A stretch of DNA of 64,000 nucleotides from Paraburkholderia aromaticivorans (GTDB lineage: Bacteria; Pseudomonadota; Gammaproteobacteria; Burkholderiales; Burkholderiaceae): contig NZ_CP051517.1 of the NCBI RefSeq assembly GCF_012689525.1, positions 78,976 through 142,975 of the forward strand, written 5' to 3'. Below the pieces are notes generated by a model, which saw only the letters and a program-made list of their open reading frames with translations, was not told the origin of the DNA and ran no database searches. The position numbers and the translations under genes were made by a program. Position 1 is the stretch's first letter. Every line of letters begins with the position of its first letter. Shown here one piece after another: positions 1 to 64,000 of this stretch.

Positions 1-89
1 GTCCCGGCATCGCCAACCGGAACGCCCGTTGCGAACGCTGACGTCGATATGGCCATCACTGCGATGGCCGCTACGAATGGTCCTTTCAT
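1..89 (-). CDS. Start of a VirB5-like transfer protein (partial)
   Basis: Only the first 29 codons are inside the window. They encode a typical Sec signal peptide: MKGP, then a hydrophobic stretch ending SAFA, with a likely cleavage before TGVPVG. The start codon overlaps the stop of the upstream membrane gene in an ATGA, so the two are translationally coupled. The position right after virB4 in a VirB-type operon is where virB5 (minor pilus component, pilus tip adhesin) or a trbJ-like gene normally sits. The VirB5 assignment is inferred from gene order and the signal peptide only; the mature protein is off the window. Confidence 0.55.
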   Translation of the reverse strand, partial: MKGPFVAAIAVMAISTSAFATGVPVGDAG

Positions 90-370
90 TTCTGCACCTC
101 CACTTCCGGTTGTAAGGTCGATTCCGCCAATCGCCCTGCGCTCCCTGGCTTGCCCATCCAGTACAGCCTGATGCCTCGCGACCACGACCACGCATACACA
201 AAACAAAGCGCGAGCACGCCGTACTGCTGCGATTCCCACGCCATCCAGAACCAGAAAGGTTGCCCTGCAAGCCCACAGATACAGGCCCACTTACGCCAGT
301 GTTCGCGTCGGTCCTGCGACAGGAAAATGCTCGCCGCACCGAGTACACCGATTGCAATCTGTCCGATCAC
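86..370 (-). CDS. Small membrane protein of the transfer operon
   Basis: This 94-residue protein has two or three hydrophobic segments: residues about 2-18, and about 30-65, which is rich in Trp, Phe and Tyr and includes the stretch PFWFWMAW. It ends in a polar tail. The start is a GTG preceded by an AGGTG ribosome-binding sequence. It lies 21 bp after virB4 and overlaps the next gene by four bases (ATGA), so it belongs to the transfer operon. I do not recognise the family. A small inner-membrane protein between virB4 and virB5 could assist assembly of the secretion channel or be an entry-exclusion protein; both are guesses from position. Confidence 0.7.
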   Translation of the reverse strand: MIGQIAIGVLGAASIFLSQDRREHWRKWACICGLAGQPFWFWMAWESQQYGVLALCFVYAWSWSRGIRLYWMGKPGSAGRLAESTLQPEVEVQK

Positions 371-391
371 AGGTTCACCTCACCACTCAAC

Positions 392-2911
392 TCAAAGGTT
401 GTGCGTCCGTTCAGATAGCGCACGATTCATGAACACTGGAACCCATCGACTCGGGTCCGTTGTGCCCAACTCGGCGCGGACACGGTTCATCAGTTCAACC
501 GACTTGTCATTCGACGACAGGACGGCCACGAGCTCAGGCATGTCCGACATATCAAACGAGGCGCGCACACTGACTCCGCTGCCCTTCTTGATAAGTACCT
601 TGTAGTCAGTAGGCGCAGCGCGCTCGATGAATTCGAACTCGCTCTGCGAAAAGTCCAGGTTATCGACGTAGTCCCGTCGATCGGCCTTGTCATTCGCGAA
701 ATAGAAGCTCGTCACCGCCTGATTCTTGACGGCCGCCACCGGCCGATAGAGAGCGCTCGGCTCGGGCGTAATAAAGAGCGTTACGCAGTTGCGCCGGCGG
801 AATGTCTCGCGATACAACTCGACTTTCTGTTGCCAGAACGGATTGCGAATGTATGTCTGGGCCTCGTCCCACACGATGATCGCGGGCGAGCCATCAAGCG
901 ATTGCTCGATGCGGTGCGTCAGGTAGTTGAGCAGGATGGGAAGCTCTGGCCTTCCCTCCTTGTCTTTCATCAGTTCCCGCATCTCATAGCGGTAGTGACG
1001 GTGCGTTGTTACATCGAGCGTGTCGTGTTCGTTGTCGAAAACCGCGGCATTCGCGCCATCGCCGTGCCACACGGCAATCGCCCGATACAGGTCCGAATTC
1101 TTCGCGCCGAAGCGCCAGGCCAGATTCCGCAGGCGCCGGTCCCCGAACTTCGTCTTGCTGCCATCGAAGTTGTCATTAACCGCCGTGGCAATGCGTTCGA
1201 TATCGTCGACCGTGAGCCTGTAGCCGTAGCACGTCGCCATCATCTGCAGCAGCTCGCGCAGCATCGCGCGGTTCTGTTCCGTGTCGGGCATCTTGCAGGG
1301 ATTGCCAAGCGAGCGTGACAGGCTGAGTACGATATCGGCGCCGTTCATTGCCTGTATGAACACGGTCGCGCCGTTCTCACGGTCAAACCAGTGCACCCGG
1401 GGCTCCACCTTATCGGCCTGACTGGTGACCAACGCGACAAACAACGTCTTGCCCACGCCCGTTTTCGCCGCGAAATTGCCATGCCCAGGCACCATCCCGG
1501 CGCGTTCCTCATGAAAGTTCAGGTAGTAGCCGGTCTGACCTTCAGTTGGCAGAACCATGAGGCATTCACCCCACTGGTTTCCGTCAAAACGCCCTTGCGG
1601 AAAGCTATGCAGCGATGCAAAGGCGGCAAACTGAAGCGTCTCGACCTTGCCGACCCGACCGTTGTGCCGCTTTCTGGCACCAGGTATCTGCGACCATACG
1701 GCACGCTCCATGCCGGTCGTCTCGACAACCGGTTTCACGCCCCAGCTCTTGAAACACTCGCCCGTTTTACCCACGGCATCATCCAGCGCTTCAAGCGCCT
1801 TCAGTGCCGCCTCCTGCGAGCGCCCTTCTACCGGCACATGAACGAGGACGCTCATGTGGTGGGTGCCGAGAACTGCCTTGTTGGCCGCCTGCCGCATGCG
1901 CAGAGCGGTGATTTCCGCTGACATACCGGCAGTCGTCCGGTCATGCGATAGCCGGGCCTCACTGGTCGACGTCGCCATGCTCGCGTCAAGCTTGTCGATC
2001 GGGAAAAACTTCTGCGTGACGATCAGTTCGGCGGGCAGCCGCTGGAACCGGTCGGCCATCCCGGCGACAGCGCCATCGGGCCAGCGTGACATGGCCAACA
2101 CCTGCCCGATGCGCCGGTGGTTGAGCCCGTTGACCTCAAAAACATCTTTCCCAAGGATCGGATTGCGGCCGAAATGCAGATACGAACTCGCGATCACCTG
2201 GGCCAGGTTGTATGAATCGGCCAGCACGGGCCCGTCTTCCTGCGTGAGCAGATAACGCAGGAACCGCGCCATCTCACAACAGGGTCCGATTTCCGTTTCG
2301 ACGCGGCCCAGACGGCGAGGCGCGTAGTGCGCCAGCGATTTCATCAGCGAGTTGACCTTCTCTTCAAGGTCTCGCGCCTGCCGCGACTCGGTTTCAAGCT
2401 TGTCGTTTGTGCCGGAGGGATTGAACGCATTGAATACGCGATCGAGCCGCCCCACTACGCCGCTGTAGTGCCGGTAGCGCACGATGGCAATATAGATTTC
2501 GTGCTGATACAACGACCGCGTCTGAAATCGCGCTTTCAGCTTTTCATTGAGGAAATCCGGAAACCAGTTCGAATACTTCCCGGCGGGCCACCGGTTGGCC
2601 CTGCGCCGGATCTCGTACACGTAGATGCCCACATTGCTGTCAGCGATGGACTCCAGCGCGGTGTTCCGCTGATGCTTGTACGCATCGACACCGGTGTCAT
2701 CGAGCATTTCCGCGTAGAGACCCTGCAGACGCACAATCTGCACCAGTCCGCTGTCAAGCGTGCGCAACGTATGGCCGTTGTAGTACGCATTCAGGCCAAA
2801 CGGAAGTTCGCGCGAGGCGTGCAGATCAGCCGCATCATCCTTGTCTGACTCGCTCCGCTGAACGAATGGCGACGCGCCGAAATGACGGTCGAGAAAGGTG
2901 GAGAAAGACAT
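392..2911 (-). CDS. virB4: VirB4 type IV secretion ATPase
   Basis: This 839-residue protein matches the VirB4/TrbE/CagE family in length. The N-terminal half is the VirB4 N-terminal domain. The C-terminal half is a RecA-like ATPase with Walker A GVGKT in AAKTGVGKTLFVAL (about residue 475) and a Walker B-like segment ending IIVWDEAQT (about residue 690). VirB4 sits at the cytoplasmic base of the conjugation channel and powers pilus biogenesis and substrate transfer. It follows virB2, virB3 and a small gene, all leftward, and is followed by a small membrane gene and a virB5-like start. The reading frame is intact and includes all recognisable motifs, so the transfer apparatus may be functional. 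Confidence 0.93.
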   Translation of the reverse strand: MSFSTFLDRHFGASPFVQRSESDKDDAADLHASRELPFGLNAYYNGHTLRTLDSGLVQIVRLQGLYAEMLDDTGVDAYKHQRNTALESIADSNVGIYVYEIRRRANRWPAGKYSNWFPDFLNEKLKARFQTRSLYQHEIYIAIVRYRHYSGVVGRLDRVFNAFNPSGTNDKLETESRQARDLEEKVNSLMKSLAHYAPRRLGRVETEIGPCCEMARFLRYLLTQEDGPVLADSYNLAQVIASSYLHFGRNPILGKDVFEVNGLNHRRIGQVLAMSRWPDGAVAGMADRFQRLPAELIVTQKFFPIDKLDASMATSTSEARLSHDRTTAGMSAEITALRMRQAANKAVLGTHHMSVLVHVPVEGRSQEAALKALEALDDAVGKTGECFKSWGVKPVVETTGMERAVWSQIPGARKRHNGRVGKVETLQFAAFASLHSFPQGRFDGNQWGECLMVLPTEGQTGYYLNFHEERAGMVPGHGNFAAKTGVGKTLFVALVTSQADKVEPRVHWFDRENGATVFIQAMNGADIVLSLSRSLGNPCKMPDTEQNRAMLRELLQMMATCYGYRLTVDDIERIATAVNDNFDGSKTKFGDRRLRNLAWRFGAKNSDLYRAIAVWHGDGANAAVFDNEHDTLDVTTHRHYRYEMRELMKDKEGRPELPILLNYLTHRIEQSLDGSPAIIVWDEAQTYIRNPFWQQKVELYRETFRRRNCVTLFITPEPSALYRPVAAVKNQAVTSFYFANDKADRRDYVDNLDFSQSEFEFIERAAPTDYKVLIKKGSGVSVRASFDMSDMPELVAVLSSNDKSVELMNRVRAELGTTDPSRWVPVFMNRALSERTHNL

Positions 2912-2926
2912 AGTGACGTGCTCCTC

Positions 2927-3124
2927 CTATCGCTTCGGGCCGTGAGGGCCGGCCGCCCGCATGAGCAGTTCCGGCACAGAGAGCGTCTTGCCAGTGCCGT
3001 CCTCTGCCCAAAGGTTCGTGTGTCCCACACGGCGCGACGGCATCGACAGGGCCGGAAAATAATCCGTCGACTGCGACACAGGCGACACACGCCGGCGAGA
3101 GCGCGAAGATTTATCGTGGCGCAT
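2927..3124 (-). CDS. Small unknown protein between virB3 and virB4
   Basis: This 65-codon frame starts with ATG 14 bases inside the end of virB3 and stops 15 bases before virB4, so it would be translated by coupling. The product is basic at its N-terminus (MRHDKSSRSRRR) and ends ELLMRAAGPHGPKR. It has no signal peptide or membrane segment. I recognise no family. Its exact fit in the gap of a tightly packed operon is the main support. An alternative is that the region is an uncoded spacer and the frame is chance, which is possible in GC-rich DNA. Confidence 0.45.
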   Translation of the reverse strand: MRHDKSSRSRRRVSPVSQSTDYFPALSMPSRRVGHTNLWAEDGTGKTLSVPELLMRAAGPHGPKR

Positions 3125-3395
3125 AGGTCTTGGCTCCGTCCCAGTATTTGAGGCTACGTGGCTTCGCCGTCGCGCCAAAGCTCTGATACGCGACCGAGAA
3201 CGCGAACATGTCTTTCGCGGTAATCAGATAGGAGCCGATGACCAGAAAGGGCACGGCGAGCATCACCGGCCACCATTTGAGGAACATGAAAACAACCGCG
3301 GGCAATACGAACGAGCCGAGGAACAGCTCAGCCAGGCAGCCCCATATCATCCAGGGTTGCACCATGCCTTTCGGGATTTCGTGAACTTCACGCAT
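3111..3395 (-). CDS. virB3: VirB3 type IV secretion protein
   Basis: This 94-residue inner-membrane protein has the family length and one long hydrophobic hairpin at about residues 15-60 (LAELFLGSFVLPAVVF, then MLAVPFLVIGSYLI). VirB3 proteins work with VirB4 in assembling the pilus at the inner membrane. The gene lies 9 bp after the pilin gene and upstream of virB4, the canonical order B2-B3-B4. The start ATG is well placed after the virB2 stop. The call rests on size, hydrophobicity profile and neighbours. Confidence 0.85.
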   Translation of the reverse strand: MREVHEIPKGMVQPWMIWGCLAELFLGSFVLPAVVFMFLKWWPVMLAVPFLVIGSYLITAKDMFAFSVAYQSFGATAKPRSLKYWDGAKTYAPR

Positions 3396-3404
3396 GGCCT
3401 CACC

Positions 3405-3806
3405 TCAGATCTGCGAGGAAGCGACCGACGCCGCATAGCGGACAATGGAAGGGACCGCGAAGAATACAAATGAGCAGATAACTGCGATCACGGCACCCTT
3501 CATCGGAATCCAACCCTTCGGCACCCCGAGCACACAGATGCCGAGAATCGCCATGAAGACATAGGGACCCGCGTCGACGAACAACCAGCTAACGAAATCG
3601 CGAACCAGGCCCGTACCAGTGCTGTAGTCCATCGCATAAGCGAATTCAGGGAAAACAGCTACGCACAGCAAAGCAACCAACAATGACATGCGCCGCGATG
3701 TGCTCGCTTCGACACTGCAGAAAACCGCCCGCGCGTCGCGAGTCTTCGCGCAAATGAAGGACAACAGCCGCTTCGCAACACTCTTACCCACAACGGCGTC
3801 TGCCAT
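3405..3806 (-). CDS. virB2: VirB2-type conjugative pilin
   Basis: This is a 133-residue pre-pilin. A long basic N-terminus leads to a hydrophobic signal around residues 40-58 ending EFAYA, the probable leader peptidase site. The mature part has two membrane segments (about residues 76-97 and 103-125) joined by a short loop GVPKGWIPMKG, the standard hairpin of VirB2/TrbC pilins. VirB2 polymerises into the conjugative pilus. It is the first gene of the leftward transfer operon seen here. A downstream ATG at residue 40 would give a shorter, more ordinary signal peptide, so the true start is uncertain. Confidence 0.85.
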   Translation of the reverse strand: MADAVVGKSVAKRLLSFICAKTRDARAVFCSVEASTSRRMSLLVALLCVAVFPEFAYAMDYSTGTGLVRDFVSWLFVDAGPYVFMAILGICVLGVPKGWIPMKGAVIAVICSFVFFAVPSIVRYAASVASSQI

Positions 3807-3921
3807 ATCAAACCTCTTCAGTGATTCGTGGTTAGGCGGTGCCGCGCCGTCAACTCCTACCCTCGCGCGTCATCCAATGGAATGAAGATTACCCACCGCG
3901 TCACTTTACTATCCGTAACGA

Positions 3922-3974
3922 GCGTGTCAAGTCATGTTTTGCAAAATATTTCCCAAACCTTGCGTGTCAGGTCA
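3922..3974. repeat. Direct repeat in the divergent virB2/BetR intergenic region
   Basis: Two 13-bp copies, GCGTGTCAAGTCA at 3922-3934 and GCGTGTCAGGTCA at 3962-3974, differ at one base. They begin 40 bp apart, about four helical turns. They lie between the transfer operon and the HTH-receiver gene, just upstream of the latter. They are plausible operator half-sites for that regulator. Binding is inferred from position, not shown. Confidence 0.5.
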
Positions 3975-4015
3975 GTTATGGATAAAGTCGGCAACCAAAG
4001 GAGGGGTATCTAGAT

Positions 4016-4873
4016 ATGCCTGATAACGACATTCAGACCGACTCAACGGCCATCGCCAGCCGCGTTCGCAATTTGATGGAGCGGCACGGCGTTACCAAAC
4101 GCGCTCAGGCGAGCGAGCTAAGCCGGATACTTAATCTCAGCTTCTCGGCTGCAAGCCGCAAGATGAAAGGCCAATTGCCATGGGATCTGAAGCAACTCGG
4201 GGCAGTTGCTACGCACTTCGGCGAAACTCCGAGTGTTCTGGTGGAAAACAACGAAGATTTTGAAGACTCGATCACGGGTGAGGGGATGCTGATGGTGAGC
4301 CCGCGCCCGCTGCCCTGCTCCGTGCTAATTGGCGACGAGCTGAGTCGCGACCGATCAGCTGACCTGGTAGCGATCCAGTCGGGCGACACATGGAACGTAT
4401 ATCCAGCCGAAATTGCTCCGGCCGGACGAATATTCAATGTGCTGTCGGTCGAAATACGCCCCGACCTGCCGCACCTCGAGAAGCCGGCTATCGCGGTTCT
4501 CGACGACGATACCGATACGCAGGCGGCAGACAGCGTCTGCGACTATCTTAACGACCACGGTCTGAACGCCACACCGTTCTATGATCTGGCCAGCTTTCGC
4601 GAAAGCCTGAAGAGCAACGCGTTCGACGCTTTCATAATCGACTGGCTCATCAACGATGACACCGCCGAGGCCGCGATTGTCGATATCCGGAAGGCCGAGA
4701 ATCCATCGACACCGATTTACCTGCTGACCGGGCAGTTGCAAAGTGGTAAGGCCCGTGTTGACGACATTGCCCGGGTGGTTAAGCAGTTTGGTTGCAAGTG
4801 GATCGAGAAACCGGTTCACATGCCCATATTGTTTTCGCAAATCTCTAACGAACTGAGCCGCTCATCGAGCTAA
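4016..4873 (+). CDS. BetR-type HTH regulator fused to a C-terminal receiver domain
   Basis: This is a 285-residue two-domain protein. Residues about 12-77 form a helix-turn-helix of the BetR kind (ASELSRILNLSFSAASRKMKG). Residues about 155-280 form a CheY-like receiver: the acidic cluster VLDDD at 161-165, the predicted phosphoacceptor Asp209 in FIIDW, Thr at LLTG and Lys in IEKP. The receiver is C-terminal to the DNA-binding domain, the reverse of most response regulators. A strong ribosome site (GGAGGGG) precedes the ATG. It converges on the glycosyltransferase gene with a 4-bp overlap of their ends. The hybrid kinase two genes away is a reasonable phosphate source. Whether it regulates the divergent transfer genes is untested. 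Confidence 0.78.
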   Translation: MPDNDIQTDSTAIASRVRNLMERHGVTKRAQASELSRILNLSFSAASRKMKGQLPWDLKQLGAVATHFGETPSVLVENNEDFEDSITGEGMLMVSPRPLPCSVLIGDELSRDRSADLVAIQSGDTWNVYPAEIAPAGRIFNVLSVEIRPDLPHLEKPAIAVLDDDTDTQAADSVCDYLNDHGLNATPFYDLASFRESLKSNAFDAFIIDWLINDDTAEAAIVDIRKAENPSTPIYLLTGQLQSGKARVDDIARVVKQFGCKWIEKPVHMPILFSQISNELSRSSS

Positions 4874-5913
4874 TCGCAAAGGTGCAGCGCCCAGTTGCTC
4901 GCAGTCAACTTCTGATACGCGCGGTCGACTATCTCCAGATCGCCCGCTCGCCCACTTGCCTGGATTCCCTGAATTTCCGGAAGAGGAAGGTTTATAGCTT
5001 TGCACGACGGGTAGTCGCGCACGCGCAGCTCAGACGAGATCGTAGTGAAAAATGCCACTGTAGGCACGTCAAACCCAGCTGCGATGTGAACGGCGGCCGT
5101 GTCAGACGTCACAACAAAGCGGGCATTTTTCACCCATGCAATAAAGGCGGCCGTGTCCGTCGATAGGCTCTTGATGTCTGTGTAGTGCTGGTGGTCGACC
5201 TTGCCGAAGCCAAGTACGGGAACGTGAAACCTTTCCCAAAGACTATTTACAGCCTCGACTCGAAACGAATGCGGAATGCTACGCACAGGCGTGCTGGCTG
5301 TCGGACAGAGCAACGTATATTCCTTCGATGACCATTCCGCGCTCAACGCCGGCACAGCTACGCGCTGAAGCCAGTCATTCGACTTGTGGTCCCGGCCAAC
5401 GTCAGCCGGTGCGATCCCGAGCGCCCACAGGAAAAAATCTATCATGGGCATCGTCGAGAAGTTCGGCCAGAACAGATGGTTACCCAGATCGATCCGGAGT
5501 TCATCGTCGGGCAGAGAATCGACATCGACGGGAAGATCCACAACACTCCCAAAGATCGGCGCCGCCAGTTCGTATAGCTGCCTGACGTACGCAGGGGCGC
5601 AACTCGGACGATAGATAACAAAGGAAATTTCCGGGTGCCGCCTCTTGATCGACGCCAGCGCCGTGAGTCCAATAATCGAGTCCCCCAGCGTGACGCCCAT
5701 TCCGTTGATGACATGAACGCGCGTTAGACGCGAGTAGTCGACTTCAAACGGAGCCACATTCGCATTCTTGATTGCCTGCACAGCAGAAAGCGCGCTATAA
5801 CCTTCTGCCGACACATCGGATACCTCAAGGTCATAGGAGGCAACAATCTCACGATCGCGCGAAAGCAGTGAACCTGCATTCGTAAGCGCCGATACCTCAT
5901 CAAGGATAGTCAT
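4870..5913 (-). CDS. GT9 (heptosyltransferase)-like glycosyltransferase
   Basis: This 347-residue protein has a two-domain GT-B look. An N-terminal half carries GVTLGDSIIGLTAL and a C-terminal half carries the GT9 donor-site signature TSDTAAVHIAAGFDVPTVAFF (about residues 270-290). ADP-heptose:LPS heptosyltransferases share this fold and motif. Unlike chromosomal waa genes, it has no LPS core gene next to it; its neighbour upstream (23 bp) is the hybrid kinase. The acceptor is unknown. It may modify a surface glycan or a protein. Confidence 0.65.
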   Translation of the reverse strand: MTILDEVSALTNAGSLLSRDREIVASYDLEVSDVSAEGYSALSAVQAIKNANVAPFEVDYSRLTRVHVINGMGVTLGDSIIGLTALASIKRRHPEISFVIYRPSCAPAYVRQLYELAAPIFGSVVDLPVDVDSLPDDELRIDLGNHLFWPNFSTMPMIDFFLWALGIAPADVGRDHKSNDWLQRVAVPALSAEWSSKEYTLLCPTASTPVRSIPHSFRVEAVNSLWERFHVPVLGFGKVDHQHYTDIKSLSTDTAAFIAWVKNARFVVTSDTAAVHIAAGFDVPTVAFFTTISSELRVRDYPSCKAINLPLPEIQGIQASGRAGDLEIVDRAYQKLTASNWALHLCD

Positions 5914-5936
5914 TGATCAATCACGTTCGGTTGAAT

Positions 5937-7733
5937 TCAGTGCCGCTTGTTAGCTGCAAGCGCATCCAGTAGCGCCTGCTTTAATACCGAGTTTCGCACA
6001 GGCTTGTGCAGGTGTTGTGTGAAGAGTTCAGCCCCACTGTCTTTCAGCAGCTCGCTGGAAAACGCACTGATGCCGATGATAGGAACATCCCTATTCGGTC
6101 CCGGCGTCGCCCGTACCTTTCGAGCGACGGCGATCCCGTCTTCCCCTGGCATCTGCACATCCAGCAATACTGCGTCATACGTAGCCTCACTCAATGCAGC
6201 CAAAGCCTCGCCCGCGTCGGCAGCAACGTCCACATACGCGCCAAACGATGACAGCACATCCGCAAATGACTCCCTTGCAGATTCCTGGTCATCTACGATA
6301 AGTACCCTCTTCCGTTCGATGATCGCCGTAACTTGCATCTCTGTTCCATCGGCCTCTGTAGCAGCTGCGGCTGCTTTGACGGGCATCGACACTGTGACTT
6401 TCGTTCCCCGCCCCGGCTCAGTCTCGATGTTGATCGATCCGCCGAGCAGATCGACCAGCCCTTTGACGATCGCGAGGCCAATGCCTGCACCGTCGTGCTT
6501 CCTCGTATTGGATTGGTCTAGTTGCGTGAATGGCTGAAAGAGCTGACTAACAGATGCCGCAGGTATGCCGGGTCCGGTGTCTTCAATAGTGATGTCAAGG
6601 ACGGCCCCACCCCTGGACGGCGTTACATCGAGACGCACAAGAATTCGACCGGCATCCGTATACCGGACCGCATTAGACAGCAGGTTTCCAACTATCTGCC
6701 TGATGCGATCGGGGTCCGACAGATACCAACCATCGCCGTTATTGACCAGCGCGACGACCTCCAACCCCTTGCTCCTGGCAGACGCCGTCACGTCGTCAAT
6801 CATCGAGCCAATAACGTCGGCGGGTTGAAATTCCCGCTCCCTCAACGTGAGGCGTCCGGCGTCCAGTCGCGCGAAGTCGGTAAGATCTTTCATCTGTGTT
6901 TCTAGCCTACTTGCGGCCACCGCCAGCCTCTTGATCAACGTCGCGTCTCGTTCGGCAAATCGCCGATCCAGAAGCGTATCGGCCACACTAACGATACTTT
7001 GCAGGGGCGTCCGTAGTTCGTGCCCGATCATCCCGAGGAATGCATTTTTGGCGCGTACCGCGTCCTGCTCTGCCTTGATCGCCGCGCTCTGCTGACGCGT
7101 TAGCCGCTTACGATCGACGCCAAGCATCAGGGCAAGCACAGCCGTTCCCGCCAGGAGTATCAACAACAGCAGGCTGCTCAGGAAAAAAAGATGCCGTTTC
7201 CCGATCAAGTCTTCGTAGACTGTGTCGCGCCGGTCTATCTCGGCCTCGCTCACGTGATCTGTGATGACTGCCAGAGGCTCATCTATCTGCCCTAGGCGAA
7301 GCGACAGGTCCACGGCCCTGCGTGGATCTTGCGGCAGCTGTTCGACCGCAGGCTTCACCCTCTCGATCACGGCACCTATTTGCGCGATCGCATCTCGAAA
7401 GGAAGCATTGCCGTTAAAGATCTGGGTGGCATCGGACGGTGTGGCCAACACGGCGTATTTCGATTGCAATACCTCAAAGCGCAACTGCACCGACCGAAAA
7501 TCCGATCTGCCAGCGCCGTAGAGGAGAAAGGCGTTCTTGGCCTTGTTTGCTGCGATTTCCAGTTGCGCAACTGGCCAGTAGTAATTCTCTTGAGGACCAG
7601 CCAGCGCCTTGAGACTCGCGGGTGACAGGAGCAGCGAATACGCGAAGTAAACCCATACCCCGGATACGCAAAGGAGGAGAGCAATCGCGACGCCCAGGAC
7701 CCGTTTGACGCCAATAGCGCGAAGGAAGGTCAT
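5937..7733 (-). CDS. Membrane-bound hybrid sensor histidine kinase
   Basis: This 598-residue protein has an N-terminal membrane segment (about 12-33), a periplasmic domain of about 150 residues, and a second membrane segment (about 181-204). The cytoplasmic part has an H-box with predicted phospho-His238 (GHELRTPL), an ATPase domain with N and G boxes (NLLSNAVRYTDAG; EDTGPGIP; DGAGIGLAI), and a C-terminal receiver (LIVDD; AVLLDVQMPGEDG; Lys in LHKP). No HPt domain is present. The start overlaps the stop of the periplasmic SUOX-fold gene by four bases, which suggests that protein supplies or tunes the signal. The HTH-receiver gene nearby is the best candidate output partner. Confidence 0.88.
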   Translation of the reverse strand: MTFLRAIGVKRVLGVAIALLLCVSGVWVYFAYSLLLSPASLKALAGPQENYYWPVAQLEIAANKAKNAFLLYGAGRSDFRSVQLRFEVLQSKYAVLATPSDATQIFNGNASFRDAIAQIGAVIERVKPAVEQLPQDPRRAVDLSLRLGQIDEPLAVITDHVSEAEIDRRDTVYEDLIGKRHLFFLSSLLLLILLAGTAVLALMLGVDRKRLTRQQSAAIKAEQDAVRAKNAFLGMIGHELRTPLQSIVSVADTLLDRRFAERDATLIKRLAVAASRLETQMKDLTDFARLDAGRLTLREREFQPADVIGSMIDDVTASARSKGLEVVALVNNGDGWYLSDPDRIRQIVGNLLSNAVRYTDAGRILVRLDVTPSRGGAVLDITIEDTGPGIPAASVSQLFQPFTQLDQSNTRKHDGAGIGLAIVKGLVDLLGGSINIETEPGRGTKVTVSMPVKAAAAATEADGTEMQVTAIIERKRVLIVDDQESARESFADVLSSFGAYVDVAADAGEALAALSEATYDAVLLDVQMPGEDGIAVARKVRATPGPNRDVPIIGISAFSSELLKDSGAELFTQHLHKPVRNSVLKQALLDALAANKRH

Positions 7734-8230
7734 TCAACAACGATCTTATAAATTTGCCACACAAATCGAGCTTCGATCGACGCGCGGTTCAGTTCGTCCG
7801 GTTGCTCATCACGGGGATAAATTAGCATTAGTGGCCCGAAGCCCTTCGGCTCCAGTGGTTTGCCATCACGCTCGTAGGCCACAATCGCCCCGTACTGTTT
7901 CGCGTCAGAGATGGGAACATCGTGCTTGTAATCATCAAGCGCATAGATGTGTAGGACCTTACCTCGTGCGCCGACTTTCTCCAGAATGCTTTCCAGAGTT
8001 GGCCCGCGCCACACGCTCACGGGTGTCCAATTCGTGGAGGTCTTGATGCTCTTCGCACCGAGCGAGAGCAGGTCAGCGCGCGTAAAATGATATGTGTGTG
8101 TACCTGCTTCAGTTACATGCGTGATATTGCCCGTCACGTCAAGCGCCAACTGTGCGGTCTGTGCTTGTGCCTGACCGAGACAAGCAAGAACTAACAAGAC
8201 CAACCCGATATGTCTCAAGATAGACTCCAT
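7730..8230 (-). CDS. Periplasmic SUOX-fold (molybdopterin-binding-like) protein
   Basis: The chosen ATG gives 166 residues with a clear signal peptide ending AQAQA (cleavage about residue 23). The mature part, with FTRADLLSLGAKSIKT, VWRGPTLESILEKVGA and FGPLMLIYPRD, resembles the oxidoreductase molybdopterin-binding (SUOX) fold. No conserved active-site cysteine is visible in the expected place, so catalysis is doubtful. It overlaps the kinase gene by four bases (ATGA). I infer a periplasmic sensory subunit for that kinase. An upstream in-frame start would add 15 residues without improving the signal peptide. Confidence 0.65.
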   Translation of the reverse strand: MESILRHIGLVLLVLACLGQAQAQTAQLALDVTGNITHVTEAGTHTYHFTRADLLSLGAKSIKTSTNWTPVSVWRGPTLESILEKVGARGKVLHIYALDDYKHDVPISDAKQYGAIVAYERDGKPLEPKGFGPLMLIYPRDEQPDELNRASIEARFVWQIYKIVVE

Positions 8231-8478
8231 GTATGTGCTGACCGTCAGAACGCGGGTATGTGCCGAGGCCTTCAATAGCAGCCAACCGCAACGCTTTCAA
8301 CTTGGAGAAACCTAAGTAAAGCGGATCGACAACGTAGACTGCCTTGTGCGATCACCTTGCCGGCGCGCACCGACGCCAACACTTGCGGCGCACGCCCTCG
8401 CAAAGTCGCGCTAAGATCGGGCATACACTGCCCTGTCCCACGATCACAGCCACGATTAATTCGCTCGAACCCCAAAAC

Positions 8479-8751
8479 ATGACAAACGACAGCTCACCGA
8501 TCCGTCAACGCCTAAACCGCCTCCACCAAGACCTCCTTGCATGCCAGGAAGCGATCAATTTAGCCCGTGCGAGCGGTACCACCGTTGAGACGGCTCAGTT
8601 TCTGCCCGAGGTTAACAGTCTTGCCAACCAAGCACATGCTTTGTGGCCGGAAGGCGAGGAACATCGCAGCCCCGACTTTGAGGATATTCTGCACATCAAG
8701 GCGGAAATCCACAATCTCGCAGCCGAATGTCGGCGTGTCCTATCCTCATAA
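8479..8751 (+). CDS. Small hypothetical helical protein
   Basis: This 90-residue frame begins MTNDSSPIRQRLNRLHQDL. It is predicted mostly helical, with heptad-like hydrophobics and no signal peptide or membrane span. It stands alone on the plus strand between leftward genes. I do not recognise it. A longer in-frame start exists at 8344, but that extension is Arg/His-rich and looks non-coding. Confidence 0.5.
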   Translation: MTNDSSPIRQRLNRLHQDLLACQEAINLARASGTTVETAQFLPEVNSLANQAHALWPEGEEHRSPDFEDILHIKAEIHNLAAECRRVLSS

Positions 8752-8812
8752 TGCTCGGCAGCATTCAGGGCGAGTCAGACCTGACTACTTCGCCCATCGT
8801 TCATCACATCCA

Positions 8813-9634
8813 TCACACGGTAATGCACACTTGGTCATCCTTGAGCGAAATCTGGCCGAGCGTCGGATCACTGGTATGGACAGCGATGATGTTTGGTCCG
8901 GCCGGGAAAGTGCGATAGCCAAGCTCCGTGACGAAAGCCTCGATCGCAGCGCCGTCAGACTTGATGATTTCAATGATCATGACTGGATGATGGCTCGCGA
9001 GAACGGTCCGGCTGCCGCGCAATACATCCAGTTCCATTCCCTCGACGTCCAATTTCACCAGGTCCAGACGTCCAAGTCCTAGAGAGTCCAGGCTGACCAT
9101 CGGAACCGTGGTGCCAGCAACGCTATCATAGGAGATCTGTTGCCCGATAAATTCATTGTCAGTCCGCCGGCGCAATTCCAGACTGCCAAAGCTGGCGGGC
9201 CTGAAATAGTCCGGCTGCGGCACAACCAGTTCACCACACTGCTCCCCAAGGGCGGCAAGCCTTACTCGCGCGTTCAGGCAGTTATTCAATGCGATATTTC
9301 CGGCTAGCGCGTAGTAGACGATTTCCTGTGCCTCGAACGCGAGGATGCGGCCCCAACCGTACATGTGCCGTGCCCACTCAATCGAATGCACACCAATGTT
9401 TGCACCGCCGTCAATCGCGACAACGCCGTCACCAAAATGCTTCCTGCGACAATCAAGTAGTGCTAACGCGAGGCGCACTTCAGGCTCATCAAAACTTGAT
9501 CTGTTTAGTAGTTGATGCCCAACGCCATAGGCTCCATATGCGTCGTTGGTGTGATAGTCGTTGCGATTGACAATCATGCTTCCGTGGTTGGAAGATGCCA
9601 GAACAAAAGCGATGGGGCGTATCGGAAAAGACAC
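8813..9634 (-). CDS. FkbM-family SAM-dependent methyltransferase
   Basis: This 273-residue protein has the FkbM layout. The SAM-binding motif I is VAIDGGANIGVHSIEWAR (about 72-89) and motif II ends ILAFEAQ. The downstream signature LDLVKLDVEGMELDVLRG (about 190-207) is diagnostic of the family. FkbM enzymes O-methylate sugars and small molecules. Next to a GT9-like gene it could cap or modify a glycan. The start used is a GTG; an ATG 19 codons later is also possible. No ribosome site is convincing at either. Confidence 0.8.
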   Translation of the reverse strand: MSFPIRPIAFVLASSNHGSMIVNRNDYHTNDAYGAYGVGHQLLNRSSFDEPEVRLALALLDCRRKHFGDGVVAIDGGANIGVHSIEWARHMYGWGRILAFEAQEIVYYALAGNIALNNCLNARVRLAALGEQCGELVVPQPDYFRPASFGSLELRRRTDNEFIGQQISYDSVAGTTVPMVSLDSLGLGRLDLVKLDVEGMELDVLRGSRTVLASHHPVMIIEIIKSDGAAIEAFVTELGYRTFPAGPNIIAVHTSDPTLGQISLKDDQVCITV

Positions 9635-9729
9635 CGTTTAAAGTCCTCAAAATAATTCCACGTCTGCGCGGCGCGGTGTAAACGGCCAGCATGCACGCAT
9701 GGTACGAACCCATGAACCCGCAGGCAGCT

Positions 9730-10047
9730 TCAAGAGTCGTCGGTGTCATCCTGCAGGACCCTCTTGTAGTCCTGTCCGCCGTAGAAAATGCCAATCACCG
9801 AGACCTGCTCCGCGTCGACGTCGAAGGCTATCACTACCCTCTTGCGGTAATTCGTAACGCGCAGACCCTGGCGAATGTCATCCCGGCGATTGCCTCGATG
9901 CGGAAACGATCGCAACTCTTCGCAGTACGTAATTATTGCGCTGGTATAGCGTTCCGCGATCACCGGCGAGGCCGCAGCTGCAATGTAACGATAGAGCTCG
10001 AGCAGTTGCTCCTGCGCTTCCGGTGTAAAGGCGACGGTATAGGACAT
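9730..10047 (-). CDS. parE: ParE/RelE-superfamily toxin
   Basis: This 105-residue protein has the ParE signatures: SYTVAFTPEAQEQLLELYRYIA at the start, then RSFPHRGNRRDDIRQGLRV and RKRVVIAFDVD, ending VIGIFYGGQDYKRVL. ParE toxins poison DNA gyrase; related RelE toxins cut mRNA. The gene begins on the last base of the antitoxin stop codon, giving coupled expression. On a plasmid this pair acts in post-segregational killing. Confidence 0.9.
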   Translation of the reverse strand: MSYTVAFTPEAQEQLLELYRYIAAAASPVIAERYTSAIITYCEELRSFPHRGNRRDDIRQGLRVTNYRKRVVIAFDVDAEQVSVIGIFYGGQDYKRVLQDDTDDS

Positions 10048-10325
10048 TAGGCTTTTTCGATGGCCTTGCGGTGTTCAGCGGCAAGCGACGCGCGCAGCTG
10101 GTCGACGCCGATGGCGCGGGACGGGTCAGCCTTTAGCGCATCATAGGCGGGCGCGACCTGCTCGCGCAGCCAGCTTTCCACTGCACGGTCACGCGCAAGC
10201 AGTGCCCGGAGTCCATCGCGGATCACTTCGCTCTCCGTCGCGTATTCTCCAGCCGCCACCTTGGACCTGACTGCCTCGGCCATTTCGTTGGGCAGCGTGA
10301 TGCTGAATTGTTGGGTTGAGCGCAC
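10047..10325 (-). CDS. parD: ParD-family antitoxin
   Basis: This 92-residue protein has an N-terminal ribbon-helix-helix (TQQFSITLPNEMAEAVRSKV, then SEVIRDGLRALLARD) and a helical C-terminal toxin-binding tail. It starts at GTG after a GGGAG ribosome site. ParD neutralises the ParE toxin downstream and represses the operon. A near-perfect palindrome just upstream (10344-10364) is the likely operator. Confidence 0.9.
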   Translation of the reverse strand: MRSTQQFSITLPNEMAEAVRSKVAAGEYATESEVIRDGLRALLARDRAVESWLREQVAPAYDALKADPSRAIGVDQLRASLAAEHRKAIEKA

Positions 10326-10343
10326 GGGAAGTCTCCCTTCTGA

Positions 10344-10364
10344 GTGTAGGATTTAATCCTACAC
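10344..10364. promoter_or_regulatory. Palindromic operator of parDE
   Basis: A 21-bp inverted repeat with 10-bp arms GTGTAGGATT and AATCCTACAC around one central base lies 19 bp upstream of parD. Palindromes over the promoter are the usual binding sites of ribbon-helix-helix ParD-ParE complexes. The arms contain TAGGAT, which could serve as part of the -10 region. Confidence 0.7.
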
Positions 10365-10425
10365 TTTGCCTCCTACGCCTGCAAGGCGTCCGCATGCCGA
10401 CAGGCACCTTCGCACCTTCACGGCG

Positions 10426-11649
10426 TCAGTGCGCACGAACACCGGCAACGGTTGCACGCAGCATGTTCTTCATCTGGGCAAGCCGTTCGCCTGCCGCCTC
10501 GGTGAGGATCCGCGGCATCGCGTGCGTGGGCTGAAGACGCGGTGCCGCCTGCTGGTCTTCTCTGCCCCGCTGCCGCTTGCTTTCGAATGCCGCCTCCCGC
10601 TCTGTCGTGGCCGGAACGAGGTGTCCGCTTTCGATCGCGGCAACGAAATTGACCTGCCAGTTTCCGGCGCTAACGCGTGGTGCGGCCTCCCCGCATTCGT
10701 GGACGGTGACCATGCTGGCGTCGCTGGCGACGCTGATCCGTCGCGAGGAATTACAGTCGAAGAATATCCCGCCGGCATTCTGCTGGACCACAGTGGCGAC
10801 CCGGAGCGCTTCCTGGTCGACCTCGTGGCGTTGAGCCGTTGCCTGCCGTTTGTTGCGAGCCTGCCAAGCGAAATCGGCGGTCGAGCGCAGCAGCGCGCGC
10901 AGGTAGTTGATGGGGCGCTCGGCTTTGCGGAGGTGTTCCCAGGCGACGTCAACCACATCGGAAAGCAGCTTCTGGTGCTCGCGGGCTTCGCGCATGAGTT
11001 TGAAGATCAGGAATTCATGAAATCCCAGGCGGCGAAGGCGCTCGAGGTCGCTGGGGAGCTGGCCCGGTTGTCTCTTTTGAGAAGAAGCAGGGTAAAGATC
11101 TTTATATATAGCACCGTCTGCCACGCTGGCAGACGGCTGCTGCAAGGAAAGGACCTCGGGGGCGACTGCCTCATGGTGATCAGGTTCGGGGGCGCTGGCG
11201 ATGGCCGGCGCGTCGACGAGACCGAGCAGCTGGGCAGTCTGTTCAGTGAGGTGGAGGTAGGCACGACCAAACAGGCCTGCCTCGCCATAGCGCCTCTGTG
11301 GAGGGCGGACGATCAGGCCGGCCTCTTCGAGATCATCGAGGCTACGATAGAACGTGCGCATGGATTGCATGGCGCGGCCAGTAAGCAGTTCGCGGCGCGC
11401 GTAAATTGCCGCGTAAGGGCGATGGGCGTCGACGGTGCGGGCGAGGGCCGAGAGCAGGGCGCGGGCACGGGCGGGGACGCCGTGCAGATGTGCGGCGCGA
11501 TGCGCGGCGCGAAAGACGATCCACGGGAGATTGGTGGTGTCGCAGGTGAATTCGGCGAGGGCATCGGCATCAATTTTGATATCTGCCGGATTAGCCGGGT
11601 GAGGGCGAATGTCCCCCTCGCCGGCAACGAAGTGTTGCGCGATAGGCAT
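10426..11649 (-). CDS. Plasmid replication initiation protein (putative)
   Basis: From the chosen ATG the protein has 407 residues. A winged-helix-like region (ARALLSALARTV to LDDLEEAGLIVRPPQ, about residues 55-125) is followed by helical, Arg-rich sequence. It lies just downstream of parA-parB in the same direction, the usual place for rep in parAB-rep plasmids. The leader upstream is covered by an apparent antisense RNA, a hallmark of copy-number control. The start is uncertain: in-frame ATG (11685) and TTG (11787) codons lie upstream, and the frame stays open into the leader. GGA nine bases before the chosen ATG favours it. Confidence 0.68.
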   Translation of the reverse strand: MPIAQHFVAGEGDIRPHPANPADIKIDADALAEFTCDTTNLPWIVFRAAHRAAHLHGVPARARALLSALARTVDAHRPYAAIYARRELLTGRAMQSMRTFYRSLDDLEEAGLIVRPPQRRYGEAGLFGRAYLHLTEQTAQLLGLVDAPAIASAPEPDHHEAVAPEVLSLQQPSASVADGAIYKDLYPASSQKRQPGQLPSDLERLRRLGFHEFLIFKLMREAREHQKLLSDVVDVAWEHLRKAERPINYLRALLRSTADFAWQARNKRQATAQRHEVDQEALRVATVVQQNAGGIFFDCNSSRRISVASDASMVTVHECGEAAPRVSAGNWQVNFVAAIESGHLVPATTEREAAFESKRQRGREDQQAAPRLQPTHAMPRILTEAAGERLAQMKNMLRATVAGVRAH

Positions 11650-11687
11650 GTCTACACGTCCATTTCGAAAAAATGGATGACACATGC

Positions 11688-11715
11688 TTGACTGCCAATC
11701 ACGTTCCGCTACACT
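11688..11715 (+). promoter_or_regulatory. Sigma-70 promoter antisense to the rep leader
   Basis: TTGACT at 11688-11693 and TACACT at 11710-11715 are separated by 16 bp, a near-consensus promoter pointing opposite to rep. Transcription from about 11722 would run into the strong terminator at 11793-11828. It has no gene of its own to serve, which makes a regulatory RNA the likely product. Confidence 0.7.
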
Positions 11716-11721
11716 TCGAGG

Positions 11722-11828
11722 TGTTTGGTCCCTTGCCCGATTCCAGTCGGGGAAGTGCAGCAGATGGGTGCGCGACAGCAAGCCCAATATTCAAAAGCCT
11801 TCGGTTCCAGCCGAAGGCTTTTGTTTTT
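11722..11828 (+). ncRNA. Candidate counter-transcribed RNA controlling rep
   Basis: A transcript of about 107 nt is predicted between a good promoter and an intrinsic terminator, entirely antisense to the rep leader. It contains two hairpins. One is at 11736-11751 (arms CCCGA/TCGGG) and the other is the terminator at 11793-11822 (12-bp arms). Both carry the identical six-base loop TTCCAG. Twin stem-loops with exposed loops are typical of plasmid copy-number antisense RNAs, which pair with the rep mRNA through the loops. The RNA is inferred from signals only. Confidence 0.6.
11793..11828 (+). terminator. Intrinsic terminator of the antisense RNA
   Basis: A perfect 12-bp stem (AAAAGCCTTCGG against CCGAAGGCTTTT) with loop TTCCAG is followed by GTTTTT on the plus strand. 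On the minus strand the same hairpin would form in the rep leader. Confidence 0.85.
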
Positions 11829-11871
11829 ACTACGGTCAGAAGCTAAGCATTTCGGCTCCGGTTCTTCATTG

Positions 11872-11989
11872 GCACTTCATAAGTGCTTGTTTTTTCGATG
11901 GTTCCCAGAGGGAACCGGCTTTAATGCATCTCGCGACCGGCAGATCGCTAAATCCAAGCCATTGAATCAAAAGAAGTTCCCAATGGGAA
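11872..11989. repeat. Three short palindromes between rep and parB
   Basis: Inverted repeats occur at 11872-11886 (GCACTT/AAGTGC, 3-bp spacer), 11900-11916 (GGTTCCC/GGGAACC, spacer AGA) and 11977-11989 (TTCCC/GGGAA, spacer AAT). The last two share the pattern GTTCCCANNGGGAA. They sit where a partition site (parS) or Rep-binding sites would be expected. Which protein binds is not visible from sequence. Confidence 0.5.
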
Positions 11990-11995
11990 TGCACT

Positions 11996-12970
11996 CTACT
12001 CACGCTGCTTCAACTTCGACTCGATAAACGCCTGAATCTCCTTGGCCCACTGCCCGGCCTGATCAGCCTCATCGGTTAATTTCACACCAATCACGCCATT
12101 GCGAGCGGTGATCTCGCAAAAGCGCTTTTTCCCAACTTTCACTACCAGGGTCTCACGGGCGTTTGTGTCGGGAGCCTTCGGCCTTGCTGTGGCGAGCTTG
12201 ACGGCATTCTCCTGAGTAAATGCCTCGTCCTCGACCAAACGCCGGATTGCTTGCGTGACTTCGGCTGCCTTGCCGGCGCTGGTCGCGGTTGCAAGCTTCG
12301 CCGCCGCATGGCTGCCAAGCCGCTCAGGTCGCTGCGCGAGAATTTCTTTGGCCTCGTCAGGCAGACCCTCGAAGGCAAAGATGCGGCTAACGTGCGATTT
12401 GGCGAGCCCTGCGGCTTCGGCTAAGTCCTGACGCGTCAACTCAGTGCCTTCCTGCAGCCGTTTGAAGTTCCAATACTTTTCGAAGTCCGAAAGCGACGGC
12501 GACAGCAGGTTGGAAAAGAATGCGACTCTCTCAACCAGCGATTGGTCGATATTAAGGATGTTCGCCTCAATTTCCTCTCGCCCAAGCTCTCGATAAATGG
12601 CGACTCTATTGTTGCCGGCGACAATGTCCCAGTCTCCGTCCGACCGCTCTTCGACACTGACTGGCGTTGAAAGTGGGTACTTTTCGAGATTCGCCTTTAG
12701 TTCGCTGTATTGCTCTGCAGTCAGCTTTCTGCGCCGCCCGGAGACCTCATGTAGGCGAGCTACAGGTAGTTTGGCCTTCGCCGCCCCCTGAAGCGCGGTC
12801 TTGAGGCGCTCGATTTCTTCTCGTTGTGCGGCAGCTGTTGCCTGCAAGTGCATCAGCTGCCCCGGGGCTGTCCTGGGGGCGCCGGGCTTTGTCGCGGTGG
12901 CGCGTGCCTGGTCAGCTTCCGTTAGCTGAATGTTCGCGGCTTTGGCTGCTTGATCCTTGATCCAAGACAT
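11996..12970 (-). CDS. parB: ParB plasmid partition protein
   Basis: This 324-residue protein has the ParB core: a ParB/Sulfiredoxin-like domain with IVAGNNRVAIYRELG (about 117-131) and a helix-turn-helix TRQDLAEAAGLAKSHVSRIFAFEGLPDE (about 180-207). It binds parS and spreads or slides as a CTP-dependent clamp in the family. The ATG chosen follows a GAGGAGCC ribosome site that overlaps the end of parA; an upstream in-frame start would add seven residues. It is co-transcribed with parA. Confidence 0.92.
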   Translation of the reverse strand: MSWIKDQAAKAANIQLTEADQARATATKPGAPRTAPGQLMHLQATAAAQREEIERLKTALQGAAKAKLPVARLHEVSGRRRKLTAEQYSELKANLEKYPLSTPVSVEERSDGDWDIVAGNNRVAIYRELGREEIEANILNIDQSLVERVAFFSNLLSPSLSDFEKYWNFKRLQEGTELTRQDLAEAAGLAKSHVSRIFAFEGLPDEAKEILAQRPERLGSHAAAKLATATSAGKAAEVTQAIRRLVEDEAFTQENAVKLATARPKAPDTNARETLVVKVGKKRFCEITARNGVIGVKLTDEADQAGQWAKEIQAFIESKLKQRE

Positions 12971-12972
12971 TT

Positions 12973-14160
12973 CTAGGCTCCTCGTGTCCACATCGAGCTG
13001 ACCTTGTCGTCTACACGATCAACCAGTTGGTCGACCGGCGAGCGAATGCGCCGAAGCGTCTCCGCGCCACCCTCGTAGCTCGCAAGATCATAGATCGTGG
13101 AAAAGCGCATGTTCGTGTTGCGTGCAAGATCGGTCTCGGGGATTTCAACAGGGATCACTCGGGAGCCATATATCTGCGAAATCCAGGCCTGCAAAACTTG
13201 CGCAGCCGCCTTTGGCGTGGAACGCGTGACGAGGACATCGACAAAATCGAACTCCTTAGTCCGCTCGTCGCCAAAAGCCTTCATCCCGTTAATTAGGTCG
13301 GCAAACAGGTGCCAGAACTGCACCATCGAGGCAAAGGAGAGCATGTCGGGCACGACAGGGACGATGACGCCGTCTGCGGCAAAGATCGCATTGATTGTCA
13401 GATAGCTAAGCGTCGGCGCGGTATCGATGATGATGTAGTCGTACTTGTCCTTCAGGCTTTCGAGGCCATCGTGAAGAACCTGTTCGAATCGCACCCCATG
13501 CTCGGTCGCAGACGCTCGGGCCGGGAGCATGAACTCAGCATTGAACAGCTCCGTGGACGACGGGATTAAATCAAGGTTTGGCCAATAGGTGGGAGTGGGG
13601 AGCGCCCGCATATCGAATGGCTGATCGCTAAGATAGGCCTCGACCAACGGCATGATTGTCTGGGAAGAATCAACCTCTGCATGGGGGTTGATGCCGTACA
13701 GTGTTGTTGCGCTTCCTTGAGGATCAAGGTCGATATGGAGCACGCGGCGCCCCCGCCGCATCGACAAACCCTGCGCAAGCAATGTCGAGGTCGTAGTTTT
13801 GGTGACGCCACCCTTGAAGTTGGCGACGGCCAGCACCTTGGCCGGGCCTTGACGCGGTGCAGGCTTGAGTTCAGCCTTGATCCATTCGATCGTCTCGGCG
13901 ACGGAGAAAGAGCGCGGAGCGCCCGGTCGGGTCTGTCGTCCTTCTGGTAGTTCACCCTTTTTCAAAACGTAGGCCATTCGCTGCTTGTCGATCCCGCACA
14001 TCTCCTGGACGCGTGCCGATGTAATGAGCGGCGCCTCCTTTCGGGGAAAGGGCTCAAGCATCTCGTCCCGGATCTTTTGAAGCATCACGTCCGACAGCTG
14101 CGCAAGGCGCATGAGGTCGTCCGCGGTGGTTTTCCCGGGGTGAGCGAGGGTTATGTCCAT
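12973..14160 (-). CDS. parA: ParA plasmid partition ATPase
   Basis: This 395-residue protein has an N-terminal DNA-binding region of about 110 residues (LITSARVQEMCGIDKQRMAY) and a deviant Walker A motif KGGVTKTTTS (about 135-144). Further ParA motifs follow: HIDLDPQGSATT and YDYIIIDTAPTLSYLT. The size and N-terminal extension place it with type Ia ParA proteins, which also repress their own operon. It precedes parB by a few bases. Confidence 0.95.
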   Translation of the reverse strand: MDITLAHPGKTTADDLMRLAQLSDVMLQKIRDEMLEPFPRKEAPLITSARVQEMCGIDKQRMAYVLKKGELPEGRQTRPGAPRSFSVAETIEWIKAELKPAPRQGPAKVLAVANFKGGVTKTTTSTLLAQGLSMRRGRRVLHIDLDPQGSATTLYGINPHAEVDSSQTIMPLVEAYLSDQPFDMRALPTPTYWPNLDLIPSSTELFNAEFMLPARASATEHGVRFEQVLHDGLESLKDKYDYIIIDTAPTLSYLTINAIFAADGVIVPVVPDMLSFASMVQFWHLFADLINGMKAFGDERTKEFDFVDVLVTRSTPKAAAQVLQAWISQIYGSRVIPVEIPETDLARNTNMRFSTIYDLASYEGGAETLRRIRSPVDQLVDRVDDKVSSMWTRGA

Positions 14161-14231
14161 TTACGTTCCTACCGTTCACGATGATTGGACCGATTCGGCA
14201 AGACTGGACCGCCACGGTCGAATTGACACGG

Positions 14232-14260
14232 AGATTAGCCGTCGTAAACGGTAAACGCAA
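14232..14260 (-). promoter_or_regulatory. parAB promoter with tandem repeats in the spacer
   Basis: On the minus strand TTGCGT (14260-14255) and TAATCT (14237-14232) are 17 bp apart. The spacer and -35 contain two abutting 7-bp copies of CGTTTAC (plus strand GTAAACG at 14244-14250 and 14251-14257). This fits autorepression by a type Ia ParA. Confidence 0.6.
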
Positions 14261-14822
14261 GTTAACTTTTTTGGGGATGTACCGTCTCAGAACCGCCTGG
14301 GCAGGCGGTTTCGCGCAAAAACCTAATAATCTGCGTGAAGTGAGGCAGGGTAGTTGACGGAATGAGACCGCCGCCGCGCTACGTCTCGATCCTGTTGGCG
14401 GGGTCGGCTTCCACCCTTTTTCGCGTACTTTTCCGCGTGCAAGAACGTCCCCGTACCAACAGATAGGCCGGGCGCGGGTGGTAGCTAGCGCGCCTCAGCG
14501 ATTCGTCGTCGCCCCGGCGGTTGACCATCCGGGCATGGCGCGCCCCACGGGGCGTTGCCTGAGATGTGCACTGCGGCCGTCCCCTGCAGCCGATGTGCCG
14601 CGGGGAGGGCAGGGCGAGGGGCCGGATAACGGGAGCCGCAGCATGGCGTTACCAGCGGTGCGTTGTGACGCGGCGGCCGCCCGGTGCCGCTGGAACACCC
14701 GTTTGCACTGTCCGGGCCGGTTGCGGGACGATCGACCTCGAAAAAGGAGCCGTCTCCCGTCGGAGATCTTCCCGCAACGGCTGGCCGCCGGCACATCTCC
14801 GACCGGTGGCATTGCGTCACTG
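14261..14822. other. Non-coding or unassigned stretch between parA and the HU gene
   Basis: I find no convincing gene here; the long open frames are GC-driven and lack recognisable products. A hairpin at 14291-14310 (arms AACCGCCT/AGGCGGTT, loop GGGC) lies upstream of the parAB promoter and could be a protein site or part of a terminator. It has no T-run. Confidence 0.5.
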
Positions 14823-15101
14823 TCAGGCGCCGTTCACGGCATCCTTGAACGCCTTGCCTGCCGTGAATTTGACCGTCTTCGCGGCCGGGATTTGGATCTC
14901 CGCACCGGTTGCCGGATTGCGCCCGACCCGTGCGGCGCGCGCCCCCGTCGAAAACGAGCCGAATCCGATCAGCTGTACCGTTTTGCCCTTCGTCAGTTCG
15001 CCCGTGATCGCCGCGATCACCGCGTCGATCGTCTCGCCCGTGGCGACCTTGCTGTCGCCGGTCTTCGTGGCAACCGCATCCACCAGATCCTGCTTGTTCA
15101 T
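14823..15101 (-). CDS. HU-family nucleoid protein
   Basis: This 92-residue protein is a standard HU/IHF-type architectural protein: [15 protein letters not shown] at the start, the hallmark [24 protein letters not shown] (about 46-69) and the ending [14 protein letters not shown]. The ATG follows a GAGGAAGCGG ribosome site. Plasmid-borne HU-like proteins compact plasmid DNA and limit the regulatory burden on the host. It is monocistronic. Confidence 0.93.
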
Positions 15102-15425
15102 TGCCGCTTCCTCGTTGTGGTTGTGATGTCGCCACCCTACCTGATCGGTGCGCCTTCGCGCAATCAGCGCCGGGCGAGCACGTCTCGCAGCAACAGGCAC
15201 CTCGGATGGGTCACCTCTGCCCGGCGCGCAGTGTCTGATGAAGTCACACGTGGCTCGCCGGCCCCTGAAAAGATAGGGGGGACATCATCTCAATGCCGCT
15301 AACTCCTGTTAGCGGCATGGCGTTTAATGGGTAAAATAACGGGAAAGCGGCTTTCAGGGCGTTGTGATAAGGGTTTACCCTAGTTTTTTGCCGCGTGCGG
15401 GGATGCCGCGCGCCTGGAGGACAGC
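15102..15425. other. Intergenic region upstream of the Abi_C-integrase operon
   Basis: This stretch holds the HU upstream region and the leader of the rightward operon. No gene is apparent. The notable content is the 26-bp palindrome described separately, plus a shorter CCCCT/AGGGG inverted repeat at 15262-15279. A/T-rich sequence GTAAAATAACGGG follows the palindrome and may hold the promoter. Confidence 0.5.
15293..15318. repeat. Perfect palindrome upstream of the Abi_C-integrase operon
   Basis: Two 11-bp arms, ATGCCGCTAAC and GTTAGCGGCAT, flank a TCCT centre. This is 108 bp before the first gene of an operon ending in a tyrosine recombinase. It could be the recombinase crossover or att core, a repressor operator, or a terminator lacking a T-run. 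Confidence 0.6.
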
Positions 15426-16370
15426 ATGAATGACAGGATCGGGGCGCTCGCGGCCCAGCACCGGCGCATCGAGGCCAAAAAGGTCGCGCTGATCAAGCGA
15501 GCTCGCGCACTCGACGCTGAACTGAACAGGGCATTCGGCGGGGCCGATATCGCCGGTGTCAGTTCCAACGTCACACTGGAACAGATCGGCTACGACGAAC
15601 ACGCCTACGGATATCTCTGCTATCGGGATGGGGAACTGACCGTCGGCTACCGCACAACCGATGATGACCTGGCCGACGGGCATCATGGTGTGCCCGATGA
15701 GCAGCGATCGTATTCGGTGAGGCAACTGGCAAATTGCTCGCCGGAATGGCTGGAACGCCTGCTGGATGAAGCGCCGCTCGAGTCGTTGCTCGGCAATATC
15801 GCCGCCAGGCTGTGCGAACGCGAGGGACGACTCGATGGCTCGCTGTCGGCCTTGCAGACGATCCTGGCTGCCGAATCGGCGAAGCTCGACGGTCAGATGG
15901 TCGATCGCCTGGACAAGACAGGCGACGACACGTTGCAACGGCTTTTCGACGAAGCGGTCGACGTGGCCCATCTGGACACCGCCGACGGCCTGACCCGCAG
16001 CAGCCGCTTCCTCGAGGCAGTCTGCGCGACCATCCTGCGCGAGCGCGGACTTCCACTGCCGGATAACCAGTCGCTGGGTCCTCTCGTCAACGCCTGTATC
16101 GACGGCCTGGAACTGTCGGCGGAGAAGAAGGCACTGGACGACGTCAGGCAATTTATCGGAGGCGTGAAGTCGCTCTGTAACGGCGTCGGCTCCTTGCGGA
16201 CCCACTTCGGTACGGCGCACGGCGCGTCGAGCCACCTGCCACCGCTCGATGCGTCCTGGGCGATGCTTGCGAAGAACGCGGCAGCGGCCGTCGCGATCTT
16301 CTTGCTCAGCCGGCACCGGGACGGCACCGATGCGACGCCTAGAGACGCGACTGTCGAGGACACGCCATGA
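15426..16370 (+). CDS. Protein with Abi_C-like C-terminus
   Basis: This is a 314-residue protein. The N-terminal 40 residues are helical. The C-terminal 80 residues (VKSLCNGVGSLRTHFGTAHGASS, then WAMLAKNAAAAVAIFLLSRH) resemble the abortive-infection C-terminal domain, with the conserved R-x2-x-G-x-x-HG arrangement. Abi_C proteins are linked to phage exclusion. It is the first of four tightly coupled genes; its stop overlaps the next start as ATGA. The middle domain is unrecognised. The domain call is by eye and moderate. Confidence 0.6.
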   Translation: MNDRIGALAAQHRRIEAKKVALIKRARALDAELNRAFGGADIAGVSSNVTLEQIGYDEHAYGYLCYRDGELTVGYRTTDDDLADGHHGVPDEQRSYSVRQLANCSPEWLERLLDEAPLESLLGNIAARLCEREGRLDGSLSALQTILAAESAKLDGQMVDRLDKTGDDTLQRLFDEAVDVAHLDTADGLTRSSRFLEAVCATILRERGLPLPDNQSLGPLVNACIDGLELSAEKKALDDVRQFIGGVKSLCNGVGSLRTHFGTAHGASSHLPPLDASWAMLAKNAAAAVAIFLLSRHRDGTDATPRDATVEDTP

Positions 16371-16483
16371 AGAGCGGCTGGTTTGCGCCGCTCGCCGGCG
16401 ACGAGGACGCCGCGGACCATGGGCGTCTGCGCGCGCTCACCGGTTCGTCGTTCGCGCCGGCCAGCACGGAGGCGCAGTCATGA
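16367..16483 (+). CDS. Thirty-eight-residue peptide in the Abi_C-integrase operon
   Basis: This small frame starts in the stop codon of the Abi_C-like gene (ATGA) and ends in the start of the next gene (ATGA again). The product begins MKSGWFAPLAGDED and is acidic and soluble. Perfect coupling on both sides is the only evidence that it is a gene; no family is known to me. Confidence 0.55.
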   Translation: MKSGWFAPLAGDEDAADHGRLRALTGSSFAPASTEAQS

Positions 16484-16761
16484 CGACAGCGCTCGCGAAA
16501 AGTATTGCGGTTGTGCTCGCGTTCGGAGGCCTCACTTCCGGACTTCTGGCGGCCTGGCTCTGGGAGAAATCGACGCGAGTACCGGTCGATCCGCTGGACG
16601 GCGATCCGACCGCGGTCGTGCCGGAGCTCGAGCAGCAGGCGTGGTGGGCCGCCCAGTTCCGCGCCAACCAGCAAATCGGCCGCCTGAACGTCCTTGCCGC
16701 GCGGTGGACCGCCGCAGCGGTCGTGCTCGGCACCTTATCGTCAATCGTGGGAGTGCTGTAG
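16480..16761 (+). CDS. Small two-span membrane protein in the Abi_C-integrase operon
   Basis: This 93-residue protein has membrane segments at about 8-28 (AVVLAFGGLTSGLLAAWLW) and 73-92 (TAAAVVLGTLSSIVGVL). Between them is a polar, acidic stretch with paired Trp (QQAWWAAQF). It overlaps the preceding mini-gene by four bases and is 4 bp from the integrase. I do not recognise it. Membrane partners are common in phage-defence operons, so an effector or anchor role is possible. Confidence 0.65.
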   Translation: MTTALAKSIAVVLAFGGLTSGLLAAWLWEKSTRVPVDPLDGDPTAVVPELEQQAWWAAQFRANQQIGRLNVLAARWTAAAVVLGTLSSIVGVL

Positions 16762-16765
16762 CGCC

Positions 16766-18616
16766 ATGTCGAACCAGCCTCAGCAACTCACCCTGCCGCC
16801 GCCGCGCACCTATTCGCGCACCGAATTCGCGGCGTTGCGCGCGCGCGTGCAGGGCGTGCCCATCAGGAAAATCGCGCAACTGTATTTCGACAGCGACACC
16901 ACCCCGTATCCCGACGAACCCGAGCAGCTCGAGCGGTTCCTGCGCACGATGCGCGACGATCTCGTGCAGTTGGCCATCCTCCACGGCTCGCCCGTGCTGG
17001 CCGACTACCTGCGCGCCTCGATCGCGAAGCACGGCAGTGCGCGGCTTGCGAGTGCCTCGCTGCAGATGGTCGAGCAGGCGTCGAGGCTCGCCGTCGCCGA
17101 GCCGCTGGCCGGTCACGCCGTCGGCCTGTGGTTCCGGCCGCCGATCGCGCGGCACCTGGCAGGCGAGGGCATCCACACGCTTGCCGAGCTGGTCGCTGTT
17201 GCGAACCGCCGCGGCGGCAGCTGGTGGCGTTCGGTGCCGCGCATCGGGCCCGGCCGTGCGCGGGTGATCGTCGCGTGGCTCCGGCGGCACGTCGATTCGA
17301 TCGGCGTGACGGTTGCGGCCGACGTCGATGCCTCGGAGCCGCTCGTTGCACCGGGCAACACCGCGGTGATCGGACCGGCCAGCGGGCAGCTCGCGCCGCT
17401 CGAGCGCATGGCATTGCCACACGCGCTGTCCGGCGAGCGCGGCACCAACCGTGCGCCTGTCTTCCCGTACGTCCGGGCCCGCCACGACCTCGACGCGGTG
17501 CGGGCCTACCTGGCCGGCTACGCCGGACAGACGGCCACCCAGCGCGCGTATGTACGCGAGCTCGAGCGGCTGGTGCTGTGGGCAACAATGCAGCGCGGCG
17601 CGGCGCTGTCGTCATTGACGGTCGAAGACTGCGAGGCCTACAAGGCCTTTCTGACCGCGCCGGCGGCCGCCTTTACCGGTCCGCCGGTGTCGCGCACATC
17701 GGGCCGGTGGCGTCCGTTCGCGCCGGGCGGCCTGTCGGCGGAGAGTCAGCGGTACGCGGTACGCGCGATCCGGGCCGCGTTCGACTGGCTGGTCGACGTG
17801 CGCTATCTGGCCGGCAATCCGTGGCGGGCCGTGAAGGACCCGAGGACCGTCCGGCGCGCGCAGAAAATGAAGATCGATCGCGCCCTGCCGATCGACCTGT
17901 GGACGCGCGTGCGCGTGTTTCTGGCCGGGTGCAGCGACAGCCCTGGACCACAAGCGCAGCGTTGGCGCGCGGTACGCGCGCTCCTGCTGCTCATGGGCGA
18001 TTCGGGCCTGCGTATCGCCGAGGCTGCGGCGACCCGGCGCCCGGAACTGGAGTGGTTGCCTGCCGACGGCGACGTGCCCCCGACGTGGTTGCTGCAGGTG
18101 ATCGGCAAGGGCGACAGGGAGCGTTTCGTCCCAGTGAGCGATGAATGTATCGCCGCGCTGCATGCGCACTGGCGTGATCGCGGACTCGACTTCGCTGCGC
18201 CGGACGCGTGCGCACCGCTCGTCGCACCGCTCGTCATCCCGGCGACGAAGAAGGCCCGCAGGAAGTTCGGTCTGGATGCGGGCAAAGAGGATGTAACCGG
18301 AGTGCCGCTGCAGGAAGGCTATTCAGTGCGCGGCGCACGAGGACTCACCAGCTGGGCGATCCGCCAGATGCTCGAGCACCTGACGGATCTCAACGAGTCC
18401 GAGCGCCGGCAGCTCGCCCGCACGTCTCCGCATGCGCTGCGGCATACGTTCGGCACGCAGTCGGTGGCCGCCGACGTCCCGCTCGACGTCGTGCAGCGGA
18501 TCCTGGGGCACGCGTCACTGCAGACGACCACGACCTACGTGACAGCCGAACGGCGCCGGATGCGCGCCGAGGTCGCGAAGTATCACGCGCGCCTGACCGG
18601 GTTGGGGCGTCAATAA
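16766..18616 (+). CDS. Tyrosine recombinase/integrase with DUF3701-type N-terminus
   Basis: This 616-residue protein has an N-terminal domain (TYSRTEFAALRARVQGVP) like DUF3701, followed by a helix-hairpin-helix-like segment (VPRIGPGRARVIVAWLRRH). The C-terminal tyrosine recombinase domain carries the catalytic Arg in GDSGLRIAEA, Lys in GKGDRERF, His556 and Arg559 in HALRHTFGT, His582 in LGHASL and nucleophile Tyr591. All catalytic residues are present. Such integrases are common in Burkholderia. It ends the four-gene operon, so integration and an Abi-like function may be linked. Confidence 0.88.
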   Translation: MSNQPQQLTLPPPRTYSRTEFAALRARVQGVPIRKIAQLYFDSDTTPYPDEPEQLERFLRTMRDDLVQLAILHGSPVLADYLRASIAKHGSARLASASLQMVEQASRLAVAEPLAGHAVGLWFRPPIARHLAGEGIHTLAELVAVANRRGGSWWRSVPRIGPGRARVIVAWLRRHVDSIGVTVAADVDASEPLVAPGNTAVIGPASGQLAPLERMALPHALSGERGTNRAPVFPYVRARHDLDAVRAYLAGYAGQTATQRAYVRELERLVLWATMQRGAALSSLTVEDCEAYKAFLTAPAAAFTGPPVSRTSGRWRPFAPGGLSAESQRYAVRAIRAAFDWLVDVRYLAGNPWRAVKDPRTVRRAQKMKIDRALPIDLWTRVRVFLAGCSDSPGPQAQRWRAVRALLLLMGDSGLRIAEAAATRRPELEWLPADGDVPPTWLLQVIGKGDRERFVPVSDECIAALHAHWRDRGLDFAAPDACAPLVAPLVIPATKKARRKFGLDAGKEDVTGVPLQEGYSVRGARGLTSWAIRQMLEHLTDLNESERRQLARTSPHALRHTFGTQSVAADVPLDVVQRILGHASLQTTTTYVTAERRRMRAEVAKYHARLTGLGRQ

Positions 18617-18790
18617 TCCGCAAGGCGGCGTTTCAATGGGTGACAGATTCAATGCGGTTTACGTTTTCGCGAGTCCGAAAGGTGAGGGACCATCAGCTCC
18701 CGGGCATGGCGGGTACCGGCCACTTATCAGGCCGATTGCGGCAGCTTCGAGTCGCCCGCGCTGCATTTTGACCTTCGGCCGCGCAAGCTC

Positions 18791-18821
18791 TTGACCCGTC
18801 GCCGACCCCGCACGATACAAT
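18791..18821 (+). promoter_or_regulatory. Possible promoter of the vsr-methylase-nuclease operon
   Basis: TTGACC (18791-18796) and TACAAT (18816-18821) are 19 bp apart, 42 bp upstream of vsr. The -10 is good; the spacing is long. Confidence 0.4.
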
Positions 18822-18862
18822 CACACGCGGCGCGGGGCGGCCTGCGCCGACTGGCGAGACCT

Positions 18863-19294
18863 ATGGACAGTTTGACCCCGCGCGAGCGTAGCGAGCGGAT
18901 GGCACGCGTCAAGGCAAAGAACACCAAGCCGGAACTTGCGGTCAGAAGCCTCGTTCATCGCATGGGGTTCCGATACCGGCTGCACGGCAAGGGCTTGCCC
19001 GGGCGACCCGATCTGGTGTTTGCACGAAGGCGCAAAGCGATCTTCGTTCACGGATGCTTCTGGCATCGGCACCAGGGTTGCCGTCTTGCGCGTCTGCCGA
19101 AGACACGGCTGGACTTCTGGCTGCCGAAACTCGATGCGAACGCGGCGCGGGATCGGAAAGTCGAGCGGCAACTTGCCGAGCTCGGTTGGAAAATAATGGT
19201 CATCTGGGAATGTGAAGTGAAGGACCAGGCAGCGTTGATGTCGCGCATCAGGGCTTTCCTGGACGACACGGAGAACAACAATGAAAGCTGTTGA
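18863..19294 (+). CDS. vsr: Vsr very-short-patch mismatch endonuclease
   Basis: This 143-residue protein contains the Vsr signatures MARVKAKNTKPELAVRSLVH, GFRYRLHGKGLPGRPDLVF (with the metal-binding Asp) and the zinc-site segment VHGCFWHRHQGC. Vsr nicks T:G mismatches that arise by deamination of 5-methylcytosine, so it accompanies C5 methylases. The chosen ATG (MDSLTPRERSERM) matches family N-termini. Its end overlaps the methylase gene by 14 bp. Confidence 0.92.
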   Translation: MDSLTPRERSERMARVKAKNTKPELAVRSLVHRMGFRYRLHGKGLPGRPDLVFARRRKAIFVHGCFWHRHQGCRLARLPKTRLDFWLPKLDANAARDRKVERQLAELGWKIMVIWECEVKDQAALMSRIRAFLDDTENNNESC

Positions 19295-20498
19295 GCTTTA
19301 CGCGGGTGCCGGCGGGCTCGCGATGGGAGTGAGCCTGGCGGGGTTCACGCCGCTGGCCGTTGTCGAATGGGACCGGTGGGCCTGCGACACGATTCGCGAG
19401 AATCAGCGGCGCGGTTTTCCGCTTGTCGCGGACTGGCCTCTGCATGAGGGCGATGTTCGTCATTTCGACTGGTCGGGTATCGAGGACGATATCGACCTCC
19501 TGGCGGGTGGGCCACCCTGCCAGCCGTTCTCGATGGGCGGCAAGCATCAGGCGCACGACGACACGCGCGACATGTTCCCGGCCACCGTCGACATCGTCCG
19601 CCGGTTGCGGCCGAAAGCATTCATCGTCGAAAACGTGAAGGGGCTGACCCGCTCCACGTTCGCGAACTACTACCAATACATCCTCCTGCAACTGGAGTTT
19701 CCGGAAGTACCCCGGCGACGCAACGAAGAGTGGTTTGATCACCTGCTTCGCCTGCAAGTCGAGCGAACGAGCGGCCGGCAAAAGGGAAGGAAGTTGACCT
19801 ACAACGTGGTGCCCACGCTCGTGAACGCGGCGGACTACGGCGTGCCGCAGAAACGCGAGCGCGTTTTCATCGTGGGCTTTCGCTCCGACCTCGGCATCGA
19901 CTGGAGCTTCCCCCGTCCAACGCACAGCTACGACCGGTTGCTTCGCGACCAGTGGGTCACCGGCGAGTATTGGGAGCGGCATGGCGTCCCGCGCCGCGGC
20001 CGCCCGACGATGCCGGCAACCTTGGAGTCGCGCGTGCGGCGCATCGCGGCCTCGCCGCTGTCCGCCGATCTGCCGTGGCGAACCGTGCGGGATGCCATCG
20101 CCGGGTTGCCGAGCCCGTTGTCGCGCACGGCGAGCCATTACTCGGATCACCGCTTCCAACCTGGCGCGCGGGTGTATCCCGGCCATACGGGCAGTCCGCT
20201 CGATCTGCCGGCCAAGACCTTGAAGGCGGGCGACCACGGGGTACCGGGCGGGGAAAACATGCTGGTCAACACGGACGGTTCGGTGAGGTATTTCTCGATC
20301 CGGGAGTCGGCGCGCGTGCAGACGTTCCCGGACGGATTCGTTTTTCATGGGTCCTGGACCGAGACCATGCGGCAGCTCGGAAACGCCGTGCCGGTCGCAC
20401 TGGGGCACATGGTGGCGCGCAGTGTCGCGGAGCGTCTGGCGATAGTGCAGCTGGAACGGCTGGCGCGCGGACGGGAAAACGCGCGAGGAGCCGCATGA
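19281..20498 (+). CDS. DNA (cytosine-5) methyltransferase
   Basis: This 405-residue C5 methylase has motif I (LYAGAGGLAMG), the catalytic motif IV GGPPCQPFS (Cys about 79), motif VI ENVKG, motif VIII region QKRERVFIVGF and a C-terminal motif X (LGNAVPVALG). With the Eco29kI-like nuclease that overlaps its 3' end it forms a type II restriction-modification system. By analogy with Eco29kI the site could be CCGCGG; that is inference, since target domains are not readable by eye. Confidence 0.93.
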   Translation: MKAVELYAGAGGLAMGVSLAGFTPLAVVEWDRWACDTIRENQRRGFPLVADWPLHEGDVRHFDWSGIEDDIDLLAGGPPCQPFSMGGKHQAHDDTRDMFPATVDIVRRLRPKAFIVENVKGLTRSTFANYYQYILLQLEFPEVPRRRNEEWFDHLLRLQVERTSGRQKGRKLTYNVVPTLVNAADYGVPQKRERVFIVGFRSDLGIDWSFPRPTHSYDRLLRDQWVTGEYWERHGVPRRGRPTMPATLESRVRRIAASPLSADLPWRTVRDAIAGLPSPLSRTASHYSDHRFQPGARVYPGHTGSPLDLPAKTLKAGDHGVPGGENMLVNTDGSVRYFSIRESARVQTFPDGFVFHGSWTETMRQLGNAVPVALGHMVARSVAERLAIVQLERLARGRENARGAA

Positions 20499-21157
20499 CG
20501 GGATCGAACGGAAACATCATTCCCTTCAACCCGCTCGACAAGAAGAATCTTGGCGCGAGCGTCGCGGAGGCGATGCTCGAGCAAAAGCCGCAGCCACTGG
20601 GCGGGTTGAAGCAGTTTTTCGGCGTTGGCATCTACGCCATCTACTACACGGGTGATTTCGCGCCTTATGCGCCGCTGGCCGTGCGCAACCGCGACGGGCT
20701 GTTTCAGGCGCCGATTTATGTCGGCAAGGCCGTTCCGAAGGGGGCGCGCAAGGGGGGCGGGGTGGGGGAGGTGCGCAGTCGCGCTCTCTACGACCGGTTG
20801 CGCGAGCACGCCGAAAGTGTCGAACTGGCGTCCAACCTGGACATCAACGACTTTTATTGCCGCTTCCTGGTGGTGGACGATATCTGGATTCCACTGGGTG
20901 AGTCGTTGTTGATCGCGAAATTCGCCCCGCTGTGGAACGCGTCAATCGACGGATTTGGCAACCATGACCCGGGCAGTGGCAGATACAACGGGCTGCGCCC
21001 CCGCTGGGACGTTTTGCACCCGGGCCGCGCCTGGGCGGAAAAATGCAGGGCGCGGGAAGAAACGCAGGACCATATCATTCGCGACGTACACAATTACTTT
21101 TCGACGATCGCTTTTCCTGCGTCGCACCACGTACTGGGTCCGGACCAGCAACCGTAA
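20495..21157 (+). CDS. Eco29kI-like GIY-YIG restriction endonuclease
   Basis: This 220-residue protein has a GIY-YIG-type catalytic core: GIYAIYYTGDF (about 46-56) and PIYVGKAVPKG (about 74-84), followed by the Arg-containing helix LYDRLREHAES and the acidic segment PLGESLLIAKFAPLWN. The ending HPGRAWAEK also fits the Eco29kI family. It starts inside the methylase stop codon (ATGA), so nuclease translation is tied to methylase translation. Confidence 0.85.
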   Translation: MTGSNGNIIPFNPLDKKNLGASVAEAMLEQKPQPLGGLKQFFGVGIYAIYYTGDFAPYAPLAVRNRDGLFQAPIYVGKAVPKGARKGGGVGEVRSRALYDRLREHAESVELASNLDINDFYCRFLVVDDIWIPLGESLLIAKFAPLWNASIDGFGNHDPGSGRYNGLRPRWDVLHPGRAWAEKCRAREETQDHIIRDVHNYFSTIAFPASHHVLGPDQQP

Positions 21158-21632
21158 CCCGGTCGGGCCGCCTGATGGCGATTGTCGACGACGCCGGCGC
21201 ATGCGCGCTGGCGTATCTGAGTTTCAAGGCGGACGGATTCCGCTCAATGGGCACGGCAAAGTCGGCCGCACCGGATTTTGCCCGATGTGAACTCGCGCGC
21301 ATGAGCGCGATGATCGCGGACTTGGTGAGCCACAGGAAGATTGTCGGTGTGTGACGGCGACAGCGAAAAACGATACTCCAAGAATACGAAATCTGTGGCG
21401 ACGATCTCTTCACGTTCAGGACCGTTGAGTATTACGCCTTTCCGAACCCCGGCCCCGGCGAATGTGACTGGAAGCTAGAATTGACGTGGATCATCAAAAA
21501 GTCGATGCTCAAACGGTCGCGTGACGGCAATGGCAGGTTACAGGTCGAGCAGCAGACGCAGACCGTCTCCCGAGGTAACGCCGATACGGCGTCCGATGCA
21601 CAACGGGGTATAACCAAGAGGTGTCGCCAAAG
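21158..21632. other. Degenerate region after the restriction operon
   Basis: A 59-codon frame at 21175-21354 (MAIVDDAGACALAYLSFKADG) is followed, in the same frame after a TGA, by about 92 open codons without a start (EYEICGDDLFTFRTVEYYAFPNPGPG). The amino-acid composition of the second part looks like real protein sequence. Together they may be a decayed gene. No family is recognised. Confidence 0.4.
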
Positions 21633-21878
21633 ATGACTCGCTCTTTCGGGCTGGTTGACTACAAGGTTCAAGAAGCAGAGTACTTCCTTCTGGAACTGAG
21701 GCGCGTTGGCAAACGCGCCGATTTTAGCGCAGTTCAATTCTGTACCTCTGCCTTCGTATCTGTCGCACGCAGCGTGACCTTCGCGATGCAGTCATCACTA
21801 AAAGGTCATCCTGAATTTGAGGCATGGTATACACCACGGCAGGAGAAACTGCGCAACGATCCACGTAGACCGTATTAA
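21633..21878 (+). pseudogene. Truncated HEPN-like protein
   Basis: Eighty-one codons encode TRSFGLVDYKVQEAEYFLLE, SAFVSVARSVTFAMQ and FEAWYTPRQEKLRNDP, ending in a stop. The pattern (helix with EAEYFL, then SAF-AR, then WY-LR-DP) is that of a family of roughly 150-200-residue HEPN-like proteins; here it ends where the second half should begin. A 161-bp inverted-repeat element begins 62 bp later and may have caused the truncation. The family assignment is by pattern memory. Confidence 0.5.
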
Positions 21879-21939
21879 AAGTGTCGCCGGCTTGCGGCGA
21901 GTGGCGATCGGTTGAGGTCCGCGTCGGGCCGACTTCGGC

Positions 21940-22100
21940 CGATGCTGTTGAAAAAGTCGGCGACGGTCTACATCGCGAGGTTTTCATGGGTCGCTTTACC
22001 CTTAACCGCGGCCCGCGGACGGCTTGTAGGCTGAACTGATAGGTCAATTTCGTGGCCGGTGGTGGGCCGACCAACTGCCGCGACTTTTTCAACAGCATCG
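21940..22100. mobile_element. 161-bp MITE-like inverted-repeat element
   Basis: Perfect 20-bp inverted termini lie at 21940-21959 and 22081-22100; the plus-strand left end reads CGATGCTGTTGAAAAAGTCG. Termini with TGTTGAAAAAGTC are common among DDE insertion sequences. The 121-bp interior has no gene. It looks like a non-autonomous element or an internally deleted insertion sequence. No target duplication is obvious. Confidence 0.65.
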
Positions 22101-22268
22101 ATACGCGTTCGGTCATTGACCGCTACGGTGCCGCTGCACTCCGTGTCTTGGCGAACGGTAGATCAAACAGAAAGCGAAAGTCGTCGCGCCGCAATCGGGG
22201 GCGGGTCTCTGCTGTCGGCACTAAGGAATGTGTCAAAATCCGACTAAAAATAGCCGCGAGCGCCAATC

Positions 22269-23438
22269 ATGCCGGAAATGCACCTTTTCATCGACACCAA
22301 CGCATATTTGCAGTTCTATCGCCACACAAAAGATGACGCCGAGGTCCTAAACACCCTAAGCGAACACGTCGAGCGCGGTGGCATCGTCGTGCATTTGCCC
22401 ATGCACGTTTTGGACGAATGCAATCGTAATCGAGAGCGAGAGCTACATAACTCGACCGATGCATTCAGGAAAGCCCCTCTTCCGGGAGCTTATCCGAGGC
22501 ATATGCATGGGTTAGCGTTGGCAGCTGAATACGACGAAGCTTTGGAACGGCTCTCCCAAGTTCGAAATCGCTTGGCGGCGGAAGCGACCATCAAATCGCG
22601 TACGTTTGAGCTTGTCGTTGACCAGCGGCTAGGCAAGCTCACCGAGATAGCGTCGAAATATCCGGACGATGATGACGTGTTCGAGCGCGCTATCCGAAGA
22701 GCGCAGAAGGGAAATCCGCCAGGAAAGAAAGAAAGCATCGGCGATCAATACAATTGGGAAATGCTGCTGAAGAAGGTCCCGGACGTGGACCTATATGTGG
22801 TATCGAAGGATGGTGACTACGCGTCGCCCCTCGGGGGCACCGACGCAAACGGCGCGATCTATCCAAACGTGTTTTTAAGTAACGAATGGAAGACGGCTCG
22901 AAATGGCAAAAACCTATACCTTTTTTCGAGCATTAAGGACGTTCTAAAGCACTTCGAGAAGACATTCGCAAACGAGGCACTTCCCCGTGTCGAAGCTGTC
23001 GAGAGCCAGTTGCAGCCGGCACAACCAGTAATTGCAGAGGCGCCACAAGCACAACCCGTAGCAGCAGAACCCGTGCGTGTACGACGCACTCACGAGGGCG
23101 CTGAGATTCACGACGCAGAGACAATTTCAGCAATCGACAACGCGGTCGACGCGCTGGTGAATAGCTCGAGCTTTTACGAAACGCATCAAGCTATCGGCGC
23201 GCTTGGCACCATGCTTCATCTGCTAGGAATAGAGGACGCCGAGAAACTGGTCAACGCGGCAATCGATAACAATCAGATCGGCTGGATCGTTAGCGACCCC
23301 GATGTGCGCGATTTCTACCAAAATCTCGTCAACATCTTCTTGTTGGAATTAGACGGCGGCCTGCTCGATGCGCTCTTGGAAAAGATGGGTTTGCTCGATG
23401 AGTCAGGTCCTGACACAGACGAAGAACCGCTTCGGTAG
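22269..23438 (+). CDS. PIN-like domain RNase protein
   Basis: This is a 389-residue protein. The N-terminal 200 residues form a PIN-like nuclease: FIDTN at residues 7-11, LDECNR (about 54-59) and the acidic pair in VSKDGDYASP (about 184-193), giving the usual Asp/Glu metal site. The middle is a Pro/Gln/Ala linker (about 255-285). The C-terminal 100 residues are helical and acidic (EDAEKLVNAAIDNNQIGW). The N-terminal part resembles DUF4935-type PIN proteins. It is a stand-alone gene with its own upstream region, upstream of SIR2-HerA in a defence island, so a defence role is likely but unproven. Confidence 0.72.
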   Translation: MPEMHLFIDTNAYLQFYRHTKDDAEVLNTLSEHVERGGIVVHLPMHVLDECNRNRERELHNSTDAFRKAPLPGAYPRHMHGLALAAEYDEALERLSQVRNRLAAEATIKSRTFELVVDQRLGKLTEIASKYPDDDDVFERAIRRAQKGNPPGKKESIGDQYNWEMLLKKVPDVDLYVVSKDGDYASPLGGTDANGAIYPNVFLSNEWKTARNGKNLYLFSSIKDVLKHFEKTFANEALPRVEAVESQLQPAQPVIAEAPQAQPVAAEPVRVRRTHEGAEIHDAETISAIDNAVDALVNSSSFYETHQAIGALGTMLHLLGIEDAEKLVNAAIDNNQIGWIVSDPDVRDFYQNLVNIFLLELDGGLLDALLEKMGLLDESGPDTDEEPLR

Positions 23439-23883
23439 CTCGCGCGCCCGACAGGTTGTCGCATCGGTTGATGGGAATGCGACTCTCTTGAATTGACCTG
23501 CGATCACTTATATTGAATTGGCGCCAGCGAAAAGTCGCAGGTGCTGTTCTTAGCCAAGGGATCGCGGAGGGCTTCAATCTGACGGCGCATCCGAGTGATC
23601 AGGCGGCTACGGCCTCCATTCGACGTTCATGATGGCCATGAACAAACCCGTCGATCGTATTAATTCCATCGACCGCACTTCGGCCCGTTGCGGATGGTCG
23701 CGGAGAGAGGACGGAGGTCGATTAGCGCTGCGGCTTGGACAATGCAATCCCGGTCGAATAAATATTCAAAACGCATCATGTGCGATCGACTACTTCGTGT
23801 GAACAAGGCACTCCAACACCTTGATGGATTCGTTCCGGTTGATGGTGTAATCTTGGCCGACCGCATAAAAACTCGGTGCAAAA
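23439..23883. other. Intergenic region before SIR2-HerA
   Basis: These 445 bp carry no recognisable gene. An A/T-richer part near 23755-23780 (GAATAAATATTC) could hold the promoter of the SIR2 operon, with TTGGAC at 23735 as a weak -35. I see no long repeats. Confidence 0.4.
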
Positions 23884-25044
23884 ATGGCTGCTCACGATCC
23901 CCTGCGGTTTACTACCGGCCTGGGCGCAAAGCTGGCGACACGTTCTCGCCACGTATGCACATTTTTCGGTGCAGGCACTTCAAAGGCTTGTGGTTTGCCC
24001 GATATCGCTCAACTGCAGGAGAGAGTGCTCGCACGCCTTGACGCTGGCCAGCGTACATCGCTAGCCCGTCAGCTTGAAGGTCGAAATCTGGAGCAGGGCT
24101 TGAGTCGTCTTCGACGTATAGCAGCACTGCTTGTCGAGAATCAGATACTCGACGGCCTAACTGCGCAGGCCGCAGTGGACCTGGATCAAGCCATCTGTCG
24201 AGCCGTCATCGCCGAGGTCGACATTCGCGCTGCGGACTTCTCACCGAGTCGGCATTTCGCAGCGTGGCTTGCGCGTACAAATTATCATGCCCCCGTCGAA
24301 GTGTTCACGGTCAACTATGACCTCCTGTTCGAAACATCGCTAGAGGAAATGCGAGTCCCGTATTTTGACGGATTTATTGGGAACTTGCGTGCTCGCTTTC
24401 AGACCGAGCTCGTTGAGGCGCGACCGGGAGCCGACAGCGACGGTGTCCCAGCGTTTTTTGCCCGCCTGTGGAAGTTGCATGGATCCGTCAATTGGGCATG
24501 GGAAAGCTCCAACCAGGTCGTTCGCATAGGACAGCCTGTCAGTGAGGGGATGGCTGCAGCAATCTATCCATCCGATACAAAATATGAGGAATCCAGGCGA
24601 GTTCCCTTTCTAGTGCTTCAAGACCGTATGCGCCGGGCGTTGCATCAACCAGAAACCCTAGTGATCGTGGCTGGATATTCGTTTGGTGATGCTCACCTCA
24701 ACGAACTTCTTTTCGACGCAGCCATGCGACGCGAACGCACAGAAATCGTCGTTTTTTGCTATTCAACCATACCCGACATACTCGCTGAGCGAGCGCTTCT
24801 CACGCCGAATATCCAGGTTCTAGGTGACCGGGAAGCCATCATTGGCGGAGTAAGAGCCGATTGGGTGCCGCCTGAAGATGAGGTTGCCGGCATATTTGAG
24901 GGTGGTCGTTTTTTGCTCGGCGACTTCCAGAAGCTCGCCGAATACCTCGCGAAGAGTACAACTCGGGAGTCCGATAACGGTTTGCGACTGCGACAATTGT
25001 TGGGAGCTGTGGTGGACAATCGTGACGTCGAAGCTGGAGACTGA
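23884..25044 (+). CDS. SIR2-family NADase of a SIR2-HerA defence system
   Basis: This 386-residue protein has SIR2 motifs: FFGAGTSKACGLPDI (about 28-42), the NAD-site VFTVNYDLLFE (about 140-150) and KLHGSVNW (about 197-204, catalytic His). A C-terminal segment YSFGDAHLNELL is typical of defence SIR2 proteins. In known SIR2-HerA systems the complex responds to phage by nuclease and NAD-depleting activity. The HerA gene begins 3 bp after its stop. Confidence 0.88.
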   Translation: MAAHDPLRFTTGLGAKLATRSRHVCTFFGAGTSKACGLPDIAQLQERVLARLDAGQRTSLARQLEGRNLEQGLSRLRRIAALLVENQILDGLTAQAAVDLDQAICRAVIAEVDIRAADFSPSRHFAAWLARTNYHAPVEVFTVNYDLLFETSLEEMRVPYFDGFIGNLRARFQTELVEARPGADSDGVPAFFARLWKLHGSVNWAWESSNQVVRIGQPVSEGMAAAIYPSDTKYEESRRVPFLVLQDRMRRALHQPETLVIVAGYSFGDAHLNELLFDAAMRRERTEIVVFCYSTIPDILAERALLTPNIQVLGDREAIIGGVRADWVPPEDEVAGIFEGGRFLLGDFQKLAEYLAKSTTRESDNGLRLRQLLGAVVDNRDVEAGD

Positions 25045-25046
25045 GC

Positions 25047-26810
25047 ATGCCAGAGCAAGACCCGACATGTATTGGCAAGGTCCGCCAGGTCCTCGGCGCG
25101 ACTGTCACCGTTGCCTTGAATTCTGACCTTGCCGGAGTGGCGCCGATCTATAGAGGTCAGTTGCAACCTATCGGGCAAATCGGATCACTGGTGAGAATTC
25201 CTCAAGGTCTTATCGACCTTGTTGCTACCGTGACGCTTGTCGGCATAGCGGAACTTGCTGGGAGTATCGTACCTTCTGACGCAATTCAGCGTGACGAACG
25301 CTGGCTGCAAGTTCAGTTGCTCGGCGAGATCGACCGAGCAGCCGGTCGCTTTCAGCGAGGCGTTGGTGCATTTCCTGGACTCGATGATCCGGTCCATTTC
25401 GCTACTCCCGAAGAGCTAGCTGCCATCTTTCCTCACGCGGACGAGCAACATTTGCGGTTGGGGCGTCTAGCAGCGGCGGAAGACGTACCTGTTTGCCTAA
25501 ACGCATCGAAGCTGGTCGTTCGACATGCGGCGGTGGTCGGCTCAACGGGATCGGGAAAGACGAGCGTCGTGGCGTCTTTATTGCAAAGCTTCGTACGTGG
25601 TGGCTGGAACGCAGCCAACATTGTCGTCGTGGACCCGCATGGCGAGTATGCTCGCGCCCTCGCTGACAGTGCGGCAGTTCGCAGTGTGCTAGCAGACGAT
25701 GTGAACCGACTCCGCGTGCCCTACTGGGCACTGCCTGCGAGCGACATTGTGCGAATTTTTGCAGGGGCTCCAGGCGGCGCAACGTTCACCAATCGGTTTA
25801 ACGATCTGGTTGCGCAAGCTCGCCGGGAATTCGTCGAAGCAGCAAACTGGCTGACTCTTGATCCTAGTGCCGTTACTGCCGATACGCCAGTCCCGTTCGA
25901 TATCCGTCCAATCTGGCACAAACTGGACTCCGAGAATCGCGAGACTCGAAGAACCAAGGCCGATCCTGCATCGGCCTGCGAGATTGATTCGGGGGATGCG
26001 ACTACGTTGCGACCGGCCCGATTTGAGGCGTATGGGCCTGGTGGTCAACCACCTCACCAAGCACCGACCTACGGGGTGTATGGGGCGACGCCAGAATTGC
26101 TCCGCCTGGGATTACTCGATCCACGCCTTCGTTTTTTTCAAGAACCGATGGGTAATCCTGCTGGCCCGGATCCACTCGTGGAGGTGATGCAGGATTGGTT
26201 GGGTGGAGATCGCCCGATTTCGGTATTGGATTTTAGCGGGGTCCCTGCTATGGCGGCTGATCTTGCTATCGGAGTCGTTCTCAACATGCTGTTTGAGGTC
26301 GCACTGCGAAGTGAGCCTGATGGTCCCGGCATTGGGCGCCCAAGTCCCGTTCTAGTTGTGCTTGAAGAGGCTCATCGATATCTGGGAGCGTCGGCAAATT
26401 CGGTTACTCGCGACTCAGCCAACCGTATCGCCCGTGAGGGACGCAAATACGGGGTTGGCCTGCTATTGGTGACGCAACGCCCGACTGAGCTTCCCGAAAC
26501 CGCGCTAGCGCAGTGCGGGACGTTAATCGCCCTTCGCCTTACGAACGCAGGTGACCAGGGTGCCATTCGCGCTGCGTTACCCGACACTGTAGCGGGCCTG
26601 GCCGCAGTGTTACCTTCGTTGCGCACGGGTGAGGCCATAGTCAGCGGGGAGGCACTTGTGCTGCCCGTTCGTGCGATGCTAGATAAGCCGAATCCGATGC
26701 CGCTTGCGGAGGATCCGTCGCTTGATGCCTGGCGTCAAGCCCCGCATCTGCCGAACATCAGTGAACCACTAGCCGCGTGGCGCGGCACTTATGAGGCTGA
26801 AAATGACTGA
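25047..26810 (+). CDS. HerA-like ATPase of a SIR2-HerA defence system
   Basis: This 587-residue protein has the HerA/FtsK-like architecture. An N-terminal beta-barrel (HAS-barrel, about 1-70, TCIGKVRQVLGATVTV) precedes a RecA-fold motor with Walker A GSTGSGKTS (about 168-176), IVVVDPHGEYA and a Walker B VLVVLEEAHRYLG. A conserved EGRKYGVGLLLVTQRP segment follows. HerA forms hexamers on which SIR2 assembles. It is coupled to SIR2 upstream and overlaps the KTSC gene downstream by 8 bp. Confidence 0.92.
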   Translation: MPEQDPTCIGKVRQVLGATVTVALNSDLAGVAPIYRGQLQPIGQIGSLVRIPQGLIDLVATVTLVGIAELAGSIVPSDAIQRDERWLQVQLLGEIDRAAGRFQRGVGAFPGLDDPVHFATPEELAAIFPHADEQHLRLGRLAAAEDVPVCLNASKLVVRHAAVVGSTGSGKTSVVASLLQSFVRGGWNAANIVVVDPHGEYARALADSAAVRSVLADDVNRLRVPYWALPASDIVRIFAGAPGGATFTNRFNDLVAQARREFVEAANWLTLDPSAVTADTPVPFDIRPIWHKLDSENRETRRTKADPASACEIDSGDATTLRPARFEAYGPGGQPPHQAPTYGVYGATPELLRLGLLDPRLRFFQEPMGNPAGPDPLVEVMQDWLGGDRPISVLDFSGVPAMAADLAIGVVLNMLFEVALRSEPDGPGIGRPSPVLVVLEEAHRYLGASANSVTRDSANRIAREGRKYGVGLLLVTQRPTELPETALAQCGTLIALRLTNAGDQGAIRAALPDTVAGLAAVLPSLRTGEAIVSGEALVLPVRAMLDKPNPMPLAEDPSLDAWRQAPHLPNISEPLAAWRGTYEAEND

Positions 26811-27024
26811 CTGGATCCCTGTTTACGGTTCGACTCGAATAGTGGCGGAGAAATACGACCCTGAAACAGAAACAATCTATGTGAGGTTTCCAGAGGGTGT
26901 CGAATGGTGGTATTCAGCGTGCCCTCCGCACGTATGGGAAGCGTTCACCGCGCCGGGGCAGTCGAGAGGTCAATATATCCATCGAGTACTCGACTACAAA
27001 CCGAATGGCAGATATGCGGGTTAA
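26803..27024 (+). CDS. KTSC-domain protein
   Basis: This 73-residue single-domain protein reads IPVYGSTRIVAEKYDPETET, then IYVRFPEGVEWWYSACPPHVWEAF and QYIHRVLDYKP. That matches the small KTSC domain, whose function is unknown. Its start lies inside the last codons of herA, so it is produced with the defence complex. It may be an accessory or regulator of SIR2-HerA; that is inferred from coupling. Confidence 0.75.
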   Translation: MTDWIPVYGSTRIVAEKYDPETETIYVRFPEGVEWWYSACPPHVWEAFTAPGQSRGQYIHRVLDYKPNGRYAG

Positions 27025-27151
27025 TGGCTTGGTGCCAGATTGCCAACACACCCCATGCAATTAGCTTGAGGCAATTGCCGCTCCGCTTCGAATACTTCGT
27101 GAAGAGGAGCCCTTGCGAGCTGGGCGTCATACAGCGCCAGGGGTGTGGTCT

Positions 27152-28732
27152 CTACGCCTTGGCGTCTTCACCTGTCGTAGCATCGGCCGCGAAAAACCCG
27201 TCTGGCACCTTTGGCAAAGCGCGAAGATCGGACGCCTTAAACTGCAACTCCTTGGGTATCATTTCTTTAACATTCGGTCGACGTCGAAAGCCGGTAAAAA
27301 GCGAATAGTCCAAGATGAATGCCTCGAACCGTTCCCCGGCTTTGCGCGGCGTGATCGACTGATGTATCAAATGCACCATGCGCAGGTCACTGAGTACCTG
27401 AACGATAAGTCGCTCTTGCGAATCGTCGCTGCGAACAAGAAACGCATTGATCTTGTTGTCGTCTAGACAAAGATTCTCTAGTCTTGACAACATAAGCCGC
27501 AGCGTCCCGGCTTCGTTGCGCGCGTCCCTTTGCAAGTCGTCCATCTTTTGCTGCCCAAATTCGCCGATCGCCACATTAACATCCGATAGAGTAACCGTCG
27601 CATGGCGATTGCGGTTCGCGTGCTCCAACGAACGCCCAAACATTTGAAGAAAGTCGCGTGGCACACCAGCGTTAGCCCATGCCAATCGTCGAAATGCGGC
27701 GTCCGGTATCACCGAATTGCCGAGGTTATAGCCAACGGCCTTCAGGAATCCTTCGAGGATCGCACGCAGGTGTGCCTCTGCGGCCTCAGGATTTTCCAGC
27801 GTCAGATCCAACGACACGTATTGTGCGTCGCCAGGAACTTGCAGCCCCTTCCTTGTGCTTGGGGAATAGACGTTCAACAGTGAACTCAGGCCAGCAACCT
27901 TTAACCATCCATTCGCGCCCTTCAGCGCCGCGTTCAGCGTGTGGAGCAGGACAGGCTGGCATTCATGTTCGACTAGGTGGAAATCGTCAAGAAAAAGAAA
28001 GGCGTTACTTTTCACCGTTTTCGTCAGTTGCGCAAGCGCGCGCTTAATGGCAACCGGCGCACGATCTAACGATGTTGCCCCCGAAGCAATATCGGCCGCA
28101 ATCGACATCAGCGGCTGAGCGTCGACTGCCGCGTGTGCTCGGAACCCGACCTCTTGCGCTGCGGACGCCAGCGAAGTGCACATGTCGTAAAGCACCTCGC
28201 GGATTAAGTCATCGCCCGTTAACGTCGAGTAGGTCTGCATGTCGAGAACGGAAACGATAGATAGTGTCTCAGACAGAAGCTCTGTAGCTCTTCTGATCAA
28301 CGTCGACTTGCCTACGCCACGTCGGCCCCGGACGATGTGGGACGCGGGTTGGGCCAATTGGTGATCTTCCCGCCTTTGAAAGGGTACGTATGGGACGGAG
28401 TATCCGCCGATGGATGTACCCTGTGATACCTCTCGCGTGGAACGCGTTAGCAAAGTCAGTAATGCACTGGCTTCAATGGATGCCGGAAAGCTTTTCGCCT
28501 TTGTAGGGGCGAGCGCTATTGCTCCTTTAAAGGGATTGTTATCGGACAGGCGTTTTTGGCTTTCGTAGAGCGCATAGCTGTATAACGGCGCTTCACGTCC
28601 TACGGCGAACTTCAGAAACTCGCGGTTCCCCACCAATATCCGGCTGTTCGGGACGCCGGTAACCCCGATTTCTCGCTCAAATGCGGCGATTGCCTCCTCG
28701 GCGCTTCGATCGTCGTTTATTTCAGTGGTCAT
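27152..28732 (-). CDS. P-loop (AAA/STAND-like) ATPase paired with a HEPN protein
   Basis: This 526-residue protein has Walker A RGRRGVGKST (about 140-149) and Walker B AFLFLDDFHLVEH (about 247-259). A helical region follows, then a winged-helix-like C-terminus (RLIVQVLSDLRMVHLIHQS). The arrangement resembles AAA ATPases of the Orc/STAND type seen in defence operons. It begins in the stop codon of the HEPN gene (ATGA), so the two are stoichiometrically linked. The operon runs toward SIR2-HerA-KTSC. I know no named system with exactly this pair. Confidence 0.75.
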   Translation of the reverse strand: MTTEINDDRSAEEAIAAFEREIGVTGVPNSRILVGNREFLKFAVGREAPLYSYALYESQKRLSDNNPFKGAIALAPTKAKSFPASIEASALLTLLTRSTREVSQGTSIGGYSVPYVPFQRREDHQLAQPASHIVRGRRGVGKSTLIRRATELLSETLSIVSVLDMQTYSTLTGDDLIREVLYDMCTSLASAAQEVGFRAHAAVDAQPLMSIAADIASGATSLDRAPVAIKRALAQLTKTVKSNAFLFLDDFHLVEHECQPVLLHTLNAALKGANGWLKVAGLSSLLNVYSPSTRKGLQVPGDAQYVSLDLTLENPEAAEAHLRAILEGFLKAVGYNLGNSVIPDAAFRRLAWANAGVPRDFLQMFGRSLEHANRNRHATVTLSDVNVAIGEFGQQKMDDLQRDARNEAGTLRLMLSRLENLCLDDNKINAFLVRSDDSQERLIVQVLSDLRMVHLIHQSITPRKAGERFEAFILDYSLFTGFRRRPNVKEMIPKELQFKASDLRALPKVPDGFFAADATTGEDAKA

Positions 28733-29253
28733 AATGTCATACCGCATTTGGCGTTCAGATAATTTCGTGCTGCTTGAATAAATGCTTCAGCTTCCGTTAC
28801 CGCCTCATCGGGTTTCAGGGTATGTTCCGACGCCGTGGTGTCCCAATTGTCATAATCCGCCCGTAACCTGTGCTCGTACAGCTTGCTTACTCGACTCGCC
28901 CACGCTCCGACATCGGGGAAATCACCCGGCAGATCAGATGACGCCTTGCTATGGTCGTCGCCCTTGAGGCTCACGAAGCCCTGAACCATGTATCGGACGC
29001 CCTTTGAAGCATTGTAAGCAGCGTAATAGGCCCGCGAAAAGCAAGCCCTATGGCATCCGGCTGCGAGAATCTTCTTGGCCTCAACCAAGTGCTCTTCACC
29101 GAGGCGAAACCAGGCGGTGCAGACGTGCTGAGCGTAGCTTGCGAGGTCAGGAGTCGGCCAACCGAGCATTGTTAGCTTCCGCGCGAGTTCCAAGTGGTTG
29201 GCGGAGAGCTTCAAAAATTCCAGCTCGTGAACCGGCAGCGTCTTTTTCACCAT
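28729..29253 (-). CDS. HEPN-domain protein
   Basis: This 174-residue protein begins MVKKTLPVHELEFLKL. The HEPN-like helices are clear: CHRACFSRAYYAAYNASKG (about 88-106) and KLYEHRLRADYDNWD (about 138-152), as in UPF0332-type HEPN proteins. The classical R-x4-6-H RNase motif is not obvious, so RNase activity is uncertain. It could instead be a substrate-binding or sensor partner of the ATPase. It is the promoter-proximal gene of the pair. Confidence 0.75.
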   Translation of the reverse strand: MVKKTLPVHELEFLKLSANHLELARKLTMLGWPTPDLASYAQHVCTAWFRLGEEHLVEAKKILAAGCHRACFSRAYYAAYNASKGVRYMVQGFVSLKGDDHSKASSDLPGDFPDVGAWASRVSKLYEHRLRADYDNWDTTASEHTLKPDEAVTEAEAFIQAARNYLNAKCGMTL

Positions 29254-29418
29254 GTTTCTCAATACCGGCCGTTTTTGTGGTCGGCAGATTGTACATCGGC
29301 ACTGAGAGGAGCCCGCTGTTAGCGGCGGTGTAAAAGCGCCATAAGATGGCGGCGCAAAGTTGAGTAGGAGCGTCAACAACAGGGGCGGTTATGGGCGGCT
29401 GTTGTTGGGTGATGGCCA

Positions 29419-29652
29419 TCAGAATGGATCGTCGATGTCGCGAGGGTGAGGATTGTCGGGAGGCGCGCGCTGTTCGTGCAGGAGGTCATTGAGCGGAATC
29501 TGAGAGGTCGAATTTTTCGTTTGTGGTGTTAGGCGACGCTCCATGACTTTTTCAACAGTAGCGGCCGCACGGAGCCTTTCGTTAGTGGGCGACGGTCCGA
29601 CCTGCTTATGTGCACCGAGGCTCTGCCCGATGTCGTCTACGACTCGCGCTGC
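29419..29652 (-). other. Open frame continuing past the SRAP stop codon
   Basis: In the same frame as the SRAP gene, and directly after its TGA, 77 codons stay open and end with RDIDDPF and a stop. The only internal ATG is at 29544, giving 41 residues from MERRLTPQTKNS. The acidic D-D-P-F tail resembles the C-terminal tip of single-stranded-DNA-binding protein. It may be a small gene, a read-through extension or a remnant. No ribosome site is convincing. Confidence 0.35.
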
Positions 29653-30612
29653 TCAAGCCGCCATTCGATGTTCGTAGTACGGCCTATGGCGGTCGTCCAG
29701 AATCGCGTACTGTGCCGCGAGATTGCGTGGATCGGGATTGAGCCACGCGTCGATATGCTCCGGTTTGATGGGAATGATGCAGCGATCGTGGCCGGCGGCG
29801 GCAACTTCAGGGGGCGGCTCATCGGTGATCGCAGCAAAGGAGAGCAGATCAGGCTCGCCAGGGCTTTGCCAGTGCGACCACAGGCAGGCGACGAGCATGT
29901 CCTGAGCGGGCTGCGGCTTGAACTCCAGGACCACGTTTTCCTCCAGTTCGCCTTCAGCGAGCTCGCGCCCTTCGAGGCGATGCCGTTTCACGTTTTCATA
30001 GAAGGCATTCGCGACGATAAGACCGTGCGAATACCCAAAAAGTCCCTTCCAGAAGCCTTCGAGGTTGTCAAACCTGGCGTTGTAAGTCCCGGGATATTTG
30101 TTGTCGTAGAACGCAGGCTTGCCAGCCGGGCGACAGTGATATCGCATCGGCTTGATGACGCGCTTGCCGTCTTCCATGACCATCACCGGAGCATAGTTAC
30201 CGGGGAAAATTCGCGAATCGCGGTCTTTCGGCTCGGTGCGCCGGAGATCGTCAAGCCCGCGCAGCGTCGACTCGATCTTGCTGGTTGCGATCCGTTTGCT
30301 TTCGGTGGCCGCCTTCGTCGTCTTGCCCTGAAGGGTGCGTTCCGCGTCGGCGAGTCGCGCGCGCTGTTTGAACAATTCCTGCTCGAGCCTGGTCGCCTGC
30401 TCGCCGTTGAACCGGTCGATCGCTTCCTTGATCCGCCGTTCCTCGTCGGTCTGGGGAACCGAGAACGCGGCGTCCATTGCCTTCGGAATCCTGACATTGC
30501 TGCCCTCGGCGCGCTCCCAGTACAGCTGCGCGAACTCCCGGATGCTCATGTGCGCGCCAAACATCCTGACGTACTTGCGGTAGTCCGCCTGGATCTGGGC
30601 TGAATAGCACAT
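29653..30612 (-). CDS. SOS response-associated peptidase (SRAP/YedK/HMCES family)
   Basis: This 319-residue protein starts MCYSAQ; Cys2 is the residue that forms the thiazolidine cross-link to abasic sites in this family. FGYSHGLIVANAFYE supplies the conserved Glu, and GHDRCIIPI the His. It is about 100 residues longer than E. coli YedK because of an insert rich in Arg/Lys/Glu (about 60-120). These proteins shield abasic sites in single-stranded DNA. The location beside dnaE2-imuB-imuA fits a DNA-damage role. Confidence 0.9.
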   Translation of the reverse strand: MCYSAQIQADYRKYVRMFGAHMSIREFAQLYWERAEGSNVRIPKAMDAAFSVPQTDEERRIKEAIDRFNGEQATRLEQELFKQRARLADAERTLQGKTTKAATESKRIATSKIESTLRGLDDLRRTEPKDRDSRIFPGNYAPVMVMEDGKRVIKPMRYHCRPAGKPAFYDNKYPGTYNARFDNLEGFWKGLFGYSHGLIVANAFYENVKRHRLEGRELAEGELEENVVLEFKPQPAQDMLVACLWSHWQSPGEPDLLSFAAITDEPPPEVAAAGHDRCIIPIKPEHIDAWLNPDPRNLAAQYAILDDRHRPYYEHRMAA

Positions 30613-30658
30613 GGTTGCTCTCCCTGAAGAAAGGTGCGTGAATATGGTACGCCGGTTC

Positions 30659-33600
30659 CTAATGGAAGTTTCGCGTCGACGTGACGAGCGTGCCGAGCAG
30701 GTGTGACATGTCTACCAGCCGCTGTGCAACCAGGTGTCGTACCGCACCCTGGCATTGCCACGTGCCATAGACGGCGAGCAGTGACGCCCCCAGCGCTTCC
30801 TGCCGCTGTTTTTCAAGCAGACCCGGCCACACGATCACGTTCACGTTACCGGTCTCGTCCTCGAGCGTCACGAACATCACACCCTTGGCCGTGCCCGGAC
30901 GCTGACGCACGGTGACGAGCCCGCAGCCACGGGCGAGTCGCCCATCGCGATAGGTGCGCAGCGTCGAAGCGGGCATCAGCCTCTTCGCGAGTAGTTGTGG
31001 CCTGAGCAGCTCAAGTGGGTGTCGGCCAAGCGTCAGGCCCACTGAGCGGTAGTCAGCAACGATGTCGTTGGCCTCGGTTGGCGCACCGAGCGACGGTGTC
31101 TCGTCCTGAACAGCTGCTGTCGCGAGCATGTCCTTGTCTGGAACCGCTGCGACGGATTGCCAGAGCGCTTCACGGCGGTTACCGGCAAGGGAGGCGAGCG
31201 CATTGGCATCGGCCAGCACATGAAGATCCTTGCGATCCAGTTGCGCGCGGCGGGCAAGGTCGTTGACGCTTTCGAATGACCGAACCGCGCGCGCGTTCTC
31301 GATGCGTTCCGCAGCGCCGTCTTTCATGCCTCGCAGTAGCGACATACCGAGCCGGACGGCTGGTCTTCCGGCGCCTGGCAGACTTACCAGTGCCGAGTCC
31401 CAGCTACTGATTGTCACGTCAACGGGCAGAACCTTGACACCGTGGCGTTGTGCGTCCTGCACGAGCTGCGACGGCGAGTAGAAACCCATCGGCTGTGAAT
31501 TCAGCATGGCCGCCAGAAATGCCTCCGGCTCGTGGCATTTCAACCAGCTGCTTGCGTACACAAGCAACGCAAAACTGGCCGCGTGACTTTCCGGGAAGCC
31601 GTATTCACCAAAGCCCTTGATCTGTTCGAAGATGGATTCGGCGAAGGCGAGGGTATAGCCGCGCTCCTGCATGCCATGAACGATCCGGTCGTAATATTTT
31701 TCCAGTCCGCCTTTACGTTTCCAGGCGGCCATCGCGCGACGCAGCTGGTCGGCTTCGCCGGCGGTAAAGCCGGCCGCCAGAATCGCGACCTGCATGACCT
31801 GCTCCTGAAAGATCGGCACGCCGAGGGTTCGTCCAAGCGCGGTTTTCAGCGCGTCGCTCGGATAGGAGACCGGCTCGAATCCCTGGCGCCGCTGCAGGTA
31901 GGGATGCACAGCGCCGCCCTGAATCGGACCTGGGCGCACGATCGCCACCTCGATCACGAGGTCGTAGAACGTCCGGGGCTGCATCCGCGGCAGCATGCTC
32001 ATCTGGGCCCGCGATTCGATCTGGAACACCCCGACCGTGTCTGCCGCCGAAATCATCTCGTAGGTCTGCGGGTCCTCCGCAGGGATGTCCTGCATTTCGA
32101 AACGCTCGCCGCGCTGCTCCGACACAATATCAAGCGCGCGCCGGATGGCCGAGAGCATGCCGAGTGCCAGGACGTCGATTTTCAGCAGGCCGAGCGCTTC
32201 AAGATCGTCCTTGTCCCACTCGATGACGGACCTGTCCTCCATTGCGGCATTCTCGACAGGCACGAGACGCGTCAGCTTGCCGCGACTGATGACAAAGCCA
32301 CCGGAGTGCTGGGAGAGGTGCCGCGGGAAGCCAAGCAATTGCGATGCGAGCTTCGCCCACGCCTGAATAAGCGGCTTCTCCGGGTCAAGGCCCGATTCCC
32401 TGAATCGCGCAAGCAGATCCTGACTCGTATCAAACCAGTGATGCGACTTTGCAACGACGTCAACGATCTGGGGATCAACGCCAAGCGCCTTCCCGGTTTC
32501 GCGCAGCGCACCGCGCGGTCGATATGTTGAGACCGCCGCCGCGATTGCTGCGCGGTCGCGGCCGTATTTGCGATAGATGTACTGGATGACTTCTTCGCGG
32601 CGCTGATGTTCAAAGTCGACATCGATATCCGGCGGCTCGCCACGCTCCTTCGAGATGAAGCGCTCAAAAAGCATGTTGCCGCGAGCCGGGTCCACCTCGG
32701 TTACGCCGAGGCAATAGCAGACGGCAGAGTTAGCCGCGGAGCCCCGGCCCTGGCAGAGGATGTGCTGGCTACGTGCAAAACGCACGATGTCGTACACCGT
32801 CAGAAAGTACGGTTCGTATTGCAGGTCCGCTATCAGCTCAAGCTCATGTTCAATCTGTTCCTGCACTTTGTGCGGAATACCCGACGGGAAGCGTCGTTGT
32901 GCGCCAATGTACGTTTCCTGCCGTAGATAGGCGGCAGGTGTGAAGCCGGTTGGAACGAGTTCGTCCGGATACTCGTAACGCAGTTCATCCAGCGAGAAAG
33001 TGCAGCGGCTTGCAATATCAACGGTTGCGGCAAGTGCGTCGTCGGGGTACAGGTTAGCGAGCCGCAGTCTGGAACGCAGGTGCTGCTCGGCATTCTGTGT
33101 CAGGTCATAGCCGCACTCATGCACTGGCCTGCGAACGCGGATCGCGGTCATGGTGTCCTGCAGCGGCTTTCGCGAGCGCACATGCATGACGACGTTGCCG
33201 AGCGCGACAACCGGGACGTCCTGATTCCGCGCGACAAACTCAACCGAACCCCGATGGATGTCATCCATCGCACGCTGGTGCAGCACAAGTCCCACCCAGG
33301 CGCGGCCCGTGAACGTGTCATCGAGCCATTCGACCTGTGCCGTCAGCACGTCTTCCTTCGCCGGAAAATCCGGTACGAGAATGGCCAGGCAGTCGGGCAG
33401 GCCGCGCAGGTGCCGGTTCTCCCTGTCGGGCCGCGACAGGTCCTGCGGCGTCAGGCGGTACTCACCCTTCGGAGCGCGCGTACGGGCCAGCGTAATCAGC
33501 TCGGACAGGTTGCCGTATCCCTCGCGGTTTCTGGCGAGGAGAATCAGCCCGAACGCGGGTGATCCGTCAGCGTTCACCAGACGGAAGTAGGACCCCACGA

Positions 33601-33808
33601 TAAACGGCAGCTTTGCCTGCTTCGCTGCAACGTGTGCGCGCACGACGCCAGCCAGCGAGCACTCGTCGGTGACGGCCAGCGCTGAATAGCCCAGTTGCTC
33701 CGCGCGCTCAGCCAGTTCTTCCGCATGGGAGGCGCCGTGCAGAAAAGTGAAGTTGGAAAAGCAGAACAGCTCGGCATAAGCCGGCAGGGTGGAAAAGGTG
33801 GCGTCCAT
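30659..33808 (-). CDS. dnaE2: Error-prone DNA polymerase III alpha DnaE2 (ImuC)
   Basis: This 1049-residue C-family polymerase has the DnaE2 length. It opens with a PHP domain (FCFSNFTFLHGASHAEEL). The catalytic palm contains PDIDVDFEHQRRE (about 400-412) and a third Asp region near IEWDKDDLEALGLLKIDVL. It ends with an OB domain (GLVTVRQRPGTAKGVMFVTLEDETG). DnaE2 performs damage-induced mutagenic synthesis with ImuA and ImuB, encoded just upstream. Confidence 0.96.
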   Translation of the reverse strand: MDATFSTLPAYAELFCFSNFTFLHGASHAEELAERAEQLGYSALAVTDECSLAGVVRAHVAAKQAKLPFIVGSYFRLVNADGSPAFGLILLARNREGYGNLSELITLARTRAPKGEYRLTPQDLSRPDRENRHLRGLPDCLAILVPDFPAKEDVLTAQVEWLDDTFTGRAWVGLVLHQRAMDDIHRGSVEFVARNQDVPVVALGNVVMHVRSRKPLQDTMTAIRVRRPVHECGYDLTQNAEQHLRSRLRLANLYPDDALAATVDIASRCTFSLDELRYEYPDELVPTGFTPAAYLRQETYIGAQRRFPSGIPHKVQEQIEHELELIADLQYEPYFLTVYDIVRFARSQHILCQGRGSAANSAVCYCLGVTEVDPARGNMLFERFISKERGEPPDIDVDFEHQRREEVIQYIYRKYGRDRAAIAAAVSTYRPRGALRETGKALGVDPQIVDVVAKSHHWFDTSQDLLARFRESGLDPEKPLIQAWAKLASQLLGFPRHLSQHSGGFVISRGKLTRLVPVENAAMEDRSVIEWDKDDLEALGLLKIDVLALGMLSAIRRALDIVSEQRGERFEMQDIPAEDPQTYEMISAADTVGVFQIESRAQMSMLPRMQPRTFYDLVIEVAIVRPGPIQGGAVHPYLQRRQGFEPVSYPSDALKTALGRTLGVPIFQEQVMQVAILAAGFTAGEADQLRRAMAAWKRKGGLEKYYDRIVHGMQERGYTLAFAESIFEQIKGFGEYGFPESHAASFALLVYASSWLKCHEPEAFLAAMLNSQPMGFYSPSQLVQDAQRHGVKVLPVDVTISSWDSALVSLPGAGRPAVRLGMSLLRGMKDGAAERIENARAVRSFESVNDLARRAQLDRKDLHVLADANALASLAGNRREALWQSVAAVPDKDMLATAAVQDETPSLGAPTEANDIVADYRSVGLTLGRHPLELLRPQLLAKRLMPASTLRTYRDGRLARGCGLVTVRQRPGTAKGVMFVTLEDETGNVNVIVWPGLLEKQRQEALGASLLAVYGTWQCQGAVRHLVAQRLVDMSHLLGTLVTSTRNFH

Positions 33809-33814
33809 GGCGTG

Positions 33815-35284
33815 TCATCCGAACAGGCCATGCAGGAACCACCGCTGGTCTTCTTCCGCGTCGCGACTGCTGACGCGCTCGCGGTATATCCAGAAGCAGC
33901 TCTGGTCTTCGCCCTGGGCGACGAAGTAGTCGCGCGTCACCAGTTCGCCATCAAACCACCCGGCCTCAATGCGCTCGCCCGGAGACACCATACGCAGTGG
34001 CGAGCCGTAAAACGGCCGGTGTTTGCGCATGAGCAGCCGCACCGGCTTTGCCAGAAGCCATGTGGGTCGTGGAAGTCCTTCAGGCAGCACTGTGCTTTTC
34101 GACGCACTTGCGACAGGCACCCATCGATTGGCAACCTCAGGTCGGTAATCCGCGGTTGGCGCAGGCCGGAGTACGTTTTCTTCGCCGAGTCGAGCAACCA
34201 GCAATTCGACAAGACGGGTGTGGTCCTCGGCTGTGCCGCCGGGTTCCGGAAATAGCGTGTCCGATGCCGGCACTGCAGGTTGCACGCTGGACGCATCGAG
34301 CCGTAACGCAATGACCGGTGCAGTCAGCTCGATCCGTCCAAGGCGCTCCCTGATGAGCCGAACGAGATGTTCCTCTCGCCACGTTGGCTCGCCGAGCGCA
34401 ATCTCGATCGCGGTCGGCTCAATTGCCTGCCGTCCGCGCTCGTGCTCCAGCAGGAGGGTCGCGCCTGTGAGGGCCAGCTGTTTTGCGCACAGCCAGCCAC
34501 ATAGCTGGACGACGAGACGATGCGCGCCAAAGAGCGCTGCTGCCGCATGCTCGATGCGGTCGGGCATTTCAATGCGGGCGGAGAACGTCGGGGGCAGTTC
34601 CAGCCAGTCAAAAAGTTCAGGTGCCGTGCCAAAGGCGCGGTCTAGCGAATCAAGGAGGTGTTCGCCGCAACGGCGCTGCAGACCAGCACGCGGCAACCGT
34701 CGTACATCGGCGATCGTTTCGCAGCCCAGTCCCGCGAACCAGTCAGCGAACGGTCGGACTTCCGGCACCGACAGCAATGGCAATGCGGATAGTTGCCGCT
34801 CAAGCGATTCCATCTTGAGTACACGCCGGTTCCGGTGTTTCGCGAGCAACCATGCACCTTGACCTGTGGGCGCGGCACTTATTCGCGCGGTCAGTCCAAT
34901 TGCGTCGAGTATCGCTTTCACCTGGCGGCACACCGCAAGCAGACCGCCGAACAGACGCAGGCTCGCACCGATGTCGACGACCACGACGGCCTCGTCGAGC
35001 ATGGCGACATCTGGCGAGAATCTCATGAGCGCGATCGCCACTTCCCGCTGCGCTCCATATTCACGGCCCGGCTCGCGTTCGTACATCTCCACTTCCGGCG
35101 CGAGCGTCAGCACACCGCCGCGTTTCATTCCAACCCGCACGCCTGCTGACCTGGCAACCCCGTCTGCGATGAGCACCTTGCCGCTGTCCAGGACCACGCA
35201 GCCGTGCACAGGTTCAGGCAGCCACCGAGGCCGGAAGACCTCGAGCTGCAACCGGGGCAAGTGGACGGCGAGAAATACGCGCAT
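33815..35284 (-). CDS. imuB: ImuB, Y-family-like polymerase subunit
   Basis: The ATG chosen gives MRVFLAVHLPRLQLEVF, the standard ImuB N-terminus, and 489 residues. The Y-family fold is present (AAPTGQGAWLLAKH; LPLLSVPEVRPFADWFAGLGCETIADVRRLPRAGLQRR). ImuB proteins lack catalytic acidic residues and act as clamp-binding adaptors. The gene overlaps imuA by 71 bp and ends 6 bp before dnaE2. Confidence 0.92.
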   Translation of the reverse strand: MRVFLAVHLPRLQLEVFRPRWLPEPVHGCVVLDSGKVLIADGVARSAGVRVGMKRGGVLTLAPEVEMYEREPGREYGAQREVAIALMRFSPDVAMLDEAVVVVDIGASLRLFGGLLAVCRQVKAILDAIGLTARISAAPTGQGAWLLAKHRNRRVLKMESLERQLSALPLLSVPEVRPFADWFAGLGCETIADVRRLPRAGLQRRCGEHLLDSLDRAFGTAPELFDWLELPPTFSARIEMPDRIEHAAAALFGAHRLVVQLCGWLCAKQLALTGATLLLEHERGRQAIEPTAIEIALGEPTWREEHLVRLIRERLGRIELTAPVIALRLDASSVQPAVPASDTLFPEPGGTAEDHTRLVELLVARLGEENVLRPAPTADYRPEVANRWVPVASASKSTVLPEGLPRPTWLLAKPVRLLMRKHRPFYGSPLRMVSPGERIEAGWFDGELVTRDYFVAQGEDQSCFWIYRERVSSRDAEEDQRWFLHGLFG

Positions 35285-35921
35285 GGTGCGAAAACAGAAC
35301 AGGGGTTGGTTGAAGTGGGATGGACAGAGGGTCTGCGCGTGCTGGACCTCGTCGCTTCGCAATATCGACGGTCAGGCCGTCGCGTTCTGGCCGGAGCGCC
35401 AGTCGTAAAACGGCAGGGGACGCATCCTGCGCCGCCGCCAGTGGACGGACCATGAAAAAAAGCGTCTCCGAAGACTGCGCGGCCAGATGCAGCCGCCGCA
35501 GCGAAGACGTCTGCACGTACTGCGTCCAGAACAGGAGCGCACCGCAGCTTCCGGCACGCAGGATCTGCTCGGCTGACCACAATGCGTCGGCCGTCTTTGC
35601 GGCGCGAATCTGCAGCACCTGTTCCGGGGAAAGACCGATGTACTCGAGACCAAGGCCGTTCGGAACGTGCGGCGGCTGCACCATCGCAACTGGCCGTTTG
35701 CCCAGTGCGCTGAGCGCAGGGCGAAGCAACCGCATCTCTCCCACGCCGGCCTGCTGGACCAGCAGGTCGATGAGCGCGCCGATCGGCCATCCGCCGCCGG
35801 GCAGCTCTGCTGAAAGCGCCGCGTAGCCGGTATCGACCGTCCTGCCACGACCGCGCGCAAGCTGCGCCGCCCGCCACAGGGACGGGTGAATTGCTTCCGG
35901 ATTGGGGGACGGGACAGTCAT
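35214..35921 (-). CDS. imuA: ImuA, RecA-like mutagenesis protein
   Basis: This is a 235-residue protein. Residues about 10-40 carry PSLWRAAQLARGRGRTVDTGYAALSAELPGGGWP, and the ImuA core follows (LLRPALSALGKRPVAMVQPPHVPNGLGLEYIGLSPEQVLQI). ImuA binds RecA and ImuB in the mutasome. It is first in imuA-imuB-dnaE2, with a LexA box 17 bp upstream of the start. Confidence 0.9.
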   Translation of the reverse strand: MTVPSPNPEAIHPSLWRAAQLARGRGRTVDTGYAALSAELPGGGWPIGALIDLLVQQAGVGEMRLLRPALSALGKRPVAMVQPPHVPNGLGLEYIGLSPEQVLQIRAAKTADALWSAEQILRAGSCGALLFWTQYVQTSSLRRLHLAAQSSETLFFMVRPLAAAQDASPAVLRLALRPERDGLTVDIAKRRGPARADPLSIPLQPTPVLFSHHARISRRPLAPVAARGLPASVAA

Positions 35922-35937
35922 TGAATTGCGCAAATAC

Positions 35938-35953
35938 CTGTATGGATGTACAG
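35938..35953. promoter_or_regulatory. LexA box between imuA and the divergent small-gene operon
   Basis: CTGT-N8-ACAG (CTGTATGGATGTACAG) is an exact match to the LexA half-site pattern. Rightward, TTGCGC (35926-35931) and TACAGT (35949-35954) 17 bp apart form a possible promoter whose -10 lies within the box, so LexA could repress both directions. Confidence 0.85.
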
Positions 35954-36008
35954 TATCCTACACGGAAATTCGTAGCGGCGAACAGGTACTTTTTTGGGGA
36001 GAAGCTCC

Positions 36009-36323
36009 ATGGATATGCGCGTTCGCAAACCCGTCAGCCATCCGATGCCAGAAATTGCGGCGTTTGTCGCCGACATGAAATCTGCGTTTGGCGAGCATGA
36101 AATCGATGAAGCCATTCGTCGCGGACGAGCCGGGGAGCCGACGTTCTTTGCGTGCGAAAATGGCCGCTCGGTGGGTACCGCTAGTCCGGTGGAAACGGAT
36201 GTCTGGCTTGTTGACGGTGCCGTGCGCGACCGCCACTACTGTGACGGCTGCGACGGGTCGTGCGTCGGAGGGGAGGTATCCTGCAGCGACAGATTGAATC
36301 GCATCGCCAAGGAGAAACGATAG
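36009..36323 (+). CDS. Unknown small protein, possibly SOS-controlled
   Basis: This 104-residue protein begins MDMRVRKPVSHPMPE and has a Cys-rich C-terminal part (HYCDGCDGSCVGGEVSC) that could bind metal. Helix AAFVADMKSAFGEHEIDEAIRRGRAGEPTFF precedes it. GGGGAG lies at ribosome-site distance. It is first of three overlapping genes divergent from imuA and shares the LexA-box intergenic region. No family is recognised. Confidence 0.68.
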   Translation: MDMRVRKPVSHPMPEIAAFVADMKSAFGEHEIDEAIRRGRAGEPTFFACENGRSVGTASPVETDVWLVDGAVRDRHYCDGCDGSCVGGEVSCSDRLNRIAKEKR

Positions 36324-36670
36324 TGAAACTGGTTGGATGCGGGTTGCTTTTACTGGCGTGTACTTCGCCCGTGTTTGCAGGTGAGCGCTACATAGAAATC
36401 TGGAATCCGCCCGAAACTCGAGGTGGATCGCTTCAGGGAGCGGGCGCGACGAATTCGCTTACGCACAAGCGGCGTGTGCCCCATTTGTTAAAGGCACGGG
36501 CGCATCGCACGCCGACCACCGCCGCCAGGCTCGCCGTGAAGCAGGGAGCTGCCGGTGCAGGTACGCGACGCGTTACGCCTGACGTCTCGGAAATCCCCCG
36601 TCTGATAACGCCCGAGGGGAATGTGCTGCGCGTCGATGCTCACGACTCGTATGTTGAGGTCGTGCGCTGA
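36323..36670 (+). CDS. Exported small protein of unknown function
   Basis: This 115-residue frame starts at a GTG that shares one base with the preceding TAG and follows AAGGAG. It has a signal peptide VKLVGCGLLLLACTSPVFAG; cleavage after VFA is likely, though LLAC could act as a lipobox. The mature part is basic in the middle and ends ITPEGNVLRVDAHDSYVEVVR. Export to the periplasm is inferred. Function is unknown. Confidence 0.65.
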   Translation: MKLVGCGLLLLACTSPVFAGERYIEIWNPPETRGGSLQGAGATNSLTHKRRVPHLLKARAHRTPTTAARLAVKQGAAGAGTRRVTPDVSEIPRLITPEGNVLRVDAHDSYVEVVR

Positions 36671-36888
36671 TGGAATCGGGAAGCTACAAGGGATACCGCA
36701 TCTTCGGTCACGCCATCCTTCAGCAGGAGGACATCCTTTCACCTGAGCGATACGCAGGCAGCGGAACCATCACTCGCGACACAAAGATGGTTGAAGCTTC
36801 CGGGGTACTCGGTGTTTTTGATACGGAAGAAGAGGCTCAGCTCGCCGGACTAGGTTGGGCACGTGCGTGGGTCGATAATCACGGCTAG
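36670..36888 (+). CDS. Small hypothetical protein
   Basis: This 72-residue protein, MESGSYKGYRIFGHAIL to EEAQLAGLGWARAWVDNHG, overlaps the previous stop by one base. The pattern (short beta strands then a C-terminal helix) resembles small stand-alone proteins common in Burkholderia. I cannot assign a role. Confidence 0.65.
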   Translation: MESGSYKGYRIFGHAILQQEDILSPERYAGSGTITRDTKMVEASGVLGVFDTEEEAQLAGLGWARAWVDNHG

Positions 36889-37150
36889 TACCTCGCTGGC
36901 GTCGATCCGCGGCAACCTTTGCAGGGGCGAATGTCACTGCTCCAACATCGACGATGTGTGTGAAGCTAGTTCTCGAAGACACAGTGCTCCACGCGCGGCT
37001 GCTTATGCTCCAGGGCCAGCAGGTCGACGTGCGATCACTGTTGACCCCGTCTACACTCGAAGGCAAACCATAGGTCAGCCGTGCGCGTCTTGAACTGCGG
37101 AGAGTTTCTTTCGGGGCCAGACGTCCCGCAAGCCGCATGGCCAACAGACT

Positions 37151-37585
37151 TTACAACGTCTTCATCATGCATACGGCACTCGCCGGACAGAGTTGCGCAA
37201 ACTGCGTACTCGCCTGCAGTCCAGAGGACGCGCTGCCCCGATTCACCGCTACATATCCGGCCCGCGGGAAAAAATCCGCAGCCGTCGTTGTAAGCAACCA
37301 CAACTCCGATATGCCGGACGCGCGCGCCAGGTTTTCCGCGCGAGCCAGCAGGCGAGCTCCCAGCCCCGCATTGCGCGAAGTTTGCACAACCGCCAATGAC
37401 CGCAACAGCGCATCCGTTCCAACCCGCTCAAGACCCACACTGCCAACAATCCTGCCGCTGGCGTCTTCTGCGACCAGGAAGTCCACGAGCAAGGCTGCAC
37501 CCACATCAGCGACCGGCAGTTCGTTCTCGGCGAGCAATGTTTTGATGGCATCGAGGTCATCACTTCGTGCGGCACGTATCTTCAT
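37151..37585 (-). CDS. arsN2: ArsN2-type GNAT acetyltransferase
   Basis: This 144-residue GNAT protein carries the acetyl-CoA loop SRNAGLGARLLARAE (about 90-104, R-x-x-G-x-G/A type) and LWLLTTTAADFFPRAGY, typical of ArsN-like enzymes. These are associated with arsenic operons and acetylate arsenic-containing antimetabolites. It is the last gene of a leftward group with an MFS transporter. Confidence 0.82.
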   Translation of the reverse strand: MKIRAARSDDLDAIKTLLAENELPVADVGAALLVDFLVAEDASGRIVGSVGLERVGTDALLRSLAVVQTSRNAGLGARLLARAENLARASGISELWLLTTTAADFFPRAGYVAVNRGSASSGLQASTQFAQLCPASAVCMMKTL

Positions 37586-37623
37586 GGCAAATGTATCAAT
37601 GCTGGTCTATGACAAAGGAAATA

Positions 37624-38877
37624 TCAGGCTACGCTGATCGCCGCGTGGCGGCTCACCCGCACGGCCACAAAGAACGCGATAGCTGACACTATCGAGACGA
37701 GAAACACCGTCCATTCGACGGCCACGTATCCGTGCGTGAAGCTCCAGATGCTGGCTGCGGCGATCGGCGCTATGCCCTTCGCGACGTTTGACGGGAAGGA
37801 AAGCATACCGCTGACCGCGCCATATCCTTCAGTCCACATCAGGTCCTGGACAATTGTGCCGCGCAGGATTGTCATCATCCCGTTTGCAGCGCCGTAGCAG
37901 AGCGCAAACAACCACAGCAGCACCGCCGCATGTCCAGCGTTTATCAGGACAATGGTCGACAGCGGGAAAAGCGTCACGACGATGATGCCCACGGTGCTGA
38001 CGTGGACAGTCCGGCCGAACGTGAACCACACCGCACGAGCGGCGACCTGAGCTGGACCGATGAGCGCCATGGTTGTGACCAGCACGGCGTTCGGCACACC
38101 ACGCTCAACCATGAGCGGCACCAGATGGAATGTGAGCGCCGCGAACGTCGCATAGTAGGCTGTGAAGCACACGGCGAGCGCCCAGAAAACTGGGGAACGG
38201 AGCGCGCGACGTGTGGCTGCGTCGTTGGCCAGCTTTACTGAACCACTTGTTTGCCGGGAGCCCGGGGCAGCGCGCGAGGAGCGGATTGCCAGTACATGGA
38301 CAGGCAGACAGATAATCAGGTTCAATGCCGCAAGCACAACAAGCGATGTGCGCCACCCGACCGAGCCGACCAGTAACTGGGTCAGCGGTATGAAGACCGT
38401 GCTGGCAAATCCTGCGACCAGCGTGATGAGTGTGATTTTGGTGCGGAAGCTTCGCGGATAACGATGTGTCACAACGGCGAAGACCGGGTCGTAGAACGTG
38501 GCCGCCATTGAGATGCCGAGACCTATCCACGCGACGAAGAGCGCCGTCAGCGACTGCGCGTCGGCCCAGAGCAGCAGCATCGCCGCCGCGATAACCGAGC
38601 CGACGGCCATCACCCGGCGCCCGAGTCCGTGGTCAATCCAGCGGCCGATGGGATACGCAGCAAATCCCGAAACCAGGAGCCCAACGGAAAGCGCGGCGTT
38701 CGTGGCTGTCCGGCTCCACCCCATGGACTGTTCCATCGGCACTACCAGCAGGGAGAACGAGTAGTAGACGGAGCCCCATGACACCAGCTGCGCCAGCGCC
38801 AGGGCCCATGTAACTAGTCGGTCCTGGCTGTCTGCCGGCGCGTTGTCTCCGCTGGCGTTCTCGGTTCGACTCGACAT
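37624..38877 (-). CDS. MFS transporter in the arsenic island
   Basis: This protein of about 417 residues has 12 predicted spans and MFS signatures between helices 2 and 3 (GFAAYPIGRWIDHGLGRR). The ATG used follows GAGCACG; an upstream TTG is also possible. MFS proteins in ars clusters export arsenite or organoarsenicals. The substrate here is not determinable by eye. It lies between arsN2 and an unknown gene, all leftward. Confidence 0.8.
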   Translation of the reverse strand: MSSRTENASGDNAPADSQDRLVTWALALAQLVSWGSVYYSFSLLVVPMEQSMGWSRTATNAALSVGLLVSGFAAYPIGRWIDHGLGRRVMAVGSVIAAAMLLLWADAQSLTALFVAWIGLGISMAATFYDPVFAVVTHRYPRSFRTKITLITLVAGFASTVFIPLTQLLVGSVGWRTSLVVLAALNLIICLPVHVLAIRSSRAAPGSRQTSGSVKLANDAATRRALRSPVFWALAVCFTAYYATFAALTFHLVPLMVERGVPNAVLVTTMALIGPAQVAARAVWFTFGRTVHVSTVGIIVVTLFPLSTIVLINAGHAAVLLWLFALCYGAANGMMTILRGTIVQDLMWTEGYGAVSGMLSFPSNVAKGIAPIAAASIWSFTHGYVAVEWTVFLVSIVSAIAFFVAVRVSRHAAISVA

Positions 38878-38891
38878 CGTGCTCAATTTGT

Positions 38892-39587
38892 TCAGCCTCT
38901 CAACTTGCTCAGGTTAGGGACGATGCCGGTGCGAAACGCGTCGCAACAGAAGAAAGTCGCCGAGGCGAGCCTCTGCGCCAAAGCGACGGCAAGGCGCTCG
39001 GCCTCAGGACCTATCCGGGGCATGGCGATCAGGCTCGGCGCTTCGTTGACGGTACCTAAAAAGCCGATGCCCTCCCGATTGCAGAAATGCTCAACACGTC
39101 GCGAGACAAATTTCACGCGTACCCGTCGGAGCATTGCCGCCATTCCGCTTTTCTGACCCTGCGTTGTCAATGCGACGAAGAATTTCAAACCCTCGTCGGC
39201 CAGACGATTGCGGACTCGCATCAGGGGCGTTTCCCAGTCGCATGGTGGACGCCAACTGCCGAGCGCTTCCGCATTCATCACCAGCACCGCGGCGGAGGAG
39301 CCTCCCGCGGCGAGGAAGCGCGATATCGCAGGGTTCTCGTCGGCGGCAGCCGTGAGCGCAATGGCAGACGCCACGTAACCGGTTTCCCGCTGAAATGCCG
39401 ACGATAGGCCGGCTGCTAGTGCCGCGCTCCCGGAAGCAGACTCAGTGCGTGCACCCTTCGTTCTCTGTCGTGACACATCTGCACGCTCGTGTGCGGCCAG
39501 CAGGAGAAGTCCCTGCGCGGAGCTGCATTGCCACCCTCCCGATGCCGGCAGGAGCCATTCAGACGAAACCTGGTCATCGCAGCTCAT
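38892..39587 (-). CDS. Unknown protein of the arsenic island
   Basis: This 231-residue protein is first in the leftward operon. It has Cys residues near both ends ([15 protein letters not shown]) and a mixed alpha/beta pattern ([32 protein letters not shown]). GAGAGG precedes the ATG. It is divergent from arsH across an ArsR-type operator. I know no family; the paired Cys could bind arsenite. It may be a new ars accessory protein. Confidence 0.65.
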
Positions 39588-39607
39588 GGCGCCTCTCCAA
39601 AGATTTC

Positions 39608-39631
39608 ACATTTCCAGAATACCGGAAATGT
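39608..39631. promoter_or_regulatory. Candidate ArsR operator upstream of arsH
   Basis: Perfect 8-bp arms ACATTTCC and GGAAATGT flank an 8-bp spacer. The sequence lies between the divergent unknown gene and arsH, overlapping a likely -10 (TAGAAT at 39633). A matching 24-bp site precedes arsC (47628). Confidence 0.65.
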
Positions 39632-39742
39632 TGTAGAATGCAAGTAACGAGTGAGGGTTGGTACTCCAGGGGCGGAGCAAAGCCGCTTGAATGCGCCCAA
39701 TGTCTCCATATACTTGGAAATATCAAATTGCAGGGTAATGAA

Positions 39743-40519
39743 ATGACAGTTCACGCAATCAAGGGCGACCAGACATTCCCGGCTGCCAAACCAGATTTTT
39801 TCGACACTGACATCTCCGCGCGTCTTGGAATGGAAGGCCAGCCGCCAGTGCGGATACTGCTGCTCTACGGCTCGCTGCGTGAGCGTTCGTACTCGCGTCT
39901 GCTCGTTGAAGAGGCCGCACGCCTGTTGCAGACGTTCGGCGCCGAAACGCGGATTTTTGACCCGCGTGGTCTGCCGCATGCCGATGATGTTGATGTGAAG
40001 AACCATCCGAAAGTGAAAGAGCTGCTCGAGCTGTCCCTTTGGTCGGAAGGACACGTCTGGTGTAGCCCGGAGCGCCACGGCACCATCACCGGTCTGATAA
40101 AGACGCAGATTGACCATCTGCCGCTGGTCAGCGGCGGTATCCGGCCGACGCAGGGGCGCACGCTTGCCGTCATGCAAGTGAGTGGCGGCTCGCAGTCGTT
40201 CAACTCAGTCAATCAACTCCGTCAGCTCGGACGATGGATGCGCATGTTCACCATCCCCAACCAGTCGTCTGTTGCCAAAGCTTTTGAAGAATTCGAAGAG
40301 GACGGCCGGATGAAGCCGTCGTCCTACTACGACCGGTTGGTCGACGTGATGGAGGAGCTCGTGAAGTTCACGCTACTGCTGCGCGGCCGTGCCGAGTATC
40401 TTGTTGACCGCTACAGCGAACGCGTGAAAGAGGACCGTCCGCTCGACCCGGCAACCGACCTCGCTTCTCGTGCAATTGCCGACTATTCCCCTCAGGAAGC
40501 GAAGGCGAGCAACCAATAA
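39743..40519 (+). CDS. arsH: ArsH NADPH-dependent FMN reductase
   Basis: This 258-residue protein has the flavodoxin-like ArsH core: [26 protein letters not shown] (about 33-58, FMN-binding), [21 protein letters not shown] and [11 protein letters not shown]. ArsH oxidises trivalent organoarsenicals to less toxic pentavalent forms. It is first in arsH-arsR-arsI. Confidence 0.94.
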
Positions 40520-40528
40520 AGGACTGTG

Positions 40529-40867
40529 ATGGCAACCCTCGATTCGAAGCTTGCAGTCAAGGCGCTGGCAGCGCTCGCGCACGAGACCCGTCTCGCGGTA
40601 TTCCGCCTTCTGGTCACCGCTGGACGTTCGGGTATGAGTCCGGGTGCCATTGCCGAAAAGCTGGGGCTCCCGGCGCCCACGCTGTCATTTCACCTGAAGG
40701 AGCTCGCCCACGCAGAGCTCATTGAAGGCAAAAGTCAGGGGCGGTTCATCATCTACTGCGCCAGCTATGACCACATGCAGACGCTCATGGATTTCCTGAT
40801 GGAAAACTGCTGCGCAGCGGAGCAAGCGGAACAATGCGGCTGCGCGACCAACGAAACGGAGGCGTAA
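40529..40867 (+). CDS. arsR: ArsR-family arsenite-responsive repressor
   Basis: This 112-residue winged-helix protein has LSFHLKELAHAELI as the recognition region. The As(III) ligands are probably C-terminal, Cys94-Cys95 with Cys103 and Cys105, as in ArsR proteins with C-terminal sensing sites. It follows arsH by 9 bp, and arsI starts right after its stop. It likely represses from the palindromes at 39608 and 47628. Confidence 0.92.
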   Translation: MATLDSKLAVKALAALAHETRLAVFRLLVTAGRSGMSPGAIAEKLGLPAPTLSFHLKELAHAELIEGKSQGRFIIYCASYDHMQTLMDFLMENCCAAEQAEQCGCATNETEA

Positions 40868-41341
40868 ATGAAGCGATTTCACGTGCACGTTATTGTCCCG
40901 ACACTCGATGAAAGCGTGCGTTTTTACAGCAGCATGTTCGGCGCGCAGCCCACTGTGCTCAAGGACGATTACGCGAAGTGGATGCTTGAAGACCCGCGCG
41001 TGAACTTCGCCATTTCGGCGCGTGGCGGTGAAGCGGGCGTCAATCACTTGGGATTTCAAGTCGATAGCGATGAGGAGCTGTCAGCTCTTCGCGAGCAGGT
41101 CGTCGCCGGCAGCGTCGCGGTACAGGACCAGCCCGGCGCGCAGTGCTGTTACGCAAGTTCGAACAAATACTGGACGCAGGACCCGGCCGGTGTACCCTGG
41201 GAGACGTACCACACGCTCGGCGGCATCCCGATGTTCGGAGCGGATAGCCGGGACTCGGCGGCCCCTGAAGCGGGCGGGGCCTGCTGTGCCCCGGTTACCG
41301 CGATTCCAGCTGGGATTGAGAAAAAAGTCGGCTGCTGCTGA
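40868..41341 (+). CDS. arsI: ArsI/CadI-family C-As lyase (VOC fold)
   Basis: This 157-residue VOC-fold protein has candidate Fe(II) ligands His5 or His7, His60 and Glu112 (in YWTQDPAGVPWE) and the vicinal pair Cys93-Cys94 (AQCCYASSNKYW) that binds the arsenic group. ArsI cleaves the carbon-arsenic bond of trivalent methyl- or aryl-arsenicals. More Cys pairs sit in the C-terminal tail (ACCAP; GCC), as in longer ArsI proteins. Confidence 0.92.
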   Translation: MKRFHVHVIVPTLDESVRFYSSMFGAQPTVLKDDYAKWMLEDPRVNFAISARGGEAGVNHLGFQVDSDEELSALREQVVAGSVAVQDQPGAQCCYASSNKYWTQDPAGVPWETYHTLGGIPMFGADSRDSAAPEAGGACCAPVTAIPAGIEKKVGCC

Positions 41342-41359
41342 TTCGCGGCCACAAAAGCA

Positions 41360-41390
41360 AACGGCCGCCCAAGGTCACGAGGCGGCCGTT
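41360..41390. terminator. Hairpin between convergent arsI and arsR2
   Basis: Ten-bp arms AACGGCCGCC and GGCGGCCGTT with an 11-base loop lie 19 bp after arsI. No T-run follows, so termination efficiency is uncertain. The hairpin may work for both directions. Confidence 0.55.
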
Positions 41391-41460
41391 GCAACTGGAA
41401 TCCTTCTGGCGCACATCCAGGTTTTCACCGACCGCGACTGCGCGGCGCTTTGAGCTCAAC

Positions 41461-41787
41461 CTAACACTTCACCTTTTTGCGGGGTTTGCAGTCCGCCGTC
41501 TCAACACCTTGGCAGCAGTTCTCCGTCAGGAAGTCGACCAGGCCATTCATATGGTCTATCTCCGCTGCGTAGTAGACGAATCTGCCTTCCTGCCGGGACG
41601 ACACGAGACCCGCGTGGGTCAGTTCCTTGAGGTGAAAGGACAGCGTGGCGCTCGCAAGGTCCAGTTGCTCCTGAATAACGCCGACGCTCAATCCGTCGGG
41701 TCCGGCCGTCACTAGCAGGCGGAATATACCCAAACGCGTCGGCTGGGCCAGCGCTGACAGGGCTTTGATTGCGTCTTTTTCCTTCAT
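41461..41787 (-). CDS. arsR: Second ArsR-family repressor
   Basis: This 108-residue protein has the ArsR winged helix (SATLSFHLKELTHAGLV) and C-terminal Cys91-Cys92, Cys100 and Cys108. It is similar to but distinct from the first ArsR. It ends the leftward pst-pho group, 86 bp after the small membrane gene. Two ArsR proteins with related sensing sites suggest separate control of the two halves of the island. Confidence 0.92.
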   Translation of the reverse strand: MKEKDAIKALSALAQPTRLGIFRLLVTAGPDGLSVGVIQEQLDLASATLSFHLKELTHAGLVSSRQEGRFVYYAAEIDHMNGLVDFLTENCCQGVETADCKPRKKVKC

Positions 41788-41873
41788 GGTGCACAGGTCG
41801 TCGAGATTAGCCGACGATTCTAAACCTATTGAGATGACAGCGGCGCGACAACGATGCCCGGCATCGATCGCCA

Positions 41874-42167
41874 TCACAATTTGCGACCGTCAGGTCCGCC
41901 GCGGCCACGGTACAGCAGGCGACTGAGCAACGTTGCAATGCTCGACACCGCAGCACAACCGAGAGCAGTTGGCGAGAGTCCATGGAGCAGGAGTTCCGCG
42001 ATGGCTATTAGGGCGAACGCCATCTGTACCATGCCCAGGAGAAATCGAACCGGCCCCCAGAGTAGAAAGTGCGTTTTTTGTGTGCCCGGCACCGCCGCCG
42101 CAGACGGTCTGTGATGACCGTGCCGATGGCCACCAACAGTTCTAACGCGATGACTGGAGAATTTCAT
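41874..42167 (-). CDS. Small membrane protein downstream of phoB
   Basis: This 97-residue protein has a His-rich N-terminus (GGHRHGHHRPS) and two hydrophobic spans (about 36-58, WGPVRFLLGMVQMAFALIAI, and 65-85). The chosen ATG is 63 bp after phoB. The His cluster might bind metal. Family unknown. Confidence 0.55.
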   Translation of the reverse strand: MKFSSHRVRTVGGHRHGHHRPSAAAVPGTQKTHFLLWGPVRFLLGMVQMAFALIAIAELLLHGLSPTALGCAAVSSIATLLSRLLYRGRGGPDGRKL

Positions 42168-42230
42168 GAACGTAGCGGCGCTTTCGCCTGGAGGTGCATC
42201 GCATTCGTTGACGAGCAAAATCGGCCGGCG

Positions 42231-42959
42231 TTACGCAGCCTTTTCCATTCGTCGCGGCTGCGGCTCTCGAGACAGCCTGTAACCACTACCGCGAACGGTT
42301 TCGATGATGGCGTCGTAGCCGACCGGCTTCAGTGCCGCCCGTAGTCGCTTGATGTGCACGTCGATAGTTCGTTCCTCGATGAACACATGGTCGCCCCACA
42401 CCTGATCAAGAACCAGCGTACGGCTGTGTACACGCTCGGGATGCGTCATGAAAAAGTGAAGTAGTTTGAACTCGGTCGGCCCAAGATGCACAAGAAGTTC
42501 CGCATCGTCGTCCTTCACGAACAACCGCCGCGTCGCCGGGTCCAGGGTGAGGCTGCCGATAGTGACCGCGTCGTCCGTCAACTGTGGGGCTCGCCGGCGC
42601 AGGACCGCCTTGATACGGGCGACAAGCTCTTTGGGCGAGAACGGTTTGGCAAGATAGTCGTCAGCGCCGGTTTCGAGGCCATCCACTCGGTCCTGCTCTT
42701 CATCCCGGGCCGTCAGCATGATGACCGGCACGTCGCGAGTCCTGAAGTCAGCGCGAAGCAGACGCATGAACTGGAGCCCAGACATGCCGGGCAGCATCCA
42801 GTCCAGCACAATCAGGTCGGGCAGAACTTCCGCTATCAACGCGCTCGCGACCGTGACGTCTCGAGCTGGCAGCGGGTGCATGCCGGCATGCTTCAGGTTG
42901 GCAGCAAGCAACTCGATGATGGCGGGTTCGTCTTCGACTATCAGCACGCTGATTTGCAT
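42231..42959 (-). CDS. phoB: PhoB-type response regulator
   Basis: This 242-residue OmpR/PhoB protein has a receiver with acceptor Asp in DLIVLDWMLPG (about 53), Thr/Ala in MLTARDEE and Lys in YLAKPF. Its winged helix (RTIDVHIKRLRAALKP, GSGYRLS) is typical. It activates pst genes through Pho boxes. No phoR kinase gene follows, so it must be phosphorylated by a kinase encoded elsewhere. Confidence 0.93.
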   Translation of the reverse strand: MQISVLIVEDEPAIIELLAANLKHAGMHPLPARDVTVASALIAEVLPDLIVLDWMLPGMSGLQFMRLLRADFRTRDVPVIMLTARDEEQDRVDGLETGADDYLAKPFSPKELVARIKAVLRRRAPQLTDDAVTIGSLTLDPATRRLFVKDDDAELLVHLGPTEFKLLHFFMTHPERVHSRTLVLDQVWGDHVFIEERTIDVHIKRLRAALKPVGYDAIIETVRGSGYRLSREPQPRRMEKAA

Positions 42960-42971
42960 AATGGCTGCCCG

Positions 42972-43685
42972 TTAGTCCTTGGTATCCAGCGCACGGCGCT
43001 CGAGTTCTTCGTGTGGCAGGTGGCGCACGTCCGTACCTTTGACGACATAAATAATGAATTCAGCGATGTTCGTCGCATGGTCGCCAATACGCTCGATGGC
43101 CTTGGCGACGAATAGATAGTCGAGCCCAACGGAGATGCGCCGGGGGTCTTCCATCATGTACGTCACAAGCTTGCGAACAAACCCGCGAAACTGCTCGTCG
43201 ATGGCCTGGTCGTCGCGAACAATCTGAGCTGCGGCGACGGTATCAAGCCTTGCGAATGCGTCCAGAGACCGACGCAGGATGTGCGTCGCCATTTCACCCG
43301 ACAGCTTGATTTCTGCGATGTTGATTGTTCGCGCCGCGCCGTCTTCTGCAATGCGTCGCGTACGTTTCGCTATCTTTCGCGCTTCGTCGCCCGCGCGCTC
43401 GAGATTGGTGATGGTCTTCGAGGCTGCCATCAGCAACCGGAGGTCTTTAGCGGCAGGCTGGCGACGAGCGATGATGTTGCTCAACTCCTCGTCTATCTGG
43501 ACTTCCATCGTGTTTAACCGATGCTCATCGGAGATGACCTGTTCGACAATATCGAGGTCGAAGGTGTCCAGCGCCTGCATAGCACGGGCAATCTGTTGTT
43601 CCACGAGACCGCCCATCTCGAGTAGCCGTCTGGATACCAGATTGAGGTCAGCGTCGAACTGGCTGGAGAGGTGCTTATCGGGCAT
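42972..43685 (-). CDS. phoU: PhoU phosphate signalling regulator
   Basis: This 237-residue helical protein has two PhoU repeats. Each contains the metal-binding pattern (MEVQIDEELSNIIARRQPAAKDLR; MEDPRRISVGLDYLFVAKAIERIGDHATNIAE). PhoU links the Pst transporter to Pho signalling. It sits between pstB and phoB. Confidence 0.93.
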   Translation of the reverse strand: MPDKHLSSQFDADLNLVSRRLLEMGGLVEQQIARAMQALDTFDLDIVEQVISDEHRLNTMEVQIDEELSNIIARRQPAAKDLRLLMAASKTITNLERAGDEARKIAKRTRRIAEDGAARTINIAEIKLSGEMATHILRRSLDAFARLDTVAAAQIVRDDQAIDEQFRGFVRKLVTYMMEDPRRISVGLDYLFVAKAIERIGDHATNIAEFIIYVVKGTDVRHLPHEELERRALDTKD

Positions 43686-43694
43686 TTTCGCTCC

Positions 43695-44468
43695 CTAGCC
43701 GAAACGGCCGGTGACGTAGTCTTCGGTCGCTTTCTGGTTGGGCTTCGAAAAAATCTGCTCGGTGGTGCCGAACTCAATGAGCTTCCCCAGATGCATGAAC
43801 GCAGTATGCTCCGAGACGCGGGCCGCCTGCTGCATGTTGTGAGTGACGATGACGACCGTGTAGTGTTTTCGCAGCGCATGCAGCAGGTCTTCAATCTTGC
43901 CGGTTGCTATCGGGTCCAGCGCGGAAGTCGGTTCGTCCAGCAGCAACACTTCCGGGTCGATGGCTAGCGCACGGGCAATACAAAGACGCTGCTGTTGTCC
44001 ACCAGACAGGGCTAACGCGCTCTGGTCCAGCTTGTCCTTTACCTCATCCCACAAGGCAGCCTGCCTCAGCGCGAATTCAACGCGCTCATCCAGTTCGCTG
44101 CGCGTTAACACTTCATGATGGGTAATCGCCAGCGCAACGTTGTCGTAAATCGACATCGTGAATGGCGTAGGCTTCTGAAACACCATACCGACCTTCAGAC
44201 GCAACTCGTTCAGCTTGAATTGCGGGTCGAGGATGTTTTTTCCATCCATCTCGACTTCGCCAGTCGCTTTCTGCTCTGGATAAATCGAGTACATCCGGTT
44301 CAGAACCCGCAGCAGTGTCGACTTGCCGCAACCTGACGAGCCGATGATTGCGGTCACTTCCCGGTCTGGGAAATCGACGTTGACGTCGTACAGCGCCTGA
44401 CGTCGGCCGTAGTGGAAATTCAGTCCGCGCACAGAGATGCGCGCTTTGGTCGTCCGGGCGGTTGGCAT
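43695..44468 (-). CDS. pstB: PstB phosphate ABC transporter ATPase
   Basis: This 257-residue ABC ATPase has Walker [10 protein letters not shown] (about 38-46), the signature [16 protein letters not shown] and Walker [13 protein letters not shown]. It energises phosphate (and inadvertently arsenate) uptake. The start follows the pstA stop by one base; an ATG 15 bp earlier is possible. Confidence 0.95.
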
Positions 44469-44469
44469 C

Positions 44470-45330
44470 TTAACGGGAGGCATGAGCGCGATTGAAGAAG
44501 GTGCGTGACAGGATGGCCAGCGCCAGGACAAACACCGTCATCAGGAACGCGCCAGCCCACGCCAGCGTGTGCCACGCCTCGTACGGGCTCATCGCGTACT
44601 GAAAGATAACGACCGGAATATTAGCGAGCGGGCCGTTCGGCGTCGTTGACCAGTACTGGTTGTTCAGTGCGGTAAAGAGCAACGGCGCGGTTTCCCCGCT
44701 GATGCGGGCGACGGCGAGCAACGCGCCAGTCACGATGCCGGCGCTCGCAGCCTTCAGAAGAATGCGAGAACTGATTTTCCAGCGCGGGATGCCTAGCGAC
44801 AGTGCGGCCTCACGCATGCTGTCCGGAATCAGCTGGAGCATCTCATCGGTGGTCCGGATGACGACCGGCAACATGATGATGGCAAGTGCCACCGCTCCGG
44901 CCCAGCCTGAGAAGTGGCCTATCTGACGCACGATGAGCTCGTAGGTGAACAGGCCGATGACAATCGACGGTGCGCTCAGAAGGATGTCGTTGACGAAGCG
45001 CACGACTGCACCAAGGCGCGTACGGCGTGCGTACTCGGCCAGATAGATTCCTGCCATCAATCCGAGCGGTACGCCGATGAGAGATGCGATACCTATCATC
45101 AGGAAGCTACCGTACAGCGCGTTCAGAAGCCCCCCTTGTTGACCTGGTGGCGGTGTCATCTGCGTGAAAAGGCTCGGCCCTAGCGCCGCGAAGCCATTTA
45201 TCACCGTAGTCGCGAGAATCCAGAACAGCCAGAACAGGCCAAAAAGCGTCGACAGGACCGACAGGACGAAAACAACGTTGTTCGTCATGCGCCGCCGACG
45301 GAATTTCTTCATGTCGAAGGTTGTGTCCAT
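44470..45330 (-). CDS. pstA: PstA phosphate permease
   Basis: This 286-residue protein has six membrane spans and the permease EAA-type loop ([28 protein letters not shown]). It partners with PstC. Its start overlaps the pstC stop by one base (TGATG). Confidence 0.95.
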
Positions 45331-46361
45331 CACTTCGCTCCTTCCATGCTGTTCAGGCGCAGCAGCAAAATCTTTGCCAATGCCAGGACGATGAACGTGA
45401 CCACAAAGAGGACGAAGCCCAGCGCGATGAGCGACGACAGGTAGATGGGCGAATCGGCTTCGGTGAACTCATTGGCGAGGGTCGCCGCGATGGAGTTGCT
45501 GGGGTCCATCAGCGAAACGCTCAGGTCGTGGGCGTTGCCCAGCACGAAGGTCACCGCCATCGTTTCGCCCAATGCTCGACCGAGACCCAGAAAAATGGCC
45601 CCAATGACCGCTGAGCGTGTGTACGGAAGAACGACCTTTCGAATCACTTCCCACCGCGTTGCCCCGAGCGCGAAAGCAGATTCTTTGAGCATCTGTGGCG
45701 TCGCGGAAAAGACGTCGCGCATCACAGCGGTGATGAAAGGGATAATCATGATGCCGAGAATCAGGCCGGCCGGCAGCAGGCCGAGACCGATGGGCGCGCC
45801 CGAGAACAGCCGGCCAATCAGCCACGCGTCGCCAAACGTGTTGATGAGCCAGGGCTCAACATGGTCGGCAAGCACTGGGGCGAACACGAACAGGCCCCAC
45901 ATGCCGTAGATGATGCTGGGAATCGCAGCGAGCAGCTCGATTGCGGTGCTGACGGGTCCCTTCATCCAGCGAGGTGCGATTTCCGTGAGGAACATCGCGA
46001 TACCAAAGCTGATTGGGACCGCGATGAGCAGCGCCAGGAAAGAACTCACCAGCGTGCCGTAGATTGGAATCAACGCGCCAAATTTGTGAGCCACGGCATC
46101 CCAATCGGTGCTGACGAGAAAATGCCAGCCGAACGTCTGGAAAGCGAGCCGGCCACCCCACAGCATCGAGAACGCGACGCCAGATAGCAGGACCAGGACG
46201 AATATCGCTGCGCTAAAGGCCGCAAACCAGAACATGCGGTCCGCCGCCGCATCGGGTAGCCAGCGCTTGCGGGCCCGAAACGTCAGCTCGGTACCGAGGA
46301 CGGTGCCTTTTCGGCGCTCACCGTCTAACCCTTTGGCCAGTTCTTCAGCAGTAGTGGGCAT
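45330..46361 (-). CDS. pstC: PstC phosphate permease
   Basis: This protein of about 343 residues has an N-terminal cytoplasmic tail, six spans and the EAA-type loop (ESAFALGATRWEVIRKVVLPYTRSAVIGA). The ATG used lies 8 bases after GAGG; an ATG two codons upstream is also possible. It forms the phosphate channel with PstA. Confidence 0.95.
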   Translation of the reverse strand: MPTTAEELAKGLDGERRKGTVLGTELTFRARKRWLPDAAADRMFWFAAFSAAIFVLVLLSGVAFSMLWGGRLAFQTFGWHFLVSTDWDAVAHKFGALIPIYGTLVSSFLALLIAVPISFGIAMFLTEIAPRWMKGPVSTAIELLAAIPSIIYGMWGLFVFAPVLADHVEPWLINTFGDAWLIGRLFSGAPIGLGLLPAGLILGIMIIPFITAVMRDVFSATPQMLKESAFALGATRWEVIRKVVLPYTRSAVIGAIFLGLGRALGETMAVTFVLGNAHDLSVSLMDPSNSIAATLANEFTEADSPIYLSSLIALGFVLFVVTFIVLALAKILLLRLNSMEGAK

Positions 46362-46423
46362 GAACATTTCCTCTACTGGTGGCGGGCGCCATCGGCCCCA
46401 CGCCACCGTGGGTTGCGGGACCG

Positions 46424-47443
46424 TCAGAACTTGAAGTTGGTCGACCAGTACGTCTCGATCTGCTTGACGAGCGGCTCCGGCAGCGGAACGTAGTCAAGAG
46501 ACTGGGCCTGCTGCTGGCCCTTCTCGAGCGCCCAGCGGAAGAATTCGATGGTTGCCTTCGATTGCGCAGCGTTCTTCGGTTGCTTGTACATGACGATGAA
46601 CGTCGTGGCAGTAACCGGATAGGCATCAGCACCCGCAGCGTCAGTCATCACGAGGTCGAAATCCTGTGCCTTGGTCCAGTCTGCGGTTGCCGCTGCTGCC
46701 TGGAACGATTTCGCGTTCGGTTCAACGAAGTTGCCGGCCTTGTTCTGCACGGAGCCATACGTCATCTTGTTCTGCAGCACGTAGGCGTACTCGACGTATC
46801 CGATGGAGTTTTTCAGGCGGTTCACGTAGGCTGCGACGCCTTCGTTACCTTTGCCGCCGACGCCCGTGGGCCATGCGACAGACGTCCCTTCACCGACTTT
46901 GGTCTTCCATTCCGGGCTGACCTTCGAGAGGTAGTTGACCCAGTTGAAAGTGGTGCCAGAACCATCGGAGCGGTGCACCACGGTGATGGTGGCGTCCGGC
47001 AGCTTCAGACCCGGGTTGGCTTTCGCAATGGCCGGGTCACTCCACTTCTTGATTTTGCCCAGGTAGATGTCCGCGAGAACGGGCCCGGTGAAACGAATCT
47101 TGCCCGGCGTGACACCTTCGATATTTACGACCGGAACGACGCCACCAATGACGGAAGGAAATTGACCCATCTCCTTCGCTTTCAGGTCCTCGATGGACAT
47201 CGGCATATCGGTCGCGCCGAAGTCGACCGTCGCGGCCTTGATTTGCGCGATGCCGCCGCCGGAACCGATGGACTGGTAATTGACCTTGGTGCCCGAAGCC
47301 TGGTTGTAGTCCGAAGACCACTTCGAGAGAATGGGGTACACAAAGGTGGAACCGGCGCCGGTGATTTCTACCGCGTGGGCGGCGACCGCGAAGGTTGCCA
47401 CTACTAAAGCACCCGCCAGACGTTGCACAAACCGCGTATTCAT
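46424..47443 (-). CDS. pstS: PstS periplasmic phosphate-binding protein
   Basis: From the chosen ATG the protein has 339 residues, with a signal peptide ending AAHA and the PstS start VEITGAGSTFVYPILSKW. Phosphate-site residues lie in SGGGIAQIKAATVDFGATDMPM and RSDGSGTTF. It captures phosphate for PstCAB. In arsenic islands, selective PstS variants may limit arsenate entry. Confidence 0.95.
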   Translation of the reverse strand: MNTRFVQRLAGALVVATFAVAAHAVEITGAGSTFVYPILSKWSSDYNQASGTKVNYQSIGSGGGIAQIKAATVDFGATDMPMSIEDLKAKEMGQFPSVIGGVVPVVNIEGVTPGKIRFTGPVLADIYLGKIKKWSDPAIAKANPGLKLPDATITVVHRSDGSGTTFNWVNYLSKVSPEWKTKVGEGTSVAWPTGVGGKGNEGVAAYVNRLKNSIGYVEYAYVLQNKMTYGSVQNKAGNFVEPNAKSFQAAAATADWTKAQDFDLVMTDAAGADAYPVTATTFIVMYKQPKNAAQSKATIEFFRWALEKGQQQAQSLDYVPLPEPLVKQIETYWSTNFKF

Positions 47444-47521
47444 CTTGGTCATCCTCAGTAAGTAAGCATCATTTCCATAAAACTAGATACGTTACGACTG
47501 TCGGGATGCTAAGTATAGTTC

Positions 47522-47568
47522 GTGACATTCAGGTGACAAGGGTTCGGCTTTATGAAATTTATGTGACG
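47522..47568 (-). promoter_or_regulatory. Pho boxes upstream of pstS
   Basis: On the minus strand TTGTCAC-N4-ATGTCAC (47539-47522) is a good Pho box: two 7-bp units with an 11-bp repeat. A weaker copy, CGTCACA-N4-TTTCATA, lies at 47568-47551. PhoB binding here would activate pst transcription. The -10 position is not clear. Confidence 0.7.
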
Positions 47569-47627
47569 AGCGGATTGCCCCGTAGCCGCTGAGGCATGAT
47601 GCGGACGGGGCAACTTGCCGCACAACG

Positions 47628-47651
47628 ACATTTCCATTATATTAGAGATGT
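47628..47651. promoter_or_regulatory. Candidate ArsR operator upstream of arsC
   Basis: This 24-bp imperfect palindrome has arms ACATTTCCA and TAGAGATGT. It has the same length and first nine bases as the site at 39608, and it lies 42 bp before the arsC GTG. Confidence 0.55.
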
Positions 47652-47692
47652 CGATATAACAAGCCGCTGCCTGAAACAGGCTGGAGAATCTC

Positions 47693-48208
47693 GTGACCGA
47701 ACACCGCAAATACAACGTCCTGTTCCTCTGTACGCACAATTCCGCGCGCTCTATTCTTGCTGAAGCGGCGCTTAATCAGCTCGCGAGCGACCGGTTCGTC
47801 GGCTACAGCGCCGGCAGCCATCCCGGAACGGCTCCGAACCCTTTTGCGCTTGACCTGCTGCGTTCGCAGGGGATTTCGACCGAAGGGCTGCGCAGCAAGA
47901 GCTGGGACGAGTTCGCTGAAGACGGCGCACCGCAAATCGATTTCATTTTTACTGTCTGCGACAACGCAGCCGGCGAGGTATGCCCGATTTGGCCCGGTCA
48001 CCCTGCCAAAGCACACTGGGGCGTAGCTGACCCGTCGACGGCCGAAGGCTCGGACGATGACAAGCGCAAGGCATTCCTGCAGGCCTATGTTCAGATGAGG
48101 AAGCGCATCGAGCTCTTCACGAATCTGCCATTCGAAAAGCTGGACCGCATCGCAATCCAGCAGGAAATGCAGAACATCGGTACGTCGCTGCGTGAGAAAG
48201 GAGAGTAA
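47693..48208 (+). CDS. arsC: Arsenate reductase, low-molecular-weight phosphatase type
   Basis: This 171-residue protein has the P-loop CTHNSARS (nucleophile Cys13) of LMW-phosphatase-like arsenate reductases, and the Asp-Pro motif ADPSTAEG. It reduces arsenate to arsenite using thioredoxin- or glutathione-type donors. The start is GTG after GGAGAA. It is coupled to acr3 two bases downstream, so the product is exported directly. Confidence 0.93.
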   Translation: MTEHRKYNVLFLCTHNSARSILAEAALNQLASDRFVGYSAGSHPGTAPNPFALDLLRSQGISTEGLRSKSWDEFAEDGAPQIDFIFTVCDNAAGEVCPIWPGHPAKAHWGVADPSTAEGSDDDKRKAFLQAYVQMRKRIELFTNLPFEKLDRIAIQQEMQNIGTSLREKGE

Positions 48209-48210
48209 CG

Positions 48211-49284
48211 ATGGCAGGCAGTCAAACCGCCGCAAAAGTAGCGCGCCGGGCACCCAGTGGAATCGGATTCTTCGAGCGCTATCTGTCCGTCTGGGTCGCG
48301 CTGTGCATTGTGGTCGGCATTGTCCTCGGCAAGTTGTTGCCCGGCACCGTGCATACCGTTTCGACGCTTGAACTGGCCCATGTCAACATCCCGGTCGGGA
48401 TTCTGATTTGGGTGATGATTATTCCGATGCTGCTGCGCATCGACTTTGCCTCGCTGGGAAAGGTTCGCAACCAGGTGAAAGGCATCGGTGTGACGCTCGT
48501 CATCAACTGGGCGGTCAAGCCGTTCACGATGGCGTTTCTGGCATGGGTTTTCGTGCGGCACGCGTTCGCGTCGCTGTTGCCCGCTGACCAGTTGGACAGC
48601 TACGTCGCCGGCCTCATCCTGCTCGCTGCGGCGCCCTGCACAGCGATGGTCTTCGTCTGGAGCCAACTGACCAAGGGCGACCCGTACTTCACGCTGTCGC
48701 AGGTCGCGCTAAACGACCTGATAATGGTGTTCGCTTTTGCACCTGTTGTCGGACTGCTGCTTGGCATCTCGAACATCACGGTGCCGTGGGATACGCTGCT
48801 GACTTCCGTAGTGCTCTATATCGTCATCCCGGTCATCATCGCCCAGATTGTTCGCAAGGCTCTCCTACGCCGGGGCGAGCAGGCTTTCCAGCGAGCGCTG
48901 TCCAAGATTGGTCCGTTCTCCATCGCTGCGCTGCTGCTGACGCTGGTACTGCTCTTCGCGTTCCAGGGCGAGCAGATCATTGCTCAGCCAGTGGTCATCC
49001 TGCTGCTCGCAGTGCCCATCCTGATTCAGGTGATTATCAATTCGTCGCTCGCCTACCTGGCGAACCGGCAGCTGGGCGTGCCACACGACGTCGCTGCTCC
49101 GTCCTGCCTGATTGGCGCGTCCAACTTTTTCGAATTGGCGGTTGCGACAGCAATCAGTCTGTTCGGACTCAAATCTGGCGCCGCATTGGCGACTGTGGTG
49201 GGCGTACTTATCGAAGTACCGGTCATGCTCGTCGTCGTCAAGGTGGTCAACTCATCGCGACACTGGTACCAGCGGACGTCGTAA
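48211..49284 (+). CDS. acr3: Acr3-type arsenite efflux permease
   Basis: This 357-residue permease has about ten spans. The conserved cysteine essential in Acr3 proteins lies in LAAAPCTAMVFVWS (about 148), and the conserved Glu in ASNFFELAVA. It extrudes As(III). It is the second gene of the arsC-acr3 operon. Confidence 0.94.
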   Translation: MAGSQTAAKVARRAPSGIGFFERYLSVWVALCIVVGIVLGKLLPGTVHTVSTLELAHVNIPVGILIWVMIIPMLLRIDFASLGKVRNQVKGIGVTLVINWAVKPFTMAFLAWVFVRHAFASLLPADQLDSYVAGLILLAAAPCTAMVFVWSQLTKGDPYFTLSQVALNDLIMVFAFAPVVGLLLGISNITVPWDTLLTSVVLYIVIPVIIAQIVRKALLRRGEQAFQRALSKIGPFSIAALLLTLVLLFAFQGEQIIAQPVVILLLAVPILIQVIINSSLAYLANRQLGVPHDVAAPSCLIGASNFFELAVATAISLFGLKSGAALATVVGVLIEVPVMLVVVKVVNSSRHWYQRTS

Positions 49285-49369
49285 CTGACTCAGGAGTTGC
49301 CCGGAGAAGGCGCCGGTGCCTCATGAATGCGGAACGATGCCTTCTTTCACCGGAGCGATTTGCTTACCT

Positions 49370-49678
49370 TCACAGCGTGGGCAAGCGCTCGGAATTGTCA
49401 AAGCGGGCAAACGGTGGCGGCATCTCAGTTACCTCAAGCGCTTCGACAAGCGCAGCGGACATGCCTTCGCTGAGCCAGGCGCACAGGGCTGCCAGCTGCT
49501 CCGGCGAGCCCTGCAGTATCGCCTCTACTGAACCGTCTATTCGGTTGCGGACCCAGCCTGTGACGCCCAGCTCTCGCGCGCGGCGTACGCAGGCCTCCCG
49601 GTAGCCCACGCCCTGCACCTGTCCACGCACCTGTACCAGTCGGGTCTCGAGCGGCTCGTCCTTCTCGTGAGATTCCAT
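49370..49678 (-). CDS. acyP: Acylphosphatase
   Basis: This 102-residue protein has both catalytic motifs: VRGQVQGVGYRE (Arg in GYR) and GWVRNRIDGSVEAI (Asn in VRN). Acylphosphatases hydrolyse carboxyl-phosphate bonds. Its place between acr3 and aioR is unusual and its role in arsenic metabolism, if any, is unknown. Confidence 0.9.
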   Translation of the reverse strand: MESHEKDEPLETRLVQVRGQVQGVGYREACVRRARELGVTGWVRNRIDGSVEAILQGSPEQLAALCAWLSEGMSAALVEALEVTEMPPPFARFDNSERLPTL

Positions 49679-49720
49679 GCGCGTAGTCCCGTTGCATGCC
49701 GACGCACCTGTGAGGGCGGT

Positions 49721-51058
49721 TCAATGAAGCGGCTCGGCCGCAATCGCATGCTTGCGCATCTTCTCCCACAGGCTCTTCCTCGAAATACCGAGGGCTTGGG
49801 CGGTCTCTGAGATGTGGCCCTGGTGCTGCAGCAGCGCGGCGCGAATGAACGCGTTTTCGCATGCAGCCATGTAGCCTTCGAGCGGAGTGTCCATGTCCAG
49901 CGCTGCTGCAGCCTGGGACCCATCCTCCTCGAAGATGTCGGACGAAAAAAGCATGTTGCGGGAACACACGATGCATGCGCGCTCAAGACGGTTTTGCAAC
50001 TCCCGCACGTTGCCGGGCCACCCATATGTCGCCAGTCGCGCTTCGGCCGAGGGATGAAACAGTTTCGTTGGTTCACCAAGCCGGCCCGCAATGTCGCGTA
50101 CGAAACGATGGGCAAGCCATAGGACATCGTCGGGCCTGTCGCGAAGTGCCGGGACGCGTAGCTGCAGGATGTTGATGCGATAGAAGAGGTCCTCCCGAAA
50201 TTTTCCGACCCGGACCAGTTCCGCGAGGTCCCGATTCGTTGCGCAGACCAGCCAGAAGGTGGTCTCGAATCCTCTCTCACCACCGACTCTCGTGACGTGT
50301 CGCTCCTGCAGCGCACGCAGCAACTTCACTTGCATCGACAGAGGCAAGTCGCCTATCTCATCGAGAAAGAGCGTGCCACCCTCAGCCTGTTCGAAGTACC
50401 CCTTCTTCTGCCGCTCCGCGCCGGTGAAGGCTCCTTTCTCGTGGCCAAAAAATTCGGATTCGAGAAGCGTCTCCGGAACGGCACCACAGTTGACTGCGAC
50501 AAACGGAAATGCGTCGCCAGGCGCATGGCGATGAATGAACCGCGCGAGCACTTCCTTGCCGACACCCGATTCGCCGGTAATCAGAATCGATTTGGCTCGA
50601 CCTGCGACTCTCGGCACGAGTTCGGCGAGGCGCCGCATCGCTTCGGACACACCCAGCTCGCTCTGCGCGGGCATGGCGCGGTCGGGTATGCCCGTCCCTG
50701 TGAGAAGTCTGACCTTGTCGACCAGCGCGCCTATGTCGAACGGCTTCGTGATGTAGTCTGCTGCGCCGTTTTTAAGGAGAGCAACTGCCGTATCGACTGA
50801 CGCGTAAGCCGTGATGAAAACAAATGGCGGCACGGACCCGTGCGCGGCCACCGAACGCGAAAACAGGTCCTCGCCAGAAATGTCGGGCAGCCGGATATCG
50901 CTGATGACGGCCTGATAAGGGCGATTCTGCATAGCGCCGAACGCCGATTCACCGTCGGTATGCCAGTCCACATCGAACCCTTCCAGACGGAAGCGGTCAG
51001 CCAAAGACTCGCCCATGATGGGGTCGTCTTCGACAACGCAGATAAGCGTGGTCGACAT
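49721..51058 (-). CDS. aioR: AioR-like sigma-54 response regulator
   Basis: This 445-residue NtrC-type protein has a receiver with acceptor Asp in AVISDIRLPD. Its AAA+ domain carries GESGVGKEV and the sigma-54 loop GAFTGA. A Fis-type HTH closes it (ISETAQALGISRKSLWEKMRKH). Next to a kinase and a PhnD-like protein, and divergent from aioBA, it corresponds to AioR. A consensus -24/-12 promoter precedes aioB. Confidence 0.92.
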   Translation of the reverse strand: MSTTLICVVEDDPIMGESLADRFRLEGFDVDWHTDGESAFGAMQNRPYQAVISDIRLPDISGEDLFSRSVAAHGSVPPFVFITAYASVDTAVALLKNGAADYITKPFDIGALVDKVRLLTGTGIPDRAMPAQSELGVSEAMRRLAELVPRVAGRAKSILITGESGVGKEVLARFIHRHAPGDAFPFVAVNCGAVPETLLESEFFGHEKGAFTGAERQKKGYFEQAEGGTLFLDEIGDLPLSMQVKLLRALQERHVTRVGGERGFETTFWLVCATNRDLAELVRVGKFREDLFYRINILQLRVPALRDRPDDVLWLAHRFVRDIAGRLGEPTKLFHPSAEARLATYGWPGNVRELQNRLERACIVCSRNMLFSSDIFEEDGSQAAAALDMDTPLEGYMAACENAFIRAALLQHQGHISETAQALGISRKSLWEKMRKHAIAAEPLH

Positions 51059-51072
51059 GATGCTCTCCTGTT

Positions 51073-52530
51073 TCACGGAGAAGTAACCGGCAACAGCACG
51101 GCAAAGTACGTCCGTCCCGGTGCACTGTCCACTGAAATTGTGCCACCGAGCTGCGTGACGATTTGATAGCTCACCCACAATCCGAGGCTGTACGACCGCC
51201 GCCCCTCGGCCTTGGAAACCGACCCGAATGGTTCGAACAGGTGCTCCATCGCAACGCCCGATATGTGCTGACCGGTGTTCGATACTGTTATTTGCAGCCC
51301 AAATCCGTTGACTGCAACCAGACAGTCAACGCGCCCGCCAACTTCCACTGCCTTCACAGCGTTCAGCAGCAGGTTGAGAACGAGCTGGCGTACCAGGTGT
51401 GCGGGTAGTGCTATCGCCTCGTCCAGCTCGATGTCCCAATGAAACGCTGCCTGCTTAGCCTGTATTTGCGGCGCTATCAACAGCTTCAAATCCTGCCAGT
51501 CCGACAGACTCATCGCTGGTGAGTCCAGCCGCGCCTCAAACAGCAACGCGCCGACAGTCGCGCGGATTTGGCCAAGACCGCGTTCGAGCAGCCCCAGTGT
51601 CTTCTTTGTTTGAGCGTCGGGCTCACCGTGAGTGTTGAGCGTATCGATAGCGTTCAGCATGCCGCCGAGCGGATTGTTGATTTCGTGTGCGATGCCGGCT
51701 GCGACCTGGCCTACGGCAGCAAGTCTCTCGGAGACGACCACTTCGCGTTCCAGGTCCTGTTTTTGCGCCAGTTCTGCGAGCATGGTCCGAAACTGCTGTT
51801 CCAGTTGACCTATTTCGTCGTTACTTTGCGCGGTGATGCCCGCTCCCACTTTTTCCGGATGCTCCTTTCCAACGCGAGCCATGGCCGCTGCGAGGCGCAG
51901 GAGCGGCTTCGCCATCCGGTCGCCCCACACCCAGCCCAACGGTATCAGTAGCAACAAAGCTGGCACCGTGGCTACGGCGAGCTTGAGCAGCGTCGAGCGC
52001 ACGCGGCCGTAGAAGGTATTGGCGTCATAGACCAGCACCACATAGCCGAGGCGGCTCCCGTCGTCGGAATTCACTGGCATGCCGGCGGTGACATCACGGC
52101 TCGCGAACAATCCAGGGAAGTCGAAGAAGAACGGGTCACCGGAGCCTCCAAGATGAGAGATGACCGTACCGAACTGGGCGGGAAGATGGGCGACCGGCCG
52201 CTGGACAGGTTCCTCCCGGGGAGAGGTTGACGCGTACACCCGCGCCCTGGCATCGAACAGAACGATTTCCTTCAGCGGATTCGAGGGCTCCCTGACCGCC
52301 ACCGGTGTTCGAATCGCTTCGAATGCACGCCACAGGTCGTCCTTGACCATAGGGTCTCGAACCGACAGCGTGAGAACGCGGCACAGATTCTGGGCGCTAC
52401 TTTCGAGGTCATTTCTGGCATCGGATACCGCAACGCTTACGAGCGCGACGGTCACGAGTATTTCCGTCAGCAGGATGACTGCGCTCAGGGCGAGCGGAAT
52501 CTTGTAGCGGTAGCTGAGATGGGACAGCAT
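51073..52530 (-). CDS. aioS: AioS-like sensor histidine kinase
   Basis: This 485-residue kinase has two membrane spans (about 12-34 and 178-200), a periplasmic sensor domain, a HAMP-like linker and an H-box GIAHEINNPLGG, followed by an ATPase domain. It senses arsenite with AioX and phosphorylates AioR. It is encoded between aioX (10 bp) and aioR (14 bp). Confidence 0.9.
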   Translation of the reverse strand: MLSHLSYRYKIPLALSAVILLTEILVTVALVSVAVSDARNDLESSAQNLCRVLTLSVRDPMVKDDLWRAFEAIRTPVAVREPSNPLKEIVLFDARARVYASTSPREEPVQRPVAHLPAQFGTVISHLGGSGDPFFFDFPGLFASRDVTAGMPVNSDDGSRLGYVVLVYDANTFYGRVRSTLLKLAVATVPALLLLIPLGWVWGDRMAKPLLRLAAAMARVGKEHPEKVGAGITAQSNDEIGQLEQQFRTMLAELAQKQDLEREVVVSERLAAVGQVAAGIAHEINNPLGGMLNAIDTLNTHGEPDAQTKKTLGLLERGLGQIRATVGALLFEARLDSPAMSLSDWQDLKLLIAPQIQAKQAAFHWDIELDEAIALPAHLVRQLVLNLLLNAVKAVEVGGRVDCLVAVNGFGLQITVSNTGQHISGVAMEHLFEPFGSVSKAEGRRSYSLGLWVSYQIVTQLGGTISVDSAPGRTYFAVLLPVTSP

Positions 52531-52540
52531 CTGCGTGACC

Positions 52541-53419
52541 CTACACCGGCCCGGAGTTCAGAATCGCAACCAGGCTGCGGATACCGTCGAACACCTTGTC
52601 GTCGTTCGGCACGAAACCGTCAAGGTTCAATCGCTGCAACACATCCCGACCTTCAGGACGGTCTTTCATCCCGAGCAGCGCACTCTGGATACGAAGAAAC
52701 GATTCGTCGTCGAGCGAGTGACGCGCCACAATCGGCGGAAAACCATACTGCGGGGAGCGCCACGCAACGCGTACGTCGCGGGTGCGTTCCGGGTACTGCT
52801 TCTCGATGGTGTCATAGACATAGCCATCAATCTCACCCGCGTCCGCGAGACCAGTCGTCACGGCATCAACAACTTTCCTGTGCGCATACGTGAAGAATGA
52901 CTTCCTGAAAAAGCGGGTCGGCCGGATACCCGCACGTATCAGTTCGGTAGTCGGGACCAGAAAACCGGAATTTGATTGCGGGTCGCTGTATGCGAACACC
53001 CGGTTCCGAAGCTGCGAGATGTGGGTCGTCTGCGTGTCGCTTCTGGGAACAATCAGGTACGAACGATAGAGCGGCTGCCCCTGATAGTCCGGTATCGCCA
53101 TCAACCGCATCGTCAGTGGGTTCGTGACGTACGGAAACCCACAGACCCACGCTACATCCAGCCTGTTCTCGGCCAGCAGGTCGTCAATCTCGCGATAGCT
53201 ATTGCGCTGCACAAACTTCACGTCTGCACTGCATACCGCACCAAGCTCGCGGCTCCACCGGTCCAGCAGGTTGATCTCGTTGTCGAGGAATACAGCGGTC
53301 GTACCGAACGCAACCGCCGGGCCTTCGCTGGCAAATGGAACTTTGAAGGACGAGAGGAGTGGAACGCCTAACGCGAAGCGCAGAACCCGCCGCCGCCCGA
53401 TGTTACGAATTGGTGACAT
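52541..53419 (-). CDS. aioX: AioX-like periplasmic arsenite-binding protein
   Basis: This 292-residue PhnD-family binding protein has a Tat-like or Sec leader (RRRVLRFALGVPLLSS). Visible features are DVAWVCGFPYVTNPL and YAHRKVVDAVTTGLADAGEIDGYVYD. In arsenite oxidisers AioX binds As(III) and triggers AioS. A single Cys in WVCGFPY and one in GAVCSADV are candidate ligands. Confidence 0.88.
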   Translation of the reverse strand: MSPIRNIGRRRVLRFALGVPLLSSFKVPFASEGPAVAFGTTAVFLDNEINLLDRWSRELGAVCSADVKFVQRNSYREIDDLLAENRLDVAWVCGFPYVTNPLTMRLMAIPDYQGQPLYRSYLIVPRSDTQTTHISQLRNRVFAYSDPQSNSGFLVPTTELIRAGIRPTRFFRKSFFTYAHRKVVDAVTTGLADAGEIDGYVYDTIEKQYPERTRDVRVAWRSPQYGFPPIVARHSLDDESFLRIQSALLGMKDRPEGRDVLQRLNLDGFVPNDDKVFDGIRSLVAILNSGPV

Positions 53420-53445
53420 AACGGCTCTCCCCCAATCACGAACCG

Positions 53446-53459
53446 TTACCGGACGGTAA
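53446..53459. repeat. Palindrome between aioX and aioB
   Basis: Arms TTACCG and CGGTAA with a 2-bp centre. It lies 69 bp upstream of the sigma-54 promoter, a suitable distance for an AioR enhancer site. It is also close to the aioX start. Either use is inference. Confidence 0.5.
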
Positions 53460-53527
53460 TGGCGTCCATCAGGTCTGCTGAATTACTACCCGCAGTGCGC
53501 AAGGCTCTCGGCGGACGTTTGACTGCA

Positions 53528-53542
53528 TGGCATACGTCTTGC
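53528..53542 (+). promoter_or_regulatory. Sigma-54 promoter of aioBA
   Basis: TGGCAT-N5-TTGC places GG and GC exactly 10 bp apart, the -24/-12 pattern. Transcription would start near 53554, 42 bp before aioB. The regulator encoded divergently is a sigma-54 activator. Confidence 0.85.
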
Positions 53543-53595
53543 CATTAAGTCGATGCTAACGACTACCCGAGCAAGATTCAAGCGAGGAGGAGACC

Positions 53596-54120
53596 ATGTC
53601 AGACTTAAAAGTCGCACGCCGTACATTTCTAAAAATCAGTGGCGGCTCGATTGCGGCTACTGCCGCGTCAGCGCTTGCTCCGAACGTGGCTTCTGCCGCG
53701 AACACAACGGATACGAGCAGGACGAAACTTCCGTATCCGAGAAAACCCGTAGCCCATGTCGGCGGCATGGCGCTCAACGCGCCAGTCTCGTTTGCCTACC
53801 CCGATGCCGCGTCGCCCTGCACAGCGCTCAAGCTAGGCAGCCGGGTACCGGGTGGCGTTGGACCGGATGGCGATATCGTCGCCTACAGCGCCATGTGCAC
53901 CCACATGGGCTGTCCTGTCATATACGAGCCCACGACGAAGGTTTTCAAGTGTCCCTGCCACTTCAGCATGTTCGATGCGGAGAAAGCCGGACAGATGATT
54001 GCCGGGCAGGCCACCGAAAATCTGCCGCGCGTGCGACTTCACTATGACGAGAAGACAGGCACCGTGTCGGCAGTCGGCGTGGAAGGGTTGATATACGGCC
54101 GCCAGGCCAACGTACTTTGA
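53596..54120 (+). CDS. aioB: Arsenite oxidase Rieske subunit AioB
   Basis: This 174-residue protein has a Tat signal ([11 protein letters not shown]) and a Rieske [2Fe-2S] site: Cys101-x-His103 and Cys119-x2-His122. Cys106 and Cys121 are placed to form the disulfide that some AioB proteins lack. It passes electrons from AioA to the respiratory chain in the periplasm and carries the complex across by Tat. A GGAGGAG ribosome site precedes the start. Confidence 0.96.
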
Positions 54121-54136
54121 GTTCGAGGAGCTGAAA

Positions 54137-56614
54137 ATGCCTACCGATAAGGACCGCATTGCGCTACCGCCGGTCACGGCCCAGCGAACCAATATGACCT
54201 GCCATTTCTGCATCGTCGGATGCGGATACCACGTGTACAAGTGGCCGGAAGACCAGGAAGGTGGTCGCGCACCCAACCAGAATGCGCTTGGCGTTGATTT
54301 CCGCAAGCAGCTGCCACCGCTCTCGCTCATCATGACGCCTGCGATGGAAAACGTGGTCACCGACCGCGACGGCTCTCGCCACACCATCATGATTGTTCCG
54401 GACAAGAGCTGCGTCGTGAACAGCGGCTTGAGTTCGACGCGCGGCGGCAAGATGGCGATGTACATGTACGCGGCTGACGGGATCACCCAGGAGCGTCTGA
54501 GACAACCACGCATCTACCTGAGCGACCAGTGGGTCGATACGACCTGGGACCAGGCTTTGGCGCTCTACGCCGGCCTGATGAAGAAGGTGCTCGACAAGGA
54601 TGGCCCGAGCGGTATTGTCTTTTCTGCCTTCGACCATGGTGGTGCGGGAGGCGGATTCGAGAACACGTGGGGTTCCGGCAAGTTGATGTTTACCGCGCTG
54701 CAGACACCGATGGTCCGCATTCACAACCGTCCCGCGTACAACTCGGAGTGCCACGCTACCCGTGAGATGGGTGTTGGGGAACTGAACAACTCGTACGAGG
54801 ATGCTGAGCTAGCCGATGTCATCTGGTCTATCGGCGCGAATTCGTACGAAACGCAGACGAACTACTTCCTGAATCACTGGGTGCCGAACCTGCAGGGCGG
54901 GACGCTCGACAAGAAAAAACAACGCTTCCCAGGCGAGGCACTCCCGAAAACAAAAGTCGTATTCGTGGACCCGCGACGCACGCCAACTGTTGCCATTGCC
55001 GAGCAGGTAGCCGGAAAGGACAACGTGCTACATCTGGATATCCAGCCGGGCACTGACATTGCATTATTCAACGGGATTTTTACCTACGTGGTCCAGCAGG
55101 GATGGATTGACAAAGACTTCATTGCTGCGCATACGAATGGATTTGACGCGGCTGTCCAGGCCAACAAGCTGTCACTCGACGATTGCAGCAAAATCACGGG
55201 TGTACCGGTTGAAAAAATCAAGACCGCAGCGGAGTGGTCATATAAGCCGAAGGGGCCGGGCCAGTTTCCGAGAACGATGCATACCTACGAAAAGGGCATC
55301 ATCTGGGGCAACGACAATTATCTGATTCAGTCGTCGCTGCTGGACGTTGCGCTGGCCACTCACAATGTCGGACGGAGAGGCACGGGCTGCGTGCGCATGG
55401 GCGGACATCAGGAGGGATACACGAGGCCGCCATATCCCGGCAATACAAAGATATACATCGACCAGGAGCTCATCCACGGCAAGGGACGGATGATGACGTG
55501 GTGGGCGTGCAATAACTTCCAGACGAGCAACAATGCGCAGGGTCTGCGCGAGGTGGTCTTGCGTCGCTCGCAAATCGTGAAAGACGCGATGCTGGGTGCA
55601 CGTGGTGCGAGCACGGAGCAACTGGTCGATGTGATTTACGACGCGACCAGCAAAGGCGGTCTGTTCGTGACGAGCATCAACATCTATCCGACGAAGCTCC
55701 AGGAGGCCGCGCACCTCATGCTGCCCGCAACGCACCCGGGTGAGATGAATCTGACGTCGATGAACGGTGAGCGCCGCATGCGCCTGTCCGAGCGGTTCAT
55801 GGACCCGCCCGGAAGCGCGATGCCAGACTGCCTTATCGCCGCGCGCGTTGCCAACACGCTGCGCGCCATGTATCAGAAAGATGGCAACACGAAGATGGTC
55901 GCTCGATTTGAGGGTTTCGACTGGAAGACCGAAGAGGACGCGTTCAACGATGGATTCCGTCGCGCCGGGCAACCGGGCGTGGAAAAGATAGACAGCCAGG
56001 GCGGCAATACCGGTAACCTGGTCACTTACGAACGGCTACGCGTCATGGCCAACAACGGGGTGCAGTTGCCAGCGAAGGCGTGGGAAGGTGGGAAGCTCGT
56101 CGGCACCGAAATGATGTACATGGACGGCAAATTCGATACGCCAGACGGCAAGGCGCAGTTCAAGCCGTCTCCCTGGCCAGGGTTGCCAAAGCTGGTTGCA
56201 GACCAGAAAGGGAAATACCGCTTCTGGATTAACAACGGTCGTACGAACGAAGTGTGGCAAACGGTTTATCACGACCAGTACAACGAATTCGTTCGTGACC
56301 GGGACCCGATGGCCTATATCGAAATCAACCCGGACGATGCACAGGGGCTCGGAATTGGCGCGGGCGATATCGTCGAAGTCTTCAACGACTTTGGGTCCAC
56401 GTACGCAATGGCCTATCCGGCTGCCGAACTGAAGCATGACCAGACCTTCATGGTGTTTGGCCACATCAACGGCATCCAGGACAACCTCACGACCACATGG
56501 ACGGACCGCAACATCATTCCGTACTACAAGGGCACGTGGGCGAATATCCGTCGGGTCGGGTCGATGGAGGATTACAAGCAAAAGGTCAGCTTCAAGAGTC
56601 GCCGTTATACATAG
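54137..56614 (+). CDS. aioA: Arsenite oxidase molybdopterin subunit AioA
   Basis: This 825-residue DMSO-reductase-family protein has the [3Fe-4S] motif Cys22-x2-Cys25-x3-Cys29 with Ser in LSSTRGG near residue 99. It has no signal of its own and is co-exported with AioB. The C-terminal domain ([23 protein letters not shown]) binds the bis-MGD cofactor. It oxidises arsenite to arsenate. Length and motifs are those of full-length AioA. Confidence 0.97.
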
Positions 56615-56620
56615 GTGACG

Positions 56621-56655
56621 ACGGCCGGCGCATTGTCGGCCGTATTCTCTTTTTT
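56621..56655 (+). terminator. Terminator after aioA
   Basis: Arms ACGGCCG and CGGCCGT with a 9-base loop are followed by ATTCTCTTTTTT, a good intrinsic terminator between aioA and moaA. moaA would then depend on read-through or its own promoter. Confidence 0.75.
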
Positions 56656-56692
56656 GAGCCGGCGGCTATCCGCACGTGGGAGTGGAGCTGCG

Positions 56693-57820
56693 ATGAAGGC
56701 ATTTACTCTGGGGCGGGTCATTCCGCTTGTCGAAGTCGGCGCCGCTGACTCGACGGAACGTGGTTTCCGTGCACAAGACATAACGGCAGCAGAGCTACCG
56801 CTTCTGGACACGCGCCATCGCCCGTTGCGAGACTTGCGCATTTCGGTTACGGACCGCTGCAACTTCCGTTGCGTCTACTGCATGCCGAAGGAGGTGTTCG
56901 GCAAGGACTACGCATTCCTGCCCCGACGGGAATTGCTCAGCTTCGAAGAAATCGAGCGCGTTGCACGTGTGTTTGTTGATCTCGGTGTTGAAAAAATTCG
57001 ACTCACGGGTGGAGAGCCACTGCTTAGAAAGAACCTTGAATATCTTGTCGAGCGGCTGGCTCGACTGCGAACGCCTTCGGGCGCAGATGTCGACCTAACG
57101 CTGACGACAAACGGCTCGCTGCTCAGTCGCAAGGCACAGTCGCTGTGGGACGCGGGAATGAAGCGCATCACCGTCAGCCTCGACTCAATAGACGAGACCG
57201 TATTTCAGCGAATGAATGGCGTTGGTTATCCCGCCGCGCTCGTGCTCGAAGGAATCGACGCGGCGCTACGAGTCGGTTTCGCTCCGGTTAAGGTCAACAT
57301 GGTGGTCAAGCGTGGAGTGAACGACGCCCAGATTCCACCCATGGCCCGATACTTCCGGGGAACAGGCGTGGAAGTCCGTTTTATCGAGTTCATGGACGTC
57401 GGCACGAGCAACGGCTGGAATATGGGATCGGTGGTGCCTTCGTCCGAGGTTCTACGGATTATTGACGCCGCTTTCCCGCTGGTACCGGCAAGCCGCACCA
57501 AACCTTCGGATACGTCGGTTCGATTCCACTATGCCGATGCTCAGGGAGTAATCGGTGTCATCTCGAGCGTCACACAGCCTTTCTGCGGAGGCTGCACGCG
57601 GTTGCGGTTGTCTGCAGACGGCCAGCTCTTCACCTGTCTGTTCGCCTCACGCGGCCTGGACCTACGAACGCCACTGCGAAACGGACGCACTGATAGTCCG
57701 TTGCGCCAACTGGTTGCGGACTTGTGGAGGCGAAGGGCCGACAGATATTCAGAGCAACGTGGCGAAAGCGGCGCCGCCCACGGTCGCTCCAAGGTTGAAA
57801 TGTCGTTCATCGGCGGTTGA
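56693..57820 (+). CDS. moaA: MoaA GTP 3',8-cyclase
   Basis: This 375-residue radical SAM enzyme has the N-terminal cluster CNFRCVYC, the GGEP motif in [10 protein letters not shown], the C-terminal cluster [12 protein letters not shown]...FTC, and the essential terminal GG. It starts molybdopterin synthesis, the cofactor of AioA. The ATG follows GGAGTGGAG. A plasmid copy beside aioBA likely boosts cofactor supply. Confidence 0.94.
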
Positions 57821-57898
57821 TGCCGCGCCTATGGCCGCTTCACCATCCATCACGGAAGAGGACATTCCAGAGTCTTCCGCTCACAGCGATGGATTTCC

Positions 57899-58321
57899 CT
57901 ACTTCGCGCGACGCCCGTGTTCATCGACAACAATTTCTCCGTCCTCTTTCGTGAACGGCACATTCTGTGCCTCCGGCAGGATGTCCAGAACAACCTCGGA
58001 CGGCCGGCACAACCGAACGCCATGCGGAGTCTCCACGAAAGGACGATTGATGAGTATTGGGTGTTCTAACATTGAATCCAGAAGCTTGTCGTCGCCAAGC
58101 AAGGGGTCATCCAAACCAAGTTCCGCGTAAGGCGTACCTTTCTGCCGCAATGTTTCACGCACGCTAAGGCCGGACCGGCCGATAAGCTCCACCAGCCGTT
58201 CACGGGTCGGTGGTGTCTTCAGGTATTCAATGATGGTCGGTTCGATGCCGGCATTGCGAATCATGGCCAGCGTGTTCCGCGAGGTGCCGCATTCCGGGTT
58301 GTGGTAAATCGTGACGCTCAT
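57899..58321 (-). CDS. arsC: Arsenate reductase, glutaredoxin type
   Basis: This 140-residue protein has the Grx-dependent ArsC signature [12 protein letters not shown] with catalytic Cys11, and Arg residues at LLINRPFV-like ILINRPFV and HGVRLCRP. It differs in fold from the first arsC, so the island carries both classes of arsenate reductase. It overlaps arsO by four bases upstream. Confidence 0.93.
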
Positions 58322-59412
58322 GGAGTTGTGTCCTCAAAAGAAGTTAAATATTGGCCGATCTGTGTTGCCGTTGACCTGGCAGAGCGCATCACGCCGATGA
58401 GCGTGGCGGATGCGAAGCCGCACCACTCGCCGTATCCGACCAGCCAGAGCCGTGGCTCCAGCACCGCGCGACCTTCGACTACATCGACGCGGCCGGCGTC
58501 GTTAAGGACATGCAGAGGCCGCAGATGTTCGAGTGCCGGGCGGAAGCCGGTACACCAGATAACGGCATCGACGCGCGCGTGGGAGCCGTCTTTCCATACG
58601 ACGCCGTCGACCGTGAAATGCGAGAACGGTCGCACAGAATGCAGCACTCCCCGCTCACGGGCGTCGCGCACCGACGGTACCATCACAATGTCGCCCAGGC
58701 CGCCTGTAGGTGCGGGGTCCGCGCGACCTTCCACACGGGCTTTCCACCGTTCAGTTGCCCGTTCGAAGAGCACGCGTCCGTCAACATCATCCGGCAATAA
58801 AGTGGGCTCTTCCAACGTAACCCATGTTGTGTGACAGACCTGCGACAGCTCGGCGAGTATCTGTGCACCCGAGTTTCCACCACCTACAACCAGTACATTC
58901 TTTCCGTGGAATATCTCTGGTTTCCTATAGTGGGCTGAGTGCAACTGCTCACCTTCGAAGCAGGCTTGCCCCGGATAGTCCGGAATAGATGGGCGCGCCC
59001 ATGTTCCGGTGGCACTGACTACAGCTTTTGCAAGCCACTCGCCGTGGTCCGTTGATACAAGCAGCCCGTCTTCGCGACGCGACACCGACGTCACGTCCAC
59101 AGGACGGCGGACCGGAATTTCGTAGCGCTTCGCGTACTCGGTCAGATAGCGAATGACATGGTCTCGCGATGGGTATATCTCTGCCGTGGCTGGCATCAAC
59201 CATCCGGGCAGTGAACTCCATTGTGCCGGCGAAAAAAGGTGAAGCGAGTCCCAGGTATGCTGCCACGCTCCGCCAGGCGCCGGCTGGTCATCGAGCACGA
59301 CGTAGCCGATGCCGGCCCGGCGCAAGAAATAGGCGACTGCGAGCGACGATTGACCGCCACCGACAACGACGACATCGATTGGAATTGCCGCTGAAGTGTT
59401 GCTGATAGACAT
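58318..59412 (-). CDS. arsO: ArsO-type flavin-binding monooxygenase
   Basis: This 364-residue protein has two Rossmann dinucleotide motifs, [21 protein letters not shown] (FAD, near residue 14) and [17 protein letters not shown] (NADPH, about 171). It is a FAD/NAD(P)-binding oxidoreductase of the class called ArsO in ars operons. Its stop overlaps the arsC start (ATGA). Its substrate is not established. Confidence 0.85.
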
Positions 59413-59471
59413 ATCGAATCAGGTAGATGATACTTCGATAATACTGGATAGGTTGTGTTCGATGTGAGTCT

Positions 59472-59708
59472 GTGAGGTGTGTATTGGCTTCTGACCTGTC
59501 GAAGATTACCAGCGGCCTCGGGCCGTCCGCCGCACGTCTGCAGCTATTGATAGAGCGGGCGTTAGAACTGTATGCCGGTGTGGGTGCCATGTCATGCGCC
59601 GAGCAGCACGTTACGCTGCAGGAGCTCGCGGAGTTGTTGCCCCAGATAGCGCGTGCCTCTCGCGAAACAGCAGATGGAATTGAGTCGTGCGGCGGTCGCT
59701 GCCGGTGA
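59472..59708 (+). CDS. Small hypothetical protein
   Basis: This 78-codon frame from a GTG includes an amphipathic helical middle (AARLQLLIERALELYAGV; LQELAELLPQIARASRETA) and a Cys-rich end (ESCGGRCR). It is divergent from arsO. Coding potential looks real but no family is known, and the start is uncertain. Confidence 0.45.
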   Translation: MRCVLASDLSKITSGLGPSAARLQLLIERALELYAGVGAMSCAEQHVTLQELAELLPQIARASRETADGIESCGGRCR

Positions 59709-59764
59709 GCTCTCCAGGCGCTGCAGCGGCGCTACGAGCCAGGTAAGAACGTGAACAATCTCCG

Positions 59765-59950
59765 TCACGCTTGGGGTATCAGAAGTCTTGCAGTATGGTC
59801 AAGAGATACTCGCTCTCGAGGCGTTGATGCACTACGCGCTAGCTGGGTGTCGGGACCGCCGGAACAAAGGGCTGCTTGCACTTCCCGTGCCGCGTCAGCG
59901 ACGCGCTCAAGTGCCACGGCCTCCGGTGATCCCGTGATTTCCGCCATCAT
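59765..59950 (-). CDS. Possible small helical protein
   Basis: This 61-codon frame starts MMAEITGSPEAVALERVAD after AAGGGG. A single amphipathic helix is predicted. It could be a real accessory gene of the plasmid or chance in GC-rich DNA. Confidence 0.35.
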   Translation of the reverse strand: MMAEITGSPEAVALERVADAAREVQAALCSGGPDTQLARSASTPRERVSLDHTARLLIPQA

Positions 59951-60003
59951 GTCCCCTTCACCCCGGGGCTGGTTCCGCATCGTCCTTCAAGCTGCCCGAC
60001 GCG

Positions 60004-60297
60004 CTATTTCCTCAGGTCGAAGTCATCGACGGTCAGCACGATACGCTCGCCTGGCCGGGCACGGGCCTTACGTTCCGCCAAAGCCACGATGCGCCTGCGC
60101 CCTTCGGAAAAGGCATTGAGGACGCGCGCATCAGGTGCTCCAGGTTGCACCCAGAAATGCTGCTCGAGTGTCTCGCGCGTGACGACGCACGCGATGTCGC
60201 GGCCGCACAGTGACAGCGCAAAAACGACACCGTCCTTTGAAACGCTGGGTTCAAGTTCAAGGGCTTCCACGATAGGCGCTCGATTGATTGTTTCCAC
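60004..60297 (-). CDS. DUF1488-like protein
   Basis: This 97-residue protein (EPSVSKDGVVFALSLCGRDIACVVTRETLEQHF, then VLNAFSEGRRRIVALAERKA) resembles the small DUF1488 family in its strand pattern followed by an AF-x3-R-x-x-I helix. Function unknown. It is a single gene on the minus strand. Confidence 0.6.
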   Translation of the reverse strand: METINRAPIVEALELEPSVSKDGVVFALSLCGRDIACVVTRETLEQHFWVQPGAPDARVLNAFSEGRRRIVALAERKARARPGERIVLTVDDFDLRK

Positions 60298-60650
60298 GTA
60301 CTGTACTTATCGTACGGGCGAGACGCCGGAAATTTCAACAAAACCTGAACGACGCTCGTCGCTTTTGCCCAACATCGAGCGTCGGGGAGCGGAAGCGAGA
60401 TGCCGAAATCGCGCTTCCGGAAGAGACAAGCCGGCAAGTCGAGAACGGAGAAATCGGCTGACAACGCGCGGTCCGCTGCGGGGCGCCAGCCTAAACCGTC
60501 GGGCGACCAAGGGCGGAACATTCCGCTTTCTGGTTTTCTCGCTCAAAATAACTATTTGGGCCAGTCATGCGCCGCGGACGCTGAGCGGAACTGCCGTTTG
60601 AATGGCCATCCAAGCGTGAAGATGAAACGTTGCCGATGACCGCACCGAGA
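60298..60650. other. Unassigned stretch with a hairpin
   Basis: I see no convincing gene. A palindrome at 60390-60419 has arms CGGAAGCG and CGCTTCCG with a 14-base loop. It could be a protein-binding site. No transfer-origin nick motif is recognised. Confidence 0.4.
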
Positions 60651-60968
60651 TCATTCATCATCGGATGCTGATTCAGCCATGCCACTCAATCCCAATTCGA
60701 GTGTTTTGCCACGCCAGATCGTGCCCAAGCCCGCCATATCGCAGAGAATTGCCCACGCTATATAGGGGACGGGCGTTTCTCCGCTTATCCAGCGCCTGAC
60801 CTGGCGGCCGCCATGCTCACTCAGCCCGAGCACCCTGGCGAGAGCCCGACCCGACAGGCCGATGCGTCGCACCACCTCCTGAACTTCAGCGCCCCGAGGC
60901 CGCTCCCATCCCTCATCCGCCGGGAGCAAACACTCGGCCCGAATGGGTGTATGAATATCAACTGTCAT
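60651..60968 (-). CDS. HTH-domain protein
   Basis: This is a 105-residue protein. Residues about 28-85 form an XRE-like helix-turn-helix (EVVRRIGLSGRALARVLGLSEHGGRQVRRWISGETPVPYIAW). It is probably a DNA-binding regulator of the accessory region. It follows the 179-residue unknown gene by 19 bp in the same direction. Confidence 0.65.
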   Translation of the reverse strand: MTVDIHTPIRAECLLPADEGWERPRGAEVQEVVRRIGLSGRALARVLGLSEHGGRQVRRWISGETPVPYIAWAILCDMAGLGTIWRGKTLELGLSGMAESASDDE

Positions 60969-60987
60969 TTTTCTATCGCCTTTTCTC

Positions 60988-61527
60988 TTAGTCGTACTTC
61001 CTGGATCGGACGGATCTTCGCGCCCGGTCGATCACGTCCGCCGCGACCTTTTCTTCCAGCCGTAATCGATGCGCGCGGAACTCATGTTCCGGCCACCGCG
61101 CTTCGCACTCCTCGAGCGCCTTGACTGCCTGATCGCGAGTCATCGGGTGCGTATATCCCGGCCGTGGTTCGTACACGTCACCACCAGCACTCACCGCCCG
61201 TATACGCACGGCACGCTGGATGATCCAGTCGTCCGTCCAGATTTCGGGCGCCGCCGAAGCTTCACTGGCATCTGCGCCAACCTCCGGCAGGTTGCGCTCA
61301 TCAAAGTGTCGCTCCCCGGTCGACATGTCGAACAGTGTAACGATCACGTCGTCGAATCGTTCCTGCAGGTCAGCCGCATCTCGCCATGCCTCCCCTGGAT
61401 CGTCGTATTCCGCCGGCGTATCGCCAGGCTGCGCGTGTCTGAATCCGACCGCCCCCCACTGGTCAAAACTGAGCACCACATCGAAATAGCGGTTCGCTTC
61501 GTCATCCCAGACCTGCACTCGAAACAT
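60988..61527 (-). CDS. Plasmid hypothetical protein
   Basis: This 179-residue acidic protein (MFRVQVWDDEANRYFDVVLSF; DEAWRDAADLQERFDDVIVTLFD-like segment) has no signal or membrane span. Two parts are visible: an N-terminal beta-rich module and a C-terminal helical one (TRDQAVKALEECEARWPEHEFR). No family recognised. Confidence 0.6.
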   Translation of the reverse strand: MFRVQVWDDEANRYFDVVLSFDQWGAVGFRHAQPGDTPAEYDDPGEAWRDAADLQERFDDVIVTLFDMSTGERHFDERNLPEVGADASEASAAPEIWTDDWIIQRAVRIRAVSAGGDVYEPRPGYTHPMTRDQAVKALEECEARWPEHEFRAHRLRLEEKVAADVIDRARRSVRSRKYD

Positions 61528-61873
61528 GGTGCCCTCCTGATCCTGAACGATTCATTGGTGCCTCTGTCCTCGATCCAGCCCCCACGGCTTTGCCGCGGTG
61601 GAAACACGCAGCCTGCGGCTGCTTGACGACCCCCACCGCAGTTGCACGGTGCCTCACCGGATCGTCCCTCCGCTGCCGCTGCGGGTCGGCGCTCTCCCCA
61701 CGCCTCCCGGCGCGGGTCCCCGTGCGCCTCGATCCGGGCGCGCAGGCGCGCGCGATAGGCTCCCAGTCAATACGAGTCCTGGTTTAGCAGGAAGGGGGCT
61801 GCCCGGCACCCGCGTCTGCGATCGGACAGGCGTGCCGGTGCCTGTCAGCCTCGGACACAGCCACACCTGCCCG
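61528..61873. other. GC-rich intergenic stretch with short hairpins
   Basis: No gene is supported. A hairpin at 61608-61622 (GCAGCC/GGCTGC) lies among several C/G-rich inverted repeats. It may hold terminators of the upstream leftward genes. Confidence 0.4.
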
Positions 61874-62284
61874 TTACCAACCAACGTAGTTCAGCAAAAG
61901 CTCCGCGATCAGCTTGCGGCGAACAAGGTCCAGCCCTGACAGGTCGGCAAAGCCCCTGATGCCTGCTTTCTCCCACAGAAGAACGCTATCGTGCGAGTTG
62001 TAGAACGAATACAGCGCGGCAAGGAAGGTCCGCTCGCCGCTGCTGAGAACACCGAAGGCATCGAGAATGACCGCGCCATTGGGCGCGAGCGCCCATTTGT
62101 CTTTCGCCGTCTCAACGGCCTCGCTGGTGCCATCGCCGAAATACACCGGACCGGCCAGCATCACAGCCTGTTTCCATGCCTCAAAAAACCGCGCAGGCGC
62201 GGCAGTAAAGTGGGCGTCGCTTTCCTCCTGCTCGCGGCGAAACTGTTCGAGCACTTCGGGGGGGAACTTCGATTCGTCGGTCAT
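61874..62284 (-). CDS. Hypothetical plasmid protein
   Basis: This 136-residue protein from ATG (MTDESKFPPEVLEQFRREQEESD) has a helical N-terminus and a mixed alpha/beta centre (FLAALYSFYNSHDSVLLWEKAGIRGFADLSGLD). Its start overlaps the upstream DUF3717 stop (ATGA). No family recognised. Confidence 0.65.
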   Translation of the reverse strand: MTDESKFPPEVLEQFRREQEESDAHFTAAPARFFEAWKQAVMLAGPVYFGDGTSEAVETAKDKWALAPNGAVILDAFGVLSSGERTFLAALYSFYNSHDSVLLWEKAGIRGFADLSGLDLVRRKLIAELLLNYVGW

Positions 62285-62505
62285 AGCGGCAATTCCTGTT
62301 GATAAAGGGCAGTCGTCACGGCTTCCACCTGCTCGGCAGACAGCGAAGACACGTCGATGGCCGTTGCGTGTGTGTAGATCATCTCGCCATAGATATCGGC
62401 AAGGTGACGCGCTTTCGGGCACAGCGCCGCGTCTTCTCCAGACGCCTGGCGGTTTCGCCACACGTTGATCGCCCGTTCAATCTCGGCAATTGTAAAGGTT
62501 GGCAT
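62281..62505 (-). CDS. DUF3717 protein
   Basis: This 74-residue protein has the family pattern FTIAEIERAINVWRNRQAS, then LCPKARHLADIYGEMI. DUF3717 proteins are found in Burkholderiaceae; function is unknown. It is coupled to the next gene by a four-base overlap. Confidence 0.75.
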   Translation of the reverse strand: MPTFTIAEIERAINVWRNRQASGEDAALCPKARHLADIYGEMIYTHATAIDVSSLSAEQVEAVTTALYQQELPL

Positions 62506-62560
62506 GTCAGGCTCCGAAGCCCGCGCGCAAATGTGTCCATACGCACGCGGGCGGTTCAGG

Positions 62561-62755
62561 TTATTGGGCGAACAACACTTCGTAGAGTCCGCCCCGGTCG
62601 ATCGACATTTCGGCATCCGGCAACTTCGCCACGCCGCAGATGAAGTCGAACGGGCCGCGGTACGGCAGCATTTCAAGAATCGTCTGATTGCCGAACCATG
62701 TGCACAGCACGTCGCCGCGCTTCAGTTCGCAACCCCGTTTCAGTTCTGTCGTCAT
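62561..62755 (-). CDS. Small hypothetical protein
   Basis: This 64-residue beta-rich protein (LKRGDVLCTWFGNQTILEML; GGLYEVLFAQ) overlaps the upstream gene's stop by four bases. No family recognised. Confidence 0.6.
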   Translation of the reverse strand: MTTELKRGCELKRGDVLCTWFGNQTILEMLPYRGPFDFICGVAKLPDAEMSIDRGGLYEVLFAQ

Positions 62756-63066
62756 GCGGCACGCCCGCGAGTGTGGCGCACCGCATCGTGAACTGCTACC
62801 AGAGGCGCGCGGGGTGGTACGCGGTCGAACTCCGAAAGCGCGGCACGCGCGATCGCGCGAAGCTCGTCGCGGTGCATGTCGATCGCATGACCGTCCCGGT
62901 CGAGCATGTTGGCGATGCGGTGCAGCGCGTCGGCGGTCTTCGCCGCAGCATCCGCCGACAGCGCCATGCGGAACAGTTCAGCACGCACGATTTCACGGTC
63001 CCCGTACTGGTAGACGGCCAGCAAAGGCAGAAGTGCGGTCAGCCAGGTTGGGCGAATTTGCGTCAT
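62752..63066 (-). CDS. Hypothetical helical protein
   Basis: This 104-residue protein begins MTQIRPTWLTALLPLLAV and is helical throughout (AKTADALHRIANMLDRDGH). An ATG two codons upstream is possible. Downstream it overlaps the 64-residue gene (ATGA). Family unknown. Confidence 0.6.
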   Translation of the reverse strand: MTQIRPTWLTALLPLLAVYQYGDREIVRAELFRMALSADAAAKTADALHRIANMLDRDGHAIDMHRDELRAIARAALSEFDRVPPRAPLVAVHDAVRHTRGRAA

Positions 63067-63134
63067 GTCCATTTCTTCCTCACTGATTTTCAGATAGGGC
63101 GAAAGACCCCAGCCCGCAGGCCGGGGCTAGTTGA

Positions 63135-63548
63135 TTAGTCGATAGCGCGGAGAATGTTCGCGGCCTCTACGTGCTGCGTCGCGTAGGCGCGCAGTTCGTG
63201 GTAGTGCTCGATAATGCTGTCATCGCCGCACTTTTCCGCCAGATGGCACAGGGCAAACAGCGTGACGACGATTCCGAAGGCGTCCGCGCCCATCATGTCG
63301 CTGTAGCCGTTCATATGCCACCGCACATGCACCCGTCCGCAGTTCGAAGGGGCCATATAGAAGCCGCCGTTCGACAACTGGAAGAAGTCCCACGAACCGC
63401 CGTTGTAGGCACTCGAAAGGCGCGCGGCCCAGTCGTACACCAACGCTTCGCCCTGGAGGTATTGCGCGCCCAGGTAGTGAGGAAGGAAATTCAGGCGTAA
63501 CTCATCAACAACAACGTTTGACGAGATTCTGGTTTCATTAGCAATCAC
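63135..63548 (-). CDS. klcA: ArdB/KlcA-family antirestriction protein
   Basis: This 137-residue protein matches ArdB/KlcA: LRLNFLPHYLGAQYLQGEALVYDW, GGSWDFFQLSNGGFYMAP and SDMMGADAFGIVVTLFALCHLAEK. These proteins shield incoming plasmid DNA from type I restriction. The start is a GTG. Its 5' leader is identical to that of the divergent ParB-like gene. Confidence 0.9.
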   Translation of the reverse strand: MIANETRISSNVVVDELRLNFLPHYLGAQYLQGEALVYDWAARLSSAYNGGSWDFFQLSNGGFYMAPSNCGRVHVRWHMNGYSDMMGADAFGIVVTLFALCHLAEKCGDDSIIEHYHELRAYATQHVEAANILRAID

Positions 63549-63593
63549 GGTTATCTCCGGTTATGGCCATCGCACCACGCGAGGCACAACTTA

Positions 63594-63613
63594 ATTGTAG
63601 TGACATTTTGTCC
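63594..63613 (-). promoter_or_regulatory. Promoter of the antirestriction operon with operator-like motif
   Basis: On the minus strand the -10 is TACAAT (63599-63594). The -35 is weak (ATTATT at about 63621-63616). The motif CATTTTGTCC (plus strand, 63604-63613) lies in the spacer and is repeated in the divergent promoter. Confidence 0.55.
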
Positions 63614-63696
63614 TAAATAATTAGTATTTTGATTTTCATTTTAAATCAATCCTGAAGTCCAATTAATAATTCCAAACGACACCTGTTGATATATTC

Positions 63697-63724
63697 TTTA
63701 CTTAGGTCATTTTGTCCGTATAAT
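63697..63724 (+). promoter_or_regulatory. Promoter of the ParB-like gene with the same motif
   Basis: TTTACT (63697-63702) and TATAAT (63719-63724) are 16 bp apart. CATTTTGTCC recurs at 63708-63717 in the spacer. Repression of both promoters by one regulator is likely. Confidence 0.7.
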
Positions 63725-63769
63725 GGTTATGTGCCTCGCGTGGTGCGATGGCCATAACCGGAGATAACC

Positions 63770-64000
63770 GTGGATCACATTGTTGAAAGCCGTGCAACTG
63801 AAACCGTTCCAGAAACCAGCTTCGTCAACGACACGCCGATCGAGTACGTGCCGCTCGGTCTGCTATGCAAGTCGCCGCACAACGTGCGCCGCAAAGCGCC
63901 TACCGGCATCGAGGCGCTGGCCGGGAACATCGCCGCAGCGGGCGTCATGCAAAACCTCGTCACCCATGAAATGAAATCGCGTGGCAAGCAGCGCAAGCTG
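63770..64000 (+). CDS. ParB/KorB-like DNA-binding protein (partial)
   Basis: Seventy-seven codons from a GTG are inside the window. The sequence IEYVPLGLLCKSPHNVRRKAPTGIEALAGNIAAAGVMQNLVTHEM is the start of a ParB/Sulfiredoxin domain (CKSPHNVRR, then the helix IEALAGNI, then GVMQNLV). It is distinct from the parB at 11996-12970. Plasmids often carry such a second ParB-like protein as a global regulator (KorB type). Confidence 0.82.
   Translation, partial: MDHIVESRATETVPETSFVNDTPIEYVPLGLLCKSPHNVRRKAPTGIEALAGNIAAAGVMQNLVTHEMKSRGKQRKL

Follow-up and report, generated by a model that had tools for sequence, protein, structure and literature searches.

Identical leaders of klcA and a divergent ParB-like gene as copies of a putative structured 5'-UTR element of plasmid operons

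RESULTS

klcA and a ParB-like gene diverge at a contig end. The stretch analyzed, here called the window, comprises 64,000 nucleotides of a Paraburkholderia aromaticivorans plasmid (contig NZ_CP051517.1, positions 78,976 to 142,975), and the features of interest lie near its right end (Table 1). Two small open reading frames (ORFs) follow klcA, likely in the same operon, and TraD- and TraA-type genes and a relaxase gene lie near the pair on the same plasmid. The end of the window is also the end of the contig (C4, 142,975 b), and the ParB-like gene resumes at contig base 1. Between position 64000 and base 1 its reading frame slips by one nucleotide, from either a faulty assembly join or a genuine frameshift. 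Full-length relatives of the protein gave matches to ParB families, all below the family cut-offs, and the match of the full-length L004 relative, which is to ParB_N, is likewise below cut-off. Elsewhere in the window (49721-58321), ORFs recognized by eye from the ORF list only resemble an arsenite-oxidation cluster, with a response regulator, a histidine kinase, a periplasmic binding protein, MoaA-like and ArsC-like proteins, a Rieske subunit (53596-54120), and a large molybdopterin subunit (54137-56614).

Table 1. Features at the klcA/ParB-like locus, in window coordinates
Feature	Position	Strand	Basis
korC homolog downstream of klcA, 105 aa	60651..60968	-	56% identity over 78 aa to pHH128 (IncP-1) KorC
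Two small ORFs downstream of klcA, likely same operon	62752-63072, 62561-62755	-	ORF list; same order annotated in L003/L004
klcA, ArdB/KlcA antirestriction protein, 137 aa	63135..63548	-	PF03230, E=3.3e-37
klcA leader copy, predicted +1 to GTG	63546..63588	-	Exact match to other arm; R1 63553-63590 (-), 43.8 bits
Possible RBS mini-hairpin II, klcA; Shine-Dalgarno GGAG 63558-63555	63548..63559	-	Comparative pairing count, fold
Bulged stem-loop I, klcA leader	63566..63585	-	RNA fold, covariation across relatives
Predicted -10 TACAAT, klcA	63594..63599	-	Read from sequence
KorC-like operator TAGGACAAAATGTCACT, klcA-side promoter, more degenerate	63599..63615	-	3 of 12 fixed positions differ
KorC-like operator TAGGTCATTTTGTCCGT, ParB-side promoter	63703..63719	+	2 of 12 fixed positions differ
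Predicted -10 TATAAT, ParB-like gene	63719..63724	+	Read from sequence
ParB-like gene leader copy, predicted +1 to GTG	63730..63772	+	Exact match to other arm; R1 63728-63765 (+), 43.3 bits
Bulged stem-loop I, ParB side: GCC TCGC / loop GTGGT / GCGA, bulged T 63749, GGC	63733..63752	+	RNA fold, covariation
Possible RBS mini-hairpin II, ParB side: CGG 63759-63761 with CCG 63768-63770, last G of CCG being first base of GTG; Shine-Dalgarno GGAG 63760-63763	63759..63770	+	Comparative pairing count
ParB-like gene, first 77 codons, rest from contig base 1	63770..64000	+	87% identity over 77 aa to L004 ParB-like protein

The two leaders are inverted copies, identical at 43 of 43 nucleotides. A sequence-only reading of the window had reported two such arms, each running from the predicted +1 to the GTG codon; the match is exact and the gene starts agree. 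No match of such length arose in 100 dinucleotide shuffles, and when mismatches are allowed the inverted repeat grows to 82 nt at 80% identity. That reading had proposed searching the replicon for more copies of the leader, and a third copy proved absent from the genome: a 23-nt core with up to three mismatches, run across the 10.84-Mb genome, and a covariance model, run genome-wide at E<=0.01, each returned only the two arms. A whole-plasmid model search adds one weak match (L018 19702-19739, minus strand, 16.5 bits, E 0.13). We also rejected the idea that the plasmid encodes an antisense RNA or a further copy, as the longest exact words, 11 nt in the same sense and 10 nt complementary, are at background.

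Both promoters contain a KorC-like site. The promoters between the arms had been said to differ, which is half right: both hold a similar operator-like palindrome between -35 and -10 (63703-63719 and 63615-63599). KorC sites were recognized by the RK2 operator consensus, which was then compared with IncP-1 promoters. The plasmid carries 23 such sites with three or fewer mismatches, three of them with two mismatches, including the one at 63703; because other plasmid sites score equally, the window operators are not singled out by sequence alone. Relatives have TAGGGCA..TGCCCTA at the place of the ParB-side operator, as do the IncP-1 klcA and kleA promoters, and in L011 and L045 the palindromes at that place are perfect. 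Thus, the window operators are backed by their position and by the relatives rather than by sequence alone. A korC homolog is encoded downstream of klcA, and KorC may bind and repress both window promoters.

The leaders share a structure. Judged by comparison across plasmids, the conserved unit is an approximately 8-bp stem, in most cases with a single bulged base on its 3' side and a loop of 5 to 6 nt, and then a short hairpin around the Shine-Dalgarno sequence. In most leaders the order is outer pairs, a single-base bulge on the 3' side, inner pairs, and loop; type C leaders are mostly without the bulge, the L041 klcA leader departs from the structure and is missed by the model, and L047 and L049 reach only 11 to 15 bits. 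Two alignments carry the structural evidence. In A2 (25 leaders, aligned with MAFFT), 93.5% of cells are paired and covariation is 0.421 versus 0.173 when shuffled (0 of 500 shuffles), and in A4 (104 model matches, 82 distinct rows), 92.5% are paired and covariation is 0.355 versus 0.146 (0 of 500), with slid controls at 0.089 or less. A4 was fitted to the model and thus leans toward structure, while A2 was not fitted. The 25 rows of A2 were drawn from the 35 of A1 by leaving out those that were misaligned, unbulged, or near-duplicate (L034p, L055k, L057k, L031p, L061p, L060k, L047, L049, L011p, and L011k). Two of the five covariation measures did not exceed shuffles in A2 (double-change pairs, 206/500; pair types, 136/500), nor did one of the five in A4 (double-change pair count, 234/500), where 24 of 82 distinct rows leave the outermost pair open and 21 leave another pair open. 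Cells with G-U far outnumber those with A-C, at 48 versus 1 of 638 in A4 and 15 versus 0 of 200 in A2, and therefore folding can be assigned to the sense strand. Finally, of 48 distinct segments, 34 allow the ribosome-binding-site (RBS) pairing CGGA/UCYG just before AUG at the exact offset and 5 at +1, an arrangement also seen in the window, whose CCG runs into the GTG codon; five other offsets gave 0 or 1.

Two approaches were set aside. Folding energy of single sequences was uninformative, with the window pair no better than shuffles (z 0.44 and -0.17) and, of six leaders folded singly, only that of L097 low (z -2.91). A search by core pattern with a free loop and three mismatches was too loose, returning 1310 and 1302 matches versus 760 and 773 when reversed.

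The leader precedes genes in sense orientation. The 104 model matches represent 99 distinct places (fetched twice were L063 with L098 and L062 with L100), and 100 of them (95 of the distinct places) lie within 18 nt before a same-sense ORF, versus 1 of 104 in the opposite-sense control. The four exceptions are the ParB sides of L030, L037, L012, and L055, and the ParB-like gene is decayed in the last two. Covariation, the G-U excess, and sense placement on both DNA strands together point to an element that acts as RNA. A KorC-like site lies upstream of 89 of the 99 distinct places, versus 119 of 1980 shuffles; six of the remaining ten are classed as an ACAAG..CTTGT palindrome and four as neither type. 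By the same scan, the eight upstream sites of L097 and L098 comprise six ACAAG..CTTGT sites, one KorC-like site, and one of neither type. In these two loci, the ACAAG..CTTGT operator precedes leaders of the same structure, so the leader occurs with two different upstream operators and is not tied to one repressor. L097 and L098 also share, by eye, ORFs of 70 aa and about 275 aa, which have no Pfam match.

These results bear on whether the leader is instead a downstream operator in double-stranded DNA, bound by a dimeric repressor. Repressors are common in such plasmids and the inverted repeat is close to +1, but the one-base bulge and the G-U cells break dyad symmetry, and the element occurs with the two upstream operators just described. 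We consider a DNA operator very improbable.

Several operons of one plasmid can carry the leader. In pHH128, an IncP-1 plasmid, klcA and kleA are both preceded by it, in nearly the same sequence (44.1 bits, the pHH128 and window leaders being in the training set). Three operons carry it in L140 (pYKBL037) and three in L146 (pLR-27_2, Escherichia coli, IncP-typed), where all three copies have the same compensated double change in the loop-closing pair. The KPC plasmids L137 and L141, typed IncU, have it before klcA and another ORF, and L097, L098, and L099, from genomes of the same genus, have it before four operons each. In L099 (2966-5430), the four operons have nearly identical KorC-type leaders, and three begin with small proteins.

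The leader is neither a general feature of klcA nor dependent on it. At the klcA genes of the IncL/M plasmid L144, of L145, and of the IncF plasmid L148, the leader was not found (nothing above 10.1 bits), which rules out the motif as a general klcA/ardB feature. KlcA as an obligatory partner was also rejected, since L142 (Serratia) has two motif copies and no klcA at tblastn E<=1. The annotation of L142 (NZ_MT039214.1, 14731-37912) repeats a large block that includes the korC operon, with the L139 leader motif twice inside; L138 was viewed over 5 kb. BLAST with one IncP-1 klcA promoter-leader stretch matched 1102 plasmid records, 616 of them from Klebsiella, and klcA itself was matched in 50 of 144 same-genus genomes. 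The model matched in 10 of 369 class genomes and 21 of 299 family genomes, weak matches included. Eight weak matches (25 to 31 bits) were inspected, with class loci L105 to L111 left out, and three (L101, L123, and L127) but not the other five have an ORF start within 18 nt.

At several operons of a single contig the leader sits immediately downstream of the predicted start, which might suggest a nascent-RNA element that drives RNA polymerase through terminators in early operons. The put and nut sites are read-through elements of a comparable kind. In the available portion of a report on RA3, orf02p transcripts may cross a module with an efficient terminator (PMC7414963), but such crossing can be ordinary leakage, and read-through leaves the RBS hairpin unexplained. 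We regard this explanation as improbable.

Structure rather than strict identity is maintained. Leaders vary strongly between plasmids (TGTGCCTCGC..GCGATGGCC, GTGGCCCGGC..GCTGCGGCC, GAGGCCGAA..TTCGGTC, and TTGTCCAGG..CCGGGACA are the types found) and usually match within one plasmid. Types coexist in P. fungorum OTU2SAUBB1, where L004 and L005 are type A and L007 is type B. For 29 distinct pairs drawn from 32 klcA/ParB-like loci listed by hand, identity over the 38-nt leader averages 0.88 within plasmids and 0.70 between them (0/2000 permutations), compared with 0.66 and 0.64 for the 60 nt upstream of the leaders (2/2000) and 0.59 and 0.59 for 60 nt of coding sequence (1420/2000). The pairs exclude decayed ParB-like loci, the repeats L023, L025, L026, L038, and L059, and also L041, whose differing leaders would have reduced the average, and L047 and L049, whose arms are nearly identical at 11 to 15 bits. 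The copies thus evolve in concert. The proposal that selection or conversion keeps the leaders identical holds for their likeness within plasmids and fails for strict identity: in the type C loci (L011, L031, L032, and L045) and in L120, L097, and L098, the two leaders are 0.57 to 0.82 identical and both are able to form the stem-loop. Free divergence of the arms in relatives, named beforehand as evidence against the proposal, is therefore found in sequence in these seven loci and not in structure. We conclude from these comparisons that structure, not strict sequence identity, is the conserved property.

The leader is also the unit that is kept. In L137 and in all but one of the six pairs of L099, leaders are 0.93 to 0.97 alike although the 60 nt upstream are only 0.62 to 0.70 alike. 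In L021, the klcA-side spacer from -10 to the leader is identical to that of the ParB side, a trace of gene conversion, whereas in the window, L003, L004, and L005 the two sides are unlike at this place. The two copies have different loops in L009, L010, L030, L033, and L037, which disfavors strict sequence recognition. Where the ParB-like gene is a remnant, its leader can be lost and the klcA leader retained (L013, L048, L014, L015, and L044), and in L039 the ParB-side leader is nearly lost (12.6 bits); yet in L005, L012, L028, L054, L055, and L057 the gene is broken and the leader still found. Among 13 PLSDB loci compared, seven (L004 and L006 to L011) show the divergent arrangement with the ParB-like gene at full length; this gene is interrupted in L003, cut off in L005, and fragmentary in L012 to L015. 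On the P. fungorum plasmid of L003 (12671-18369), three tyrosine recombinase genes split the ParB-like gene, and on that of L005 (4449-6491), it gives way after its first codons to genes for an integrase and a Tn3-type transposase. Both plasmids nevertheless retain identical 43-nt leaders.

The inverted arrangement does not account for the likeness of the copies. Copies in direct orientation (IncP-1 klcA/kleA, L099, and L137) are equally alike, and therefore arm-to-arm pairing is not what keeps copies alike. A cruciform or the edge of an inverted duplication, which had been offered as alternatives, is not needed. An Frpo/ssi-type promoter, in which the arms pair in the transferred strand and rebuild a double-stranded promoter, was the explanation we first favored, given the 82-nt arms and the relaxase gene nearby. 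Arms and promoter region can indeed pair in the window, whose strand folds at -67.6 kcal/mol (z -13.5), and such promoters occur in leading regions according to the consulted parts of two papers (PMC11541004, PMC9849209). We dropped it, however, as the direct copies cannot pair in this way, the two window genes are encoded on opposite strands, arms match poorly in several relatives that keep both local hairpins, and the G-U pairs favor the sense strand of the gene. Moreover, matches follow gene sense, also at the divergent klcA/ParB-like pair, rather than a transferred strand, and a search of the plasmid for nic-like motifs, as a guide to transfer direction, gave no clear site. A single-stranded promoter thus seems most unlikely.

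DISCUSSION

We favor the reading that both arms represent one new, conserved and structured 5'-UTR element that belongs to a plasmid-establishment regulon, acting on the mRNA and homogenized between copies, and we put its probability at roughly 0.55. Each leader would follow a promoter with a KorC-type operator. Stem-loop I, directly after the predicted start, may be a recognition or 5'-stabilizing element, and hairpin II, which would hold the Shine-Dalgarno sequence before the start codon, may set the rate of translation initiation. The element would be common to genes whose expression likely surges on plasmid entry into a cell still free of KorC, namely klcA and the ParB-like gene here and kleA and others in other plasmids, and would match the output of these operons after derepression. 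Near-identity within a plasmid would arise by duplication and gene conversion under selection for structure, and the head-to-head arrangement would be incidental. Post-transcriptional control through a shared leader, as first proposed from the window, is largely supported, the kept unit being a sense-strand structure between the predicted start and the start codon; the start sites are predicted, and KorC binding, zygotic timing in the window plasmid, and an effect on translation or decay are inferred parts of the proposal.

The burst is suggested by analogy to RP4. In the consulted part of a study of RP4 transconjugants, klcA rose 224- and 121-fold in two matings, kleC 51- and 28-fold, and kleA 38- and 22-fold; the authors attributed the rise to derepression, and single-stranded promoters were not found for these genes (PMC7314908). 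If the window pair behaves likewise, its expression should also surge as the plasmid enters a cell.

Perhaps the hairpin is passive. It could be a cis-acting stabilizer of the mRNA 5' end without a dedicated partner, and the identity of copies could reflect only recent duplication and gene conversion. The conversion trace in L021 and the drift of loops between copies would fit, and in the accessible text on p576, short inverted repeats in the leader of an establishment gene are thought to lengthen RNA half-life (PMC8708921). A stabilizer, however, does not require the conserved 3' bulge, the loop size, or the RBS hairpin, nor does it explain leaders that stay 0.93 to 0.97 alike beside upstream sequences that are 0.62 to 0.70 alike in L137 and five of six L099 pairs. 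We think a passive stabilizer possible but doubtful. More tentatively, we speculate that the leaders belong to a new class of cis-regulatory RNA that marks entry operons of KorC-type and related conjugative plasmids and is read by a co-evolving, plasmid-specific partner, giving each plasmid a private post-transcriptional regulon.

klcA, kleA, and their KorC promoters belong to well-studied broad-host-range plasmids. If their operons share a structured leader, the repressor control to which the consulted papers ascribe the entry burst would be joined by a further layer at the RNA level. The leader would also serve as a sequence marker for further establishment genes, as here for ORFs without a Pfam match.

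The leader hairpin itself appears to be new as a 5'-UTR element, within the open-licence PMC literature and the stretches scanned with Rfam 15. No Rfam 15 family matched over the leaders in window positions 60000-64000 and L066 4400-6700 at E up to 5, or over those in L097, L098, L099, and L140 at E up to 1. A description of the hairpin was not found in the portions consulted of open-licence PMC papers, a scope that older IncP-1 papers fall outside. As far as the consulted text goes, what is already in print is KorC control of klcA, kleA, and kleC (PMC12365149) and the duplication of klcAp and orf02p in RA3.

Other establishment regulons are comparable. Delver and Belogurov (1997) is among the references cited in this context. 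As described in the parts consulted, the CUP (IncN pKM101) and ArdK (R388) regulons, compared here by description, resemble the present case in that leading-region or establishment operons have conserved upstream sequences under one repressor, but ArdK belongs to the KorA family and acts at direct-repeat operators, unlike the KorC type here (PMC6289460, PMC9723621, PMC3937220). In the accessible account of the Bacillus plasmids p576 and pLS20, related upstream regions likewise precede several establishment operons (the EGeRS regulons), and the region upstream of p576 ardC has short inverted repeats; these plasmids differ in being Gram-positive, in their repressor, and in their much longer EGeRS1 regions (PMC8708921). 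The STAXI motif, in the part of its description available, is likewise a nucleic-acid structure found close to genes for antirestriction and ssb, but consists of tandem pseudoknots (PMC2864571).

The closest systems are KorC controlled. RA3 (IncU/IncP-6) has the KorC-controlled pair orf02p and klcAp, said in the consulted part of the report to stem from duplication (PMC7414963). In L137, an IncU-typed relative, the leaders before klcA and the upstream ORF are 0.97 alike and the 60 nt upstream only 0.62, so that, with RA3 itself compared by description, only the leader has been kept. The IncP-1 plasmids RK2 and RP4 share with the window a KorC homolog and klcA, and have a palindromic operator between -35 and -10 where the window has its putative KorC sites, and the leader hairpin itself is not described in the portions of their literature consulted. 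As in the window, several IncP-1 operons have near-identical leaders, and in pHH128 the hairpin recurs at both klcA and kleA. Unlike in IncP-1, the second gene of the window is ParB-like and divergent, which turns the two leaders into an inverted repeat.
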